Positions 1-63,718 of a stretch of DNA of 63,718 nucleotides are shown piece after piece (the first letter of the stretch is position 1; each line of letters starts with the position of its first letter). Below the pieces are notes generated by a model. That model did not search any database, was not told where the DNA came from, and saw nothing but the letters and a program-made list of their open reading frames with translations. The stretch covers positions 1 to 63,718 of the forward strand of contig JAUQQA010000009.1 in NCBI GenBank assembly GCA_030550095.1. Direction: 5' to 3'. Source of the DNA: Chloroflexota bacterium. Its GTDB lineage: Bacteria > Chloroflexota > Anaerolineae > J036 > Brachytrichaceae. The position numbers were made by a program, and so were the translations under genes.

Positions 1-992
1 CGGGTGACGACATGGCGCGGCGGGAAGAGCGGTCTGCCCGCGAAGTCGCGCAGGTCTTCTTTCAGCCGGCGCAGAAAGATCGGGTTCTCGCGCTTCTGCA
101 CTGCCTCTTTCAGCAAGTCCTCGTTGGCGAACAGGTCCGGCTCGAGAAGGTCGAGGAGCAAACGAAAGTTCTCCGGGTCGCCGCGGTGTGGGGTTGCGGT
201 GAGGAAGAGCAGGAAATGGCTGTTGCGCGAGAGCAGCTCGCCCAGGCGATAGCGCTCTGTTTTCTCAGTTTTCTCGCCGTAGCGGTAGGCAGACATCTTG
301 TGCGCCTCGTCCACGATCACCAAGTCCCAGCGCGTCTCGGCGAGGGCTGCGCGCACTTCGCTGCGCTTGGCGAAGTCCATGGAGGTGATCACCTGCGGCT
401 GCTCCTGCCAAATGTTGCGCCCCTGGTTCGCCTCAATGGTGCTGCGGTCCACCACCATGAAGACCTCGCCGAAGCGCTCCTTCATCTCGCGGCGCCATTG
501 GTCCTTCAGGTGTCCCGGCACCACGATCAACGTGCGCCGCACCAAGCCGCGGTATTTCAGCTCTTTGAGGAGCAAGCCTGCCATGATGGTCTTGCCTGCG
601 CCGGGGTCGTCTGCCAGAAGAAAGCGCAGGCGCGGGCTGCGCAGCATGTAGTGATACACCGCCTCGATCTGGTGCGGCAGCGGGTCCACCTGCGAGACGT
701 TGACAGCGAGCAACGGGTCGAACTGGTGCGCCAGGCGGATGCGATGTGCCTCGAGGGCGAGGAAGAAGGCTTCGGCATCGCCTGTGAAACGGGGTGCGTC
801 TGTGTCCACGAGGCGCACTTGCGCGAGGTCCTCGGGCGTGAGGATGAGGTCGTGGGCCTGCTTGGTGCGTTGCCCCACGCCTTCAAGGCGCACGATGTGC
901 CCATCCAGCACATGCACATGCTGCACGCGCAGCGGCTCGTCGAGGAGGGGTGCTTCTAGAATGTCTCCTGGGCGAATCTCGCGGCTCAACAT
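1..992 (-). CDS. SNF2/DEAH-type helicase, 3' end cut by window edge
   Basis: The first 330 residues of a superfamily 2 DNA helicase/translocase are visible; the C-terminal part runs off the left edge. Walker A is DDPGAGKT, with Lys near residue 134, followed by the MAGLLLKEL that is typical of SNF2/RapA-like enzymes. The DEAH box is VDEAHK near residue 228, and motif III is LTATPHRGD. The start is ATG 992: an in-frame stop lies upstream and a GGGGA ribosome site sits 5 bases before it. The 120-residue N-terminus before the motor is not recognised. Relatives with this architecture occur as stand-alone helicases and in restriction-like defence loci (DISARM DrmD type), but no methylase or nuclease is visible on this side. 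The motor assignment is firm; the biological role is unknown. Confidence 0.85.
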   Translation of the reverse strand, partial: MLSREIRPGDILEAPLLDEPLRVQHVHVLDGHIVRLEGVGQRTKQAHDLILTPEDLAQVRLVDTDAPRFTGDAEAFFLALEAHRIRLAHQFDPLLAVNVSQVDPLPHQIEAVYHYMLRSPRLRFLLADDPGAGKTIMAGLLLKELKYRGLVRRTLIVVPGHLKDQWRREMKERFGEVFMVVDRSTIEANQGRNIWQEQPQVITSMDFAKRSEVRAALAETRWDLVIVDEAHKMSAYRYGEKTEKTERYRLGELLSRNSHFLLFLTATPHRGDPENFRLLLDLLEPDLFANEDLLKEAVQKRENPIFLRRLKEDLRDFAGRPLFPPRHVVT

Positions 993-1085
993 GGTCGTTC
1001 CCCAACGCCGGTGGCGATCTTACCTACGCCGCGCTGCAACGCCCGCGCGATGCGCAGCATCGAATCGGTTGCCGGAGGTAATGCC

Positions 1086-1481
1086 ATGACGCGCTTGATC
1101 GAATACGAAGAGGCGAACGACGAAGTGCGCGCCGTCTATGACGACATCCGCGCCACGCGCAAGTCGGACTACATCAACAACTTCTGGAAAGCGCTCGCCG
1201 TACACCCGCCCACGCTCAAGCACGTGTGGGAGATCGTGAAGGGCGTGATGACCGGCCCTGGCGCGCTGGACCCGCTCACGCGCCAGTTGATCTACCTCGC
1301 CGTCAGCATCAGCAACGGCTGCGAGTACTGCATGGCGTCGCATGCCGCCGCGGCGCGCGCGCTCGGCATGACCGACGCGATGTACGCCGAGCTATCCGCC
1401 ATCGTCGGCGTCGCCAACATGACTAACCGGCTCGCCGACGCCTTCCACGTGCCGGTGGACGAGGTCTTCAAGCAGCACTAA
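1086..1481 (+). CDS. Carboxymuconolactone decarboxylase / AhpD-like protein
   Basis: This is a 131-residue all-alpha protein of the CMD/AhpD family. The redox motif CEYC lies at residues 79-82, followed by the conserved His 86 and an Ala-rich helix, as in peroxidase-related AhpD-like enzymes. These use the CxxC pair for peroxide or organic-hydroperoxide reduction. The reading frame is open further upstream to 1011, but ATG 1086 has a perfect GGAGGTA site at 1074-1080 and begins at the family's usual N-terminus. It is convergent with the ABC exporter gene and overlaps its stop codon. The physiological substrate cannot be told from the sequence. Confidence 0.85.
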   Translation: MTRLIEYEEANDEVRAVYDDIRATRKSDYINNFWKALAVHPPTLKHVWEIVKGVMTGPGALDPLTRQLIYLAVSISNGCEYCMASHAAAARALGMTDAMYAELSAIVGVANMTNRLADAFHVPVDEVFKQH

Positions 1482-3349
1482 TTGCGGCTCATGACCCGCG
1501 CTGCGCCGTTGTCCACAAACGCAGGGACCCTTTCGCCCTCACGGCGCAACGCAGGCAGCGGGTCGCGGAACTGGCGCCGATACAGCTCAGCGTAAAGCCC
1601 TCCGCGCGCCAATAGCTCCGCGTGCGTGCCGCGCTCCACGATCCGCCCGCCCTCGAGCACGAGGATGAGGTCGGCGCGGCGCACGGTGGAGAGCCGGTGC
1701 GCGATCACGAACGTGGTGCGCCCGCGCATGAGCTGCTCCAGCGCGCGCTGGATCAACGACTCGGTGTAGGTGTCCACCGAAGCGGTGGCTTCGTCGAGGA
1801 TAAGAATGCGCGGATCGGCGAGGATGGCGCGCGCGATGCTGATGAGCTGGCGCTGCCCTTGGCTTAGCCCGCCGCCGCGCTCGCCGAGGCGCGTGTTGTA
1901 GCCGTCCTTCATGCGCGTGATGAACTCGTGCGCGTTAGCGAGGCGCGCCGCGCGCTCCACCTCTTCGTCGGTCGCGTCGGGCTTGCCGTAGCGGATGTTG
2001 TCGGCGACTGTGCCTGCAAACAAGAAGCCGTCTTGCAGCACCGCGCCCATTTGCGCGCGTAGGCTTGCGCGCGTGACGGTGCGGATGTCCACGCCGTCAA
2101 TGTAGATCGCGCCCTCGGTGGGGTCATAGAAGCGCTGGAGCAGGCTGATCAGCGTCGTCTTCCCCGCGCCGGTGGGTCCGACGATCGCGATCATCTGCCC
2201 GGGCTGCGCCGTGAAGCTCACCTCATGCAGCACGGGCTTGCTCGGGTTGTAGGCGAACGAGACGCGGTCGAAGACCACTTCGCCGCGGATGGGCGGCATC
2301 GGGCGCGCGTCGGGCGCGTCTTGCTCGCCAGGGGTGTCCAGCAGCTCGAAGATGCGCTCAGCACCCGCCAGTGATGCTTGCGCCTGCGTGTAGATCGTGC
2401 TGATGGCTTGTAGTGGGCGGAACAGGTTTTGCATGTAGGCGATGAACGCCACCACCACACCCACGCTGGTTTGCCCTTGCACCACCAAGTAGCCGCCGAA
2501 GCCCGCCACGAGCGCGATCGCCAACACGCTGATCACCTCGATCACCGGCGTGAAGGCGCTGGTGACGGCGTTGGCGCTGATGTTCGCCTCGCGGTTGGCG
2601 GCGTTGCGCTCGGCAAAGCGCTGGAAGTTCGCTGCGGTGCGGTTATACGCCTGCGCCACGCGCACGCCGGCGATCTCCTCTTGTAGATTCGCGGAGACGT
2701 CGCCGATGGTCTGGCGCGTCTTGCGGTAGCGGCGGCGCGCCACGCGGCTGAAGAGGTTGGTGATGAGCAACACGATGGGGATCACCGTCGCGCTCGCCAG
2801 CGCCAGCGGCACGCTCTGCGCAAACATGCCGATCAGGATGCCGATCAAGCCGAACAGGCTGCCGAGGATCTGCACCACGCCCTGCCCGAGGAACTGGTTG
2901 ATCGTGTCGGTGTCGTTCACCAGCCGGCTCATCACGTCGCCGACGGGGTTTTTATCGAAGTAGCGCAGCGGCAGCGTTTGCACCTTCTCGAAGATCTGCT
3001 GGCGCAAGCGCAGCAGCACATTTTGCCCGACTACGCCGATATACACGATCTGCCAGCGCGCCGCGAGCAAGCCGAGCAAATACACCGCCGCGAGCACGCC
3101 CATGCTCGCCAACAAGCCAGCGACGTTCCCGCCGGGGAAGACGAAGTGATCCACCGCGTAGCCGATGATCGCAGGACCGAGCGCCTGGGTCGCCGAGGCG
3201 GCGATCACCAGCAGCAACACCAACATCACCTCGCGCTTATACGGCGCCACGTAGCGCAGCAGTCGGCGCGCGGTTGCGGCGCGATCTTTTGCCCGTTCCT
3301 CGGGCATCTCGATCAATCGTTGCAGTGAGACTGGATCGCCGCCTCTCAT
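1478..3349 (-). CDS. ABC exporter half-transporter, canonical ATPase subunit
   Basis: This 623-residue protein fuses a six-helix exporter membrane domain (residues about 30-325) to an ATP-binding domain. Walker A is GPTGAGKT near residue 390. The signature is LSQGQ, Walker B is ILILDEAT with the catalytic Glu present, and the switch His is present in IAHRLST. It starts at ATG 3349, which overlaps the stop of the upstream half-transporter by four bases (ATGA), so the two are translationally coupled. The partner carries degenerate catalytic residues, so this subunit should supply the working ATP site of a heterodimer. Such pairs next to a MarR gene usually export drugs, lipids or toxic compounds; the substrate is unknown. 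Confidence 0.93.
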   Translation of the reverse strand: MRGGDPVSLQRLIEMPEERAKDRAATARRLLRYVAPYKREVMLVLLLVIAASATQALGPAIIGYAVDHFVFPGGNVAGLLASMGVLAAVYLLGLLAARWQIVYIGVVGQNVLLRLRQQIFEKVQTLPLRYFDKNPVGDVMSRLVNDTDTINQFLGQGVVQILGSLFGLIGILIGMFAQSVPLALASATVIPIVLLITNLFSRVARRRYRKTRQTIGDVSANLQEEIAGVRVAQAYNRTAANFQRFAERNAANREANISANAVTSAFTPVIEVISVLAIALVAGFGGYLVVQGQTSVGVVVAFIAYMQNLFRPLQAISTIYTQAQASLAGAERIFELLDTPGEQDAPDARPMPPIRGEVVFDRVSFAYNPSKPVLHEVSFTAQPGQMIAIVGPTGAGKTTLISLLQRFYDPTEGAIYIDGVDIRTVTRASLRAQMGAVLQDGFLFAGTVADNIRYGKPDATDEEVERAARLANAHEFITRMKDGYNTRLGERGGGLSQGQRQLISIARAILADPRILILDEATASVDTYTESLIQRALEQLMRGRTTFVIAHRLSTVRRADLILVLEGGRIVERGTHAELLARGGLYAELYRRQFRDPLPALRREGERVPAFVDNGAARVMSRN

Positions 3350-5181
3350 GCTGCCACCTCCGCTGGTGTCTTGAGCGCGGGATCGGGAGTAGGCTCGACG
3401 AGATCGGGCGCGAACTGGGTATCAAGGATCTCGCCGTAGAGCGCGCTATCGCGCAGCAGCTCTTCGTGTGTGCCCTGCGCCACGATGCGCCCGTCGTCCA
3501 CCAGCAAAATCAAATCTGCGTTGCGCACGCTGCTCAACCGCTGCGCGATGACGAAACTCGTGCAGTTGCACGCGTTCAGCATGGTCTCCAGCGCCTGCTG
3601 AATCTGATACTCCGTCTCGGCGTCCACAGCGCTGGTGCTGTCGTCGAGGATCACCAAGCGCGGCTTGAGCAGCAACGCGCGCGCGATGGCGATGCGCTGC
3701 TTTTGCCCGCCGCTCAACCCAACGCCGCGCTCGCCGATGATGGTGTCGTAGCCGTCGGGGAACTGCATGATGAAGTCGTGCGCTTGTGCGGCTTTGGCAG
3801 CGGCGATGATCTCCTCCATTGTGGCGTCGGGCTTGCCGTAGGCGATGTTCTCGCGGATTGTGCCGCTGAACAGCACAGTGTCCTGCAGCACAATGCCGAT
3901 GCTGCTGCGCAGCGAGTCGAGCGTCACGTCCTTCACATCGTAGCCGTCAATGAGCACCTGCCCGCGCTGCGGGTCGTAGAAGCGCGGGATCAGGTTAACG
4001 ATGGACGATTTGCCGCTGCCCGTGCGCCCCACGACGGCGACCTTCGTGCCTGGTTCGACGACGAAGCTCACGTCTTGCAATGCCCAGCGCTCGGCGCCGG
4101 CGAACTTAAACCACACGTTGCGGAACTCCACGCGCCCCTGGATCGGCGGCAAGCGCACGGCGTCGGGTTTCTCCTTCACCTCGCTCTCAGCGTCGAGCAC
4201 CTCAAAAACGCGCTCCGCGCTCACGCTCGCGCGCGCCACGAACGCCGAGAGGAAGCCGAACGCGAACATCGGCTGGATCAACACCGCCAAGTAGTTGACG
4301 AACGCCACAAGCTCGCCAACGGTCAGATGCGCGTTGATCACCAGCACGCCGCCCGAGAGCACAACGAGCAGCGTCGCCGCGTTGACCACGAAGAACAGCA
4401 ACGGGAAGGTGATCGCCAACTGGTTGTTGATGTTGATGCTGATGTCCTTTAGCTCGGTGTTCACGCGCGTGTAGCGCTGAAGCTCGAACGGCTCGCGTGC
4501 GAAGGCGCGCACCACGCGGATGCCAGCGAGATTTTCCTGCAAGATGGTGTTCAGCTCCGCTAGCTTTTGCTGCGTGACGTTAAACAGCGGGCGCACGAAG
4601 CGCAAGAACCGCCCCAGCAGCCCCAAGAACGCCGGCAACACCAGCACGATCACCAGCGTCAACAGGGCGTTCATGCGCACAAGGAAGACCAACGCGCCGA
4701 TGAGCACGATCGCCGCGCCGATTAAACGCAGCAACGCCTGCCCCAGGAACTGGCGCACCAACTCCACATCGCTGGTCACACGTGTCAGAAGCTGCCCCGT
4801 TTGCTGTTGGTCGTGGTAGCTGAAGCTGAGCGTGGTGATCTTGTTGAAGATCACGTTGCGCAGGTCGTAGGCGACGTTCTGCGAGGCGGCCTCAGCGAGG
4901 TATGCCTGCAAGAACTCGAAGACGCCGCGCGTCAGCGCCAAGCCGACCAAGCCAAGCCCAGCGCTTGCGATCACGCTTAGGTTGCGCGCGGCGATGCCGT
5001 TATCTATGATGATGCGCAGCAATTGCGGCGCGAACAGGTTGGCTGTAGTGCTAATCAGCAAGCCGACGAAGGCGCCGAGCATCATCCAGGCATGGGGGCG
5101 GAGGTAACCCATGGCGCGCATCAGCGCGCGCGTGTTTGTGCGCGGGCGAGCCGCAGGGGAAGGGTGTGGGTCGCTTCTCAT
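3346..5181 (-). CDS. ABC exporter half-transporter, degenerate ATPase subunit
   Basis: This 611-residue exporter half has six membrane helices (residues about 25-310) followed by an ATP-binding domain with Walker A VGRTGSGKS and signature LSGGQ. Two catalytic positions differ from the canonical form. Walker B reads ILDDSTSAVD, with Asp where the catalytic Glu belongs. The switch reads IAQRLSS, with Gln replacing His. This is the pattern of the non-catalytic partner in heterodimeric exporters such as TM287/288 and BmrCD. The start at ATG 5181 overlaps the MarR stop codon (ATGA at 5178-5181). The longer reading to 5262 would run far into marR and is rejected. MarR, this gene and the next form one operon. 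Confidence 0.93.
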   Translation of the reverse strand: MRSDPHPSPAARPRTNTRALMRAMGYLRPHAWMMLGAFVGLLISTTANLFAPQLLRIIIDNGIAARNLSVIASAGLGLVGLALTRGVFEFLQAYLAEAASQNVAYDLRNVIFNKITTLSFSYHDQQQTGQLLTRVTSDVELVRQFLGQALLRLIGAAIVLIGALVFLVRMNALLTLVIVLVLPAFLGLLGRFLRFVRPLFNVTQQKLAELNTILQENLAGIRVVRAFAREPFELQRYTRVNTELKDISININNQLAITFPLLFFVVNAATLLVVLSGGVLVINAHLTVGELVAFVNYLAVLIQPMFAFGFLSAFVARASVSAERVFEVLDAESEVKEKPDAVRLPPIQGRVEFRNVWFKFAGAERWALQDVSFVVEPGTKVAVVGRTGSGKSSIVNLIPRFYDPQRGQVLIDGYDVKDVTLDSLRSSIGIVLQDTVLFSGTIRENIAYGKPDATMEEIIAAAKAAQAHDFIMQFPDGYDTIIGERGVGLSGGQKQRIAIARALLLKPRLVILDDSTSAVDAETEYQIQQALETMLNACNCTSFVIAQRLSSVRNADLILLVDDGRIVAQGTHEELLRDSALYGEILDTQFAPDLVEPTPDPALKTPAEVAA

Positions 5182-5648
5182 CGCTCTACAGCTATCATTG
5201 GCTCTGGGGATGGGATCGCATCTTCGTGCATCACGCGCTCCAAAATGCCCAAGGCGCGCCAAAGCGTGAGGCGCTCCTCAGGGTTGAGCAGGCGAAACCG
5301 CTGCGCGAGCTGAGCTTGCACCTGCAGGCGCAGGCGCTCGAACTCCGCCATGCCCGCGGGCGTGAGCCGCAGCAGGCGTTGGCGCCGGTCGTGCGCATGC
5401 GGCACGCGCTCCACCCAGCCGCGCTTCACCAGCGCGTTGAGGGTGCGCGAGAGCGTCGGCGCGGAAACGCGCCGCAACGCCACCAGCTCTTTAAAGCTGC
5501 GCGGTCCCTCGCTCAACATGCGCAGCGTGTGCGCTTGCATCAACGTGTTGGGGTCGCCTTCGCTGCGCAGCGTGCTGGCGACAAGATGAGCAATTTGTGG
5601 CGCTAGGCGCAGGAAGTCGCGTGCTAGCTCGTGCTCGGAGATCGTCAC
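5178..5648 (-). CDS. MarR-family transcriptional regulator
   Basis: This is a 156-residue winged-helix regulator. The central part has the recognition helix VSAPTLSRTLNALVKRGW followed by the wing with the family hallmark DRRQRLLRLT. It heads an operon with two ABC exporter halves, to which it is coupled by an ATGA overlap, so it probably represses drug- or metabolite-inducible export. The start codon is GTG 5648. A TAGGAT -10 box ends only six bases upstream, so the mRNA is probably leaderless. A CCTAATCGTTAGG inverted repeat overlaps that -10 box and is the likely autoregulatory operator. The ligand is unknown. Confidence 0.92.
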   Translation of the reverse strand: MTISEHELARDFLRLAPQIAHLVASTLRSEGDPNTLMQAHTLRMLSEGPRSFKELVALRRVSAPTLSRTLNALVKRGWVERVPHAHDRRQRLLRLTPAGMAEFERLRLQVQAQLAQRFRLLNPEERLTLWRALGILERVMHEDAIPSPEPMIAVER

Positions 5649-5654
5649 ACCGCG

Positions 5655-5677
5655 ATCCTAATCGTTAGGCGTGCTAA
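5655..5677 (-). promoter_or_regulatory. marR promoter -10 box with overlapping inverted-repeat operator
   Basis: On the minus strand TAGGAT (5660-5655) ends six bases before the GTG start of the MarR gene. The plus strand shows the inverted repeat CCTAATCGTTAGG at 5657-5669, with five-base arms around TCG. A second, overlapping TTAG-N5-CTAA pair ends at 5677. MarR proteins typically bind short AT-containing palindromes over their own promoter, so this is the natural candidate operator. The sequence symmetry is seen directly; binding is inference. Confidence 0.6.
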
Positions 5678-5737
5678 TGGATCGGCGCTTAGCAAACACC
5701 AAGCAAACGCATCCCGGCGCTGCGCGCCGAGTGTGCC

Positions 5738-6271
5738 CTAGGCGAGATGGGAAGGGTTTCGATCAGCAAGCACATCGTCCAACGAGAGCCGCACAAACAC
5801 CACGCGCCCCTCGCGCACGGCGCGCGCGACGGCTTCTTGGCGTTCGCTCAGCGCGCCGTTGCGGCGCTTCTTGACCTCGACGATCACGATCTGCTTGAGG
5901 TCGCCGGCGCTTAAGCCATCGAAGACGATGAAGTCAATTGGGCTACCGATGAAGCGCGCGTCTTGGGGGTTGTAGGGAAACCAAGGCAGGTAGGGGAGAA
6001 AGGTCTCGGCGATCTTGCCGCTGATCACGGCGCGGCTGCGTTGCAGCGCATCTTGGCGCACTTGCGCCTCGCGCGCGCGAAGTTGAAGCTCGATGTTTTG
6101 CTCGCGCGTGCGCAGCACTTGTTGCAATAGGTGCAGCTCGCCCTCAAGGCGCTCTGCTTTCGAGCGCGCTTCTTCAAGCTTGATCAGCGTGAGCATCAGC
6201 GCAATGGCGAGCGCAAACGCGAACACGAGCAAGCTGATGAGCACGTAGGTTGAAAGCGGAACTTGCCCCAT
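5738..6271 (-). CDS. Membrane-anchored Holliday-junction-resolvase-like endonuclease
   Basis: This 177-residue protein has an N-terminal membrane segment (residues about 6-27), then a charged, probably coiled-coil stretch, then a domain matching the predicted Endonuc_Holl family. The visible hallmarks are FLPYLPWFPYNPQDARFIG, the acidic D-F-I-V-F-D strand, and IVEVKKRRNGALSERQ, which resembles the E-x-K of restriction-fold nucleases. The start is ATG 6271 with AAGGGA upstream; the frame is open to 6352, but that extension has no ribosome site. It is divergent from the response regulator gene. The family is predicted rather than well characterised, so nuclease activity is inferred from fold motifs only. 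Confidence 0.75.
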   Translation of the reverse strand: MGQVPLSTYVLISLLVFAFALAIALMLTLIKLEEARSKAERLEGELHLLQQVLRTREQNIELQLRAREAQVRQDALQRSRAVISGKIAETFLPYLPWFPYNPQDARFIGSPIDFIVFDGLSAGDLKQIVIVEVKKRRNGALSERQEAVARAVREGRVVFVRLSLDDVLADRNPSHLA

Positions 6272-6354
6272 TGTTGTCCCTTGAAGTGTAGCGACTCGCC
6301 AGCGCGAGAAAGGCAACGCGCACACGCCGCAGGCGCAAATCCGGGCGCGCACAG

Positions 6355-6360
6355 TAGAAT
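6355..6360 (+). promoter_or_regulatory. -10 box of the response regulator gene
   Basis: TAGAAT ends nine bases before ATG 6370 and there is no Shine-Dalgarno sequence in that gap. A start of transcription about seven bases below the box would fall at or next to the start codon. No good -35 hexamer is seen. Confidence 0.5.
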
Positions 6361-6369
6361 CTTTAACAC

Positions 6370-7113
6370 ATGTCCAACACTGCGTTGCGCGAGGAATCCA
6401 AGCTGGTGCTCGTCGTCGAGGACGAGGAGCGCATGGTCAACATCATCCGCCTCAACCTCGAGCTGGAGCGCTTCCGCGTGGTCTCCACCAACAAGGGGTT
6501 CGAGGCGGTGCGAATCGTGCGCGAGCTGCTGCCCGATTGCGTGATCCTCGACGTGATGTTGCCTGATGTGGACGGTTTTGAGGTGCTGCGCATGATCCGC
6601 GAGGAGAGTAACGTGCCCGTGATCATGCTCACAGCGCGCGTCGAGGAAGACGACGTGATCCGCGGCCTCTCGCTCGGCGCGGACGACTACGTGAAGAAGC
6701 CGTTCAATCCGCGCGAGTTGGTCATGCGCGTCAAGGCGGTGATTCGCCGCGCTGAGTTGCCCGCTATGGTGGAGAAGGCGCCGATCCGCATTGACGACCG
6801 CCTCTCGATTGATTTCGACCGCCGCGAGGTGATCGTGGATGGGCAGGTGATCAAGCTGCGCCCGACGGAGTGGCGCTTGCTCTACCACCTCGTGCAGAAC
6901 GCGGGATGGGTGATGCCGCACGAGACGTTGCTCTCCAAAGTGTGGGGCTGGGAGTACCGCGACGAGACGCAATACCTGCGCCTCTACATCAACTACTTGC
7001 GGCAGAAAATCGAGCCAGACCCTTCGCGCCCGCGCTACATCCTCACCGAGCGCGGCATTGGCTACCGCTTCGTGGATTTTCGCAACAAGTCACCTGAGTC
7101 GCCGCGCTCATGA
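6370..7113 (+). CDS. OmpR/PhoB-type response regulator
   Basis: This 247-residue two-domain regulator has a receiver domain at residues 10-125, with acidic pair E17/D18, phospho-acceptor D61, T88 and K110 (DYVKKPF) all in place. A winged-helix DNA-binding domain follows, ending in the usual [18 protein letters not shown]. All phosphorylation residues are intact, so it should respond to a sensor kinase, but none is encoded nearby. Its stop overlaps the start of the TctA-like permease gene (ATGA at 7110-7113), so the two proteins are made together. The upstream -10 box close to the ATG suggests a leaderless message. Confidence 0.93.
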
Positions 7114-8456
7114 GCGAGGTGTTGCCCACCTTGCTTCAGAGCGATATTGGCTTGTTGATTGTGGCGGGGGTGGGTGCGCTGGCTGGCAGCGCGTTGGCGT
7201 TGTTGCCCGGGCTGCACATCTACAACGTCGCCGGGGGCTTGTTCTGGCTGCTTTTGCACCATCCACGTCTGGTGCCTGAGCAAGTGGCGATCTGGTTTTT
7301 GCTCGGCGCGCTGGTGGGTTGGGTGGTGGTGAACGTGGTGCCGTCGGTGTTTCTCTTCGCGCCCGACGACGCCAACGCTGTGGTGATCTTGCCCACCACG
7401 CGCTGGTTCATGCGCGGGCGCGGCTTTGAGGCAGCGTTGTTGGTTGGCAGCGGCAGCTTGGGCGCGCTGGTGGGGTTGGTGCTGATCGCGCCTTGGTTGG
7501 CGCAGGGGGTGCTGCCAGTGTGGCAGATCGTCCAGCCTCATGTGGGGTGGATGTTGGTGGCGGTGCTGGCGTTTTTGCTGCTCGGCGAATGGCCCCGCGC
7601 GGACGAACGCGCGCCCTCGCCGCTGCGCCGCTTGGCTTCGGCGTGGGCATATTTGGGCGCTGGGTTACTCACGTTCGTGCTCAGCAGTGCGCTGGGCATG
7701 GTGCTCTTCTACCGCAGCCCCTTACCTGTCACGGTCGCCTTCCAGAATCTCATGCCGGCGTTTGTCGGCTTGTTTGCCGTGCCAGGGTTGGTTCAGCTTT
7801 TGTTGCTCAGCAAGCCGTTGCCGCCACAGCGAAGTGATAGGTTGGAGGTGCTCTCGCCGCGGTTGTTGCTGCGCGGCACGGCGACAGGGCTAGCGGGTGG
7901 GTTGTTCAGCAGCGTGCTGCCAGTGGTCACGGGCAGCATCGGCGGATTGCTCGCAGGTCATGCCACCGCGGTGCGTGATGAGCGCGTGTTCATGATCTCG
8001 CTGGGCGCCTCGAAGGTGGGATATTACGTGGGTAGTCTTTTGCTTCTGTTCGTGCCAGGCGTTGGGCTGGTGCGCGGCGGGATGGCGGGGATGATCAACG
8101 CGCTTGGCGTTGCGCAGACGTGGCGCGCGTATGCCCTCGCCGTCGCTGGCGTTGCGGCGGCGGGCGCAGTCGCGTTTGGGATGTTGGTCGTCTTCGCGCG
8201 CGCGTTTGCGCAGTGGAGCGCGCGCCTCCCCGCGAAGGGGATCGCTGGGTTATCGCTTGTGTTGGTCGCAGCGCTCACTGTTGGCTTTGCTGGCATGGCT
8301 GGGTTAGGTATCATGCTGGTGGGCACAAGCATTGGTCTAATCCCAGTGCTGCTCGGCGGGCGACGTCTCAACGCGCTCGGCGTGATCCTGACGCCGATCA
8401 CGTTGAACACACTGGGGCTAGGTCCGAGCGTCGCAGCGTGGCTGGGCTTGCTGTGA
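7110..8456 (+). CDS. TctA-like (DUF112) multi-pass permease
   Basis: This 448-residue polytopic membrane protein has about ten to twelve hydrophobic segments. The early motif [10 protein letters not shown] and the later [17 protein letters not shown], in two repeated halves, resemble the large TctA subunit of tripartite tricarboxylate transporters, especially the archaeal-type DUF112 branch. The usual small membrane subunit TctB and binding protein TctC are not in the window, so this may be a stand-alone form. It is coupled to the response regulator upstream and to the 140-residue protein downstream. The substrate is unknown. Confidence 0.75.
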
Positions 8457-8878
8457 TGATGAAGGCGATATTTGAAGGGCTCGTGCGCGATGAGCGCGAT
8501 CACCCCGTGGCAGTTGCCTACGTGGGGGAAACCCCCACCTACGTGGTCGAGGAGGATGGGTTCAAGTTTCACGTGGACGCGCACAAGGTGGACCAACAGG
8601 TGCTCGCCTTCTTGCGCGAGTGGGCATCGCAGAACGAGGAAGCGATCGCCGAAGTCGCAATGCGCCTGCTCGGGAAAGACGACCTCTTCACGAGAGCCTC
8701 AATTCTCAACACCGTGCGCCACTTCGATCGCCAACTTCAGCTCTTGATGGAGCAGGGCTTGCCCGAAGCCGGGCGACAGTGGCTCGGGCTGCTAGGGTTC
8801 TACGTGGTGATCAACCGCCACGGCGAGGTGGTGCGGGTGAACTTAGCTGCTGCACCGACGCCGCAGGACGAGCTATGA
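8456..8878 (+). CDS. Conserved-looking soluble protein of unknown function
   Basis: This is a 140-residue protein with no recognised domain. It starts at ATG 8456 (or 8459), overlapping the permease stop by one base (TGATG), so it is translationally coupled. The N-terminal third reads as beta-strands (YVGETPTYVVEEDG). The middle is helical and acidic, and the C-terminal part ends in strands around GFYVVINRHGEVVRV. Codon use matches the neighbours. Its place in a three-gene unit with a regulator and a permease suggests it belongs to the same function, but none can be named. Confidence 0.7.
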   Translation: MMKAIFEGLVRDERDHPVAVAYVGETPTYVVEEDGFKFHVDAHKVDQQVLAFLREWASQNEEAIAEVAMRLLGKDDLFTRASILNTVRHFDRQLQLLMEQGLPEAGRQWLGLLGFYVVINRHGEVVRVNLAAAPTPQDEL

Positions 8879-8901
8879 ACCCGACGTGAGGCGCGCGCAG
8901 C

Positions 8902-10389
8902 CTATGGCGCTAAGAGTTGGGCGCGGCGCAGCAGCTCGGGTTGATCAAGCACAACCCCAGCAGGACCATCTGCAAGGATTTCACCCTCGTGGATCACGAT
9001 CGCGCGCGTGGCGAAACGCCGCGCGAGCTGCATGTCGTGCGTGACCATCACCATCGCTTGCGGCACGGGGTCGCGCTGCGCCAAACGCGCAAGCAGCGCC
9101 TCAGCCGTTGCCTCGTCTAAGCCGGCGCTCGGTTCGTCGAGGATGAGCAACGCGGGCTGCATGGCGAGCACAGCGGCAAGCGCAAGACGCTTCTGCTGCC
9201 CGAAGCTGAGGCTAAACGGCGATCGGCTGCGGTCGAGCTGCTCCAAGCCGACGAGCGCCAAAGCTTGTTCCACAGCGCGCGCCGTTGCAGCCGCATCTAG
9301 CCCAACGTTGCGCGGACCAAAGCGTAGCTCCTCGGTGATGTTCTCGGCGAAGAGCATGGTGCTCGGGTTCTGGAATACATAGCCCACCTTGCGCGCGATC
9401 TGCGCCACGGTGAGGCGTGCCGCATCTTCGCCGTCCACCCACACGCGTCCTGCCTGCGGGCGCACCAGCCCCACTGCGAGACGGCACAGCGTGCTCTTCC
9501 CTGCGCCGTTGGCGCCCACCAGCGCCACGATCTCGCCCTCGCGCACGGTGAGGCTGACGCCGTTGAGTTGAGGGCGTGTCGTGTTGGGATACTGGAAGAA
9601 AACGTTCTCCAGCGCCAACAACACGCGCCCGTTCTGTGGTGGAGGCGTGTGCGGTGGGCGCGCGGGCAATGGGCTGCTGTAATGCGCGCCGAACGCCGCA
9701 CAGTCGCCGTCGAAGACGAGTCGCCCTTGCTCCAGCACGAGGCAACGATCGGGCGCGAACGCGAGCGCCTCGCGCACGCGGTGCTCCACCATCACCACCG
9801 CCAAGCCAGCCGACGCCATCTGCCGAAACAGGCGCAACGCCTGGTGCGCCGCTGGTGGGTCGAGCGAGGCAAGCGGCTCGTCGAGCAGCAGCACGCGCGG
9901 ACGCATTGCGATCACGCCTGCGATGGCGACGCGCTGGAGTTCGCCCGCGCTCAGTGTGTGCGTCTCGCGCTCCAACAAGTGCGCGAGGTGCAACTGCGCA
10001 ACAGCCTCGTGAACACGCGCGAGGATCTCCGCGCGTGGCAAGCCGAGGTTCTCAGGACCGAAAGCGATCTCATCGAACACGCGCGTGGCGACGATTTGCT
10101 TGTCGGGTTCTTGCATCACAGTGCCAATGCGGCGCGCGCGCTGCGCAAGCGAAAGAGCGCTGAGGTCCTCATCGAAGTAACGCAGGTGCCCTTGCAGTGT
10201 TCCACCTTTGTAGCGTTGCGGGATCAAGCCGTTGATGCAGCGCACCAGCGTGGTCTTGCCGCTACCGCTCTTTCCGACGATGAGCGTGAGTTCGCCGCTC
10301 CGAAGCTGCGCCGAAAGCGCATCGAGCGCTCGTGGTGCGCCAGGCGCGTAGGTGTAGGACAATTGCTCAATGGAGATGGCTGCGCTCAC
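8902..10389 (-). CDS. Energy-coupling-factor transporter ATPase, two ATPase domains fused
   Basis: This 495-residue protein carries two complete ABC ATPase domains in tandem. Domain 1 has Walker A VGKSGSGKT, signature LSAGE and Walker B VLLLDEP. Domain 2 has VGANGAGKS, LSFGQQ and LLILDEPSAGLD. The Q-loop regions VMQEPDKQIVA and VFQNPSTMLFA are of the CbiO/EcfA type. A proline-rich linker near residue 240 joins them. In most bacteria the two are separate EcfA1 and EcfA2 subunits. The start is GTG 10389. It is divergent from an S component gene, with which it presumably works; the transmembrane T component is not in this window. Confidence 0.92.
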   Translation of the reverse strand: MSAAISIEQLSYTYAPGAPRALDALSAQLRSGELTLIVGKSGSGKTTLVRCINGLIPQRYKGGTLQGHLRYFDEDLSALSLAQRARRIGTVMQEPDKQIVATRVFDEIAFGPENLGLPRAEILARVHEAVAQLHLAHLLERETHTLSAGELQRVAIAGVIAMRPRVLLLDEPLASLDPPAAHQALRLFRQMASAGLAVVMVEHRVREALAFAPDRCLVLEQGRLVFDGDCAAFGAHYSSPLPARPPHTPPPQNGRVLLALENVFFQYPNTTRPQLNGVSLTVREGEIVALVGANGAGKSTLCRLAVGLVRPQAGRVWVDGEDAARLTVAQIARKVGYVFQNPSTMLFAENITEELRFGPRNVGLDAAATARAVEQALALVGLEQLDRSRSPFSLSFGQQKRLALAAVLAMQPALLILDEPSAGLDEATAEALLARLAQRDPVPQAMVMVTHDMQLARRFATRAIVIHEGEILADGPAGVVLDQPELLRRAQLLAP

Positions 10390-10392
10390 AAA

Positions 10393-10414
10393 CGCGCGCT
10401 AAGTGTAGCGCGCG
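10393..10414. repeat. Inverted repeat in the ECF divergent promoter region
   Basis: A perfect nine-base inverted repeat, CGCGCGCTA and TAGCGCGCG, surrounds a four-base centre AGTG. It lies between the divergent ECF ATPase and S component genes. A minus-strand TACACT that could be the ATPase -10 box lies inside it. It could be a regulator's operator shared by both genes or an RNA hairpin; symmetry is all that is seen. Confidence 0.5.
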
Positions 10415-10460
10415 GCACAGCAACCGCATTGTAGAACGACGTCGAATTTCGGAGGCAATC

Positions 10461-11003
10461 ATGCTCAATCGCGCAAACCCTTGGGCGTTCACTTCGCAAA
10501 CGGTAGTGCTCGCGGCGGTCTTTGCCGCGATGGTCGTCGCCTTGCAGCTAGTGGGGTTAGGCTCGATCCCGGTGCCCAACATCAGCGGCGCCATGACCAC
10601 CTTGCACATCCCTGTCATCCTCGGCGCGGTGATCGGCGGACCGCTCGTGGGGATGTTTGCGGGCGTGGTGATGGGCGTGATTTACCTGTTGCTGCCTGCG
10701 ACGGCTGCCTTTGGACCAATCACGCTCGTGCTTCCGCGCCCGATCTTCGCGCTTGCAGCGTGGGGCGCGTTCAACGCCCTGCGGGGCTTGGGCACGACGC
10801 GCGCCGCTGCCGGCGCCGGGATCGTGGGCGCGCTCACCAACACAGTGGTGACCGTAGGCATTGCGTTGCTGCTTGGTCAAGTGCCGTTGGAGGTGGTGCC
10901 GGTGATCGTGCCGCAGGCGCTCGTGGAGCTGGCGGCAACCGCGATCATCGTGCCAGTGATCGTAACGGCGGTGGAGTCCGCACTTAGGTCGCGCCAACGC
11001 TGA
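10461..11003 (+). CDS. ECF transporter substrate-binding (S) component
   Basis: This is a 180-residue integral membrane protein with about five to six hydrophobic segments. It has the N-terminal pattern of ECF S components: AAVFAAMVVALQLVG, then HIPVILGAVIGGPLVGMFAGVV. The start is ATG 10461, with GGAGG about ten bases upstream; the longer frame to 10332 overlaps the divergent gene and is rejected. S components give vitamin specificity while the shared ATPase and T protein drive transport. The divergent fused ATPase is the likely partner. The ligand (a vitamin or pantothenate-like compound) cannot be read from the sequence, and no riboswitch precedes it. Confidence 0.85.
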   Translation: MLNRANPWAFTSQTVVLAAVFAAMVVALQLVGLGSIPVPNISGAMTTLHIPVILGAVIGGPLVGMFAGVVMGVIYLLLPATAAFGPITLVLPRPIFALAAWGAFNALRGLGTTRAAAGAGIVGALTNTVVTVGIALLLGQVPLEVVPVIVPQALVELAATAIIVPVIVTAVESALRSRQR

Positions 11004-11033
11004 GGCGGGACGTGGGAAAATCAATGCCAGCGC

Positions 11034-11762
11034 ATGATCAACCCTAACGCCCGCTTCACTGTCCTCGAACACTGCATCACGCTGAACTGGGATGACGGCC
11101 CAACGTTGCACAAGCTCATCGCACAAGTGCGCTACCACCGCCCAGGTTCTGTGACGGCGCGCACGCTGCGCGTCTTTGCGACGCACTACGCGGGCGAACC
11201 CTGTGTTGCATTCCAACGCCGCGAAGAAGACCTTGAGGTGCATTGGGAATGGTGCGCACTGGGCGGGGGGTGGTGCGCCCGTCTCAAAGTCCGCAATGCG
11301 AGCAGCGAAGAAGTGTTTGCGGATTCGCTCGACGTGCTCCACGTCGAGTACGCCACAGGCGGGCAGTTCAACCTCGGTGCGCCGCCCGGGTTATGGCAGT
11401 GTGCTTTGGAGGGCAGCATGGCTGAGGGTGGAGCGCTTGCTTGGGAAATGTGGACGCCGGGCACAGGAACAGGCGAAGGGTTTACACGCCGTGCTGAGCT
11501 GCTGGTGTACCCCACTGTCTCGAATCGCACGCGCCCGCCTGCGCTGCTCATCCGCGCGCTGCCTTCTGCTTCGCCTCTGCCCACCGAGCTGCGCCTCAAC
11601 CTCAACGGCGAACGCTTTGAGCGGCTGACCGCGCGCTGCAAGACCGACGGCTTGCTGCTTGCGCCAGGCGAAACGGTGCGCTCGGCGTGGTTTTGGCTGC
11701 TCAGCGGCGATGACCCCGCGGAATTGCTGCGCTGCGCTCTCCCTACCCCTGAAGAGGCATGA
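11034..11762 (+). CDS. Protein resembling the beta-sandwich N-domain of alpha-galactosidases
   Basis: This 242-residue soluble protein is made mostly of beta-strands. The middle (LKVRNASSEEVFADSLDVL) and the end (LLLAPGETVRSAWFWLLSGD) recall the N-terminal supersandwich domain of GH36/GH27 alpha-galactosidases, where such lines precede the catalytic barrel. Here the protein stops where the barrel would begin, so no catalytic Asp pair is present. Its stop overlaps the start of nth (ATGA). Either it is a stand-alone carbohydrate-binding or scaffold protein, or the likeness is superficial. The family call is inference from pattern only. Confidence 0.55.
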   Translation: MINPNARFTVLEHCITLNWDDGPTLHKLIAQVRYHRPGSVTARTLRVFATHYAGEPCVAFQRREEDLEVHWEWCALGGGWCARLKVRNASSEEVFADSLDVLHVEYATGGQFNLGAPPGLWQCALEGSMAEGGALAWEMWTPGTGTGEGFTRRAELLVYPTVSNRTRPPALLIRALPSASPLPTELRLNLNGERFERLTARCKTDGLLLAPGETVRSAWFWLLSGDDPAELLRCALPTPEEA

Positions 11763-12469
11763 TGCACGCAACCGAATGGGCACGCCTGCGCCGCAAGGTG
11801 CAGCGCATTCACGCGATCTTGCTCGACACGTACGGCGAGCCGCGTTGGACGAAGCTCGACGGCGTTAGCGAGCTGGTCGCCACCATCCTCTCGCAAAACA
11901 CCAACGACAGCAACCGCGACCTTGCCTATGCGCGGTTGCGCGCGCGTTTCCCCACTTGGGAAGCCGTGCGCGACGCCGACCCGCAAGCGGTGATCGAGGC
12001 GATTCGCCCAGCCGGGCTGGCGAACCAAAAAGGGCCGCGCATTCAGAACGCGCTGCGCCGCATCACGGAAGAGCGCAGCCGGCTCTCACTCGACTTCCTC
12101 GCTGAGATGCCACTTGAGGAGGCGCGGGCGTGGCTGCTGAGCATCAACGGCGTGGGGATGAAAACGGCGTCCATCATCCTGCTGTTCTGCTACGATAAGC
12201 CAGCGTTCCCCGTGGACACACACGTGCATCGCGTGACGGGGCGGCTGGGCATCCGCCCGCCGACGATGAACGCTGACCAGACGCACTTGCACATGGAGCG
12301 GTTGTGCCCGCCAGGCGCACACGGCGCGCTGCACTTGAACTTGATCCGGCTCGGGCGCGAGGTGTGCCGCGCGCGCACACCCCTATGTGCGCAGTGTCCG
12401 CTGCGACGGCTGTGCCCATATCCGCAGCAGAGCAAGCAGCGCGAGGTTGAACAGGCGCGCGCGTTATAA
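11759..12469 (+). CDS. nth: Endonuclease III (DNA glycosylase/AP lyase)
   Basis: This 236-residue base-excision repair enzyme removes oxidised pyrimidines and nicks at abasic sites. The helix-hairpin-helix LLSINGVGMKTA carries catalytic Lys 135. The conserved Asp 153 is in FPVDTHVHRV. The iron-sulfur cluster ligands are Cys 203, 210, 213 and 219, in exact C-x6-C-x2-C-x5-C spacing. The start at ATG 11759 overlaps the preceding stop codon. A run of about 17 basic or charged residues follows the cluster. The -10 box of the next operon lies over its stop codon. Confidence 0.93.
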   Translation: MMHATEWARLRRKVQRIHAILLDTYGEPRWTKLDGVSELVATILSQNTNDSNRDLAYARLRARFPTWEAVRDADPQAVIEAIRPAGLANQKGPRIQNALRRITEERSRLSLDFLAEMPLEEARAWLLSINGVGMKTASIILLFCYDKPAFPVDTHVHRVTGRLGIRPPTMNADQTHLHMERLCPPGAHGALHLNLIRLGREVCRARTPLCAQCPLRRLCPYPQQSKQREVEQARAL

Positions 12470-12470
12470 T
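12465..12470 (+). promoter_or_regulatory. -10 box ahead of rpmF-fabD-fabG operon
   Basis: A consensus TATAAT overlaps the nth stop codon and lies about 70 bases before rpmF. The matching -35 region is weak (no TTGACA-like hexamer at 16-18 bases). It is the natural start for the ribosomal-protein and fatty-acid cluster. Confidence 0.55.
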
Positions 12471-12542
12471 GCCGTGCTTTCGTGCGCTGCTGCGCGTTGC
12501 TGCGTGCGCGGCGCGCAGGTTTTGTTTTCGGAGGAACACGCC

Positions 12543-12740
12543 ATGGGTCCACTACCAAAGCGAAAACTCTCCTGGGGACGCACGCATCGGCGACGCGCCC
12601 ATGACGCGCTAAAGCCGGTGAAGCTGGTGCGCTGCGATAACTGCGGCGAGCTAAAACTGCCGCACACCGTTTGCCCCTCATGCGGCTACTACAAAGGTCG
12701 CCAAGTATTGGCAGTTGAGGGAAGTGCATCTAAGTCCTGA
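12543..12740 (+). CDS. rpmF: 50S ribosomal protein L32
   Basis: This is a 65-residue zinc-ribbon type L32. It begins MGPLPKRKLSWGRTHRRRAHD, with the two Cys pairs CDNC and CPSC forming the zinc site and a basic tail. GGAGGA at 12530-12535 sets the ATG at 12543; the open frame back to 12387 is not coding. It comes first in a cluster with fabD and fabG, an arrangement found in many bacteria and thought to link ribosome and membrane-lipid production. plsX, fabH and acpP, which often lie between them, are absent here. Confidence 0.95.
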   Translation: MGPLPKRKLSWGRTHRRRAHDALKPVKLVRCDNCGELKLPHTVCPSCGYYKGRQVLAVEGSASKS

Positions 12741-12755
12741 GCGCGCCTGCCCACC

Positions 12756-13658
12756 ATGGCAACCGCCTACGTCTTCCCAGGGCAAGGTTCGCAGTTTGTG
12801 GGTATGGGCGCTGCGCTCGCGGCTGTGCGCCCAGTGGTCAAAGGCTATTTCCAACGTGCGGACGAGGTGCTCGGTTTCTCCCTGTCGCAGCTCTGTTGGC
12901 ATGGTCCCGAAGCGGAGCTGAACGACACCCTCAACACGCAGCCAGCGATCTTCACCCACAGCCTCGCCGTGTTCCACATGGTGCAGCTCTCCAACGAGGT
13001 TGAGCCGCCCGCGTACATGGCTGGACACAGCCTCGGCGAACTGAGCGCATTGTGTGCCGCAGACGCGCTCACCTTTGAGGATGGGCTGCGCCTTGTGCGC
13101 GAGCGCGGACGCCTGATGAAGGAGGCTGGCGAGCTTGCTCCGGGCAGCATGGCAGCGGTGATTGGGCTAGATGCAGCAACCCTGCATGCCGTGTGCGCCC
13201 AAGCTTCTGCAGAGCACACCCCTGGCGTCGTTGTTGCGAACGACAACGCCCCAGGGCAGATCGTGATCTCTGGCGGCAAGGCCGCAGTGGCGCGGGCAAG
13301 CGAGCTTGCAAAAGCCGCGGGCGCTAAGCGCGTGATCCCGCTCAACGTCAGCATCGCCTCGCACTCGCCGCTTATGGAGTGCATCCGCGCAGCGTTCAGC
13401 GCTGCGGTCGAGCGCACGCCGATTCGCCCCGCGCGCGTGCCCATCATCGCCAACACAACGGCTCAGCCGATCACCCACCCCGACGACATCCGCGCCGAGT
13501 TAGCCGCGCAGCTCACTGCGCCTGTGCGCTGGGTGGAGAGCGTGCGCTTCATGCACGCGCAAGGCGTCACGCGCTTTGTTGAGATGGGGCCGAAAGATGT
13601 GCTCTGCGGTTTGATCAAGCGCACGCTGGAGGGCGTGGAGGCATGGGCTATCGGATGA
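12756..13658 (+). CDS. fabD: Malonyl-CoA:ACP transacylase
   Basis: This 300-residue enzyme loads malonyl groups from CoA onto acyl carrier protein for fatty-acid elongation. The start has the family's FPGQGSQFVGMG. The nucleophile is Ser 92 in GHSLGE and the catalytic His is His 203 in SIASHSPLM. The gap to rpmF is 15 bases and no clear ribosome site precedes ATG 12756. Gene order rpmF-fabD-fabG and full length leave little doubt. Confidence 0.95.
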   Translation: MATAYVFPGQGSQFVGMGAALAAVRPVVKGYFQRADEVLGFSLSQLCWHGPEAELNDTLNTQPAIFTHSLAVFHMVQLSNEVEPPAYMAGHSLGELSALCAADALTFEDGLRLVRERGRLMKEAGELAPGSMAAVIGLDAATLHAVCAQASAEHTPGVVVANDNAPGQIVISGGKAAVARASELAKAAGAKRVIPLNVSIASHSPLMECIRAAFSAAVERTPIRPARVPIIANTTAQPITHPDDIRAELAAQLTAPVRWVESVRFMHAQGVTRFVEMGPKDVLCGLIKRTLEGVEAWAIG

Positions 13659-13669
13659 AGGAGTGAGTC

Positions 13670-14416
13670 ATGCAACTAAAAGATCGCGTCGCCATCGTCA
13701 CGGGCGCAGCGCGCGGCATTGGGCGCGCCATTGCCCTTGAGCTGGCTCGCCGTGGCGCTGCGGTGGTGGTGAACTACCACACGAGCGAAGCAGCCGCCCA
13801 TGAAGTGGTGGAGCACATCCGCGCGCAAGGTGGGCGCGCCCTCGCCCACAAAGCCGACGTCAGCCGCATGGATGAAGCCAACGGTTTGGTCAAGGCTGCG
13901 CTCGATGCGTTTGGCAAGTTGGATATCCTCGTCAACAACGCAGGCATCACGCGCGACACGCTCTTGATGACGATGAGCGAGGAGGACTGGGACGCCGTCA
14001 TCGCAGCCGATCTGAAGAGCGTGTTCAACTGCTGTAAGGCAGCCGTGCGCCCGATGATCCGCGCCCGCTATGGGCGCATCATCAACATCAGCTCAGTGGT
14101 TGGGCTGGCGGGTCAAGGCGGGCAGACCAACTACGCGGCGGCAAAAGCGGGCATCATCGGCTTTTCCAAGTCGTTGGCTAAAGAGCTGGGTTCGCGCAAT
14201 ATCACCGTGAATGTGGTGGCGCCGGGCTTCATCCCCACTGCGTTGACCGATGTCCTGAGCGAAGAGCAGAAGCAAGCAGTGCTCAAAGCAACACCCCTTG
14301 GGCGCTTTGGCACGCCTGAGGAAGTCGCTTATGCGGTTGCCTTCTTCGCCAGCGACGAAGCCGCGTTCATCACAGGCGCCGTGCTCACAGTGGACGGCGG
14401 GTTGGTGATGCATTGA
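13670..14416 (+). CDS. fabG: 3-oxoacyl-ACP reductase
   Basis: This is a 248-residue short-chain dehydrogenase. The NADP(H) site is TGAARGIG at residues 11-18, NNAG is at 89-92, and the catalytic triad is Ser 142, Tyr 155 and Lys 159 (YAAAK). The C-terminal PEEVAYAVAFFASDEAAFITG and the closing DGG are typical of FabG. It reduces beta-ketoacyl-ACP in fatty-acid synthesis. An AAGGAG site precedes ATG 13670. It is followed with a one-base overlap by the Asp23-like gene. Confidence 0.93.
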   Translation: MQLKDRVAIVTGAARGIGRAIALELARRGAAVVVNYHTSEAAAHEVVEHIRAQGGRALAHKADVSRMDEANGLVKAALDAFGKLDILVNNAGITRDTLLMTMSEEDWDAVIAADLKSVFNCCKAAVRPMIRARYGRIINISSVVGLAGQGGQTNYAAAKAGIIGFSKSLAKELGSRNITVNVVAPGFIPTALTDVLSEEQKQAVLKATPLGRFGTPEEVAYAVAFFASDEAAFITGAVLTVDGGLVMH

Positions 14417-14727
14417 TGACGGATTCGACTGTTACCATTGCTCCCGGCGTGATCCGCACGGTGGTGCGCACCACCGTGCTAGCCATGCCCAATGTTCGGC
14501 GCATTGCGCGCCAGCGTGCCTGGCGCGGCAGCGACGACGCACAAGGGGTGGAGGTGAGCATGCAAGGCGGGCAGGTGCACGTGAAGCTCCATGTCGTCGC
14601 TGTGATGGGTGTCTCGCTTCGGGAACTTGGGCAAGCCATTCAGCGCGAGGTTAAAGCAGTGGTCGAGGAGATCGTAGGGCTACCAGTGGCACGGGTGGAC
14701 GTGCACTTTGAGGATGTCGAGGCGTGA
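14416..14727 (+). CDS. Asp23/Gls24 family envelope-associated protein
   Basis: This 103-residue protein has the single alkaline-shock/Gls24 domain: an early GVIRTVVRTTVLAMPNVRRIA, then GVEVSMQGGQVHVKLHVVAVMGV, and a final helix-strand ending VDVHFEDV. The family sits at the cell envelope in Firmicutes and often precedes nusB, as here. ATG 14416 overlaps the fabG stop; an alternative TTG lies one codon upstream. The exact role is unclear, but the link with nusB is widely conserved. Confidence 0.85.
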   Translation: MTDSTVTIAPGVIRTVVRTTVLAMPNVRRIARQRAWRGSDDAQGVEVSMQGGQVHVKLHVVAVMGVSLRELGQAIQREVKAVVEEIVGLPVARVDVHFEDVEA

Positions 14728-15106
14728 GGCACGGGTGTTGGCCCTGCAAGTTCTCTACGAAACCGACCTCGCTGGTCATGATCCTGAGGCGGTGCTCGCG
14801 CGCCACGTACGCGAGGTAAACTACGCCCCAGCGGTGCGCAACTACGCCGAGACGCTGGTGCGCGGGGTGATGCAAACGAAGGCGGCAAGCGACGCGCTGA
14901 TCGCTCAGCTTGCGCCCGAGTTCCCCGTTGAGAGCCTCTCGCCAATCGATCGCAACATCTTGCGCATCGCGTTGTTTGAGATGCGCCAAGGCGATGTGCC
15001 TTTAAAGGTGGCGATCAACGAGGCGGTTGAGCTTGCCAAGCGCTTCGGCAGCGCGTCAAGCCCGCGTTTTGTCAACGGCGTGTTGGGCGCAGCAGCAAGA
15101 CAATGA
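14714..15106 (+). CDS. nusB: Transcription antitermination factor NusB
   Basis: This is a 130-residue all-helical protein. It has the N-terminal SRREARVLALQVLYETD and the C-terminal SPIDRNILRIALFEM and KVAINEAVELAKRFG that define NusB. It binds boxA RNA with NusE/S10 to allow full transcription of rRNA operons. ATG 14714 lies inside the end of the Asp23-like gene, a 14-base overlap, so translation is coupled. The frame is open two codons further to a TTG, which is less likely. The stop overlaps tatA (ATGA). Confidence 0.93.
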   Translation: MSRREARVLALQVLYETDLAGHDPEAVLARHVREVNYAPAVRNYAETLVRGVMQTKAASDALIAQLAPEFPVESLSPIDRNILRIALFEMRQGDVPLKVAINEAVELAKRFGSASSPRFVNGVLGAAARQ

Positions 15107-15606
15107 ATAGCACAATCCTCGGCATCGGTCCGTTGGAGGTGCTCTTCATCGGACTGCTCATCTTGATCGTGTTTGGGCCAGAGCGCCTGCCCGAGTTCGC
15201 GCGCGGATTGGGGCGCGCGCTGCGCCGCCTGCGCGAGGCTTACACGGCGTTGACCTATGAGTACCGCGATGACCTGCGCCCTGTGGTCGAGGAGTTGCAA
15301 GAGGTGACCCGCGAGCTACAGGCTGAGATCGAAGCGATCCGCCAAGCAGCAGACCTGCGCCCTGTCCTTGAAGAGCAGTCGAACGCCATTAGCCAAGCCG
15401 TTACGCTCGCGCCTACACCCAACGGCGCAGCCATCACGCCAGCAGCAGGAGATACGCCCACTGAGCCGTTGCCCAATGCCGCCCCGTCGCTGAGCAACGG
15501 CGGCGCGCACTCCCTCATTTCTTTGCCCGCAGATAACCCCTGGAGCAATCTCGGCGCCGCTGTGCGCAGCGATACCCTCGACGAAGATAACCCGTGGCGC
15601 GCGTGA
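15103..15606 (+). CDS. Twin-arginine translocase subunit TatA/TatB type
   Basis: This 167-residue protein has one N-terminal membrane helix, GPLEVLFIGLLILIVFGPERL. It includes the invariant FGP and is followed by an amphipathic helix and a long coiled, then Pro/Ala-rich, tail. That is the TatA/TatB/Hcf106 plan. The acidic residue in the membrane start (PLE) and the long helical region favour a TatB-like role, but the two are hard to separate. The tail ends with two copies of DNPW (near residues 145 and 163), an unusual short repeat. It is coupled to nusB by ATGA. No tatC is in the window. Confidence 0.85.
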   Translation: MNSTILGIGPLEVLFIGLLILIVFGPERLPEFARGLGRALRRLREAYTALTYEYRDDLRPVVEELQEVTRELQAEIEAIRQAADLRPVLEEQSNAISQAVTLAPTPNGAAITPAAGDTPTEPLPNAAPSLSNGGAHSLISLPADNPWSNLGAAVRSDTLDEDNPWRA

Positions 15607-15615
15607 ACGCTGTCG

Positions 15616-16842
15616 CTACGGCTGTGACTCGTCAGTGAGGCGCACCTGAAGCTGAGCAGGGAGCACGCTCTGCACGCTGAGGCGCTCCAGCGTGACAACG
15701 CGCGGCGTGATGGTATGCACACCTGGTCCAAGCCCGTTTACGTCCACGATCACCTGCACATCATCCTCTTGGAGCGTGTTGAGCACAGGCAACGGCCCTG
15801 CGAGCACGATGTCCACGATCGGCGGTGAGACGGTTGCGGTGAGCGGGCGCGTCAGCCCCACCACGCGCGGTCGGCGCGGCACTGTGCGCGCGCCCTGTTG
15901 CGCCTCGATGCGCACGCGCACGAGCACGGAAAGGTTGTCGCCCACGAGCGAGACGTTGGGCGGCACGTTCAACCCCACGCGCTTTTCGACATCCTGCGTG
16001 CTGCCGCTGATGTTCACCTCGAACGTCTCGATGAAGTCAGGCAACTGCTGGATCGCCTCGCGCGGACCGAACACGGTGACTACCTGCGGCGCGTAGTCCA
16101 CGCTGACGACGGCGTAGCCATTCGCGGGCTGACCAAAAATGCGCGCGCGCACAGCAAGATCGCGGTAGTTGCTGAGCTGCTCAAGGGGGACGCGCACCGT
16201 GACCGTCTCGGGGAAAACCTGCAGCGCGGTGATGGACGTGCCTTCTGCGGTGCGCAACTGAACGCGCACGTTTTGCTCCACGGTGGCGCGCGCGCTCTCA
16301 ATGCTCACGAAGGCATCGGCGCTGGCGGTTTGCTCGATCAACCTCTGGCTGCCGCTGATCGTCACAGTAGCGGGTTGCGCCTCGGGCGAGAGCGCGCGGT
16401 AGCCGATCGCGGGTGCACCAACCGTGACCACGCGCACCGGCAGCGTGATCTGCGCAGCGCGCTCGATCGCAACAGTCGCTGTCGGCGGGCGAATGGAGAG
16501 CACAGCCGCAGGCGAAGCGCTCAAGCTCGGCTGCAGCGTGAGCGTGTGCTCACCTGCTTCGTAGGTGGAGAGATCAACAATCGCTTGGGGCGTGGCGGTG
16601 CGCAGCGCTTCGAGCACGCTTTGGGGAGCGCGCACGCGGATCGCAAGCGTGTTGGGGATGGTGTCCGAGGCGATCACAAACGCGGCTTGCGGCTGTTTCA
16701 CCACCACCGGCACGGTGAACGATTCCTCGAGGATGGGGTCTTGCTGAAGCGACGCTGCTGCCCACACGAGGAAGGCAAGCACGATCGAGAGCAGCAGAAG
16801 CCCAGCGTTGCTCGCCAGCCAGCGCAGTGCGCGTTGCGACAC
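15616..16842 (-). CDS. YbbR/CdaR-like domain protein
   Basis: This 408-residue protein has one N-terminal membrane anchor (NAGLLLLSIVLAFLVWAAA) followed by four to five repeated beta-rich YbbR units outside the membrane. Each has lines such as PETVTVRVPLEQLSNY and PQVVTVFGPREAIQQL. YbbR proteins often regulate the c-di-AMP cyclase CdaA, but cdaA is not next door here. The start is GTG 16842. TACCAT ends seven bases upstream and a transcription terminator lies further up, so the ATG at 16905 would be inside the terminator and is rejected. It seems to have its own leaderless transcript. Confidence 0.85.
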   Translation of the reverse strand: MSQRALRWLASNAGLLLLSIVLAFLVWAAASLQQDPILEESFTVPVVVKQPQAAFVIASDTIPNTLAIRVRAPQSVLEALRTATPQAIVDLSTYEAGEHTLTLQPSLSASPAAVLSIRPPTATVAIERAAQITLPVRVVTVGAPAIGYRALSPEAQPATVTISGSQRLIEQTASADAFVSIESARATVEQNVRVQLRTAEGTSITALQVFPETVTVRVPLEQLSNYRDLAVRARIFGQPANGYAVVSVDYAPQVVTVFGPREAIQQLPDFIETFEVNISGSTQDVEKRVGLNVPPNVSLVGDNLSVLVRVRIEAQQGARTVPRRPRVVGLTRPLTATVSPPIVDIVLAGPLPVLNTLQEDDVQVIVDVNGLGPGVHTITPRVVTLERLSVQSVLPAQLQVRLTDESQP

Positions 16843-16849
16843 ACGTACG

Positions 16850-16855
16850 ATGGTA
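16850..16855 (-). promoter_or_regulatory. -10 box of the YbbR gene
   Basis: On the minus strand TACCAT ends seven bases before GTG 16842. It lies just downstream of the terminator of the sugar transporter operon, so the YbbR gene needs its own promoter. There is no Shine-Dalgarno sequence. Confidence 0.45.
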
Positions 16856-16859
16856 CACG

Positions 16860-16896
16860 AAAAAACACGGGCAAGCCGCTGAGTGCTTGCCCGTGT
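16860..16896 (-). terminator. Rho-independent terminator of the sugar ABC operon
   Basis: A perfect eleven-base stem (ACACGGGCAAG with CTTGCCCGTGT) encloses a ten-base loop at 16876-16885. On the minus strand it is followed by a run of six T. It sits 22 bases after the stop of the sugar-binding protein gene. Confidence 0.9.
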
Positions 16897-16918
16897 GGAG
16901 CGCAAACGCGTAGCAGCT

Positions 16919-18406
16919 TCAATAGCCCTGAGGTACGTTCTCCTTCAGGATTTCGTTTGCCTTCGCAACGGCATCGTCCAGCGCAGCCTTCACGTCCACT
17001 TCGCGCTTGATTGCCGCAGCGCTGATCATGTCGCTCATCAGCTTGCGCACGGGGTCATAGCCAGCCACAGGGGCTTCGATGGCGCCATATTGCACCATTT
17101 CGTACAAGCGCTCATACGCCTGAGCTGCCTCGGGGAAGTTCGCGTAGCGCTCGTCTTTCTTCACAGCTTCGATGGCCTTTGGCGCTGCGCTCTTGCGCAC
17201 AGCCATGTAGCCCGAAGCAACAGCCCACTGCGCGATGTTTTCTGGCTCAGTGAACGCCTTGAGGAAGAGCCACGATGCCAGCTCTTTCTCCGGGGTGCTC
17301 TTGAAGACCGACCACGACGCGCCGTAAATGTCCACGACGGGCTGAGCAGGGTCCTTCTGCGGGAACATCACGTAGGTCCAGCGGAAGGGCTTTTCCGACT
17401 TTGCCACCGCGTCCGCATAGAACGGCAGGCCCGTGCTCGAAGCCATGACGAAGAGCACCTTCTGTGCGGCGAAGCGCGTCTGCTCGCCGAAGCGCTCTGC
17501 GGCGGGGATCTCAACGGCGCACTGCTTCTCGAAAAGGCGACGCAGCAAGGAGAGCGCCTCGACGCCTGCTTCGCTGTTGAAGACGTACTCACGCGCGTCC
17601 TCGCTCAACACGCGCCCGCCATTGGCGAACACCAGCGCCGCGAAGTTGCTCACGTCGCCTTGCCAGGCGAGCCCGTAGCGCTCGTTCGCAGGATCGGAGG
17701 CCTTGCACGCCAGCTCCTCAAACTCCGCGAGCGTCTTTGGCGGCTCTGTTGCGCCGAGCTCCTTGAGCCAGTCGAGGTTGACGTAGAGCACTGCCGCTGA
17801 GCGGCTCGTGGGCCAACCAAGTAGCTCGCCAGGGAACTGTGGGTTCTTGTCGCTCTCGAGGAAGAAGGGGTAGTAGTCAGCGATCTCGTCTGGCGTCAAG
17901 CCGTATTTCTGGCTGTTGATGAAGGGCATGAGGTCCACCACATGACCATCGAGGCGATAGAACGAGGCTTGGTTTTGGTACGCCTGTGCGATGTTGGGCG
18001 GCGTGCCTCCTTGGAGCGCAGCGTTGATCTTGTTGTAGAGATCCGCGTAGCTGCCGTCGATCTTCTCAACCGTGACCTTGATGCCGAAGGGGTTCTCGGC
18101 GTTGAACTTCTCAACGAACTGCTCCACGAACTTTTGCGCACCGCCAGAGTAACGATGCCAGAACAAAATCTCGGTAGGCTGGTCCTTGCTCAGCACAATG
18201 CTGTCCACGCCGCCCGCTGTGGCTTCGGTTGGTGCAGGGGTCGGCATTTCAGCGGCTTGCGTTGGCTCAGCCGCAGGCGCTGAGGTCTCAGCAGGCTGTG
18301 CAGGAGGTTGCATTGGCTCGGCTGGTGCAGGCGCCGCTGTCGGCGTTGCACATGCAGCGAGGATCAACGAACAAGCGAGCGTAGCGATGAATAAGCGGTT
18401 CTTCAT
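16919..18406 (-). CDS. Sugar ABC transporter substrate-binding lipoprotein (UgpB-like)
   Basis: This 495-residue extracellular binding protein has a lipoprotein signal peptide ending LAAC at about residue 19. A Pro/Ala/Thr-rich linker runs to residue 65, followed by a family-1 solute-binding fold (EILFWHRYSGGAQKFVEQFVEKFN, later GWPTSRSAAVLYVN). The likeness is to UgpB and maltodextrin/glycerol-phosphate binders. AAGGAG precedes ATG 18406. It is the last gene of the minus-strand operon, after two permeases, and is followed by a strong terminator. The ligand is probably a sugar or glycerol-phosphate derivative and cannot be fixed. Confidence 0.9.
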   Translation of the reverse strand: MKNRLFIATLACSLILAACATPTAAPAPAEPMQPPAQPAETSAPAAEPTQAAEMPTPAPTEATAGGVDSIVLSKDQPTEILFWHRYSGGAQKFVEQFVEKFNAENPFGIKVTVEKIDGSYADLYNKINAALQGGTPPNIAQAYQNQASFYRLDGHVVDLMPFINSQKYGLTPDEIADYYPFFLESDKNPQFPGELLGWPTSRSAAVLYVNLDWLKELGATEPPKTLAEFEELACKASDPANERYGLAWQGDVSNFAALVFANGGRVLSEDAREYVFNSEAGVEALSLLRRLFEKQCAVEIPAAERFGEQTRFAAQKVLFVMASSTGLPFYADAVAKSEKPFRWTYVMFPQKDPAQPVVDIYGASWSVFKSTPEKELASWLFLKAFTEPENIAQWAVASGYMAVRKSAAPKAIEAVKKDERYANFPEAAQAYERLYEMVQYGAIEAPVAGYDPVRKLMSDMISAAAIKREVDVKAALDDAVAKANEILKENVPQGY

Positions 18407-18515
18407 GGCTTGCCACTCCTTAGCAACAGATTCAGTGTTGTTACTCGTTGCACGGCGCCGAGCAGGTTGCCGCGCAACTTGTAACCAGAACAGAGCGGGC
18501 TTAGGGCTTGCGCGA

Positions 18516-19436
18516 TCATCCCTTCAACCCTGTGGTGACGATCCCTTCGGTGAAGTAGCGCTGCGTGAAGAGATAAAGCACAATGATCGGCAGCACCACC
18601 ATCACCGCCACAGCCATGGCGAGGTGTGTCTGAGGACCGCCCTCGGTCTGCAAGAAGCCCACAAGCCCAACAGAGATGGTGCGCATGTTGGCGCTTGCGG
18701 TGACGAGCTGCACCCAGCGAAACTCATTCCACGACCAAATGAACTCCAGCAGCGCGAGCGTGACGATAGCTGGCTGGGCGAGCGGCACCATGATGGTGAG
18801 CAAGTAACGCAAGTGCCCTGCGCCATCAATCCGCGCGGCGTCGAACAGCTCGCGCGGCACTTGCAGGAAAAACTGGCGGATCAAGAATATGCCGAACGCG
18901 GAAGCCAGCGACGGGGCAACAATGGCGAGAAAGGTGTTATACCAATTTAGGTAGTTCTTGTTCATCATCACCGCGCGCGGCACCAAGATCAACTCCTCGG
19001 GGATCATGAACGTCGTGAGCACGATGATGAACAACACGTTTTTGCCTGGGAAGTTCAACTGCGCAAAGGCATACGCAGCGAGCACCGACGTGGTCACCGT
19101 CGAGGCAATGATGATGCCAGTGACGATGAGCGTGTTGAGCACGTAGCGCACAAACAACGGCAAGCCTGTCTCGCGGTCAACGCCGATGATGCGAATTGCT
19201 TCGATGAAGTTGTCAAAGCGCGGCTGCGACGTGCCGAACGGAGGCCAAGGCCAAAGCTTGAGCGAGATGGTGTCGCCGTATTCCTTCACGCTGGTGGTGA
19301 GCATCCAGAGGAAGGGGATGATCGAAACGAAGCCCACCACGAGGAGCACAACATACACCAGTGGGTGAACGCGCTCAGGCCCTTTGCGCCGAGAGCGCGC
19401 TAGCGCGAGGAAGGTTGAAGCCTTGGTTGAGGTCAT
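18516..19436 (-). CDS. Sugar ABC transporter permease, MalG/UgpE type
   Basis: This is a 306-residue inner-membrane protein with six helices. The EAA loop reads ELFDAARIDGAGHLRYLLTI, as in MalG/UgpE permeases of the CUT1 class. It pairs with the permease seven bases upstream to form the channel. A gap of about 110 bases separates it from the binding-protein gene; that gap shows only short weak inverted repeats. No ATPase gene of the MsmK/UgpC type is in this operon. Confidence 0.92.
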   Translation of the reverse strand: MTSTKASTFLALARSRRKGPERVHPLVYVVLLVVGFVSIIPFLWMLTTSVKEYGDTISLKLWPWPPFGTSQPRFDNFIEAIRIIGVDRETGLPLFVRYVLNTLIVTGIIIASTVTTSVLAAYAFAQLNFPGKNVLFIIVLTTFMIPEELILVPRAVMMNKNYLNWYNTFLAIVAPSLASAFGIFLIRQFFLQVPRELFDAARIDGAGHLRYLLTIMVPLAQPAIVTLALLEFIWSWNEFRWVQLVTASANMRTISVGLVGFLQTEGGPQTHLAMAVAVMVVLPIIVLYLFTQRYFTEGIVTTGLKG

Positions 19437-19443
19437 CGCTCAG

Positions 19444-20406
19444 TCAGTAGTGCACGCGCTGTGCTGCAATACGGTTCTGGATCAGGGTTGCAAGCAGGAT
19501 CACGCCCGAAAGCAGAAAGGCGAGTGCGCTTGCGTATCCCGCGCGTTGAAACTCGTAGAACTGGCGATAAATCAAAATGCTTGCCGTCTGTGTGCCATTT
19601 TCGCCTTGGGTCATCACCCAAATGTGGTTGAACGCTTTGAGGGTGCCAATGATCGTGATCAACACCACAAAGAAGGTGGTTGGTGAAAGCAGAGGCCACG
19701 TGATGTGCCGGAAGAGTTGCCAGCCGTTTGCTCCGTCAATCTTCGCCGCCTCGTACATTTCGGGCGGGATGTTGCCTAGCCCAGCGAGGAAAAGGGTCAT
19801 GTTGTAGCCCACAAACACCCATGTGGTGTAGATCACCACGGAAACCATCGCAAGGCTGGGGCCCGTGAGCCATGCGGGGATCGGCAAGCCCCAATCACGT
19901 GCCATCAGGGTGAAGATGCCCTTATCCTCTAGAAGCCAGCGCATTGGTTGCAACCCAAGCGCTTTGAGCGCGCCGTTGATCAAGCCAATATCGGGGCTGT
20001 ATAAGCGTGCCCAGACCGCTGCGGTGGCAACCGTGGAAGTCACCCAGGGCAGGAACATCACTACGCGGAAGAGGGCCTTGCCGCGCACCTTTTGGAAGAG
20101 CAAGTAGGCCAATGCGAGCGCCAGCGTGAGCTGGATGGGCACTGCAAGCGCGGAGTATGTTAACGTTGCCACCAGAGACGACCAAAATTCAGAGCCTCCT
20201 GCAAGTGCGCGCGCGTAGTTGCCCAGCCCCACAAATTCCCGCGGCCCTACACGCCAGTTGTGCAAGCTAATCACGAACCCGAACCCGATGGGGAAGAAGG
20301 TGAAGGCGAGAAAAAGCACCAGCGCAGGCGCCAGAAACAGAAGGGCGAGCAATGCCTCGTTCACCGCACGGCGGTTGAGCCAGGTCCGCGATGGAGGACG
20401 CGTCAT
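19444..20406 (-). CDS. Sugar ABC transporter permease, MalF/UgpA type
   Basis: This 320-residue permease has about six to seven membrane helices and the CUT1 EAA loop MYEAAKIDGANGWQLFRHIT. It begins the minus-strand operon permease-permease-binding protein. ATG 20406 is preceded by CGGAG, and a minus-strand TACAGT ends ten bases before the start codon as a possible -10 box. Its role is to form one half of the pore for sugar uptake. Confidence 0.92.
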   Translation of the reverse strand: MTRPPSRTWLNRRAVNEALLALLFLAPALVLFLAFTFFPIGFGFVISLHNWRVGPREFVGLGNYARALAGGSEFWSSLVATLTYSALAVPIQLTLALALAYLLFQKVRGKALFRVVMFLPWVTSTVATAAVWARLYSPDIGLINGALKALGLQPMRWLLEDKGIFTLMARDWGLPIPAWLTGPSLAMVSVVIYTTWVFVGYNMTLFLAGLGNIPPEMYEAAKIDGANGWQLFRHITWPLLSPTTFFVVLITIIGTLKAFNHIWVMTQGENGTQTASILIYRQFYEFQRAGYASALAFLLSGVILLATLIQNRIAAQRVHY

Positions 20407-20433
20407 TTGTTCTCCGACTGTAGTGAGTTTTGG

Positions 20434-20450
20434 TTAAACAGAGTTTAAAC
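20434..20450. promoter_or_regulatory. Possible operator upstream of the sugar ABC operon
   Basis: Two related AT-rich words, GTTAAAC and the perfect palindrome GTTTAAAC (20443-20450), lie about 30-45 bases upstream of the first permease gene. They stand out in this GC-rich DNA. A sugar-responsive repressor could bind here, but no regulator gene is adjacent, so this is weak. Confidence 0.25.
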
Positions 20451-20551
20451 GGAGATTGTTGTTGTGGCGTGCCTATTTGCTGCTTCAGCGGCAGGGTCAG
20501 CCCCTGTGCGGTGCACGCCTGCTCGTGTGATTCTGGGGTTTGTTTGCCTTC

Positions 20552-20557
20552 TACAAT
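20552..20557 (+). promoter_or_regulatory. -10 box of the DUF2905 gene
   Basis: TACAAT ends seven bases before ATG 20565, with only TTTGGAT between. This fits a leaderless start for the DUF2905-pxpABC unit. Confidence 0.5.
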
Positions 20558-20564
20558 TTTGGAT

Positions 20565-20813
20565 ATGTTCGAGTGGCATCCTCTAGCACGGTTGCTGATC
20601 TTGGGCGGCGTGGTACTGGTGCTTGCGGGCATTGCCGTGCAGGTGCTCACGCGCATCTCGCTGCCGTTTTCGCTTGGTCGGCTGCCAGGCGACATCATCA
20701 TCGAGCGCGAGAACTTCACGCTCTACATTCCCCTCGGCACAATGATCCTCGTGAGCCTGGGGCTGACGTTGCTGCTAAACCTCATTGCGCGCCTGTTCAG
20801 CGGTGGGCGATAA
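20565..20813 (+). CDS. DUF2905 small membrane protein
   Basis: This is an 82-residue protein with two membrane helices separated by LGRLPGDIIIERENFTLYIPLGTMI, the line that marks the DUF2905 family. Its function is unknown. The frame is open back to 20430, but that part is Cys-rich and has no ribosome site. The TACAAT box at 20552 places transcription start almost at ATG 20565. It ends six bases before pxpA and is probably co-transcribed with it. Confidence 0.85.
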   Translation: MFEWHPLARLLILGGVVLVLAGIAVQVLTRISLPFSLGRLPGDIIIERENFTLYIPLGTMILVSLGLTLLLNLIARLFSGGR

Positions 20814-20819
20814 GGCGCT

Positions 20820-21566
20820 ATGGTCAGCGTGATCCTCAACTGCGATTGCGGCGAGGGTGTCGCTGACGACGCAGCGATCTTGCCTCATGTGACTGCTGCG
20901 AACATCGCCTGCGGCGGTCATGCTGGCGACGAGCAAACCATGCGCGCAACGCTGCGCCTGTGTCGGCAGTTCGGGATTTGCGCTGGCGCACATCCGTCAT
21001 ACCCCGACCGCGAGCACTTCGGTCGGCGAGTGATGCCGCTCTCGCCGCACGAAGTCAGCGCGTGCGTGCGCGACCAAATTCGGCAGCTGCAAAAAGTCGC
21101 CGATGAAGAGAGAGTTGCGCTCACGCACGTGAAGCCGCACGGCGCGCTTTACACGTTTGCCGCTCGTCATCTTGAGCACGCAGAAGCCATTGCACACGCT
21201 GTTCGGGCGTGTGACCCGCAACTGGTGCTCGTGGGTCCGCCTGGCTCAGCGTTGATCGCAGCTGGTGAGTCGCTTGGGTTGCGCGTCTGGCGCGAGGCTT
21301 TCGCCGACCGCGCCTATGAGCGGGATGGCTCGCTGCGTGCGCGAGACTTGCCCGGCGCGCTCATTGAGGACCCTGCTGCATGCCTTGCTCAGGTTGAAAC
21401 CCTTCTGTTCCAGCAGCGCGTGCGCGCTTACGATGGCACTTGGCTTTCGCTGGCGGCAGACACGATCTGCATCCACAGCGATACTCCTGGCGCAGCCGCG
21501 CGCGCAGCGTTCCTACGTGCGGGCTTAACCCGCCTTGGCGTCCAGCTTCTATGCCCGACACGATAG
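20820..21566 (+). CDS. pxpA: 5-oxoprolinase subunit A (LamB/YcsF family)
   Basis: This 248-residue protein begins with ILNCDCGEG and carries NIACGGHAGD, GAHPSYPD and HVKPHGALY, the signatures of the LamB/YcsF fold. With PxpB and PxpC it hydrolyses 5-oxoproline (pyroglutamate) to glutamate using ATP, a clean-up path for spontaneously cyclised glutamine. The three genes are in order pxpA-pxpB-pxpC with overlaps of a few bases. Confidence 0.93.
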   Translation: MVSVILNCDCGEGVADDAAILPHVTAANIACGGHAGDEQTMRATLRLCRQFGICAGAHPSYPDREHFGRRVMPLSPHEVSACVRDQIRQLQKVADEERVALTHVKPHGALYTFAARHLEHAEAIAHAVRACDPQLVLVGPPGSALIAAGESLGLRVWREAFADRAYERDGSLRARDLPGALIEDPAACLAQVETLLFQQRVRAYDGTWLSLAADTICIHSDTPGAAARAAFLRAGLTRLGVQLLCPTR

Positions 21567-22204
21567 CCTTGTGGCGATACACGCTTCTTGGTGAGACGGC
21601 TTGGCTTGTGACGTGCCTCCTGCCTGATCTTGCGCTTGCGAATCGTTTTGCTTTTGCGCTTGCCCAGGCGCTGCGCGCAACGCATCGGTGGTCTGTCGTA
21701 TTGGGACTGCGCTCGGTTACTGTGCGCTTCGACCCGCTGGAGGTAACCCCCACAGAAGCGCGCGCTGCGATCCAGCACCTCGGCGCGCGCTTGGAACCTG
21801 CGCCTGAGTGGAACGGCATTGTGCACACGATCCCTGTCCGTTATGGCGGTGAGGCAGGGCCGGACTTGGAAACAGCGGCGCGGGCGCTCGGCATAGCGCC
21901 CGAGCAACTTATCGCGCTCCATACCAGCCAACCTTGGCGCGTGCTGATCTTGGGCTTTGCGCCTGGCTTCGCTTACTTGGGACCGCTGCCTGCAGCGCTG
22001 CACTTGCCTCGGCGCGCGACACCCCGCGCACGTGTGCCAGCAGGTTCGGTCGCGCTTGCCAACGGGTTGACGGGCATCTACCCCAGTGAGCTGCCTGGCG
22101 GCTGGCATCTCATCGGTAGGACTGATCACCTTCTCTTCGATCCGCACAGCGATCCCCCAGCGCGCTTGCAGCCTGGGGATGCTGTGCAGTTTGTCGCGCT
22201 TTGA
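21551..22204 (+). CDS. pxpB: 5-oxoprolinase subunit B (KipI-like)
   Basis: This 217-residue protein has the KipI/PxpB pattern: RSVTVRFDPLEVTP, then HTIPVRYGGEAGPDLE, then the glycine-proline stretch LGFAPGFAYLGPLP. The start is ATG 21551, overlapping the end of pxpA by 16 bases; the open frame back to 21440 lies inside pxpA. It acts with PxpC as the ATP-dependent part of 5-oxoprolinase. In Bacillus the homologue KipI also inhibits a sporulation kinase. Confidence 0.92.
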   Translation: MPDTIALWRYTLLGETAWLVTCLLPDLALANRFAFALAQALRATHRWSVVLGLRSVTVRFDPLEVTPTEARAAIQHLGARLEPAPEWNGIVHTIPVRYGGEAGPDLETAARALGIAPEQLIALHTSQPWRVLILGFAPGFAYLGPLPAALHLPRRATPRARVPAGSVALANGLTGIYPSELPGGWHLIGRTDHLLFDPHSDPPARLQPGDAVQFVAL

Positions 22205-22206
22205 AC

Positions 22207-23154
22207 ATGCTGCGCGTGTTGGAGGGCGGCGCGTTGGCAACAGTCCAGGACCTGGGCCGCTTCGGCTATCAACATCTTGGTGTGCCTCAAAGCGGCGCAA
22301 TGGACGGTGTGGCGTTACGCATCGCTAATCGCTTGGTGGGCAATGAGGACGGCGCTGCGTGCATCGAGATCACGCTCGGCGGCACGGCTTTTGAAGTGCT
22401 CGCGCCTTGTGTGCTTGCCGTGACGGGCGCTGATCTCGGCGCAAGGCTGGGAGGTATGCCGCTCCCGCTCTGGACCAGCGTGCGTGCTCATGCGGGGCAG
22501 CGCCTTGTGTTCACCCAGCGCAGGTATGGCGCTCGCGCTTACCTAGCGCTTGCGGGTGGTCTCGATGTGCCGCTTGTGCTTGGATCGCGCAGCACCTACC
22601 TGCCCGGAGGGTGGGGTGGGCTAGAAGGGCGTGCTTTGCAAGCAGGAGATGTGCTTCAGCCTGTAGTGCCGCCGCGCGACTTGCTTCGCCTCACCGCTCG
22701 GCGCTGGCGTGTGCCGCCAACGTATGGGCGCATGCTGCGGATTGTGCTTCATGAAGGCGCCTGCGATGTGCCAACATCATGGCTCATGCAACCTTGGCGT
22801 GTGGCGCAAGCCTCCAATCGCATTGGGCTGCGCCTGGAAGGCCAGCCGCTACATGCGCGCGTGCAAAGTGTGGACTCGTTCGGCGTGTTCCCAGGGGTGA
22901 TTCAGCTCCCGCCCGATGGTTTGCCCATTGTGCTCATGGCAGATGCGCAGCCCACAGGGGGTTATCCTGCGCTGGGCGCAGTGATTCAAGCCGATCTGCC
23001 TCACGCTGCTCAGCTTCTCCCTGGCGACACAGTGCAGCTTGTGCCCGTCACAGCCGAAGAAGCGCTTGATGCGCTGCGCGCGCAGAGGGCTTGGCTGCAG
23101 CAACCCCTAGCAGAAGACGAGGCGCTCTTTGCGCTTGCGCAAGCCCGTGGCTGA
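22207..23154 (+). CDS. pxpC: 5-oxoprolinase subunit C (KipA-like)
   Basis: This is a 315-residue protein of the biotin-dependent carboxyltransferase-like family. Its N-terminus is the recognisable ATVQDLGRFGYQHLGVPQSG, followed by GAMDGVALRIANRLVGN. The middle holds GSRSTYLPGGWGG and the C-terminal third holds LPPDGLPIVLMADAQPTGGYP. ATG 22207 lies two bases after the pxpB stop. It completes the pxpABC set. Confidence 0.93.
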   Translation: MLRVLEGGALATVQDLGRFGYQHLGVPQSGAMDGVALRIANRLVGNEDGAACIEITLGGTAFEVLAPCVLAVTGADLGARLGGMPLPLWTSVRAHAGQRLVFTQRRYGARAYLALAGGLDVPLVLGSRSTYLPGGWGGLEGRALQAGDVLQPVVPPRDLLRLTARRWRVPPTYGRMLRIVLHEGACDVPTSWLMQPWRVAQASNRIGLRLEGQPLHARVQSVDSFGVFPGVIQLPPDGLPIVLMADAQPTGGYPALGAVIQADLPHAAQLLPGDTVQLVPVTAEEALDALRAQRAWLQQPLAEDEALFALAQARG

Positions 23155-23167
23155 GTCTTCGTAGAGA

Positions 23168-23827
23168 GTGGTGCTGCTCAACACCAAGCGCTTCATACTT
23201 CGTGGCGTGCGGCGTTATTCGCCTTTCCGCTCTGCTTACATCTTGTTGTTTTTAGCGTGCTTGGTGCTTGTGGTTGGGCTCAACTTGCCCTGGCCTGGCT
23301 TGCCGCCCCAGGACCCGAGCGTGTTGTTGCGCGATCCGTGGTTCATCTGGGGCTTCACGTACTTTGGCTTGTTGATCGTGCCAGTGGCTGCGCTCATGAT
23401 CGAGGATGCGCAGCAGCGTCAAATGCGCTGGGCGCTGTATGTCGTGCCGTACTTCTTCCTTGGCATTCTGCCGCTCAGCCTCTACATGGCGCGCCGACCT
23501 GCTGAAGACCGCGTTGCGGTGCCAACGCCACAATGGTTAACGCGACGGTGGTTTTGGGCACTGCTTGCGTTGATGGTGCCGCTCGTTTCGCTCGTGTTGC
23601 TGCCCCAAGGCTCCTGGCAGCAGCTTTTGGAGACCATGCGCCGAAACTTGGGCTTGAGCTTCATGTGGCTTGACATTGCTTTGAACCACATGGTTGCTTT
23701 GCCACTAGCGCAAGCAGACATGCAGCGCCGCAATGTGAATGCGCAAACGCTTTGGCTGCTTGCCATTGCCGTGAGTGGTCCGCTCGGGCTATGCGCATAC
23801 ATGGCTGCCCGGCCCGAGCGGGGATGA
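23168..23827 (+). CDS. Six-helix membrane protein, possibly ABA4-like at its C-terminus
   Basis: This 219-residue protein has about six membrane segments. The second half has a FMWLDIALNH... helix and ends with the GPLGLCAYMAARPE motif, which recalls the ABA4-like (DUF4281) proteins linked to carotenoid metabolism in plants and cyanobacteria. The likeness is weak, and the N-terminal helices are not explained by it. There is no ATG; GTG 23168 or GTG 23171 must be used. It starts 13 bases after pxpC, so it may be co-transcribed. Confidence 0.6.
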   Translation: MVLLNTKRFILRGVRRYSPFRSAYILLFLACLVLVVGLNLPWPGLPPQDPSVLLRDPWFIWGFTYFGLLIVPVAALMIEDAQQRQMRWALYVVPYFFLGILPLSLYMARRPAEDRVAVPTPQWLTRRWFWALLALMVPLVSLVLLPQGSWQQLLETMRRNLGLSFMWLDIALNHMVALPLAQADMQRRNVNAQTLWLLAIAVSGPLGLCAYMAARPERG

Positions 23828-23851
23828 AGCGCGATTGGCTTTATTCTTCAG

Positions 23852-23877
23852 CACGGTGTCGCGCGATCGACACCGTG
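23852..23877. repeat. Ten-base inverted repeat upstream of comM
   Basis: CACGGTGTCG and CGACACCGTG form a perfect ten-base inverted repeat around the six-base centre CGCGAT. No T-run follows on either strand, so it is not a simple terminator. It lies 25 bases upstream of the comM start, over the expected -35 region, and could be an operator. Confidence 0.5.
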
Positions 23878-23887
23878 TATGCCTCGC

Positions 23888-23893
23888 TATCAT
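23888..23893 (+). promoter_or_regulatory. -10 box of comM
   Basis: TATCAT ends eight bases before ATG 23902 with no Shine-Dalgarno sequence between, another leaderless-type start. Confidence 0.4.
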
Positions 23894-23901
23894 TCAACCC
23901 G

Positions 23902-25437
23902 ATGCTCGCCAAAGTGCGTTCATGCGCCGTGTTCGGTCTGGATGGCTACGTCATCGAAGTCGAAGTGGATTATGCTCCTGGGCTATCCTCTTTCACTGTC
24001 GTTGGTCTGCCCGACGCCGCCGTGAAAGAGAGTGCCGAGCGTGTGCGCTCCGCGATTCGCAACAGCGGCTTTCGCTTCCCCACGCAGCGCATCACGGTGA
24101 ACCTCGCGCCCGCCGATGTGCGCAAGGTGGGACCAGCTTACGACCTGCCGATTGCTGTTGGGGTGCTCATCGCCTCGGGGCAGCTCGCCGCAGACTCCTT
24201 GGATGAGACGCTCATCGTCGGCGAACTTGCGCTTGATGGGAGCGTGCGCCACGTGCGTGGCGTGTTGCCGATGGTCGCCTTTGCACGCGAGCGTGGGTTC
24301 CGCCGAGTGTACGTGCCCGAGACCGATGCCAGCGAAGCTGCGCTTGTGCCCAACATCGAGGTTGTTGCCGTCGCCTCGCTTGCCGATCTGGTCAACATGC
24401 TGAATGGGGCACACCCTCCGCGCATTGTGCCTCATACCACCCATCACCGCGCACCCCATGATCTCACGCTCGCTATGCCTCCCACGGACTTTGCGGAGAT
24501 CAAAGGGCAGGAGTCCATTAAACGCGCGCTAGAAGTGGCGGCTGCGGGTGGGCACAACGTGCTGATGATCGGCAGCCCCGGTGCAGGCAAGACGCTCTTG
24601 GCGCGCGCGCTGCCGGGCATCTTGCCCGAACTCACGCTCGAAGAAGCGCTCGATGTGACGCGCATCTATAGCGTTGCCGATTTGCTTCCTCCCGGGCAAC
24701 CGCTGGTGCAGGCGCGTCCATTTCGCGCGCCCCACCACACCATTTCCCATGTAGGCATGATTGGCGGTGGGCGCGTGCCACGACCAGGTGAGGTGAGCCT
24801 TGCGCATCGCGGCGTGCTTTTCCTCGACGAGTTGCCCGAATTTGACGCGCGCACGCTCGAGGTTTTGCGTCAGCCTATGGAGGATAAAGTGGTGGTGATC
24901 AGCCGTGCTGCCGGCACCCTCACCTTCCCCGCCAATTTTCAGCTTGTCGCAGCGATGAATCCGTGCAAGTGTGGCTGGTATGGCGATCCCACGCACCCTT
25001 GCACGTGCACGCCCGCGCAGATCAGCCAATATCAAAAGCGCATCAGCGGGCCGCTGCTCGACCGGATTGACATTCACCTCCACGTGCAGCGTGTGCCTTT
25101 CGATAAGCTCGCCGACCTGCATCCTGGTGAGCCTTCAGCGGTGATCCGCGAGCGTGTGCAAGCCGCCCGGGCGCGCCAGCTCCACCGCTTCCGCGGCACG
25201 TCGCTGTTGTGCAACGCCGATATGGGCGTTGCGGAGGTGCGCCAGTTTTGCACGCTTGACGAGGCAGGACACAGCCTCATGCGCACGGCGATGAATCAGT
25301 ACCAGCTCAGCGCGCGCGCCTTCCACCGCATCTTGAAGGTGGCACGTACCATCGCCGATCTTGCAGGTAGCGATCGCATTCGTGTGGTCCACCTCGCGGA
25401 GGCGCTGCAGTATCGCCAGCAGCAGCTCCTGGTCTAG
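23902..25437 (+). CDS. comM: YifB/ComM family Mg-chelatase-like AAA+ ATPase
   Basis: This 511-residue protein has an N-terminal ChlI/Lon-like domain (VVGLPDAAVKESAERVR), then an AAA+ module with Walker A GSPGAGKT at residues 224-231 and Walker B VLFLDELPEF. The zinc-like cysteine cluster CKCGWYGDPTHPCTCTP and a C-terminal helical lid follow. In Haemophilus and Vibrio ComM is a hexameric helicase that promotes branch migration during natural transformation. A comEC gene lies 14 kb away. ATG 23902 is chosen over the open frame to 23752 because it matches the family's MLAKVRS start and has a -10 box just upstream. Confidence 0.92.
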   Translation: MLAKVRSCAVFGLDGYVIEVEVDYAPGLSSFTVVGLPDAAVKESAERVRSAIRNSGFRFPTQRITVNLAPADVRKVGPAYDLPIAVGVLIASGQLAADSLDETLIVGELALDGSVRHVRGVLPMVAFARERGFRRVYVPETDASEAALVPNIEVVAVASLADLVNMLNGAHPPRIVPHTTHHRAPHDLTLAMPPTDFAEIKGQESIKRALEVAAAGGHNVLMIGSPGAGKTLLARALPGILPELTLEEALDVTRIYSVADLLPPGQPLVQARPFRAPHHTISHVGMIGGGRVPRPGEVSLAHRGVLFLDELPEFDARTLEVLRQPMEDKVVVISRAAGTLTFPANFQLVAAMNPCKCGWYGDPTHPCTCTPAQISQYQKRISGPLLDRIDIHLHVQRVPFDKLADLHPGEPSAVIRERVQAARARQLHRFRGTSLLCNADMGVAEVRQFCTLDEAGHSLMRTAMNQYQLSARAFHRILKVARTIADLAGSDRIRVVHLAEALQYRQQQLLV

Positions 25438-25805
25438 CTGACCCCAAGCCGCGCGAGCAAGCGCGGTCCGAGCACAAACAAACCAACCGCGATCGCAATT
25501 GCTGCGCTGAGGAACACCGCACCTGCTGCGCAGTCTTTAGCGATCTTCGCCAAGGCGTGGAACTCCGGCGAGACGTGGTCCACCACCGCCTCAAGCGCCG
25601 TGTTGAACAGCTCTGCCTGCAACACCAAACCGCTGGTGAGCGCGATAACCGCCCACTGGTCCAGACTTAGCTCGAGCCAGATACCCACCCCGATCACGCC
25701 GAACATCGCCAGCGTGTGGATGCGGAAATTGCGTTGCGTGCGCAGCGCGTAGGCAATCCCCTCGAGGGCAAACCGAAAGGAGGCCAACACGCTAGGTGCA
25801 CGCAT
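25434..25805 (-). CDS. Diacylglycerol/undecaprenol kinase family protein
   Basis: This is a 123-residue membrane protein of the DgkA family, with three membrane helices. The lines ASFRFALEGIAYALRTQRNFRIH, ELFNTALEAVVDHVSPEFHALAKIAKDCAAGAV carry the catalytic Glu and Asp of the family. Gram-positive-type members phosphorylate undecaprenol for cell-wall carrier recycling. ATG 25805 overlaps the stop of the upstream methyltransferase gene by one base, so the two are coupled. The 3' end overlaps comM convergently at CTAG. Confidence 0.9.
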   Translation of the reverse strand: MRAPSVLASFRFALEGIAYALRTQRNFRIHTLAMFGVIGVGIWLELSLDQWAVIALTSGLVLQAELFNTALEAVVDHVSPEFHALAKIAKDCAAGAVFLSAAIAIAVGLFVLGPRLLARLGVS

Positions 25806-27022
25806 CACTGCAACACGCGACAGATCAACCCTTTCAAATAGTCGCTTTCTGGGAAAAAGAGAGAGACGGGGTGGTCACTAGCTTGGGAAAGTCGTTCGAC
25901 GATCTGCACTTCGCGATCTGCCTCAAGCGCCGCGCCCATCACGCTCTCTTGGAATTTCTTCGCGTCCACAAGCCCCGTGCAGGAGAAGGTCGCTAGGATG
26001 CCACCTGGCTTCACCAGCGAAAGCCCAAGGCGATTGATCTCCTTGTAGGCGCGCGCCGCGCGGCTCACTTGCGAGAAGTGATGTGCGAACTTGGGCGGGT
26101 CGAGGATCACCACGTCGTAACGTTCGTCGTTGTAGTAGCGCGCGCTGAGGTCATCGAAGGCGTCGGCGCAAACAATCTCCCAGCGCTCTGGTTCGAGGTT
26201 GGGGAAGTTTAAGGTGACGTTGTGCTTGGAAAGCTCAAGAGCTTCTGCGGAGACATCCACGTTGACCACGCGGCGTGCTCCGCTCGCTAGCGCGTAAACG
26301 CCAAACGCCCCTGTGTACGCAAAGACGTTGAGCACCTCTGCGCCTTTGCAATAGCGCGCAACACGCACGCGGTTGTCGCGCTGGTCAAGGTAAAACCCTG
26401 TTTTCTGACCCCCTGCGATGTTCACCCAAAAGCGGAGGTTGCCCTCGCGCACGGCAACCATGGGCTGCGCTGGTGGCTCGCTCTCGAGCGCAAGCGAAGC
26501 CCAGCGAGGCAAACGCCCCCCAAATTCGTAACGCAGTCGTTCGTCATCGCCGTGAATGACGATATGGCGCGGCGCCAGCATGGCTTGCAGCTCGGTAAGC
26601 AGGGCGTCTTTCCACCGCAGCGCGAGCATGGTGCTAAATTCGACCACGACGCAATCTGCGTACTGGTCCACAATCACGCCAGGCATCCCATCGCTTTCGC
26701 TGTAAATCAAGCGCCGCGCATTTGTCTCAGCGAGCAGAGGGTCCTCAAGACGGCGCTGGATCGCTGTACGGGCACGCCGCCGCCATAGCGATTCGTCCAC
26801 CACCTCGTTTGGGTTCCAAGTGAGCAGCCGAACAGCCGTGCGCGACTGTTGATTGATCACACCACGCGCTAGCCATTCGCCCGCGTTGCTCACTACGTCC
26901 ACCACGTCGCCGTCTTTGGGGCGACCTTGAATCTCCTTTATAGCGTTTGCGAACAAGCGCGGGTGGCGCCGCCGAACAGCGCGGTCGCGACCACTCTTCA
27001 GAACAATTGTTGGCGTGGTCAT
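25805..27022 (-). CDS. Class I rRNA cytosine-C5 methyltransferase, RlmI-like
   Basis: This 405-residue protein has an N-terminal PUA domain (RHPRLFANAIKEIQG, later GEWLARGVINQQS), a middle domain, and a Rossmann methyltransferase domain. The SAM motif is VLNVFAYTGAFGVYAL, with NVDVSAEAL next, and the catalytic-side motif is ILDPPKF. The family methylates 23S rRNA cytosines (RlmI/YccW). The start at ATG 27022 begins at the PUA domain; the open frame to 27112 is rejected. It lies upstream of, and overlaps, the lipid kinase gene. The exact target base is unknown. Confidence 0.9.
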   Translation of the reverse strand: MTTPTIVLKSGRDRAVRRRHPRLFANAIKEIQGRPKDGDVVDVVSNAGEWLARGVINQQSRTAVRLLTWNPNEVVDESLWRRRARTAIQRRLEDPLLAETNARRLIYSESDGMPGVIVDQYADCVVVEFSTMLALRWKDALLTELQAMLAPRHIVIHGDDERLRYEFGGRLPRWASLALESEPPAQPMVAVREGNLRFWVNIAGGQKTGFYLDQRDNRVRVARYCKGAEVLNVFAYTGAFGVYALASGARRVVNVDVSAEALELSKHNVTLNFPNLEPERWEIVCADAFDDLSARYYNDERYDVVILDPPKFAHHFSQVSRAARAYKEINRLGLSLVKPGGILATFSCTGLVDAKKFQESVMGAALEADREVQIVERLSQASDHPVSLFFPESDYLKGLICRVLQ

Positions 27023-27123
27023 AGTATCTAAAAACCACTTGCTGTCGCGTTGTATGAAGTCGTCTGCGATTGGGTGCGATGATCGCTTCGCAGCTCGCGC
27101 TGCGCGAAGCACACGATTCCGCC

Positions 27124-27387
27124 TTAGCGGACAAAGAAAGAGAGCACTACCATCACTAGCAGCAGCCCTGCAAAGATCGTGAGTGTTGTGCGCAAGTCAT
27201 GGAGGACGATTCGGTACTCGATGCGAAGCTGGCTAGCGCTTGTCGAACGGTGCGTGCTCTGCGCAGGAGGCTCTGGCGCGGCTAGTGGTTGCGCAATGTT
27301 GGCCTTCGCTCCTGCCGAGTCAGCGGGAACCTGAAAAGCCTCTGGCGGTAGGTTGGGCACGCGGCGTCGCCGTGTCTTCTTGGACAT
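27124..27387 (-). CDS. Small protein with one C-terminal membrane helix
   Basis: This 87-residue protein begins with the basic MSKKTRRRRVPNLPPEAFQ, has a Pro/Ala-rich middle, and ends in one membrane helix (TLTIFAGLLLVMVVLSFFV). It looks like a tail-anchored membrane protein. A minus-strand TATGCT ends ten bases before ATG 27387 as a possible -10 box; an upstream in-frame start at 27402 is less likely. Codon use looks like its neighbours. Function unknown. Confidence 0.55.
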   Translation of the reverse strand: MSKKTRRRRVPNLPPEAFQVPADSAGAKANIAQPLAAPEPPAQSTHRSTSASQLRIEYRIVLHDLRTTLTIFAGLLLVMVVLSFFVR

Positions 27388-27550
27388 GCAGAGAATAAGC
27401 ATACCATCGTTGCGCTATCCACGTGCCTAAGGGCATGCGGTTAAGGCTTGCAAAGATGTGCATGGGGCAGGTTGCGGGGTTAGTTCTGATCAGCACGATG
27501 CTCATTGTGTGACTGCCCTTCACCACAACACCCCGCCCGACGGCAAAAAC

Positions 27551-27556
27551 TATAAT
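27551..27556 (+). promoter_or_regulatory. -10 box of transketolase gene
   Basis: A consensus TATAAT lies 38 bases before ATG 27595. No clear -35 box is seen 16-18 bases upstream. Unlike many genes here, this leaves a leader with a weak AAAAGG ribosome site. The rest of the 27403-27594 gap shows nothing else. Confidence 0.55.
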
Positions 27557-27594
27557 CCCTCCTGCTTTGCATTCCACCAAAAGGCACAACCACC

Positions 27595-29586
27595 ATGACC
27601 ACCTTCACTGCTCTTGATCAAGCTTGCGCCAACGCAATCCGCACGTTGACGCTCGACGCTGTCCAAACTGCAAACTCGGGTCACCCAGGCATGCCGCTCG
27701 GCATGGCAGATGTGGCCTGGGTGCTGTACTCGCGCTTCATGCGTTTTAACCCCAAGGCCCCGCGTTGGTTCAACCGCGATCGCTTTATCGTGTCCGCTGG
27801 GCACGGCTCGATGTTGCCCTACGCCATCCTCTACCTCACTGGCTACGAGGCAATGACCCTCGACGAGATCAAGCGTTTTCGCCAGTGGGGGAGCTTGACG
27901 CCGGGTCACCCCGAAAATCACCTCACCCCGGGCATCGAGGTCACCACTGGCCCGCTTGGCAGCGGCACTGCAAACTCCGTTGGCATGGCGCTCGCTGAGG
28001 CATGGCTAGCGGCAAAGTACAACCGCCCTGGCTTCAACGTGATTGATCATTACACCTACGCCATTGTGAGCGATGGCGACCTTGAGGAAGGCATCAGCCA
28101 CGAGGCAGCTTCGTTGGCGGGACACCTCGGCTTAGGTAAGCTGATCTGGCTCTACGACGACAATGGCATCACGATTGACGGGCCGACGTCGCTTGCTTAC
28201 AGCGACGATGTTCCCAAGCGCTTCGAAGCGTATGGCTGGCATGTGCAAACAGTGGACGCGCACGACATGGCAGCGGTCGAAGCTGCCATTCATGCGGCGC
28301 GCGCCGTCACTGATCAACCCAGCTTGATTTGCTGCAAGAGCATCATCGGCAAGGGCATGCCCACCCGCCAAGGCACACACAAAGCACACAGCGACGCGCC
28401 GGGCTGGGACGAAGTGAAAGCTGCAAAAGCCGCGCTTGGCGCCGATCCTGAGCGGGTGTTTCACGTGCCCGACGACGTGCTTGCGACCTGGCGCGAAGTA
28501 GGTGCGCGCGCGGCGCAGGCTCATGCAGCCTGGGAGGCGCTCATGGCGCGTTACGCTGAAGCCTATCCCGAACTCGCCCAGGAGCTGCACCAGGTGATCG
28601 AGGGCGCATTGCCGCCTGATTGGCACCACGCGCTGCCCACCTTTGACCCTAATGACAAGCCCATGGCGACGCGCGCCGCAAGCGGTGCTGTGATCAACGC
28701 CATTGTGGACCGCATCCCTCAGCTTCTCGGTGGCTCTGCCGACCTCACGCCCTCGAACAACACGCAACCGAAGGGCGCAAAGCCGCTCGCGCGCGGTGAC
28801 TTCAGCGGGCGCTACATCCACTACGGCATCCGCGAGCACGCCATGGCGGGCATCATGAACGGCATGGCGTTGCACGGTGGCGTGCTCCCTTACGGCGGCA
28901 CGTTCTTGTGCTTCAGCGACTACATGCGCCCCGCAATTCGGCTTGCGGCGCTCAGCCACGCCCATGTGATCTTCGTGTTCACGCACGACAGCGTCGGCTT
29001 AGGCGAGGACGGACCGACCCACCAGCCCATCGAGCATCTCGCCAGCCTGCGCGCCATGCCCAATTTGCTCACCTTGCGCCCTGCGGATGCAAATGAGACT
29101 GCTGCGGCATGGAAAGTCGCCGTGGAGTGGAAGCAGGGTCCTGTTGCCCTGCTGCTCTCGCGGCAAGCACTGCCCATCTTGCCCAAGAAAGAGGGCTTCG
29201 AGCGCGGTGCGTATGTCTTCCGTGAGGTGGAGAACCCAAAGGTGCTGTTGGTGGCAAGTGGCTCAGAGGTGAGCTTAGCGCTGGAGGCAGCTCAGGTGCT
29301 TGCAGAGCGCGGCGTACCTGCGCGCGTGATCTCAATGCCCTCGTGGGAGCTGTTCGAGCTGCAAGACGAATCCTACAAACAAGCCATCTTTCCCGCCGAA
29401 CTGCCGAAGGTGGTGATTGAGGCGGGTGTCTCGCAAGGCTGGCATAAATACACAGGCCCGCGTGCGCGATTTGTGACGATTGACAATCGCTTTGGTGCCT
29501 CCGCGCCTTACAAGGAGATCTTCAAGCATCTTGGCTTCACCGTCGAACACGTGGTTGAAGAGGCGCTCGCGTTGATCGATCGCTGA
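27595..29586 (+). CDS. tkt: Transketolase
   Basis: This is a 663-residue thiamine-diphosphate enzyme of the pentose phosphate or Calvin path. Early lines [18 protein letters not shown] and ETTGPLGSG-type [17 protein letters not shown] are present. So are the ThDP pyrophosphate motif [32 protein letters not shown] (residues about 160-190) and [18 protein letters not shown], with its catalytic His. It is full length with intact ends. It is convergent with the riboflavin importer ATPase gene, with ten bases between stops. The cofactor it needs is thiamine, unlike the flavin-linked neighbours. Confidence 0.95.
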
Positions 29587-29596
29587 GGCTTTTGCA

Positions 29597-30355
29597 TCAA
29601 GAGGCGTGCGCGCCTTCAGCGAGCAGGGCGCGCACGCGCGCCACAAGATAGCTGAAAGCGGGTTCGCCTTCCATCGCCCAACTCCGAGGACGCGGGAGCG
29701 CGACGCGTACTTCGCCTATCGGGTGCCCAGGGCGCGCACTGCTAACGACCACGCGGTCGGCAAGGAAGATTGCTTCGCCGATGTCGTGCGTTACCACCAC
29801 AAGCGCCATACCGAGCTGCGTAGCGAGCCGATCCACCAGCGCGGTGAGTGCCTCGCGCGTGAGCGCATCAAGTGCGCCAAATGGCTCATCGAGCAACAGC
29901 AGCGGGGGAGCCGTCACGAGCGCGCGCGCCAGCGCCACGCGTTGCGCCATGCCTCCGCTTAAAGTGTGGGGGCGTACGTGCTCAAAGCCTGCTAAACCCA
30001 CCTCATGCAGCAACGCGAGGGGATCGAGCGTTTTTTTCTGAGCGCGCAACGCGCGCATCTCTAGCGGGAGCTGCACATTCTGCAGCACGGTCCGCCAAGG
30101 CAGCAACGCCGCCTCTTGGAACATGAAGCCGATCTCTGCAACAGGGCGTTCAAGCCGCTCGCCGCGAAACATGATGTGCCCCTCGGTGGGGCGAAGCAGC
30201 CCAGCGAGTGCGCGCAGCAAGGTGCTCTTGCCACAGCCGCTAGGACCGACGATCGCCACACGCTCGCTGGACTGCACGCACAGGTTGAAGCGCCGCAGCG
30301 CCTCAACGCCATTCGGGTAGATGTGCGTAAGGTTCTCTGCGACGAGCAAGCACAC
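29597..30355 (-). CDS. ABC importer ATPase (probable riboflavin uptake)
   Basis: This 252-residue ATPase is of the SsuB/TauB/ThiZ type: Walker A VGPSGCGKS, Q-loop FMFQEAALLPW, signature LSGGMAQ and Walker B LLLLDEPFGALD. It is the last gene of the operon permease, binding protein, ATPase that follows an FMN riboswitch at 32324-32446. The start is GTG 30355, 16 bases after the binding-protein stop. The longer frame to 30484 would overlap that gene and starts with unrelated residues. The operon's riboswitch argues that it powers riboflavin or flavin-precursor uptake. Confidence 0.85.
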   Translation of the reverse strand: MCLLVAENLTHIYPNGVEALRRFNLCVQSSERVAIVGPSGCGKSTLLRALAGLLRPTEGHIMFRGERLERPVAEIGFMFQEAALLPWRTVLQNVQLPLEMRALRAQKKTLDPLALLHEVGLAGFEHVRPHTLSGGMAQRVALARALVTAPPLLLLDEPFGALDALTREALTALVDRLATQLGMALVVVTHDIGEAIFLADRVVVSSARPGHPIGEVRVALPRPRSWAMEGEPAFSYLVARVRALLAEGAHAS

Positions 30356-30371
30356 GACGCGCTTCGGGGGT

Positions 30372-31367
30372 TTAGGGCAGCAGGGCGTTGGTGAAGTACT
30401 CGTTTGGATCGCGCAGCGCACTGATCTGCCCCATCTCCAGCAATGTGCGCTGCGTGAAATCCCAAGCCTCCGCGGAGGAAGCACCGAGCTGCTCTGCCTG
30501 CATCAGTTTGACCGTCTCGAGCAGCACTTGCCTCTGCACAGAATCCTCAGGCGAAAGCCCTTCGACAAACTTCGCGCTGATGCGCAGCGCTGCGTCGGGG
30601 TCGCGGAGGGTGTCCTGAATGCCACGCAGCAATGCGCGCACCATGCCGCGCGCCAGCGCAGGGCGTTCGTTGAGCGTGCGCTCATTGGTGACCAAGCCGT
30701 TCGCCACGAGGTTCACCGCGTCACCCACAAAAAAGACGTTGACGGGGTAGCCGTTGCTCTCAAGCACAATCGGCTCGTTGACGATGTAGCCCACAGCCGC
30801 GTCCACTTGTCCTTGCTGCACGGCGGCGACTTGCGTGAAGCCGATCTCGCGCACGTTCACGTCTTGCTCATTCAGGTTGTTCACCTTGAGGAACGCGCGC
30901 CAGCCGACGTAAGTCGCGCCGAAAAAGCCAGGCAGCCCCACTGTCTTACCGCGCAAGTCGGCAGGAGTTGCGATGCCCTTCTCCTTGAGGCTGAAGACTG
31001 CGATGGGAAACTTTTGGTACCACGCCGCGATGTACTTCACTGGGAGCCCCTGCGCGCGCGCAAGCACCACTTGCTCGCCGCTTGCCACGGTGAATGGCAA
31101 CTCGCCTGCGCCTACGAGCTTCATCCCATCGGTCTCAAAGCTGTAATCGAACGAGAGCGCAATGCCTTCCTCGGCAAAGTAACCGCGCTCTACGGCGACG
31201 TAGAACGGCGCGAACTGGACGTTGGGGATGTAGCCCATCGGCAGCCGAATTTGCTCCACCGCCGGCGTAGGGGGCGTGGCAGGGGGCGGTGCTGGCACTG
31301 TGCAGCTTGCCAACGCCAGCGCAACACCAACAAGACCAACACAACGCACGAAAGAAGTTTGCTGCAT
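30372..31367 (-). CDS. ribY: NMT1/THI5-type binding lipoprotein (RibY-like, probable riboflavin binder)
   Basis: This 331-residue binding protein has a signal peptide with lipobox ALASC at about residue 22, then an NMT1/THI5 fold: RLPMGYIPNVQFAPFYVAVERGYFAEEGI, and GVASGEQVV-like FTVASGEQVVLARAQGLPV. Family members bind thiamine precursors or, in the RibY branch from Chloroflexus, riboflavin. The FMN riboswitch upstream favours the RibY role. GGAGGTG precedes ATG 31367; the longer frame to 31436 is rejected. Confidence 0.75.
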   Translation of the reverse strand: MQQTSFVRCVGLVGVALALASCTVPAPPPATPPTPAVEQIRLPMGYIPNVQFAPFYVAVERGYFAEEGIALSFDYSFETDGMKLVGAGELPFTVASGEQVVLARAQGLPVKYIAAWYQKFPIAVFSLKEKGIATPADLRGKTVGLPGFFGATYVGWRAFLKVNNLNEQDVNVREIGFTQVAAVQQGQVDAAVGYIVNEPIVLESNGYPVNVFFVGDAVNLVANGLVTNERTLNERPALARGMVRALLRGIQDTLRDPDAALRISAKFVEGLSPEDSVQRQVLLETVKLMQAEQLGASSAEAWDFTQRTLLEMGQISALRDPNEYFTNALLP

Positions 31368-31392
31368 CTCAACACACCTCCATTGCACCAAA

Positions 31393-32181
31393 CTAGCTGC
31401 GGAGCACCAACCGCTCCGCGAGGCGCACAGAGCCATACAACGAAAGCGTCAGCGCGATGGTGACGAGCACGCTAACCATCACCAACGGCGTGTCGTATGT
31501 GCCGCTGCCGAGACTGACCAAAAAACCAAGCCCGCGGCTGGCGCTGAGAAACTCACCCGCGATCGCGCCGACCATGGAGAGCGTGACGCTGACACGCAGC
31601 CCCGCGAACACAAATGGCAGTGCTGCGGGCAGCTCTAGCTTCACGAGCGTCTCCCATGGGGTTGCCTGCATCATGCGGAAGAGAGCGTGCAGCACGGCAG
31701 GGGCGCTGCGCACCCCAACCATGATGTTGATCGTCATGGGGAAAAACACCACCAAGGCGCACACCAAAGCTTTAGCAAAAGTGCCGTTGCCGAACCAAAT
31801 GAAGATCAACGGCGCAACCGCAACAAAGGGAATGCCTTGCGAGGCAACTACGAACGGCGCTAAAAGCCGCTCCGCAAGCGCCGACTTCGCCATCGGCACG
31901 CCGATCAGCAATGCCATCACGCTGCCCATCGCCAAGCCGAGCAGCGCTTCTGCAAGCGTGACGAGCACATGAGCAAGCAGCGTGCCATCCAGCAGCTTCT
32001 GCCAAGCGCGCATCAACACCAGCGCGGGCGAAGGCAGGATGAACGGTGGATACTGCGCTGAAAGCGCATGCCACGCAGCAACGGCGAGGAAGAGGCTCAC
32101 GAATGGTGCCCAGCGCAGCCCACGGCGCGCTTGTGCGGTCGGCCTTGTCGGCTGAGGTGTCCAGGATTGCGCGATGTACAT
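31393..32181 (-). CDS. ribX: ABC importer permease (RibX-like, probable riboflavin uptake)
   Basis: This is a 262-residue permease of the SsuC/ThiX family with about six membrane helices and the EAA-type loop LHALFRMMQATPWETLVKLELPAALP. It is the first gene after the FMN riboswitch. ATG 32181 lies four bases downstream of an eleven-base hairpin that holds the only G-rich ribosome-site candidate, so translation is probably what the switch controls. Its in-frame extension to 32304 runs through that hairpin and is rejected. It works with the binding protein and ATPase encoded downstream. Confidence 0.8.
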   Translation of the reverse strand: MYIAQSWTPQPTRPTAQARRGLRWAPFVSLFLAVAAWHALSAQYPPFILPSPALVLMRAWQKLLDGTLLAHVLVTLAEALLGLAMGSVMALLIGVPMAKSALAERLLAPFVVASQGIPFVAVAPLIFIWFGNGTFAKALVCALVVFFPMTINIMVGVRSAPAVLHALFRMMQATPWETLVKLELPAALPFVFAGLRVSVTLSMVGAIAGEFLSASRGLGFLVSLGSGTYDTPLVMVSVLVTIALTLSLYGSVRLAERLVLRS

Positions 32182-32184
32182 ACA

Positions 32185-32219
32185 CAAAGCCCCGAGACAA
32201 CACACGCTTCGGGGCTTTG
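32185..32219 (-). promoter_or_regulatory. Hairpin masking the ribX ribosome site (riboswitch expression platform)
   Basis: CAAAGCCCCGA and TCGGGGCTTTG make a perfect eleven-base stem with a 13-base loop (32196-32208). On the minus strand it ends four bases before ATG 32181. The GGGGC in the arm is the only plausible Shine-Dalgarno segment, and no T-run follows, so it looks like translational rather than transcriptional control. Confidence 0.6.
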
Positions 32220-32234
32220 GGACATAGCAAAGAT

Positions 32235-32248
32235 CTTGCCTAGGCAAG
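32235..32248. repeat. 14-base perfect palindrome between riboswitch and ribX
   Basis: CTTGCCTAGGCAAG is a perfect palindrome. It lies between the FMN aptamer and the masking hairpin in the ribX leader. It could form part of the switching structures or a protein site. Confidence 0.45.
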
Positions 32249-32323
32249 GCGTAGCACAACACCGCGCAGCGCCGATGCATGCGCGATCGCTTGCCCAGCC
32301 ACAAGCGGCAGCTTCTTTCCTAT

Positions 32324-32446
32324 GACCGTCTTCTTTACATCCCGACTGTCACGGTCGGCCCCGGAGTTTCACCGGATCCTGCGTGCCTCTCAACACGCTC
32401 GTGGGCTATACCACCGATCGGGAATTGCACCCTGCCCCGAAGACGG
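32324..32446 (-). ncRNA. FMN riboswitch (RFN element)
   Basis: On the minus strand the RNA begins with the closing stem ACCGTCTTC, pairing with GAAGACGGT at the far end. The aptamer core holds the family's hallmark words in order: GGGGCAGGGTGCAATTCCCG, then GGTGGTATAGCCCACGAG, then GGATCCGGTGAAACTCCGG, then GGCCGACCGTGACAGTC and GGGATGTAAAGAAG. A TACAAT -10 box at 32467-32462 lies 15 bases before it. The rest of the leader to ribX, about 140 bases, holds a palindrome and a masking hairpin. The remaining part of the gap, 32468-32547, shows nothing more. FMN binding normally shuts such genes off. Confidence 0.92.
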
Positions 32447-32461
32447 TGTTTGTTTATCTTG

Positions 32462-32467
32462 ATTGTA
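32462..32467 (-). promoter_or_regulatory. -10 box for the riboswitch-ribXY transcript
   Basis: On the minus strand TACAAT lies 15 bases upstream of the first aptamer stem. The expected transcription start is about 32455. No strong -35 box is seen. Confidence 0.5.
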
Positions 32468-32547
32468 GCGCGCGCAAGCGAGCGTGCTTTGTTCTCTCAG
32501 CTACGCTCAAGGGCATGCGCACGACGAAGCGACGTTCAAGCGCACGC

Positions 32548-34413
32548 TTACGCTGCGACCATATCAGGCGAGGTTGGTGACTCCTCGAGCCCCATGATGC
32601 GACGGAACTCGGCTGCATCGAGCGTCTCGCGCTCGAGCAGTGCCTTGGCGACGGCGTGGAGCTTGTCAATGTTCTCGCTCAAGATGCTCTTCGCGCGGTC
32701 ATACGCAGTGCGCAAGATGCGCGTCACTTCGCGGTCAATCAATTCGGCGATCATCTCGCTGTAGTTGCGCCCTTCAGCGATCTCGCGCCCCAAGAAGATG
32801 AGGTCGCTGCGCTCGCCGTACGAGACAGGACCGATTGCGTCGCTCATACCGTAGGCGCGCACCATGTTGCGCGCGATGTTCGAGGCGCGCTCCAGGTCAC
32901 TTGACGCGCCCGCGGTGACATCTTGGAACACGATTTCCTCTGCGGCGCGCCCGCCGAGCAACTCAACGAGCGTTGCCTCGAGTCGGCGTTTAGACGTGGA
33001 GAGCAATTGGGCTTCCTCTTCGGGCGCCACCCATGTGGAGCCGCCAGACATGCCGCGCGGCACGATGGTGATCTTCTGCACGCTCACACCTGCTTCTGGG
33101 AGCAGAGCAGCGATCACGGCGTGACCCGCCTCGTGGTAGGCGATGATCTCGTTTTCCTTCGGCGTGCGCAGGCGGCTGCGGCGCTCAGGACCAAGGGCCA
33201 CTTTCTCGATCGCCTCTTGCAGGTCCGACTGCGAAATCTCGGTCTTGCCTGCGCGCGCGGCGAGGATGGCGGCTTCGTTCACCAAGTTCTCGATGTCTGC
33301 GCCAGTGAAGCCGGGAGTCTGGCGCGCGATCAACGCCAAGTCCACGTCTTTCGCTAGAGGCTTGCCGCGCGTGTGCACGCGCAAGATCGCCTCGCGCCCT
33401 TTGACGTCGGGCGCGTCCACCACAATGCGGCGGTCAAAGCGACCAGGGCGCAGCAACGCAGGGTCGAGGATGTCCGGACGGTTGGTTGCGGCGATCACGA
33501 TCACGTTTGTATCGGTGTTGAAGCCGTCCATCTCCACGAGCATTTGGTTCAGCGTCTGCTCGCGCTCGTCGTTGCCGCCGCCCAAGCCAGCGCCGCGCTG
33601 ACGACCGACAGCGTCAATCTCGTCAATGAAGATGATGCAGGGCGCTGCTTTCTTCGCCTGGTCGAACAAGTCGCGCACCCGGCTAGCGCCAACACCGACG
33701 AACAGCTCCACGAACTCTGAGCCAGAGAGGCTGAAGAAGGGCACACCCGCCTCGCCAGCCACAGCCTTCGCCAGCAGCGTCTTACCAGAGCCTGGCGGCC
33801 CAACCAACAACACGCCTTTCGGGATGCGCGCGCCGAGCTGGATGAACTTCTCGGGGTTCTTGAGGAACTCCACCACTTCCATCAGCTCGGCTTTAGCTTC
33901 GTCACAGCCTGCGACATCCGCAAAGGTCACGAGCGGGTTCTCCGCCGTGACGCGTCGCGCGCGGCTACGACCGAACGAAAAGGCTTGGTCAGCGCCTGTC
34001 TGCGCACGGCGCATAGTGAACAGGAAGAACGCGCCGATGAGGATCACGGGGAGCAAGTAAAGCAGCACCCCCGAGAGCTGCGCGAAGATCGAGACCGAAT
34101 CCACCGAGTACGTGATCTGATTCAGTTGCTCGGTGGAGACGCCGAAGTTGCGTAGCAGCTGGCTGGCGTCAATGTTGGTCTCCTTGTTGATGATCAGCGG
34201 GGTGTTGCTGTCCTTGCGTTGTGCGCGGATGGTGGTGCCGTCGGCGGAGATGGCAATGGCGCTGATGCGTCCTTCGTTGATGGCGCGCACGAGCGTGGTG
34301 ATGTCTGCGTTCTCCGTTCGGCGCCCTGTCGTGGCGAGCTGCGTGACCGCGTAAGCGATCACCAACGTGATCAGCAAGATGGGGATGAAATTGTTTCTTA
34401 GGCTTTTGGGCAT
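32548..34413 (-). CDS. ftsH: ATP-dependent zinc metalloprotease FtsH
   Basis: This is a 621-residue membrane AAA+ protease. Two membrane helices bracket a small external domain (residues about 8-25 and 112-133). The AAA+ domain has Walker A GPPGSGKT at residues 205-212, Walker [12 protein letters not shown] and the second region of homology [18 protein letters not shown]. The zinc site is HEAGH at 427-431 with a downstream acidic ligand. It degrades damaged or regulatory membrane proteins. GAGGAA precedes ATG 34413. It is the gene upstream of the ribXY promoter on the same strand, not part of that operon. Confidence 0.96.
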
Positions 34414-34590
34414 TGCTTGCTCTTCCTCAAACCGACCCTTACGTCGCTCAGATTCAGTCTAGAGGGAAAGGCTATCATGCCTGCATTAGCTGCGCGTGAG
34501 ATAGACGCCTTTTGCAATTCTAGAAGAAATTTACACAATCTCAACGTAACGTGTGGTAACTTCTCCTTTGGAGGCTGATACGGAGCAGTG

Positions 34591-35040
34591 ATGCGTGCGT
34601 GGATCGAGCGCAGCTTTCGGGCGGTGTTGCGTGAGTGGCAACATCATACTAACCCTGCCCATCACCAGCCGTTGCCCATTGCTCCGGCGCAGAACGCGCT
34701 GCAACGGGTGGGGTTCTTCGTCGCTGGCGTGATGTTTGTGTTCATCGGCGGTGTTGGGTGGCTCACCCCAATCATGCCAACTTGGCCTTTCATGCTCGCC
34801 GCGCTGTTTTGCTTCGCGCGCGCGTCAAACCGTTTGCGCTGTTGGCTGATGCATAACCGCGTCATGATGAGCGTGTATAGCCTTGTGCGCAGCCGACCAG
34901 AGCGCGTGTTCGTCTGGGCGCGCCGGGCGATCCACTGGATCAGCGGCGCATCTGAGCACGCCAGCGCTGATGGGGAATCCTCCTGCGCTGAGACTAAGAA
35001 ATCCTTAACCACACTACAACGCAAAGTTGAGCAAACCTAA
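34591..35040 (+). CDS. YbaN/DUF454 family membrane protein
   Basis: This is a 149-residue protein. The core QRVGFFVAGVMFVFIGGVGWLTPIMPTWPFMLAALFCFARAS is the DUF454 signature: two membrane helices joined by a Pro-rich turn, then SNRLRCWLMHN. The C-terminus is charged and probably cytoplasmic. GGAG ends just before ATG 34591; a GTG one codon upstream is possible. Function is not known for the family. The gap upstream (34414-34590) holds the divergent ftsH start and a possible TTGCAA -35 box at 34512. Confidence 0.85.
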   Translation: MRAWIERSFRAVLREWQHHTNPAHHQPLPIAPAQNALQRVGFFVAGVMFVFIGGVGWLTPIMPTWPFMLAALFCFARASNRLRCWLMHNRVMMSVYSLVRSRPERVFVWARRAIHWISGASEHASADGESSCAETKKSLTTLQRKVEQT

Positions 35041-35118
35041 AATTTACAGTGAGCGCGTTCAATGGGGCGCGCGCTGAGCTCCAACACTTTGTCGAAGACG
35101 AGAAAGGAGGATGCACCC

Positions 35119-35379
35119 ATGGAACTCATCAAGGTCGCTGCGACCTCCCGCTCAACGGCTGTGGCAGGTGCCATCGCTGGGGTTGTGCGCGAACATGGTC
35201 GTGCCGAAGTGCAGGCAATTGGCGCTGGGGCTGTGAACCAAGCCATCAAGGCTGCGGCGATCGCGCGCAACTATCTTTTGCTCGATGGGATCAACGTGGT
35301 GGTGATCCCGTCGTTTGGCGAGGTGGACATTGACGGCGCCGAGCGCACAGCGATTCGCTTGACCATCGAGCCACGCTGA
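35119..35379 (+). CDS. Stage V sporulation protein S-like (SpoVS/Alba-fold)
   Basis: This 86-residue protein reads MELIKVAATSRSTAVAGAIAG at the start and ends DGAERTAIRLTIEPR, the SpoVS pattern of a small Alba-like nucleic-acid-binding fold. AAAGGAGG ends eight bases before ATG 35119, a near-perfect ribosome site. SpoVS-like proteins are found widely outside spore formers, including Chloroflexota and Deinococcus-Thermus. No sporulation gene is visible here. Its exact role, perhaps RNA or DNA binding, is unknown. Confidence 0.9.
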   Translation: MELIKVAATSRSTAVAGAIAGVVREHGRAEVQAIGAGAVNQAIKAAAIARNYLLLDGINVVVIPSFGEVDIDGAERTAIRLTIEPR

Positions 35380-35442
35380 ACACAGAAGCGCTGCCTTTGG
35401 GCGTCACATACGGGCGTGCTGCTTAGTCGCGCAGGCGGGTAG

Positions 35443-36816
<1,374 letters not shown>

Positions 36817-36879
36817 CTTAAGCAGCGCTCGCCTGGCGCACGCTGCGTGCGCAGTCGCAGCGCGCCTCACACGAGGGCA

Positions 36880-37446
36880 ATGTCTCGCTTGAACAACGCG
36901 CCCCCTTCGATGGCCCCTGCGGGGATCACCGTGGAGCAGACCGAACACGGGATGCGCCTCACTCACCGCGTGTTCTCTGCTTCCGCGATGGGATTCAGCG
37001 TTGTGTTCATTGTGCTCTTCGTTGTCGTGGCGGTGGTGAATGTCGTGGCTGCTGCGCAGGGCGCGCCTACGTTCGGCGCGTGTGTGATGGTGCCGAGCGC
37101 AGCGCTCGCGGTGCTTGGCAGCGTGGGGGTGTATCAGTCGGTGTGGGGGCGGTTTGTGATTGAGGTAACGCCAGAGCAAGTGTGCGTGCGCGCCGTCCAT
37201 GTGCCCCTCGCGCCGCGTTTGCGCGTCGCTGATGCGCGCGAGATCGTCGCAATGAAGTGCACCTACGCGCGCGTCGGCAAGGACTACTTCGACCTTTGGG
37301 CGCGGTTGCGGAACGGGCAACTGGTGCGGCTCATCGAGGCGATTCATTCCCGCGAGGCAGCGTTTTTCTTGCGGCGCACGCTGGCGCGCGCATTACACGT
37401 GCGCGAGGACCCAAACTTGGAACGCAGCATGGAGGCGATGTTGTAG
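36880..37446 (+). CDS. Membrane protein of unknown function with two helices
   Basis: This 188-residue protein has two membrane helices (residues about 37-60 and 68-92) after a short polar N-terminus. A soluble C-terminal half follows with strands around VIEVTPEQVCVRAVHVPLAPRLRVADAREIV, which looks like a PH-like fold. ATG 36880 has GAGGG just upstream; the open frame to 36847 is less likely. It ends at a strong bidirectional terminator. I do not recognise the family. Confidence 0.65.
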   Translation: MSRLNNAPPSMAPAGITVEQTEHGMRLTHRVFSASAMGFSVVFIVLFVVVAVVNVVAAAQGAPTFGACVMVPSAALAVLGSVGVYQSVWGRFVIEVTPEQVCVRAVHVPLAPRLRVADAREIVAMKCTYARVGKDYFDLWARLRNGQLVRLIEAIHSREAAFFLRRTLARALHVREDPNLERSMEAML

Positions 37447-37449
37447 AAC

Positions 37450-37487
37450 AAAAAGAGCCGGCAGCTTCACAACTGTCGGCTCTTTTT
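37450..37487. terminator. Bidirectional rho-independent terminator
   Basis: A 15-base stem with one G-T wobble (37450-37464 with 37473-37487) encloses the eight-base loop CTTCACAA. AAAAA flanks one side and TTTTT the other, so it can stop transcription from both the membrane-protein gene and the convergent AIM24 gene. Confidence 0.9.
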
Positions 37488-37498
37488 GCTTTCGCGCG

Positions 37499-38311
37499 TC
37501 AGCGCCCGATCAAGTTTCCTAGGTCAACGTTGAAACCTTGGTTCTTGTCCTCAGCGCGCCCCGCGTATCGCAAGATTGAACCAGCGAGCTTGCTCATCGG
37601 CATCGTCTGGAGCCAGATGCGCCCCGGACCCGTGAGCGTGGCGAAGAACAAACCCTCGCCGCCGAAGAGGATGTTCTTGAAGCCCTTGACGAGCTCCACA
37701 TCGAACGCCACAGTGGACTCGAACATGGCGACGTGTCCTGTGTCCACTTTCAGCCGCTCGCCAGGCTGCAACGTGTATTCCACCACCTCGCCGTCAATAG
37801 TGACGAACACCGTGCCGGGTCCGGTGAACTTTTGCAGGACCAGGCCCTCGCCGCCGAACAATCCTGCGCCGAGCCGGCGTTGAAAGAAGATGTCGAGCGA
37901 GAGCGTCTTCTCGCCCACCAGGAACGCTGTGCGTTGGGCGATGATCTGCTGACCTGGGGCGAGGTGTAGCACGAGGATCTTGCCTGGGAAGTCGTTAGCG
38001 AAGGTGACCTCTGCGCCGTCACGTCGCGCGGTGAAGTCCACGATGAACAACGACTCGCCGCTCACGGCGCGTTTGAGCAAGCCGCCTAAGCCCCCACCGA
38101 GGTTGGTGTTCATCTCGATGCCGTCTTGCATCCACGCGAGTGAGCCAGTCTCGGTGAAGATGGTTTGCCCTGCGCGTAGGCGAAGACGTACCGCTTGGAG
38201 CAGCGTGCCGATGATCTCGAACTCTGCCCCGCCCATGGTCTGGCCACGAACGGCAACGGTGGGGTCGGGCACATCGAGCCGCTGCCCTGGTTGGCTCACG
38301 TAATCGGTCAT
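37499..38311 (-). CDS. AIM24/TIGR00266 family protein
   Basis: This is a 270-residue beta-rich protein. Lines such as [42 protein letters not shown] and [21 protein letters not shown] are diagnostic for the AIM24 family (mitochondrial biogenesis AIM24 and its bacterial homologues). It forms a double-stranded beta-helix-like fold. AAGGAG precedes ATG 38311. Function in bacteria is not settled. It ends at the shared terminator. Confidence 0.9.
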
Positions 38312-38357
38312 GGTTGTTTTCTCCTTACTTGCAATCGGAAAGAATTAGGGTGTGACC

Positions 38358-38363
38358 TACAAT
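38358..38363 (+). promoter_or_regulatory. -10 box of comEC
   Basis: TACAAT overlaps the first ATG of the frame (38362) and ends seven bases before GTG 38371. If it is the -10 box, the message begins at GTG 38371. Confidence 0.45.
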
Positions 38364-38370
38364 GGGTCTC

Positions 38371-40653
38371 GTGCTGCGCAGTGCACCCTTTGTCGCCATT
38401 GGCACAGCGCTGTTCACTGGTGTGTGGCTGGCAGCACGGTTCGAGATCCCAGCTTGGAACGCAGCGCTGCTCTTTGCTGTGGCTGCGCTGGGCGCTGTGG
38501 GGAGTATAGTCCTGCGCGCGCAATGGGCAACGCGCTGGTTGCTGATGACGGCGAGCGTGCTTGCCGCCGGCATGGTGCGCTTTGCGCTGACCACGCCTGA
38601 GCCGCCGCCGCTCTCGTTAGCGCGCCTCAGTGGGGAGCGCGTGCGCTTCGAGGGCGTGATTGACGAGGAGCCAGAGTATCGCCCTACCGCTGTGCATCTG
38701 CGCGTGCGCGTCACGCGGTGTTTTGCGCCTGCGATACCTTGCGCGGAGGGCGAGACAGTGCTGGTGCGCACGCAGGCAGATGAGACGTGGCGCTATGGCG
38801 ATGTGGTGCGCGTGGTTGGCGTGGTGGACTTGCCGCCTCGCATGAGCGCCTTCGATTACCGTCGCTACCTTGCTTATCGGGGCGTGTTTGCGTGGATACC
38901 GCGCCCCGAACAAGTGGTGCGGCTAGGACACCAACCGCGTTCTGCGCTCTACGCGCAGCTCTTGGCAGCGAAGGACGCCGTGCGGCGCGCCGTGCAACGC
39001 GCGTTGCCCATGCCCGAATCGGCGCTGCTCAACGGCATCCTCATCGGCGACGACCGCCTGTTGCCAGAGTCGCTTAAGGAAGATTTCCGCATCACGGGCA
39101 CTGCGCACATTGTCGCCATTTCTGGCGCCAACGTGAGTTTGATGATCGCCCTTGTCGTCACCCTGCTGGGGCGGGTGCTTCATCGCCGCGCTGCCGCGTT
39201 GGCGGCGCTGCCTGTGATCGCGCTCTATACCCTCTTCGTCGGCGCGCCAGCCTCTGCGGTGCGCGCAGCGAGCATGGCAGCGCTTGGCTTGCTTGGGCAG
39301 TTGTTCTGGCGGCGCGGCTTCACGCTGAACACGTTGTTCGCAGCGTGCACGTTCATTGTGCTCGTCAATCCAGTGGCGCTTTTCGACGCCGGCTTTCAGC
39401 TCAGCGCAGCAGCGACGTTGGGGCTGGTGCTGTTTGCTGAGCGCTTTGCCGCGCCGACGCGCGCGTGGTTCGAGCGCCATGTGCCCCATGCGCTGCTGCG
39501 CAAAGGGCTAAACGTAGTGAGTGACGGCGTGTTGGTGACGCTCGCGGCGCAACTTACGACATTGCCGCTGCTTATCCTCTCGTTTCATCAGGTCTCCCTC
39601 GTCGCGCTGCTGAGCAACCTGCTGATCTTGCCGCTCCAACCGCCGATCATGCTGTTGGGCATGGGGAGCGCGCTGGTGAGCATCCTTGTGCCCGAGCTTG
39701 CGCCATGGGCTGCGCTCCCGGTGCGCCTCCTACTCACGCTCACCATTCGCGCGGTGCGATGGACGGCAGACTTCCCGTTTGCTGCGCTGCCCGTTTACGA
39801 GATCGGCGCGCTTGGGGTGGCGCTGGCTTATGCTGCGTCTGTGCTTCTCTTCTGGTTTCGCGCCCAGCCACGGTTTGTGCAACATGCGATGTTGACGAGC
39901 CTACGACGTGATGCGCGGCGCTGGTTGCTCGTGAGCGGGAGTGCGGCTGTGCTCAGTGTGGGGCTGCTGGTTTGGTTCCAACGTCCTTTGCCACAGGGGC
40001 GCCTAATGTTGCGTGAGAGCAACGCGGTTGTGCAAACGCCCTCCGGCAGCCAGTTGCTCTTCGTTCGGCGTGGTGATGCGTTGGCGCTGTTGCGCGCTGT
40101 GCAGCCGCTTTGGGACAACGAGGTGGAGTGGGTGGTGATGAGCCACGCCGACCGCATCGCGCAGGAGGCGGCGCTGCCGGTGTTGCAGCGCTATCGCGTG
40201 GGCACGTTGGTGTTACCCGCGCAGCCCGCGGAAGGCGATGCTGACCTTGAACACGAATGGCGGATCGCGATCAGAAATGCCCAGCACGTGATCAGCAGCG
40301 CGCTGCATCTCACGCACACAGTGGATGTAGCGACGTTCGTGCGCTTTGTGCCGCGCAAGCCTGCGCGCGGCGCGCAGGTGATCGGCGCGCACGTGCGGCA
40401 TGGCCTCGTGTTGATTGACCTCGCTGGCGAAGGAGAACCCGCGCGCCTTGAGCCGCAAACGCGCTTGTTGTTTGTCGCACCGCGCGCGCTGAGTGCCGCG
40501 ATGCTTGCACAAGCAACGCCGCAGTGGGTTGTGTGGGCGGATGCGCCAGGCAACCCGCCGCCGCTCCCGCGCGCGACACGTAGCGTGAGCCTGCGCCAAG
40601 CGGAGTGGGCAGCCTTTGTCTTCGACCAAAACCAGCTTCAACGCGCGCGCTGA
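38371..40653 (+). CDS. comEC: ComEC/Rec2-family DNA uptake channel with eroded C-terminal domain
   Basis: This protein of about 760 residues has N-terminal membrane helices with a DUF4131-like OB region (RVRFEGVIDEEPEYR). The central competence domain has DFRITGTAHIVAISGANVSLMIALVVTLLGR and GAPASAVRAASMAALGLLG, and many helices run to about residue 545. The C-terminal third corresponds to the metallo-beta-lactamase-like domain but lacks HxHxDH: the place reads VVMSHADRIAQEAALPVLQ. ATG 38362 overlaps a TACAAT -10 box, so GTG 38371 is favoured. It imports single-stranded DNA in natural transformation; comM is also nearby. Confidence 0.88.
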   Translation: MLRSAPFVAIGTALFTGVWLAARFEIPAWNAALLFAVAALGAVGSIVLRAQWATRWLLMTASVLAAGMVRFALTTPEPPPLSLARLSGERVRFEGVIDEEPEYRPTAVHLRVRVTRCFAPAIPCAEGETVLVRTQADETWRYGDVVRVVGVVDLPPRMSAFDYRRYLAYRGVFAWIPRPEQVVRLGHQPRSALYAQLLAAKDAVRRAVQRALPMPESALLNGILIGDDRLLPESLKEDFRITGTAHIVAISGANVSLMIALVVTLLGRVLHRRAAALAALPVIALYTLFVGAPASAVRAASMAALGLLGQLFWRRGFTLNTLFAACTFIVLVNPVALFDAGFQLSAAATLGLVLFAERFAAPTRAWFERHVPHALLRKGLNVVSDGVLVTLAAQLTTLPLLILSFHQVSLVALLSNLLILPLQPPIMLLGMGSALVSILVPELAPWAALPVRLLLTLTIRAVRWTADFPFAALPVYEIGALGVALAYAASVLLFWFRAQPRFVQHAMLTSLRRDARRWLLVSGSAAVLSVGLLVWFQRPLPQGRLMLRESNAVVQTPSGSQLLFVRRGDALALLRAVQPLWDNEVEWVVMSHADRIAQEAALPVLQRYRVGTLVLPAQPAEGDADLEHEWRIAIRNAQHVISSALHLTHTVDVATFVRFVPRKPARGAQVIGAHVRHGLVLIDLAGEGEPARLEPQTRLLFVAPRALSAAMLAQATPQWVVWADAPGNPPPLPRATRSVSLRQAEWAAFVFDQNQLQRAR

Positions 40654-40654
40654 A

Positions 40655-40660
40655 TAGAAT
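40655..40660 (+). promoter_or_regulatory. -10 box of the SIS-domain gene
   Basis: TAGAAT begins two bases after the comEC stop and ends nine bases before ATG 40670, with no ribosome site between. Confidence 0.45.
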
Positions 40661-40669
40661 GGCGCGCCA

Positions 40670-41761
40670 ATGAACCGCTTTCGAGATCACATTGTGAGTC
40701 TGCCCGCCTTGCTGCGCGAGCTGTATCCGGTGTTCGTCGAAGAGGCGCGTCGCGTCGTCGCGCAATCGTCGCTGCACACGATGCAGCGCTTGCACCTGAT
40801 CGGGTGTGGGGATAGCTACATGGCTGCGCTTGCTGCTGAGCTTGCGTTTGAGATGATCGCAGGCGTGCCCGCAGAGCCGCAAAACGCGATGACGTTCGCG
40901 CGCTACGCGGCAGAGTTCGTGCCGACCGAGGGCGTAGCTGTGATCGGCATCTCGGTTTCAGGAGGTGTGAGCCGCACCATCGAGGGGGTGTTGCGCGCGC
41001 GCAAGCGCGGCATGTGCACGCTCGCGGTGACCAGCGCTTCGCACACGCCCATCGCTCAAGCCGCCGAGCACATCGCCACCACGCGCGTGCCCGACCTGCC
41101 TACGCCAGACGGTGTGCAGGTGCCAGGCGCGCGCTCCTACATCGCCTCGATGTTGATGCTCTACGCGCTTGCGCTCGCCATCGCGGAGGCGCGCGGGCAC
41201 CATACAAGCGCCTGGCACGCAACCCTCGCGGCTGCTGCCGAAGCAACTGAAGCGACGTTGACGCAATGCGATGCGCCTGCGCGCGCGCTTGCCGAACAAA
41301 CGCGCCACGCGCCTGTGATGGTGTTCTGCGGCAGCGGACCCAACTACGCAACGGCGCTGTTCGGCGCGGCGAAGGTGCTTGAGGCGTGTGGCGACCACAC
41401 TGTGGGCCAAGATGTGGAGGAGTGGGCGCATCTCCAGTACTTCGCCCACACCGACGCAACGCCCACGTTCCTGATCTCGGCATACGAGCGCGACGCTAGC
41501 CGCGCGCAGGAGGTGAAGATCGCCATGCAAACCATCGGCTGCCGCGTGATCGAAGTTTCGCCGCAACCGGACGCCGCGCTGCGCACAGCACCATACCCTG
41601 AGGTCTTCGCACCGCTGGTGATGGGCATTCCGCTCATGCTTTTTGCGGCGTACCGCGCGGAAGTGAAGGGTGAGACGTACTTCCGCGGCTTTGGCGGTGG
41701 GCGCAGCATTGAAGGCGGTGGTGGGATCAGCCGCATCCGCACCAGTCAAATTGTGGTGTAG
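40670..41761 (+). CDS. Tandem SIS-domain sugar isomerase/deaminase-like protein
   Basis: This 363-residue protein has two SIS (sugar isomerase) domains. The first has LHLIGCGDSYMAALAAELAFE and GISVSGGVSRTIEGVLRAR, and the second has VMVFCGSGPNYATALFGAAKVLE and the EEWAHLQYF segment. The plan is that of GlmS/AgaS/FrlB-type enzymes acting on phosphorylated amino sugars, without the GlmS amidotransferase part. It lies before a membrane glycosyltransferase gene, five bases apart, so it may act in cell-surface sugar metabolism. The substrate is not known. Confidence 0.85.
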   Translation: MNRFRDHIVSLPALLRELYPVFVEEARRVVAQSSLHTMQRLHLIGCGDSYMAALAAELAFEMIAGVPAEPQNAMTFARYAAEFVPTEGVAVIGISVSGGVSRTIEGVLRARKRGMCTLAVTSASHTPIAQAAEHIATTRVPDLPTPDGVQVPGARSYIASMLMLYALALAIAEARGHHTSAWHATLAAAAEATEATLTQCDAPARALAEQTRHAPVMVFCGSGPNYATALFGAAKVLEACGDHTVGQDVEEWAHLQYFAHTDATPTFLISAYERDASRAQEVKIAMQTIGCRVIEVSPQPDAALRTAPYPEVFAPLVMGIPLMLFAAYRAEVKGETYFRGFGGGRSIEGGGGISRIRTSQIVV

Positions 41762-41765
41762 CGCA

Positions 41766-43664
41766 ATGCATTGGCTGAGGCGTCCTGCATCGGCCCTCCT
41801 CGTCGCTCTGCCCACGCTGATCTACGTGGGCGCGTTGATCTTCGACCCCGGGCGCGCCTTGGTCTTGTGGGAGCGCGCGCCGGTGACGTTGGAACAAGCG
41901 CTCCCGCTAGCCGCAGCGATGCTCACCTATGCGCTTTTTGCGCTAGCGGTATGGCGTCGCTTCCCTGCCTCGCCAACGCGCGCGCAGATCGCGCTGTTGT
42001 TTGGGCTGGTGGTGATCGGCGGCGTGGTTTTGCAGACCGCCGCAACGCGCGTTGTGGAGACCTACCCGCTGCGCGCGCTTTTCCTTCGCCAATACTCGGA
42101 CTTCACGGGTGGTTACTTCACGGTCGGCGTGCGTGTGGACGACCTCGCGGCGTGGCTTGGGCGTTTTGCCGAGGAGATGACGCACTACAACGTGCACGCC
42201 GAACGCCACCCGCCTGGGCTGCCGATGATCTTTTGGGCGCTGCGCAGGCTTGCTGGGTTGTTTCCTGCGCTCGCTGCGCAATTGGCGCCCATGCTGCGCC
42301 CGCTTGCGTGTTTCGACTTGCGCCCGGGCGAACTCGACGACGTGCAAATCCTTGCAGGCGCTTTAGGCGCGCTGTTGGAAAGCGTGCTGGCGTGGCTTGT
42401 GCCCGTCGTTTTGTTTTTCGTCTTGCGCTCCGTCGCCGATGCGCGCGCGGCTGCGCTTGCTGCGTTGCTTTATCCGTTGATCCCAGGTGCGTTGCAATGG
42501 GTTTCGCAGTGGAATCGGGGCTTTGGCGCGTTTGGGCTTGTCGGCTTGGCGCTGGCGGAGCACTTGGTGCGCGGGCGCAGCACGACACCGCGCGCATTAG
42601 CGTTGGCTGCGCTCCTTGGCGTGGTGCTCTCAGCGGCGGTCTGGCTAAGCTTTGGCAACGTGCCGTTGGTGATGGTGGTGGGGATCTACGCGCTTGTGCG
42701 TCTGGTGCAAACGCGCAGCCTTGTGGCGTGGAAGGTGTGGGGAAGTTGGCTGAGCCTCGCCGCGATTGCTTTTGCACTGCCGTGGGGCTTGGCGAGCGCC
42801 CTGACGGGCTTCAACCCAGTTGGGGCGTATCAAAACGCGATGCGCGCACACCTGGCTTTGCAGCGCGATTACTGGCCCTTCGTCGTTTGGCACGCCTGGG
42901 ATGTGTTCACCTTTGTCGGCTTGCCGCTGAGCGCCATTGCGCTGCTGCTCACCTGGCGGCGCGCGCCCGCACTCACGACGGCTTGGGTCATCACGCTTGC
43001 GGCGCAGTGCGTGCTCCATGTCGCGCGCGGCGAGACGGGGCGTGTGTGGATGTACTTCGCACCGATCATCGTTGGCCTGGCGGCGTGGTGGTTGAGCGCG
43101 CGATCACACCGAGCAGTGCTTGCGGTCGTGGCGCTGCTCAGTGTGCAGTCGTTTGTGCACGTCGCGTTGCTGCGCGTGATCAGCTACGGCGTTGATCCAC
43201 TAGCAGCGCCTGCTCCGAAGCTTCCGCCCGACATGACGCCTGTTGAGGTGCGGTTCGAGCCAGAGGGTGCCGTGAGGCTGTTGGGCTTTCGCCTTTCGCG
43301 GTCAGATTTTGCGCCTGGCGAATCTGGTGTCCTTGAGTTGTTTTGGCGATATGACGGTGAAAGCCCGTTGCCGCTTGCGCGCAAGGTGTTCGTGCACGTT
43401 GCCCCCGCCTTGGAAGACGAGAGCCGCATCGCAAGCCACGATAGCCATCCTGCCAACTGGACGCTGCCTACGAGCTGCTGGCTGCCTGGTCAAGTGATTC
43501 ACGATCCGCATCCGTTCACAGTGGACCCGAGCGCGCCGCCTGGAGCGTATTGGGTGCTTATCGGCTTGTATGACGAGCGCACAGGCGAGCGCGCCTTTGT
43601 GCACACCGCCCAAATTGCGCGCTACGGTGCCGTTGCGCTCCCTGCGCGGGTTCACGTGCGTTGA
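41766..43664 (+). CDS. Membrane glycosyltransferase with C-terminal beta-domain
   Basis: This is a 632-residue protein with about eleven membrane helices. The loop with EEMTHYNVHAERHPPGLPM holds the HPPG motif common in lipid-linked-sugar (PMT/GT39/GT83-like) transferases. The C-terminal 150 residues are a soluble beta-domain with lines like FAPGESGVLELFWRYDGESPLP and PTSCWLPGQVIHDPH, followed by PPGAYWVLIGLYDERTGER. That domain accompanies many glycosyltransferases of Chloroflexota. The start is ATG 41766, four bases after the SIS gene. The donor and acceptor are unknown. Confidence 0.8.
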   Translation: MHWLRRPASALLVALPTLIYVGALIFDPGRALVLWERAPVTLEQALPLAAAMLTYALFALAVWRRFPASPTRAQIALLFGLVVIGGVVLQTAATRVVETYPLRALFLRQYSDFTGGYFTVGVRVDDLAAWLGRFAEEMTHYNVHAERHPPGLPMIFWALRRLAGLFPALAAQLAPMLRPLACFDLRPGELDDVQILAGALGALLESVLAWLVPVVLFFVLRSVADARAAALAALLYPLIPGALQWVSQWNRGFGAFGLVGLALAEHLVRGRSTTPRALALAALLGVVLSAAVWLSFGNVPLVMVVGIYALVRLVQTRSLVAWKVWGSWLSLAAIAFALPWGLASALTGFNPVGAYQNAMRAHLALQRDYWPFVVWHAWDVFTFVGLPLSAIALLLTWRRAPALTTAWVITLAAQCVLHVARGETGRVWMYFAPIIVGLAAWWLSARSHRAVLAVVALLSVQSFVHVALLRVISYGVDPLAAPAPKLPPDMTPVEVRFEPEGAVRLLGFRLSRSDFAPGESGVLELFWRYDGESPLPLARKVFVHVAPALEDESRIASHDSHPANWTLPTSCWLPGQVIHDPHPFTVDPSAPPGAYWVLIGLYDERTGERAFVHTAQIARYGAVALPARVHVR

Positions 43665-43674
43665 GCAGCGCACC

Positions 43675-43680
43675 TACAAT
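43675..43680 (+). promoter_or_regulatory. -10 box of the cystathionine gamma-synthase/lyase gene
   Basis: TACAAT ends eight bases before ATG 43689 with no ribosome site between. Confidence 0.5.
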
Positions 43681-43688
43681 GCGCAACT

Positions 43689-44834
43689 ATGCGCTTTGAT
43701 ACCCTCGCTGTCCACGCTGGTCAACCGCCTGATCCTGCCTACGGGGCAGTGATGACGCCGATCTACCAAACGTCCACCTTCGCCCAGAAGCGCGTTGGCG
43801 AAGCGGAGTACGACTATGCGCGCACGGCGAACCCAACGCGCACTGCGCTCCAACAATGCGTTGCGGCGCTTGAAGGTGGAAAGCACGGCTTGGCGTTCGC
43901 CTCAGGCATGGCAGCGATTGACACGGTGTTGCGCCTGCTGCGACCAGGCGATCACATTCTCGCCAGCAACGACGTTTACGGCGGCACGTATCGCATTTTC
44001 AAGCGCGTGTATGCGATCTACGGCATTCATGCCTCGTTTGTCGAGATGGGCGATCTCGACAACGTGCGCGCTGCTCTGCAGCCAAACACGCGCCTCGTTT
44101 GGGTGGAGACGCCGACCAACCCTTTGCTGAAGATCGCAGACATCGCCGCGCTTGCCGAGCTAGTTCGATCCCATGCAGCACGTCCTTGGTTGGTGGTGGA
44201 CAACACGTTTGCCTCGCCGTATCTGCAACAGCCTTTGTTGCTCGGCGCAGACATCGTGGTTCACAGCGCCACCAAGTATCTGGGCGGTCATAGCGACGTG
44301 GTGAATGGGGTGATCGTGCTGAACGACGATGCGCTGCACGCGCAGCTCAAGTTCTTGCAAAATGCCGTGGGCGCGGTGCCCGGACCGTTCGACTGTTTCC
44401 TTGTGCTGCGCGGGATTAAGACGCTTCCGCTGCGCATGGAGCGCCACAGCGCCAACGCGCAGCGCATTGCAGAGTGGTTAGCGGCGCATCCAGCGGTCAG
44501 CCGCGTCTTCTATCCCGGCTTGCCCGATCATCCAGGGCACGCCACCGCGCGGCGGCAAATGCGCGCGTTCGGCGGCATGGTCTCGTTTGTGGTTAAGGGC
44601 GGCGCTGCAGTCGCGCGGCAAGTGGTGGAGCGCACGCGCCTTTTCACCCTCGCGGAGTCGCTCGGCGGCGTGGAATCGCTCATCGAGGTGCCCGCAGCGA
44701 TGACGCACGCTAGCGTCGCTGATTCACCGCTTGCTGTCGATCCCGCGCTCATTCGCTTGAGTGTTGGCATCGAGGACGTGGACGACCTGATCGATGATCT
44801 CGCGCAGGCGTTAGCGATCGCCCCCACTGCGTAG
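43689..44834 (+). CDS. Cystathionine gamma-synthase/lyase family PLP enzyme
   Basis: This 381-residue enzyme of the Cys/Met metabolism family has the pyridoxal-phosphate Lys 196 in HSATKYLGG. The early YQTSTFAQ, the YDYARTANPTRTALQ line and ASGMAAID are also present. C-terminal LAESLGGVESLIEVPAAMTH is typical. Members make cystathionine from an O-acylhomoserine or cleave it in the reverse direction; sequence alone does not settle which. A homoserine acyltransferase is not nearby. The -10 box lies close to the ATG. Confidence 0.92.
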   Translation: MRFDTLAVHAGQPPDPAYGAVMTPIYQTSTFAQKRVGEAEYDYARTANPTRTALQQCVAALEGGKHGLAFASGMAAIDTVLRLLRPGDHILASNDVYGGTYRIFKRVYAIYGIHASFVEMGDLDNVRAALQPNTRLVWVETPTNPLLKIADIAALAELVRSHAARPWLVVDNTFASPYLQQPLLLGADIVVHSATKYLGGHSDVVNGVIVLNDDALHAQLKFLQNAVGAVPGPFDCFLVLRGIKTLPLRMERHSANAQRIAEWLAAHPAVSRVFYPGLPDHPGHATARRQMRAFGGMVSFVVKGGAAVARQVVERTRLFTLAESLGGVESLIEVPAAMTHASVADSPLAVDPALIRLSVGIEDVDDLIDDLAQALAIAPTA

Positions 44835-44838
44835 AGCG

Positions 44839-45420
44839 ATGCAAAGGCGCTGGCTGGAATGGCTCATTGTTGGCATTTTGGCGTATGCCTTAGTGCCGTT
44901 CCTCGCGCCTGTGCTGATGTGGCTTGGTTTTACGCAAGCAGCGCAGGTGATCTACGTGCCTTACAAGTTCACGTGCCACACATACGGCTTTCGCTCGTTT
45001 TACCTGTTCGGCGAGGCATTCGCCTATGACCGTGAGACATTTGAACAGATCAGCGGCTTGAACACGCGCACGGTGAGCGGGTTGCTCGCTGCACGGGACT
45101 TTCAGGGCAATGCGCGCACGGGCTACAAGGTGGCGCTGTGCCAGCGCGATGTGGCGATTTACTTGGCAATGGGCTTGAATGGTTTGATTTACCTGCGGGT
45201 GCGGCACCGCGCGCGTCCCATCCCGTGGTGGCTTTTCATCGTGGTTGGGTTGTTGCCCATTGCTCTCGATGGGGTCTCTCAGCTCCTCAGCCAGCCACCG
45301 TTCAACGTGCTGCCTTTTCGTGAAAGCACCTGGGCATTGCGCCTGCTCACGGGCGGCTTGCTCGGCACGACCTTGGCGTGGTTGGTGTTCCCTTTGCTCG
45401 ATGGGCTCATGCGCGAGTGA
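44839..45420 (+). CDS. DUF2085 membrane protein
   Basis: This is a 193-residue protein with about four to five membrane helices. It has the family's spaced Cys motifs: FTCHTYGFRSFYLFG and VALCQRDVAIYLAMGL, the latter with the C-x-R-D signature. It lies four bases after the PLP enzyme gene and probably shares its transcript. Function unknown; the Cys and Arg/Asp pattern suggests a redox or metal role. Confidence 0.85.
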   Translation: MQRRWLEWLIVGILAYALVPFLAPVLMWLGFTQAAQVIYVPYKFTCHTYGFRSFYLFGEAFAYDRETFEQISGLNTRTVSGLLAARDFQGNARTGYKVALCQRDVAIYLAMGLNGLIYLRVRHRARPIPWWLFIVVGLLPIALDGVSQLLSQPPFNVLPFRESTWALRLLTGGLLGTTLAWLVFPLLDGLMRE

Positions 45421-45470
45421 GCTTGATGAGCGCTTGCAGAGCGTCGTGCAGCGCGAGGAACACGGCTGCG

Positions 45471-45476
45471 CATAAT
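45471..45476 (+). promoter_or_regulatory. -10 box of the sugar dehydrogenase gene
   Basis: CATAAT ends ten bases before ATG 45487. No ribosome site is seen. Confidence 0.4.
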
Positions 45477-45486
45477 CCTCTGCACG

Positions 45487-46749
45487 ATGCAGCATCCGTT
45501 TCGACGTTGGTTTGTTTTGCTTGCAGGAGCGCTGTTCGTCTCGGCATGCGCTTCTGCACCAGAGTCGCCTAACCCGCCTTCGGCTACGCTCAGCGTTACC
45601 GCGCAGGTCACGCTCTTGCCGACGCACACGGCAACCAGCGCAGCGCTTGAGCCAACCGCTGCGCCGTTGACCCCCACGCCGACGCCCGAGGTGAAACCCG
45701 CCTTGCGTTTCTTCGTTGGCGGTTTGGTGCGACCCACCGACCTCACTCACGCAGGCGATCCGCGCACGCTCTACGTCACCGAGCAGCCCGGGCGCGTGCG
45801 CGTCATTCGCGATGGCGTGTTGCTGCCTGAGCCGTTTCTCGACCTCACCGATCGCGTTGGCGCGCGCGGCAACGAGCAGGGGTTGCTCGGCATTGCGTTC
45901 GCGCCAGATTTCGCGCAATCGCGCAAGGTCTTCGTCAACTACACCGACCGCGCAGGCGACACCGTGATCGCGGGCTTTCTCGCCCGTGAGGACGCGCTGA
46001 GCGCTGACCCCGCGAGCGCGTGGACAGTGCTCCAAATTGACCAGCCCTACGCGAATCACAACGGCGGGCAACTCCGCTTCGGTCCAGATGGCATGCTTTA
46101 CATTGGCACCGGCGACGGCGGCAGCGCTGGTGATCCGCTCAACGCTGGGCAGGATGTGCGTACGCTGCTCGGCAAGTTGCTGCGCATTGACGTCTCCCAA
46201 TCGTCTGCGCGCGCGCCTTACCGCATCCCCGCCGATAACCCCGACTTTGGTCCTGGCAGCCGCCGTGAGCTGTGGGCAATCGGCTTGCGCAACCCGTGGC
46301 GCTTCAGCTTCGACCGGCTTACTGGCGATCTCTTCATCGCCGACGTGGGGCAAAATCGCTTCGAGGAGATCAACTTTCAGCCTGCGGGCAGCCGGGGCGG
46401 CGAGAACTACGGCTGGCGATTGCGCGAGGGCTTCGCGCCGTTCAGGGAAGATCGCCCGCCTGAGGGACTGACCGATCCCATTTGGCAATACGGGCGCGAG
46501 GATGGCTGCTCAGTTACGGGCGGCTATGTGTATCGCGGCAACGCCATCCCTGCGCTTTACGGCGCGTATCTCTACGGTGACTTTTGCTCGGGGCGCATCT
46601 GGACGTTGCGGCGCACCGCCGATGGGCAATGGCAAAACACGTTGCTGTTCGACACTGAGTTGAACATCGCCTCCTTCGGCGAAGACGCGCTGGGTGAGCT
46701 GTACGTGCTTGACCTCAATGGCGCGGTTTACCGTCTCGTGGGCGAGTAG
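45487..46749 (+). CDS. PQQ-dependent aldose sugar dehydrogenase-like lipoprotein
   Basis: This 420-residue secreted protein has a signal peptide with lipobox SAC near residue 20 and a Thr/Pro-rich linker, then a six-bladed beta-propeller. Hallmark lines are RVIRDGVLLPEPFLDLTDRV, GNEQGLLGIAFAPDF, NHNGGQLRFGPDGMLYIGTGDGG and ENYGWRLREGFAP, as in YliI/Asd and soluble glucose dehydrogenase. These oxidise aldoses using PQQ. PQQ-making genes are not in the window, so the cofactor would have to come from outside or from elsewhere in the genome. Confidence 0.9.
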   Translation: MQHPFRRWFVLLAGALFVSACASAPESPNPPSATLSVTAQVTLLPTHTATSAALEPTAAPLTPTPTPEVKPALRFFVGGLVRPTDLTHAGDPRTLYVTEQPGRVRVIRDGVLLPEPFLDLTDRVGARGNEQGLLGIAFAPDFAQSRKVFVNYTDRAGDTVIAGFLAREDALSADPASAWTVLQIDQPYANHNGGQLRFGPDGMLYIGTGDGGSAGDPLNAGQDVRTLLGKLLRIDVSQSSARAPYRIPADNPDFGPGSRRELWAIGLRNPWRFSFDRLTGDLFIADVGQNRFEEINFQPAGSRGGENYGWRLREGFAPFREDRPPEGLTDPIWQYGREDGCSVTGGYVYRGNAIPALYGAYLYGDFCSGRIWTLRRTADGQWQNTLLFDTELNIASFGEDALGELYVLDLNGAVYRLVGE

Positions 46750-46792
46750 TGCAGCGCGCTTGGACCACGCATGCCGTGCTTGGGTCGCTGTC

Positions 46793-48097
46793 GTGGCGCG
46801 TGCGATCCGCTGGGCGCGGCGCGCTGTGCTCATTTTGCTTTGCCTCGCGCTGCTGCGCTTCGACGTGCCGCCATACGGCGACCGCAGCGCCTCGCTCGAC
46901 CGCGCGATAGGCGCATATCAATTCGACCTTCTCACCTGGTGGGCGCGCGCGGTGTTTGCAAAGCTGCGCGCTGATGCACTCGCAGCGCACTGGCAAATGG
47001 ACGAAGCGGAGCAGGTGGCGTTCGTGCAAGCGTACTTGCAACAGCTTGGCGCGCTGCATGCCGTGCAAGCCCAAATTGATGCGCTCTACACCGATCCCTC
47101 CATCCCCGACCCGTTTGCAGCAAGCGCTACGCTGCGCGCACGCCGCGACGAGCTTCGCGCTTGGCTCGATGCGCGCCAAAGCCTGGTTGAGGCGATCCTG
47201 CAAGAGCAGGTGGAGAGCGTGTTGCGCGAGGAAGGGTTTGCCTTGGGCGGGCAGGTGTTGCCGCCAGTGCGTTTCCGCTTCACTGAGCTGCCGGACCTGT
47301 TGGTGATCTCGCGCCGCGACCGCATCGAGCGCATTGATAGCCGCACGCTCACGCCAGGTGTGCCCATCGAAGAGAAGGATCGCCTCGAGCGCGAGGTGGG
47401 CGCGCGTTTCAACGTCTCGGCGCTGGCGGTGCGGATCGGTGGTTTGGCGGCGTATCCCGTCATGCTGCCCGAAACCACAGCGTTGCGTTGGCTGCTCGAA
47501 GTGATCGCACACGAGTGGACGCACAACTACTTGGTGGCAACGCTGAGCTGGGTGGGCATCTACGGGTTGTCTGACTCGGCTGCGCTCACGATCAACGAGA
47601 CCACAGCAACCATCGTCGGGCGCGAGATCGGCGCCCGCGTGATGATGCGCTACTATCCCGAGCTTGTCGCGGCGCTCGCCAGCGACGTGAAGCCCGCCGC
47701 TGATGCGGGCGATCGGGCGCCATTCGACTTCCGTCGCGCCATGCGCGAGACGCGCCTGCACGTGGACGCGCTGCTTGCCGAAGGGAAGATCGAAGAAGCA
47801 GAGGCATACATGGAGGCGCGGCGACGCTTGTTCGTCGCAAACGGCTACCCCATTCGCAAGCTTAACCAGGCCTACTTTGCGTTCTACGGCGCCTACAACG
47901 ACGAACCCGGAGGCGCACCTGCCGCAGGAAGCGACCCTATCGGTCCGGCTGTGCAAAAGCTGCGCGCGCAAAGCCCTTCGGTGGGCGATTTCTTGCGCAC
48001 GGTGGCGCGTTTGCGCAGCCTCGATGATCTCTACGCGCATGTTGGCGCACCTGAGCCTGCGCGCCCTTCTCCGCTTACGGGTGCGCTGCGCGATTGA
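46793..48097 (+). CDS. Putative membrane-anchored zinc metallopeptidase (gluzincin-like)
   Basis: This is a protein of about 434 residues with an N-terminal membrane anchor (AVLILLCLALLRF), a long helical middle, and a zinc motif HEWTH at residues 240-244. A downstream Glu 269 in NETTATIVGREIG fits the third ligand of gluzincins. I recognise no named family. GTG 46793 is the likeliest start; TTG 46760 is possible and no ATG is available after the preceding stop. It follows the sugar dehydrogenase by about 40 bases. Its 3' end overlaps the convergent EamA gene by 23 bases. Confidence 0.7.
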   Translation: MARAIRWARRAVLILLCLALLRFDVPPYGDRSASLDRAIGAYQFDLLTWWARAVFAKLRADALAAHWQMDEAEQVAFVQAYLQQLGALHAVQAQIDALYTDPSIPDPFAASATLRARRDELRAWLDARQSLVEAILQEQVESVLREEGFALGGQVLPPVRFRFTELPDLLVISRRDRIERIDSRTLTPGVPIEEKDRLEREVGARFNVSALAVRIGGLAAYPVMLPETTALRWLLEVIAHEWTHNYLVATLSWVGIYGLSDSAALTINETTATIVGREIGARVMMRYYPELVAALASDVKPAADAGDRAPFDFRRAMRETRLHVDALLAEGKIEEAEAYMEARRRLFVANGYPIRKLNQAYFAFYGAYNDEPGGAPAAGSDPIGPAVQKLRAQSPSVGDFLRTVARLRSLDDLYAHVGAPEPARPSPLTGALRD

Positions 48098-48956
48098 ACA
48101 CGATCACGCCGACCACAATCAATGCGCCGCCCAGTGCCATCGGCAGCGTAACCACCTCGCCAAGCAGCCACGCGCCCAACACTGCGGTCACAAGCGGCAC
48201 AAGGTACGAAGGAATGGTGGAGAACGTGGCGCCGAAGCGCTGATTGAGCAGCAAAATGGCGACAAACGAGACCACCGAGTTCATCGCCGTGACGTAAGCC
48301 ACCTGTAGCCAGCCGAGGGGCGAGAGCGTGGCAAGTGGCATTTCGCCAAACGCCAACCCGAACATCAGCGCAGGCAACGCCGCGGCAAGATGTTGCCCTC
48401 CCGCGAGTACCCACGTGTCCACCGCTTGCATGTAGCGGCGCATGATCACCGCGCCCACTGAAGCCGCGAGCATCCCACCAAAGCCAAATGCGTACCCGCG
48501 CCAATCGGCTGGTGTTTCGCTAAGCCCGCTGTCGCCGCTGAGCAACAACAGCGCTGTGCCTGCTGCAGCGATGCTCAGCCCAGCGAGCTTGCCACGAGTG
48601 AGCGGTTCCTGCTTCAGCGTGAAGTGCGCTATGGCGCCCGTTGCTGCTGGCATAAGCGCAAAGATGAGCGAGAGCACGCTGCTGGAGATAAACCTCAAGG
48701 AGAGCGTAACCCCAATCACGGGCGCAGCCGTGTTCACCACGCCTAAAGCCAAGAGGATGAGCCACGCTTGGCGATCGCGCGGCAACCGCGAACGACGTGC
48801 CCAAACCACTGGGGCAAAAAACATTGCCGCAAGCAGCAGGCGCAGCGCTGCAAACGTTTCTGGCGTGAGCGCGTTGAAGCCCAGCCGGGTGATCACGACG
48901 GCGCTGCCCAGCGCCAAGGCGGCGATGAGGATGAGCACACCGGCAAGCCCGCGCAT
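48075..48956 (-). CDS. EamA/DMT-superfamily transporter
   Basis: This 293-residue protein has ten membrane helices in two EamA repeats, the second ending in LGAWLLGEVVTLPMALGGALIVVGVIVF, typical of the drug/metabolite transporter superfamily (RhaT/YdcZ type). Ligands range from amino acids to sugars and cannot be told here. ATG 48956 lies 16 bases downstream of the moeZ-like gene on the same strand, so the two may share a transcript. Its 3' end overlaps the metallopeptidase gene. Confidence 0.88.
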   Translation of the reverse strand: MRGLAGVLILIAALALGSAVVITRLGFNALTPETFAALRLLLAAMFFAPVVWARRSRLPRDRQAWLILLALGVVNTAAPVIGVTLSLRFISSSVLSLIFALMPAATGAIAHFTLKQEPLTRGKLAGLSIAAAGTALLLLSGDSGLSETPADWRGYAFGFGGMLAASVGAVIMRRYMQAVDTWVLAGGQHLAAALPALMFGLAFGEMPLATLSPLGWLQVAYVTAMNSVVSFVAILLLNQRFGATFSTIPSYLVPLVTAVLGAWLLGEVVTLPMALGGALIVVGVIVFNRAAHP

Positions 48957-48972
48957 CGCTCAGCACTCGACC

Positions 48973-50154
48973 TCAGTACACCGGCGTGCTGGGGTCCACC
49001 TCGCGCGCCCAAGCGAGCAAGCCGCCTTTCACGTTGCGCACCTTGCGAAAGCCCACGTCCTCGATCAAAAAGCGCACCACTTCCGCGCTGCGCACGCCAC
49101 TGCGGCAGTAAACGAGGATCTCATCAGCTTGGCTCAGTTCGTGCAGGTGTTCTTTCACCTTGTCCTTTGGGATCAGCCGCGCGCCGGGCAGGCGGGCGAT
49201 GTGCCACTCGTACGGCTCGCGCACGTCGAGCAACAACGTGTTGGTGCGCTCCAAGCCTGCTTCGATGCGTTGCTTGAGTTCCTGCACGGTGATCTCAGGC
49301 ACTGTCCTTGGCGGTGGTGGGGCATGAGCGGGCACACCGCAGAACGCCTCGTAGTCTATGAGAGTCGTGATGGTTGGGTTAGTGCCACAGATGGGGCAGT
49401 TGGGGTCTTTGCGCAGCTTCAGCTCACGGAAGCTCATCTCGAGCGCGTCGTAGAGCAGCAAGCGCCCGATCAGCGGCTCGCCGATGCCGGTGATGATCTT
49501 CACCGCCTCAGTGGCTTGGATCGCGCCGATCACGCCAGGCAACACGCCGAGCACGCCGCCCTCAGCGCAGCTCGGCACCAGACCAGGCGGTGGTGGTTCG
49601 GGGAAGACGCAGCGGTAGCAGGGGCCGCGCGCTGCCCAGAACACAGAAGCTTGCCCATCGAAGCGAAAAATGCTGCCGTGCACGTTGGGCTTGCCGAGCA
49701 ACACGCACGCATCGTTCACGAGGTAGCGCGTGGGGAAGTTGTCCGCGCCGTCGAGCACCACGTCGTACTCGCGCACGATGTCGAGCGCGTTAGCACTGGT
49801 GAGCGGCGTCTCGTAGGTCACGATCTCCACGTGGGGGTTGAGGTCGTGCAGGCGCTCCGCGGCGCTTTGCAGCTTGGGCTTGCCCACGTTGCGTTGCCCG
49901 TAGAGCACTTGGCGCTGCAAGTTGCTTTCGTCCACCACGTCGAAGTCCACCAATCCCAAGCGCCCCACGCCTGCCGCCGCAAGGTAAAGCGCTGCAGGCG
50001 ACCCCAGCCCGCCGACACCGACGATGAGCACGCTTGCTTGCTTGAGCTTGCGCTGCCCCTCAATGCCGATCTCGGGCAAGATCAAGTGGCGTGCGTAGCG
50101 GCGAATTTCTGCATCAGACAACGCCATGGCGGCTGTTTGTGCTTCATCCATCAC
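48973..50154 (-). CDS. moeZ: MoeZ-like adenylyltransferase fused to a rhodanese domain
   Basis: This is a 393-residue two-domain protein. The ThiF/MoeB part has the nucleotide loop GVGGLGSP, DFDVVDESNLQRQVL, the catalytic-Cys region PSCAEGG and the zinc pairs CYRC and CPIC. The C-terminal rhodanese has the active Cys 350 in VYCRSGVRS. MoeZ-type proteins activate and sulfurate ubiquitin-like sulfur carriers for molybdopterin, thiamine or cysteine synthesis. No sulfur-carrier gene is seen nearby. GTG 50154 fits a TATCCT box ten bases upstream; ATG 50151 is the alternative. Confidence 0.9.
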   Translation of the reverse strand: MMDEAQTAAMALSDAEIRRYARHLILPEIGIEGQRKLKQASVLIVGVGGLGSPAALYLAAAGVGRLGLVDFDVVDESNLQRQVLYGQRNVGKPKLQSAAERLHDLNPHVEIVTYETPLTSANALDIVREYDVVLDGADNFPTRYLVNDACVLLGKPNVHGSIFRFDGQASVFWAARGPCYRCVFPEPPPPGLVPSCAEGGVLGVLPGVIGAIQATEAVKIITGIGEPLIGRLLLYDALEMSFRELKLRKDPNCPICGTNPTITTLIDYEAFCGVPAHAPPPPRTVPEITVQELKQRIEAGLERTNTLLLDVREPYEWHIARLPGARLIPKDKVKEHLHELSQADEILVYCRSGVRSAEVVRFLIEDVGFRKVRNVKGGLLAWAREVDPSTPVY

Positions 50155-50164
50155 TCAGCGAGCA

Positions 50165-50219
50165 AGGATACCGCATCGAACGCGTCGCGCGTGCTGAAAA
50201 ACGCGCGCAGGGCTAAAAT
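50165..50219. promoter_or_regulatory. Divergent promoters of moeZ and the aspartase/fumarase gene
   Basis: On the minus strand TATCCT (50170-50165) ends ten bases before the moeZ GTG. On the plus strand TAAAAT (50214-50219) lies 20 bases before ATG 50240 and leaves room for the GGAGG seen between. So the two genes probably start from back-to-back promoters about 45 bases apart. Confidence 0.45.
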
Positions 50220-50239
50220 CGCCGATTTGGAGGCTGCTC

Positions 50240-51688
50240 ATGTCGTACCGCATCGAACGCGACTCCTTGGGCGAGGTGCGCGTGCCCATCAATGCCTACT
50301 ACGGTGCGCAAACGCAGCGCGCCATTGAGAACTTCCCCATCAGTGGCATGAAGCCCTACCGCGCCTTCGTGTGGAGCATGATCGCCATCAAGCGCGCGGC
50401 AGCCGAAGTGAACCGCGACCTTGGCTTGCTCGATCCCACCATCGCCAATGCGATCATCCAAGCCGCAGATGAGTGTTTGAACGGCGCGCTGGCGGACCAG
50501 TGGGTGGTGGATCCGTTTCAGGCGGGCGCAGGCACCAGCCACAACATGAACACCAACGAGGTGCTCGCCAACCGCGCCAGCGAGATCCTCGGCGTGCCGC
50601 TCACGGCGGAGAAAAAGCCCGTGCACCCCAACGATCATGTGAACATGTCGCAATCCACCAACGACACCATCCCGACCGCGATCCGGCTCGGGGTGTTGTG
50701 GCGCTTGCCAGAGCTACAGCAGGTGGTGCAGGCGCTGATTGACGCGCTCTGGGCGAAGGCACGCGAGTTCGACCCGATCGTGAAATCGGGGCGCACGCAC
50801 CTGCAAGATGCCGTGCCGATCCGCCTTGGGCAAGAGTTCAGCGGCTACGCGCGTGCGGTTGAGCGCGATCTTGAGCGCATCAACCGCGCAGCAGAAATGC
50901 TGCGGCGCATGCCCATCGGCGGCACCGCCGTCGGCACAGGGCTAAACGCTCATCCAGAGTACCACCGCCGCATGGTGCAGGTGCTCTCGCGCATTTTGGG
51001 TCAGCCCTTGTACGAGAGCGACAACTTGTTTGAGGGGATGCAGAGCATGGCGGACGCCGCTGACTTCAGCGCTGCGCTGCGCACCCTCGCCATCACCCTC
51101 ACGCGCATCGCCAACGATTTGCGCCTGCTCAGCAGCGGCCCCACCACCGGCTTAGACGAGATTCGCCTGCCCCCTGTGCAGCCTGGTTCCTCGATCATGC
51201 CCGGCAAGGTCAACCCTGTGCTTGCGGAGATGCTCAACATGGCGATGTTCCACGTGCAAGGGTGCGACCTCACGGTGTCGCTGGCGGCGCAGGCGGGGCA
51301 GCTTGAGCTGAACGTGATGATGCCGATCATCGCGCATAACCTGAACGAGATGATGCACGTGATGATCGGCGCGATCCGCGCGTTCACCGAGAAGGCGGTG
51401 GTGGGGATTCAGGCGCAGCCAGAGAAGGCGCGCAGTTGGTTGGCGAAGAACCCGATCATCGTCACTGCGCTCAACCCCATCATTGGCTACATGGCGGGCG
51501 CCGAGCTGGTGAAAGAGGCGATGCGCCGCAACCTCACCATCCGCGAAGTTGCAGCGGAGCGCATCGCCGCTGGCACGCTCACGAAGAAAGACGGCAGCCC
51601 GCTCACGATTGAAGAAGTTGATCAAGTGCTCGCCGATCTCTACAAGCTCACGGAAGGCGGCTTAGGCGGGCCGGCAGGCGGAGGCTAG
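50240..51688 (+). CDS. aspA: Aspartate ammonia-lyase / class II fumarase family enzyme
   Basis: This is a 482-residue homotetrameric lyase. The mobile loop GSSIMPGKVNP lies at residues 316-326. Features shared with aspartase are DQWVVDPFQAGAGTS, HVNMSQSTND and the VQGCDLTVSLAAQAGQLELNVM segment. The start YRIERDSLGEVRVP and HPNDHVN are also seen in fumarases. On balance aspartate ammonia-lyase is more likely, giving fumarate and ammonia, but a fumarase role is not excluded. GGAGG precedes the ATG. A methyltransferase gene follows three bases later. Confidence 0.75.
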   Translation: MSYRIERDSLGEVRVPINAYYGAQTQRAIENFPISGMKPYRAFVWSMIAIKRAAAEVNRDLGLLDPTIANAIIQAADECLNGALADQWVVDPFQAGAGTSHNMNTNEVLANRASEILGVPLTAEKKPVHPNDHVNMSQSTNDTIPTAIRLGVLWRLPELQQVVQALIDALWAKAREFDPIVKSGRTHLQDAVPIRLGQEFSGYARAVERDLERINRAAEMLRRMPIGGTAVGTGLNAHPEYHRRMVQVLSRILGQPLYESDNLFEGMQSMADAADFSAALRTLAITLTRIANDLRLLSSGPTTGLDEIRLPPVQPGSSIMPGKVNPVLAEMLNMAMFHVQGCDLTVSLAAQAGQLELNVMMPIIAHNLNEMMHVMIGAIRAFTEKAVVGIQAQPEKARSWLAKNPIIVTALNPIIGYMAGAELVKEAMRRNLTIREVAAERIAAGTLTKKDGSPLTIEEVDQVLADLYKLTEGGLGGPAGGG

Positions 51689-51691
51689 AGC

Positions 51692-52312
51692 GTGCGCAGC
51701 GTGCGCGGCTGGTTTGCGCTCGGCGTTGTGGTGGGGTGGGTGATCGGCTTGCGTTGGGTGGCGCGGCGCGGCTTGCGCATCACCCCACCTTGGTTAGCGC
51801 CGTTGCTCACCAGCCGCGCGCGGCTCATCTATCGGGCGCCCAGTGCGTTGATTCGCCTGCTGGCGCCGCAACTGGGCTGGCGCGTGCTCGACCTCGGCTG
51901 TGGCAATGGCGTGATGACCTTGCCACTCGCTGCAGAGGGATGTGTGGTTTTTGCGCTGGACGTGCAGCAACCCATGTTGCGCGCGCTCCAACGGCGAACG
52001 CCACGCGCGCTTGCGGCGCGTGTGTTCCCGTGCCAAGCGCAAGCCTCCTGGTTGCCGTTTTGCGATGCGGCGTTCGACGCCGTGGTGATGATCGCGGTGT
52101 TGCCCATGTTGCCAAGCCCGGCGCGCGCGCTGGGCGAGGTGCGGCGCGTGCTCAAGCCAGGCGGCGTGTTGGTGGTCGGCGAGGAAGTGTTCTCGCCGGA
52201 GTACGTCCTGCCAACGCGCACACAGCGTTGGCTTGAGGAAGCAGGATTCCGCGTTGAGCGCGTGCAACGCGCAGCGTTGCAATACTTGGTGCGGAGCCGC
52301 GCGCCGCTCTAG
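51692..52312 (+). CDS. Class I SAM-dependent methyltransferase
   Basis: This 206-residue protein has an N-terminal hydrophobic or amphipathic stretch of about 20 residues, then a Rossmann methyltransferase fold with motif I VLDLGCGNGVMTLPL and a later motif III EVRRVLKPGGVLVVGEE. It looks like the UbiE/COQ5 or methyltransferase-11 group, but the substrate is unknown. The start is GTG 51692, three bases after the lyase gene. It ends in a CTAG overlap with the convergent dnaE gene. Confidence 0.85.
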   Translation: MRSVRGWFALGVVVGWVIGLRWVARRGLRITPPWLAPLLTSRARLIYRAPSALIRLLAPQLGWRVLDLGCGNGVMTLPLAAEGCVVFALDVQQPMLRALQRRTPRALAARVFPCQAQASWLPFCDAAFDAVVMIAVLPMLPSPARALGEVRRVLKPGGVLVVGEEVFSPEYVLPTRTQRWLEEAGFRVERVQRAALQYLVRSRAPL

Positions 52313-55300
52313 CGCTCGCGCTCGATGCATCCGTTTCCTAGGATCGCGCTGAGTTCTTGCTCCAACGCGGGACAGTCGCACACTGCATCGTTAGGGAAGT
52401 CAATCAAGATCGGCGTGCCGTTGCCGCGCAGCTCAATGACGAAGGGGCAATCGCCGGGATAGCGACGCAGGACGCTCACGGCGGCTTCGAGGCGGCTGAG
52501 GTCGCTGTTCAAGTTGCCGTTGCGGCGCAAGATGATGCGCAGCGGCGTGCGCGCAGCAAGGATGGGCAGGTCTTGCGCGCGCGGGTGTGGGTTGGGCGCA
52601 GGATCAAGCTCACCGAGTGCAGCGAGCGGAGGTGCCTCGGGCGCGAGTGTTGTGCCGAGCGCGTCAGTGTCGAGGTAGGCGATTTCCGCCTTTTCTGCCA
52701 ATGCGGGCGGCGTTCCGTTGGGCGCTTGCTCGTACGACGTGAGCGCGATCTCGAAAGTATCAAGCTCGGTTGGGAGGGATTCCTCTTCGACGAGGACCGC
52801 GGTTTCAAACTCAGCCTCTATCCCGTGCATCAACATTTCAGCGGGCACGTCTGGTTCGTGGGCTGCTGAAGGCGCGGGTTCTTCGTCGGCGCTGCGCACG
52901 ATCTCCAGCGAAGTGCGCACCCGGTCCACGATCACTTTTGGCGTGCGCCCTTCGCTCACCTCGGCTTTGCCTTCGACGAGCACGGCTTGATCGCGCACGA
53001 GCAACTCGCGGAATTGTTCCCATGCGCGCGGGAAGAGCGTCAGCTCCACGCGCCCGAACAAGTCCTCGATCTCGGCAAAGCCCATCGCCTTACCCTCGCG
53101 CGTGGCGTGCGGGCGCACGTGTGTGACCACGCCAGCAATGCGCACCTTTTGCCCGTTATCGGCTGGGCTAAGCCGATGGCTCTCATGGGTAATGTGGTGC
53201 TCGAGCGCGCGCAGCACGTTCTCTAGAGGGTGCTCGCTCACGTAGGCACCGAGCAATTCCTTTTCTGCAGCGAGTCGCTCGCGCCGCGAAAGCGCCGGGA
53301 AGCGCGTCGGCAACGTGACCAGCTCTGGCTCTTGCGCGCGGCTGCTGAAGAAGAGCATGCCTTGCCCAACCTCGGTGGCGCGGCGCACGGCTGTGGCTGC
53401 GGCGAGGATCGTCTCGATGCCAGCGAGGAGCTGGGCGCGGTCGCCGAAGCAATCCATGGCGCCTGCTTTGATCAACGCCTCGAACACGCGGCGGTTGAAC
53501 GCGCTTGTGTCCACACGGCGCAAGAAGTCGTCGAGCGAGCGGAACGGACCGCCCTTGCGCCGCGCCTCGAGGATGGCGCGCACGGGTCCCTCGCCGACGT
53601 TTTTGATCGCCAACAGCCCGAAGCGGATCGCGCTCTGTGCACCGCGGGCGTTGTGGATCTCTTCGATGGTGAACCCTTCCTCGGACCGATTCACGTCGGG
53701 CGGCAAGAGACGAATCCCATGCTGGCGCGCGTCAACAACGATCTTCGCCATGCGCGTGAGGTCGCCGCTTTCCACCGTGAGCAGCGCGCAGAAGTACTCC
53801 ACGGGGTAGCGCGCCTTCAACCATGCCGTCTGACAGGTGATCGAAGCGTAAACGGCGGCGTGGGATTTGTTGAAGCCGTAGCGCGCGAAAAACTCAATAT
53901 CGTTCCAGATCTTCTCCGCGACTTCTGCGGGGTAGCCACGCTCGACGGCCCCCTTGACGAACTTAGCGTGGTGTTTATCAAGCTGCTCCTTGTTCTTCTT
54001 GGCGACCGCTTTGCGGATCATGTCCGCCTCACCCATGGAGTAGCCCGCCAAGTCGCGCGCCACGCGCATGATTTGCTCTTGGTAAACCAAGATGCCGTAG
54101 GTCTCCTTGAGCGCAGGCTCGAGGTCGGGGTGGTGATAGGTAACGTGCTCCTCGCCGTGCATGCGGCGGATGTAGGTGGGGATGTACTCCATCGGCCCTG
54201 GGCGGAAGAGCGAGAGCGCCGCCACGATGTGCTCGAAGCGCTGCGGCTTCATCTGCATCATCAAGTTGCGCATCCCCTCGCCTTCCACTTGGAACACGCC
54301 CACCACATCGCCTTTGCTCAGCGTCTCGTAGATGATGGGGTCGTGGACGGGGATGGTGTTGAGATCGTAATGTTTCCCGTGGCGCTGCGCGATCAGCTCG
54401 CAGGCGCGGCGCATGATGGTGAGCATCGAGAGGCCCAGGTAATCCATCTTGAGCAAGCCGATGGACTCAAGGTGGGTCATCTCGAATTGCGTCACGGCGT
54501 TCAGGCGCGGGGTGAGCGGCGTGCCCGTGAGGCGATGGAGCGGCACGTATTCCACCAGCGGCTTATCCGCGATCACCACACCCGCGGCATGCGTGCCCGC
54601 GTTGCGCACGGTGCCCTCGACGAGCATTGCCTTGTCGTACAGCTCGCGCAGGTGGGGCTCGCTCTCGTAAAGCTGCTTGAGCTGCGGCACTTGCTCAAGC
54701 GCCTCTTTCAACGTGATGGGCTTGCCAGGGATGTTGGGCACCAGCTCCGTGAGGCGGTTCACCTCCGAGAGCGGGATGTCTAACACGCGGCCGATGTCTT
54801 TGAGCGCCGCGCGCGCGGCTAAGGTGCCGAAGGTGATGATCTGCGCCACCTGCTCCGCGCCGTACACGTCTATCGTGTAGTCCACCAACTGGTAGCGCTG
54901 ATCGTCGGGGAAGTCCATGTCAATGTCCGGCATGGTGACGCGCTCGGGGTTCAGGAAGCGCTCGAAGTAGAGGTCGTTGCTGACCGGCTCGATGTTGGTG
55001 AGCATCAGCACGTGGCTCACCATGCTGCCCGCTGCGCTGCCGCGCACGTTCCACCAAATGCCCTCCTTGCGGCAAAAGCGGATCAAGTCCCAGACGATCA
55101 GCATGTAGGTGGCGAACTTCATCTTGATGATCGTCTCGACCTCGAAGCGGAGGCGCTCGCGCAAGCGGCGCGGTGTCATGGCGGGGTGATGATCGGCGCT
55201 GGGCAAGGCGAGCGAGCTGAGCGCCGTGAGCTTGATCGGCTGGTCCTCGCCGAAGTACACCTGCACCTTGGGGCGCCCGACCACGGTCAGCCCTTTGGCT

Positions 55301-56343
55301 GCTTCGGGGTTGCGCGCGGCTTCCTCGGCGGTGATGAAGCCGTCTTCAGGCAGCGGCGGCATGAGCTCGTGCACCCAAGTGCCGTCGTCGCGCGCTGGGA
55401 TGCCATAGCGCGCCTCGAAGCCGACTTCGCACAGGTAGCGCAGGTAATCCTCATCGCTGGCGAAGCGCGCTGGGCGCTTCTTGAAGTTCGGGAGGTGAAA
55501 AACGTTGTCCTTCAGCTTCACGTCGCAACGCGCGGCGAGGTCGAGCGTGTTGCTGATCGCCTCGGGGCAGATCGGCTCGAAGAGCGCGCGCATTTCCTCG
55601 GCGCTCTTCAGATAGTACGAATCATCGTTGAAGCGCATGCGGTTGGGGTCGCGGAACGTGGCGCCGGTCTGCACGCAGAGCAGGAGATCGTGTGGGATGG
55701 CGTCCTCGCGGCGCACGTAGTGTGCGTCGTTGGTGGCGATCACCGGGATGCTCAGCTCGCGCGCCAGCTCGAGCAGCAGCCCGTTCAACTGGGCGAACTC
55801 TGGTAGGTTGTGTTCCTGCAGCTCGATGTAGAACCGGTCGCGGAACACATCGAGGTACCAGCGCGTCACGCGGCGCGCCTCTTCGAGCTTGCCCTCGATC
55901 AGCAAGCGTGGAATTTCGCTGCTCGGGCAGCCGCTGGTGCAGATCAGCCCTTCGCTATGCTCAGCGAGCACAATGTGGTCAATGCGCGGCTTGTAGTGGA
56001 ACCCTTGGAGTTGCGCGTAGGTCGCTAGGCGCATCAGGTTCTTGTAGCCGGTTTGGTTCATCGCCAGCAGCAGCAGGTGATGTGGGCTGCGGTCGAATTT
56101 GTTGTCGTGCTCCTGCATGCGCTGTCCGCGCTTGCACAGGTATGCCTCCATGCCGATGATCGGCTTAATGCCGACCTCGTGACAAGCGTCGCTGAATTCG
56201 ATCACGCCGTGCATCACCCCGTGGTCGGTGAGCGCAACGGCGGGCATGTTCATCGCAGCAGCCGCGCGGGCAAGGTCTTTCACCTTGCTCAGGCCGTCGA
56301 GCATGGAATACTCGCTGTGGTTATGCAAGTGAACGAAGGACAT
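52309..56343 (-). CDS. dnaE: DNA polymerase III alpha subunit
   Basis: This 1344-residue replicative polymerase opens with a PHP domain (HLHNHSEYSMLDG, ALTDHGVMHGV, NDAHY) whose metal-site residues look intact. The polymerase core has the catalytic MPDIDMDFPDD near residue 490. The finger region VYQEQIMRVARDLAGYS, a helix-hairpin segment and an OB-fold (VRIAGVVTHVRPH) follow. An acidic linker of about 110 residues then precedes a small C-terminal domain, which may bind the clamp loader. ATG 56343 starts at the PHP domain; a GTG extension to 56427 runs through the leader hairpin and is rejected. Confidence 0.95.
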   Translation of the reverse strand: MSFVHLHNHSEYSMLDGLSKVKDLARAAAAMNMPAVALTDHGVMHGVIEFSDACHEVGIKPIIGMEAYLCKRGQRMQEHDNKFDRSPHHLLLLAMNQTGYKNLMRLATYAQLQGFHYKPRIDHIVLAEHSEGLICTSGCPSSEIPRLLIEGKLEEARRVTRWYLDVFRDRFYIELQEHNLPEFAQLNGLLLELARELSIPVIATNDAHYVRREDAIPHDLLLCVQTGATFRDPNRMRFNDDSYYLKSAEEMRALFEPICPEAISNTLDLAARCDVKLKDNVFHLPNFKKRPARFASDEDYLRYLCEVGFEARYGIPARDDGTWVHELMPPLPEDGFITAEEAARNPEAAKGLTVVGRPKVQVYFGEDQPIKLTALSSLALPSADHHPAMTPRRLRERLRFEVETIIKMKFATYMLIVWDLIRFCRKEGIWWNVRGSAAGSMVSHVLMLTNIEPVSNDLYFERFLNPERVTMPDIDMDFPDDQRYQLVDYTIDVYGAEQVAQIITFGTLAARAALKDIGRVLDIPLSEVNRLTELVPNIPGKPITLKEALEQVPQLKQLYESEPHLRELYDKAMLVEGTVRNAGTHAAGVVIADKPLVEYVPLHRLTGTPLTPRLNAVTQFEMTHLESIGLLKMDYLGLSMLTIMRRACELIAQRHGKHYDLNTIPVHDPIIYETLSKGDVVGVFQVEGEGMRNLMMQMKPQRFEHIVAALSLFRPGPMEYIPTYIRRMHGEEHVTYHHPDLEPALKETYGILVYQEQIMRVARDLAGYSMGEADMIRKAVAKKNKEQLDKHHAKFVKGAVERGYPAEVAEKIWNDIEFFARYGFNKSHAAVYASITCQTAWLKARYPVEYFCALLTVESGDLTRMAKIVVDARQHGIRLLPPDVNRSEEGFTIEEIHNARGAQSAIRFGLLAIKNVGEGPVRAILEARRKGGPFRSLDDFLRRVDTSAFNRRVFEALIKAGAMDCFGDRAQLLAGIETILAAATAVRRATEVGQGMLFFSSRAQEPELVTLPTRFPALSRRERLAAEKELLGAYVSEHPLENVLRALEHHITHESHRLSPADNGQKVRIAGVVTHVRPHATREGKAMGFAEIEDLFGRVELTLFPRAWEQFRELLVRDQAVLVEGKAEVSEGRTPKVIVDRVRTSLEIVRSADEEPAPSAAHEPDVPAEMLMHGIEAEFETAVLVEEESLPTELDTFEIALTSYEQAPNGTPPALAEKAEIAYLDTDALGTTLAPEAPPLAALGELDPAPNPHPRAQDLPILAARTPLRIILRRNGNLNSDLSRLEAAVSVLRRYPGDCPFVIELRGNGTPILIDFPNDAVCDCPALEQELSAILGNGCIERER

Positions 56344-56388
56344 AGGCGCGCTGAGTTCGCCAGGGAATGACTTCGTGCGATGAGCGAC

Positions 56389-56420
56389 AAAAAACAACCG
56401 CGCGCAGCGCAAGCGCGCTG
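56389..56420 (-). terminator. Hairpin plus T-run in the dnaE leader (possible attenuator)
   Basis: GC-rich arms can pair in two ways (CAGCGC with GCGCTG, or GCGCGC with GCGCGC). On the minus strand they are followed four bases later by six T (56394-56389). It lies between a TATACT -10 box (56452-56447) and the dnaE ATG. It would therefore act in the dnaE leader rather than at the end of speE, which has its own terminator. Confidence 0.5.
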
Positions 56421-56446
56421 ACAGCACGGTTCAACCTGTGAAGTGA

Positions 56447-56452
56447 AGTATA
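56447..56452 (-). promoter_or_regulatory. -10 box upstream of dnaE
   Basis: TATACT on the minus strand, about 100 bases before ATG 56343. It predicts a leader of roughly 95 bases that holds the hairpin at 56389-56420. The -35 region is weak. Confidence 0.4.
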
Positions 56453-56481
56453 GCCCTTGTGCGCCAAGAAGCTACACGTGG

Positions 56482-56521
56482 GCAAACAAAAAGGGAGATT
56501 GCACCTTATGGCAATCTCCCT
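56482..56521 (-). terminator. Rho-independent terminator of speE
   Basis: A perfect eleven-base stem (AGGGAGATTGC with GCAATCTCCCT) with an eight-base loop is followed on the minus strand by TTTTTGTTTG. It lies 17 bases after the speE stop. Confidence 0.9.
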
Positions 56522-56537
56522 GGATGTTTTGTGAGGC

Positions 56538-57365
56538 TCACGCTAGCTTGCGTCGCAGAAACTCTGGCAGCGCGAAGGCAGCGCGGTGTATCTCAGGGTT
56601 AAGGTAATGGTTCTCGCCGGGTGGGTAGGCTTTGTTCAATCCTTCCTCCCAGGGACGGTTAGAGAGGTAGAGGAAACCGTTGCCGCCGCCAGGGTACGAG
56701 GGAATGAACGCCTGGTAGTACGCTGGGTGCTTGACGAGCGTCTTGGCGAAGGCGTAGAGCCGGCGGATCAGCTCGTCGCCGAAGTAGGGTTGATCGCACT
56801 GCGCCGACGCAGCGCCATCGGGCGCCAGCGCGCGCACGATGAGGCGATAAAAGTCCTCGGAGAACAACCGCTCCGACATGCCCAGCGGGTCGGTCATGTC
56901 CGCGCAGATCACGTCGAAGGTGCCGGGGTTCTCCTCCATGTAAGCATACGCATCGCGCACGACCAGACGCACGCGCGGGTCGTCCCATGCAGCGGCGAAC
57001 GCTGGGAAGTGCTCGCGGCACACTTCGACCACGCGGCGGTCAATTTCGCACACGACGACTTCTTCGAGGGAAGGATAGCGCAGCAGTTGCGCAAGCGCGG
57101 CGCCGTCGCCCCCGCCGACGATCAGCGCGCGCTTCGGCGCGCCCACCACCAACGCTGGCACGTGCACCATCATCTCGTGGTAACCAGCGTTGTCCAGCTC
57201 GGTGAGCTGCAAGTTGCCGTCGAGTAGCAACACGCGCCCGAAGAAGTCCGTCTCGAGCACCTGGATGTGCTGATATTCGCTGCGCTCGTTCACTAAGATG
57301 CGCCGCACGCTAAGGCTGGTGCGGAAATACTCGTAGAGGTTCTCGGTGACCCAAATGTTGCCCAT
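56538..57365 (-). CDS. speE: Spermidine synthase (polyamine aminopropyltransferase)
   Basis: This is a 275-residue enzyme. It has [20 protein letters not shown], the nucleotide loop [11 protein letters not shown], the acidic [16 protein letters not shown] and the catalytic-site [15 protein letters not shown]. It transfers the aminopropyl group from decarboxylated SAM to putrescine. The start is ATG 57365; a minus-strand TAGAAT box ends nine bases before it and no ribosome site is present, so the message is probably leaderless. A strong terminator follows. No speD is seen in the window. Confidence 0.92.
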
Positions 57366-57374
57366 TGCGCAGGG

Positions 57375-57380
57375 ATTCTA
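57375..57380 (-). promoter_or_regulatory. -10 box of speE
   Basis: TAGAAT on the minus strand ends nine bases before ATG 57365. The carB start (TACGAT at 57404-57409 on the plus strand, 12 bases before ATG 57422) lies back to back with it. Confidence 0.5.
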
Positions 57381-57421
57381 CCGAGCACCGTTTCTTGGGC
57401 TGTTACGATCCATGCCCACAC

Positions 57422-60694
<3,273 letters not shown>

Positions 60695-60704
60695 CTTTCT
60701 TGGC

Positions 60705-60710
60705 TACACT
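60705..60710 (+). promoter_or_regulatory. -10 box of the 147-residue membrane protein gene
   Basis: TACACT ends seven bases before ATG 60718. A TTGGCG that could be its -35 box lies 19 bases upstream. Confidence 0.45.
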
Positions 60711-60717
60711 CCAAGGT

Positions 60718-61161
60718 ATGGTTGAAAAACGCTTTCCCATTCTGCGCATCCTCGCCGTGTTGTTCAAGATCGCCGGCGTGCTCGTGGGCGTGTTTGCGGT
60801 GATTGGCGCTTTGGGCGCTTGCTTGGCAGGCACGCTCACTGGGGGCATGATGGGTGGCTTCGGCAATGGATTTGGCTTTGGGGATGCTAGTGTTGGCGTG
60901 TTGGGTGGGCTTCTGCTCGGGCTGAACGTCTTGCTGGTAGGTGGGTTCTTCGCACTGGTGTTGCTTGCCTCGGGGGAACAAATAGACGTGTTGATCGCGC
61001 TTGAGGAAAACACGCGCGTCGTGCGTATGATGATGGAGGAACAAAAGCGCGCAGCACAGCCGCTCAGCGCGCCGCCCGCTCAAGGCTTCACACCTTCCAT
61101 CACGCCGCGCCCAGCGCCTACGACGCCGCCCACCATCACACCGCCCTCACCAACGCCTTGA
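60718..61161 (+). CDS. Small two-helix membrane protein with proline-rich tail
   Basis: This 147-residue protein has a short basic N-terminus and two long hydrophobic stretches (residues about 9-35 and 58-85). A Gly/Phe-rich loop of repeated GGFGNGFGFGD type lies between them. A charged helix (LIALEENTRVVRMMMEEQKRAA) and a Pro/Thr-rich tail follow. I do not recognise it. It lies between carB and mutS2 with its own -10 box. The open frame back to 60367 overlaps carB and is rejected. Confidence 0.6.
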   Translation: MVEKRFPILRILAVLFKIAGVLVGVFAVIGALGACLAGTLTGGMMGGFGNGFGFGDASVGVLGGLLLGLNVLLVGGFFALVLLASGEQIDVLIALEENTRVVRMMMEEQKRAAQPLSAPPAQGFTPSITPRPAPTTPPTITPPSPTP

Positions 61162-61185
61162 GCGCAAGCACAGCGCCCTTACAAT
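61158..61185 (+). promoter_or_regulatory. mutS2 promoter
   Basis: TTGAGC (61158-61163) and TACAAT (61180-61185) are 16 bases apart. The -10 box ends six bases before GTG 61192, so the transcript would begin at the start codon. Confidence 0.55.
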
Positions 61186-61191
61186 CAGCGC

Positions 61192-63540
61192 GTGTTCTCT
61201 GAGCGCCACCTGGAAACGCTCGAGCTGCCGAAGATCCGCGAGCAGCTTGTAAAGCATTGTGCCTTCTCGGCGAGCATCGCTTTGGCGCGGCAATTGCGCC
61301 CGAGCGCCGACCCCGATGTAGTACGTCGGCAGCTCGCCGAGACGCGCGAGGCGCGTCAGGCGCTGGAGCGCCTCGGGCAACTGAGCGTAGGCGGCGCGCG
61401 CGATGTGCGCGAAGCAGTACGGCTCGCTGCGCGCGGTGGCACGCTCGACGCGCCGACCTTGCTCGCGATCCGCGACACGCTCGAAAGCGGGCGCGCCGTG
61501 CAGCGCGCGCTGGCGCGCATGGACGCGATCTATCCACACCTCGTGGCGCTTGCGCGTCCCATCGCGCCGTGTCGGGCCCTCGTTGATGCAATCTCGCGCG
61601 CGCTCGACGACGACGGCAACGTGCGCGATGAAGCCTCGCCGCAGCTTGCGGAGATTCGCCGTGAGCTGCGCCTGGCGCACGACCGGCTGCTCGCTCGCCT
61701 TCAGCGCATGATCGCCGACCCAGCGCTCGCGGGCTTCCTGCAAGAAGCGCTGATCACGCAGCGCGGCGGTCGTTACGTGCTCCCCATCAAAGCTGATTTC
61801 AAAGGGCGCATCCCAGGCATCGTGCACGACCAAAGCGCAAGCGGTCAAACGTTGTTCATCGAGCCGCTCAATGTGGTGGAGCTGAACAACCATTGGCGCG
61901 AACTGCAACTCGCGGAAGAGCGTGAGGTGCAGCGCGTGCTTGCAACGTTATCAGCGCACGTCGGCGCGGAGGCAGAGGCGATCACGCGCACCGTCGAAGC
62001 GCTCGCCTACTTCGACCTTGTGCTTGCTAAGGCGCGCTACGCAGAGGCGCTTAACGCAGTTGAGCCAACGCTCGTTGAGACGCCTGCGCTGCCACGCTTG
62101 CATCAGGCGCGGCATCCCTTGCTCAACCCGCAGACTGCCGTGCCGATAGACGTACTGCCCGAGCCACACGTGCACGCGCTTGTGATCACCGGACCGAACA
62201 CAGGCGGCAAGACAGTTGCGCTCAAAACCATCGGCTTGTTAGCGCTTATGGCGCAGTGTGGCTTGCATCTGCCCTGCGCGCGCGCTGAGTTGCCGATCTA
62301 CACCGCCATTTACGCCGACATCGGCGATGAGCAATCCATCGAGCAGAATCTCTCCACCTTCAGCGCGCATATGACCAACCTGTGCAGCTTTATCGAGCAA
62401 ACAGATGCGCACGCGCTGGTGTTGCTCGACGAGCTGGGCGCGGGCACCGATCCCGCTGAAGGCGCAGCGCTGGCGCGCGCTTTGCTCGAGTACTTGCTTG
62501 CGCGCGGCGCCTGGTGCGTGGTTGCCACGCACTATCCTGAGCTGAAGGCGTGGGCTGCGCTTACGCCAGGCGCGGTCAACGCCAACGTCGCCTTCGACGC
62601 AGAGACGCTGCGCCCGCTTTACGAGCTGCACATCGGCTTGCCGGGGCGCTCCAACGCATTTGCCATTGCGCAGCGCCTCGGGCTGCCGACGCCGATCTTG
62701 GAGGCGGCGCGCGCGTACCTCGACCAAAACTTAGCGCGCAGCGAGGACTTGTTAGCTGCAATCGCGCAGCTACACCAGCAAGCGGAACAAGCCTTGGCGC
62801 GCGCGCGCCAAGCCCAGCGCGAAGCCGAGCAGGATCGCGATCGCCTGCGCGCGCGCCTCAACGCCTTGGAGCAGGAGCGCGCGCAGATCCTTGAGCAGGC
62901 ACGCCAAGAGGCGCTGCGCGAGACGGCGCACTTGCGCGCTGAGGTGCGCCGCTTGCGCGCACAACTTGTTGCCCTGGGCGCTTCGCTCGAACCCTTGCGC
63001 GCGATCGAGCGCGAAGCTGATCAACTCCACGCGCAGGCGCAACACGCTGCTGCGCCGCCGCCTGCCGCTCGTTCTGCCGTGCCAAGCCTGCGCCCCGGCG
63101 CCGTGGTGCATGTGCGCTCGCTAAACACGCAGGGCGAGGTGATCGCGCTCAGCAATGGCGAAGCAGAGGTGCAGATTGGCCGTGCCCGCACGCGCGTCAA
63201 GCTCAGCGATCTGGAGCTCCTGAACACACCCCGCGCCAATTTGTCCCCTCAGACTAGCGAAACGATCCAGCTTCCCCCTCCGCCACCGCCAAAACTAGAG
63301 CTAGACTTGCGCGGCATGACTGTTGACGAGGGCGTCGCGCACGTGGAGCGCTACCTCGACCGCGCCATGCGCGCTGGTTTGCCCTTCGTTCGGCTGATCC
63401 ACGGCAAGGGCACTGGCGCGCTCCGACGCGCCATTCGCGAAATGCTCAAAGCGAACCCGCTTGTGCGCGCTTTTGAAAGTGGTGGCGAAGCGGAAGGCGG
63501 CGATGGCGTGACCATCGTTTACCTCAACGATGAGCGCTAG
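61192..63540 (+). CDS. mutS2: MutS2 family ATPase with Smr endonuclease domain
   Basis: This is a 782-residue protein. The MutS-type ATPase has Walker A GPNTGGKT at residues 334-341, Walker B LVLLDELGAGTDP and the QNLSTFSAHM signature. A long coiled coil (residues about 520-620) follows, and the C-terminal Smr nuclease domain begins with LDLRGMTV near residue 704 and has HGKGTGALR. MutS2 lacks mismatch-binding residues. It has been linked to suppressing recombination and, in Bacillus, to rescuing collided ribosomes. The start is GTG 61192. The end overlaps a convergent frame by a few bases. Confidence 0.95.
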   Translation: MFSERHLETLELPKIREQLVKHCAFSASIALARQLRPSADPDVVRRQLAETREARQALERLGQLSVGGARDVREAVRLAARGGTLDAPTLLAIRDTLESGRAVQRALARMDAIYPHLVALARPIAPCRALVDAISRALDDDGNVRDEASPQLAEIRRELRLAHDRLLARLQRMIADPALAGFLQEALITQRGGRYVLPIKADFKGRIPGIVHDQSASGQTLFIEPLNVVELNNHWRELQLAEEREVQRVLATLSAHVGAEAEAITRTVEALAYFDLVLAKARYAEALNAVEPTLVETPALPRLHQARHPLLNPQTAVPIDVLPEPHVHALVITGPNTGGKTVALKTIGLLALMAQCGLHLPCARAELPIYTAIYADIGDEQSIEQNLSTFSAHMTNLCSFIEQTDAHALVLLDELGAGTDPAEGAALARALLEYLLARGAWCVVATHYPELKAWAALTPGAVNANVAFDAETLRPLYELHIGLPGRSNAFAIAQRLGLPTPILEAARAYLDQNLARSEDLLAAIAQLHQQAEQALARARQAQREAEQDRDRLRARLNALEQERAQILEQARQEALRETAHLRAEVRRLRAQLVALGASLEPLRAIEREADQLHAQAQHAAAPPPAARSAVPSLRPGAVVHVRSLNTQGEVIALSNGEAEVQIGRARTRVKLSDLELLNTPRANLSPQTSETIQLPPPPPPKLELDLRGMTVDEGVAHVERYLDRAMRAGLPFVRLIHGKGTGALRRAIREMLKANPLVRAFESGGEAEGGDGVTIVYLNDER

Positions 63541-63718
63541 ACGAGCCTGTCGTTGAACACAACGACGGGCGCTGATAACGCACGTTTCGATCCAACGGAA
63601 GCGCAGAGCAATCCGCTGAGCTGAGCATGCGCCTGACGGTAGATCAGGTCGCACATGAGTTTGACGGGGAAGTTGAGCAGGCTGTGATAGCGTATAGGCT
63701 TGATCCGATCAATAATCA
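63537..63718 (-). CDS. 3' end of a possible gene on the minus strand
   Basis: An open frame of about 60 codons enters from the right edge and ends at a TAG that overlaps the mutS2 stop (CTAG), a join also seen at two other convergent pairs here. The visible C-terminus includes IIDRIKPIRYHSLLNFPVKL and ends VVVFNDRLV. I recognise no family. A stem of about ten pairs with one wobble and a four-base loop at 63546-63569 lies inside it and has no T-run. The support is the overlap pattern and an open frame, so it is uncertain. Confidence 0.35.
   Translation of the reverse strand, partial: IIDRIKPIRYHSLLNFPVKLMCDLIYRQAHAQLSGLLCASVGSKRALSAPVVVFNDRLV

Follow-up and report, generated by a model that had tools for sequence, protein, structure and literature searches.

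A probable flavin importer under FMN riboswitch control in an Anaerolineae order with no recognizable riboflavin kinase

An importer operon behind an FMN aptamer

The window, i.e., the whole 63,718-nucleotide stretch of DNA that we analyzed, carries on its minus strand a single operon encoding a BPD permease, an NMT1-type binding protein and an ABC ATPase, preceded by an FMN riboswitch aptamer and a leader hairpin (Table 1). Profile searches, together with the lipobox of the second gene, bear out the gene content given in the original prediction (permease, binding lipoprotein, ATPase), and we refer to the three genes as ribX, ribY and ribZ. The operon is flanked in the window by ftsH and a transketolase gene, and in relatives (L205-L214) ribXYZ often lies downstream of genes for a Rieske-type ferredoxin and a rhodanese and upstream of a diadenylate cyclase-like gene.

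Table 1. Coordinates of the operon and of its leader elements in the window.
Feature	Position	Strand	Evidence
FMN riboswitch aptamer (RFN element, RF00050)	32324..32448	-	cmscan 101.6 bits, full model
Hairpin before ribX, predicted to mask the RBS	32185..32219	-	z = -4.1; compensatory changes, 22 leaders
ribX, permease, 262 aa, ATG start	31393..32181	-	PF00528 2.5e-25; X adjoins Y in most related loci
ribY, NMT1/THI5-fold substrate-binding lipoprotein, 331 aa, lipobox LASC, Cys22	30372..31367	-	PF09084 (NMT1) 8.4e-49
ribZ, ABC ATPase, GTG start 16 nt after ribY	29597..30355	-	PF00005 2.1e-34

A search with Rfam cmscan matched the complete FMN covariance model (positions 1-138, E 2e-22) and scored 101.6 bits, above the gathering cut-off of 66.2. 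This confirmed that a complete RFN aptamer is present on the minus strand, as had been predicted, with the predicted start at 32324 but with an end 2 nt beyond the predicted 32446. A genome-wide search with the same model found no FMN aptamer in the 2.35 Mb genome other than this one, upstream of ribXYZ.

The leader hairpin, ~100 nt downstream of the aptamer, folds at -22.4 kcal/mol, with none of 200 shuffled sequences equally stable, and its 3′ arm contains a GGGG (32193-32190) located 8 nt upstream of the ribX ATG (32181). Comparison of 22 leaders from the order, the window's own included, placed a hairpin immediately 5′ of the first gene in every one, and demonstrated double-sided changes at stem pairs 5-7 that keep the pairing (G-C to A-T; A-T to C-G, G-C or T-A; and C-G to A-T), which is evidence that the structure is conserved. 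These observations support the earlier proposal that the hairpin masks the ribosome site of the first gene, and translational control by hiding this site is the natural reading of the sequence. In two relatives (L020 and L021), where a long U-run is located 3′ of the stem, the hairpin may instead act as an intrinsic terminator, but in the window's leader the stem is followed by UUU only. Under translational control, plentiful FMN would fold the aptamer, the downstream hairpin would then hide the ribX ribosome-binding site and translation of the operon would fall, and scarce FMN would leave this site free; shut-off by FMN is the direction that we infer.

RibXYZ and its relatives

RibXY systems were named from Chloroflexi (PMC3766115), and the RibXY of Chloroflexus aurantiacus complements an E. 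coli ribB mutant, i.e., a riboflavin auxotroph, by riboflavin uptake (PMC4418817). The C. aurantiacus RibY is reported to bind flavins (cited in PMC4418817), and RibY proteins were assigned in that study by >38% identity to it. The locus in the window resembles the RibXY(Z) systems of C. aurantiacus and Roseiflexus castenholzii (PMC3766115, PMC4418817) in its FMN riboswitch, its permease and NMT1-fold protein and its presence in the Chloroflexota and, as in R. castenholzii, the importer serves a riboflavin auxotroph (see below). It differs from them in two respects: the C. aurantiacus and R. castenholzii operons are described without an ATPase, whereas ribZ is located inside the operon here, and the window's genome has no recognizable riboflavin kinase.

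The first of these differences is not special to this genome. By our count, 72 loci among the 80 closest from Anaerolineae have an intact X-Y-Z operon, which makes an ATPase in the operon the rule in this class, and PMC4418817 mentions that ribXY of a few Chloroflexi has an adjacent ATPase gene. The original prediction was thus correct in placing the ATPase in the same operon, but not in giving that arrangement a special status. With RibXY already described from Chloroflexi and the X-Y-Z order common in Anaerolineae, the window's locus adds to a known importer family.

A tree of 66 binding proteins clusters the RibY of the order with other Anaerolineae binding proteins encoded behind FMN riboswitches, and separates TPP-riboswitch-linked ThiY homologues from RibY by a branch of 1.88 with a support of 100/100; the placement of three very long rows in this tree is uncertain, and support is weak for where the order falls with respect to the remaining RibY proteins. 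The ThiXYZ importer of thiamine precursors has the same fold and gene order as the operon studied here, but it is marked by a TPP riboswitch or by a binding protein of the distant ThiY clade, and we found an FMN aptamer and a RibY that the tree places apart. The predicted membership of the RibXY group known from relatives of Chloroflexus is therefore supported by the riboswitch and by the tree, and also by the auxotrophy described below.

As sampled, the order comprises 28 genomes from 8 genera of one family, and the closest public relatives of the window's genome are Thermoflexales MAGs and Candidatus Roseilinea. A RibY orthologue is present in 27 of these 28 genomes, the one without it being 67% complete, and an FMN aptamer was detected in 24. 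In three of the 27 RibY-bearing genomes no aptamer was detected, i.e., in G001 (at a contig edge), G003 (L214) and G006 (L215). Elsewhere in the class the aptamer lies 5′ of ribX in most of the other RibXYZ loci sampled, as it does in 18 of 20 additional genomes, which were picked mainly for having a detected kinase.

Flavin synthesis and a missing kinase

Profile searches demonstrated that ribH (PF00885) and ribB (PF00926) are each absent from 27 of the 28 genomes of the order and present in all 14 controls, which identifies the genomes of this order as riboflavin auxotrophs. The sole exception is G009, whose contig C90 (L204) contains a riboflavin synthesis operon found nowhere else in the order. 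This operon has an FMN riboswitch of its own and neighbors thiC, itself associated with a TPP riboswitch, and the F420 genes cofG and cofH. For the RibBA encoded there, the best match sampled elsewhere in the class has 64% identity, and the rib operon of C90 is unmatched in its genus; this contig may be foreign to the bin. Six genomes that are unable to make riboflavin (G001, G002, G003, G006, G013 and G025) contain a GTP cyclohydrolase II-like domain that matches RibBA only over approximately residues 186-403 and lacks the DHBP synthase half.

The riboflavin kinase domain PF01687 was found in none of the 28 genomes of the order, a one-contig genome included, and neither was the archaeal CTP-dependent riboflavin kinase (PF01982). 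Across the class, PF01687 is present in 176 of 199 genomes, with every listed genome of the order among those without it. All 28 genomes nevertheless retain the FMN adenylyltransferase half of RibF (FAD_syn, PF06574), and most encode RibF in its usual place (rbfA-nrnA-truB-ribF-recF). In the window's own genome, RibF (G000:C14, L194:2968-3717, plus strand) has kept the adenylyltransferase half and lost the kinase half, and its AlphaFold model (pLDDT 95) has a small remnant barrel that can still be superposed on the C. ammoniagenes FAD synthetase (CaFADS). RibF proteins of the order are ~250 residues long, compared with the usual ~310, with a C-terminal module reduced to ~60 residues, and the RibF of G003 (L177) ends after the first half. 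Alignment showed the PTAN motif in 0 of 26 RibF sequences of the order and in 30 of 30 from kinase-bearing relatives, and the segment with the catalytic Glu was not found in those of the order; the adenylyltransferase motifs, HxGH included, are conserved in each of the 26 genomes that could be aligned. Formation of FMN by the Corynebacterium enzyme requires Thr208, Asn210 and Glu268 of the kinase module, and changes to T208 and N210 still permit the conversion of FMN to FAD (PMC2573891). Judged from these sequences, the cell is apparently able to convert FMN to FAD but not riboflavin to FMN by known enzymes. In several Anaerolineae (L150, L157, L159, L161, L165, L171, L221 and L227), the C-terminus of RibF apparently continues into a fused archease-like domain.

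With no PF01687 match, no PTAN and no catalytic-Glu segment, the RibF of the order is not a bifunctional, FADS-type I enzyme; it has the features of FADS-type II, i.e., FMNAT motifs that are kept and a short C-terminus without PTAN. An enzyme of this type was the sole FADS in 3 of 1194 genomes surveyed, those of Treponema pallidum, Eubacterium saphenum and Mycoplasma conjunctivae (PMC2972280), and for these species too no other riboflavin kinase is listed. The cases in that survey are one per lineage, whereas here the pattern holds for a whole order, in 28 sampled genomes.

Outside the order, the RibF kinase motif is eroded in four other Anaerolineae lineages: family f39 (L220, L222, L223 and L224), G036 (L221), G140 (L227) and G047 (L226), apparently independently of the loss in the order. 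We considered assembly gaps as the source of kinase losses outside the order; this holds for L225 (a contig end) and L228 (an N-run), and not for f39, G036, G140 or G047. A RibXYZ orthologue is absent from all four lineages, which indicates that kinase loss does not need RibXYZ and that there is no strict link between them. The four lineages would be accounted for by a common replacement kinase or by a different importer of FMN.

The imported flavin

The riboswitch, the clade in which RibY is placed and the auxotrophy together provide good support for flavin uptake, and we infer a flavin as the substrate of RibXYZ. On this sequence evidence, we put the probability that ribXYZ encodes a flavin ABC importer under FMN riboswitch control at roughly 0.87; the importer is likely the main flavin supply of this flavin-auxotrophic Anaerolineae bacterium. 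The riboflavin uptake originally predicted stands as flavin uptake by a RibXY-type importer, but riboflavin can no longer simply be assumed to be the substrate, since neither this genome nor its order has a recognizable riboflavin kinase. Since no known enzyme of these cells makes FMN from riboflavin, they must either take in FMN itself or use a kinase not yet described.

If FMN enters, RibXYZ, as the only riboswitch-controlled flavin importer that we found, is the obvious door. The chances that FMN is the main form imported come, from the genomic evidence, close to even. It is conceivable, with somewhat less than an even chance, that FMN import by RibXYZ made both riboflavin synthesis and the riboflavin kinase dispensable, with the riboswitch sensing the imported molecule itself. 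RibY itself gave no signal of a switch in substrate, as its order-specific residues are no more numerous than those of other RibY clades. A set of such residues (K111, W156, M289, Q184 and others), of which M289 is an invariant M in the order and W or Y in all others, was tried as a sign of a switch; it shrank when compared with genomes with a verified kinase, and its count is unexceptional. We therefore do not use this set as evidence, and the RibY sequence does not decide between FMN import and an unknown kinase.

That RibXYZ takes up riboflavin, that a non-homologous and so far unrecognized kinase makes FMN from it, and that the shortened RibF then adenylylates this FMN is likewise plausible at a little under one chance in two. 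It agrees with the riboflavin uptake demonstrated for the C. aurantiacus RibXY (PMC4418817), with the similarity of RibY between kinase-bearing and kinase-less genomes, and with the recurrence of kinase erosion in lineages without RibXYZ, which would be possible if they shared a replacement kinase. On the other side, neither known kinase family occurs in any of the 28 genomes, a search for a replacement kinase gene beside ribXYZ and beside ribF found none, and the genome has no second FMN riboswitch.

Two further readings fare far worse. Import of FAD, followed by its cleavage to FMN inside the cell, would account for the loss of the kinase too, but is very unlikely, because the adenylyltransferase half, with its HxGH, is kept in 26 of 26 alignable genomes and would be needless if FAD entered. 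More improbable still is a ThiXYZ-type thiamine-precursor or sulfonate importer that merely happens to be located behind an FMN riboswitch: the fold is the same, with ThiY (3ix1) and a thiamin-binding protein (4nmy) the nearest solved structures to the AlphaFold model of RibY (pLDDT 92), but the FMN aptamer goes with RibY orthologues throughout the order and the class, the TPP-linked homologues are distant in the tree, and the NCBIfam models with the best names for the binding protein (sulfonate, taurine and SaoP) all score far under their cut-offs. These names also show that the earlier concern, that automatic annotation would mislabel the substrate, was a fair one.

The importer system itself was already known, and it is its context, the order-wide lack of a riboflavin kinase, that is new to us; this loss formed no part of the original prediction, and we judge it weightier than the importer. 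Our search of the open-access literature found no report on the flavin metabolism of this order, none, apart from the FADS-type II table, of a bacterial lineage that lacks riboflavin kinase, and none of a dedicated bacterial FMN importer. An order without a known riboflavin kinase must either import FMN or carry an undescribed kinase family, and either answer would be new. Resolving the kinase question would also correct predictions of vitamin dependence that name riboflavin as the required nutrient.
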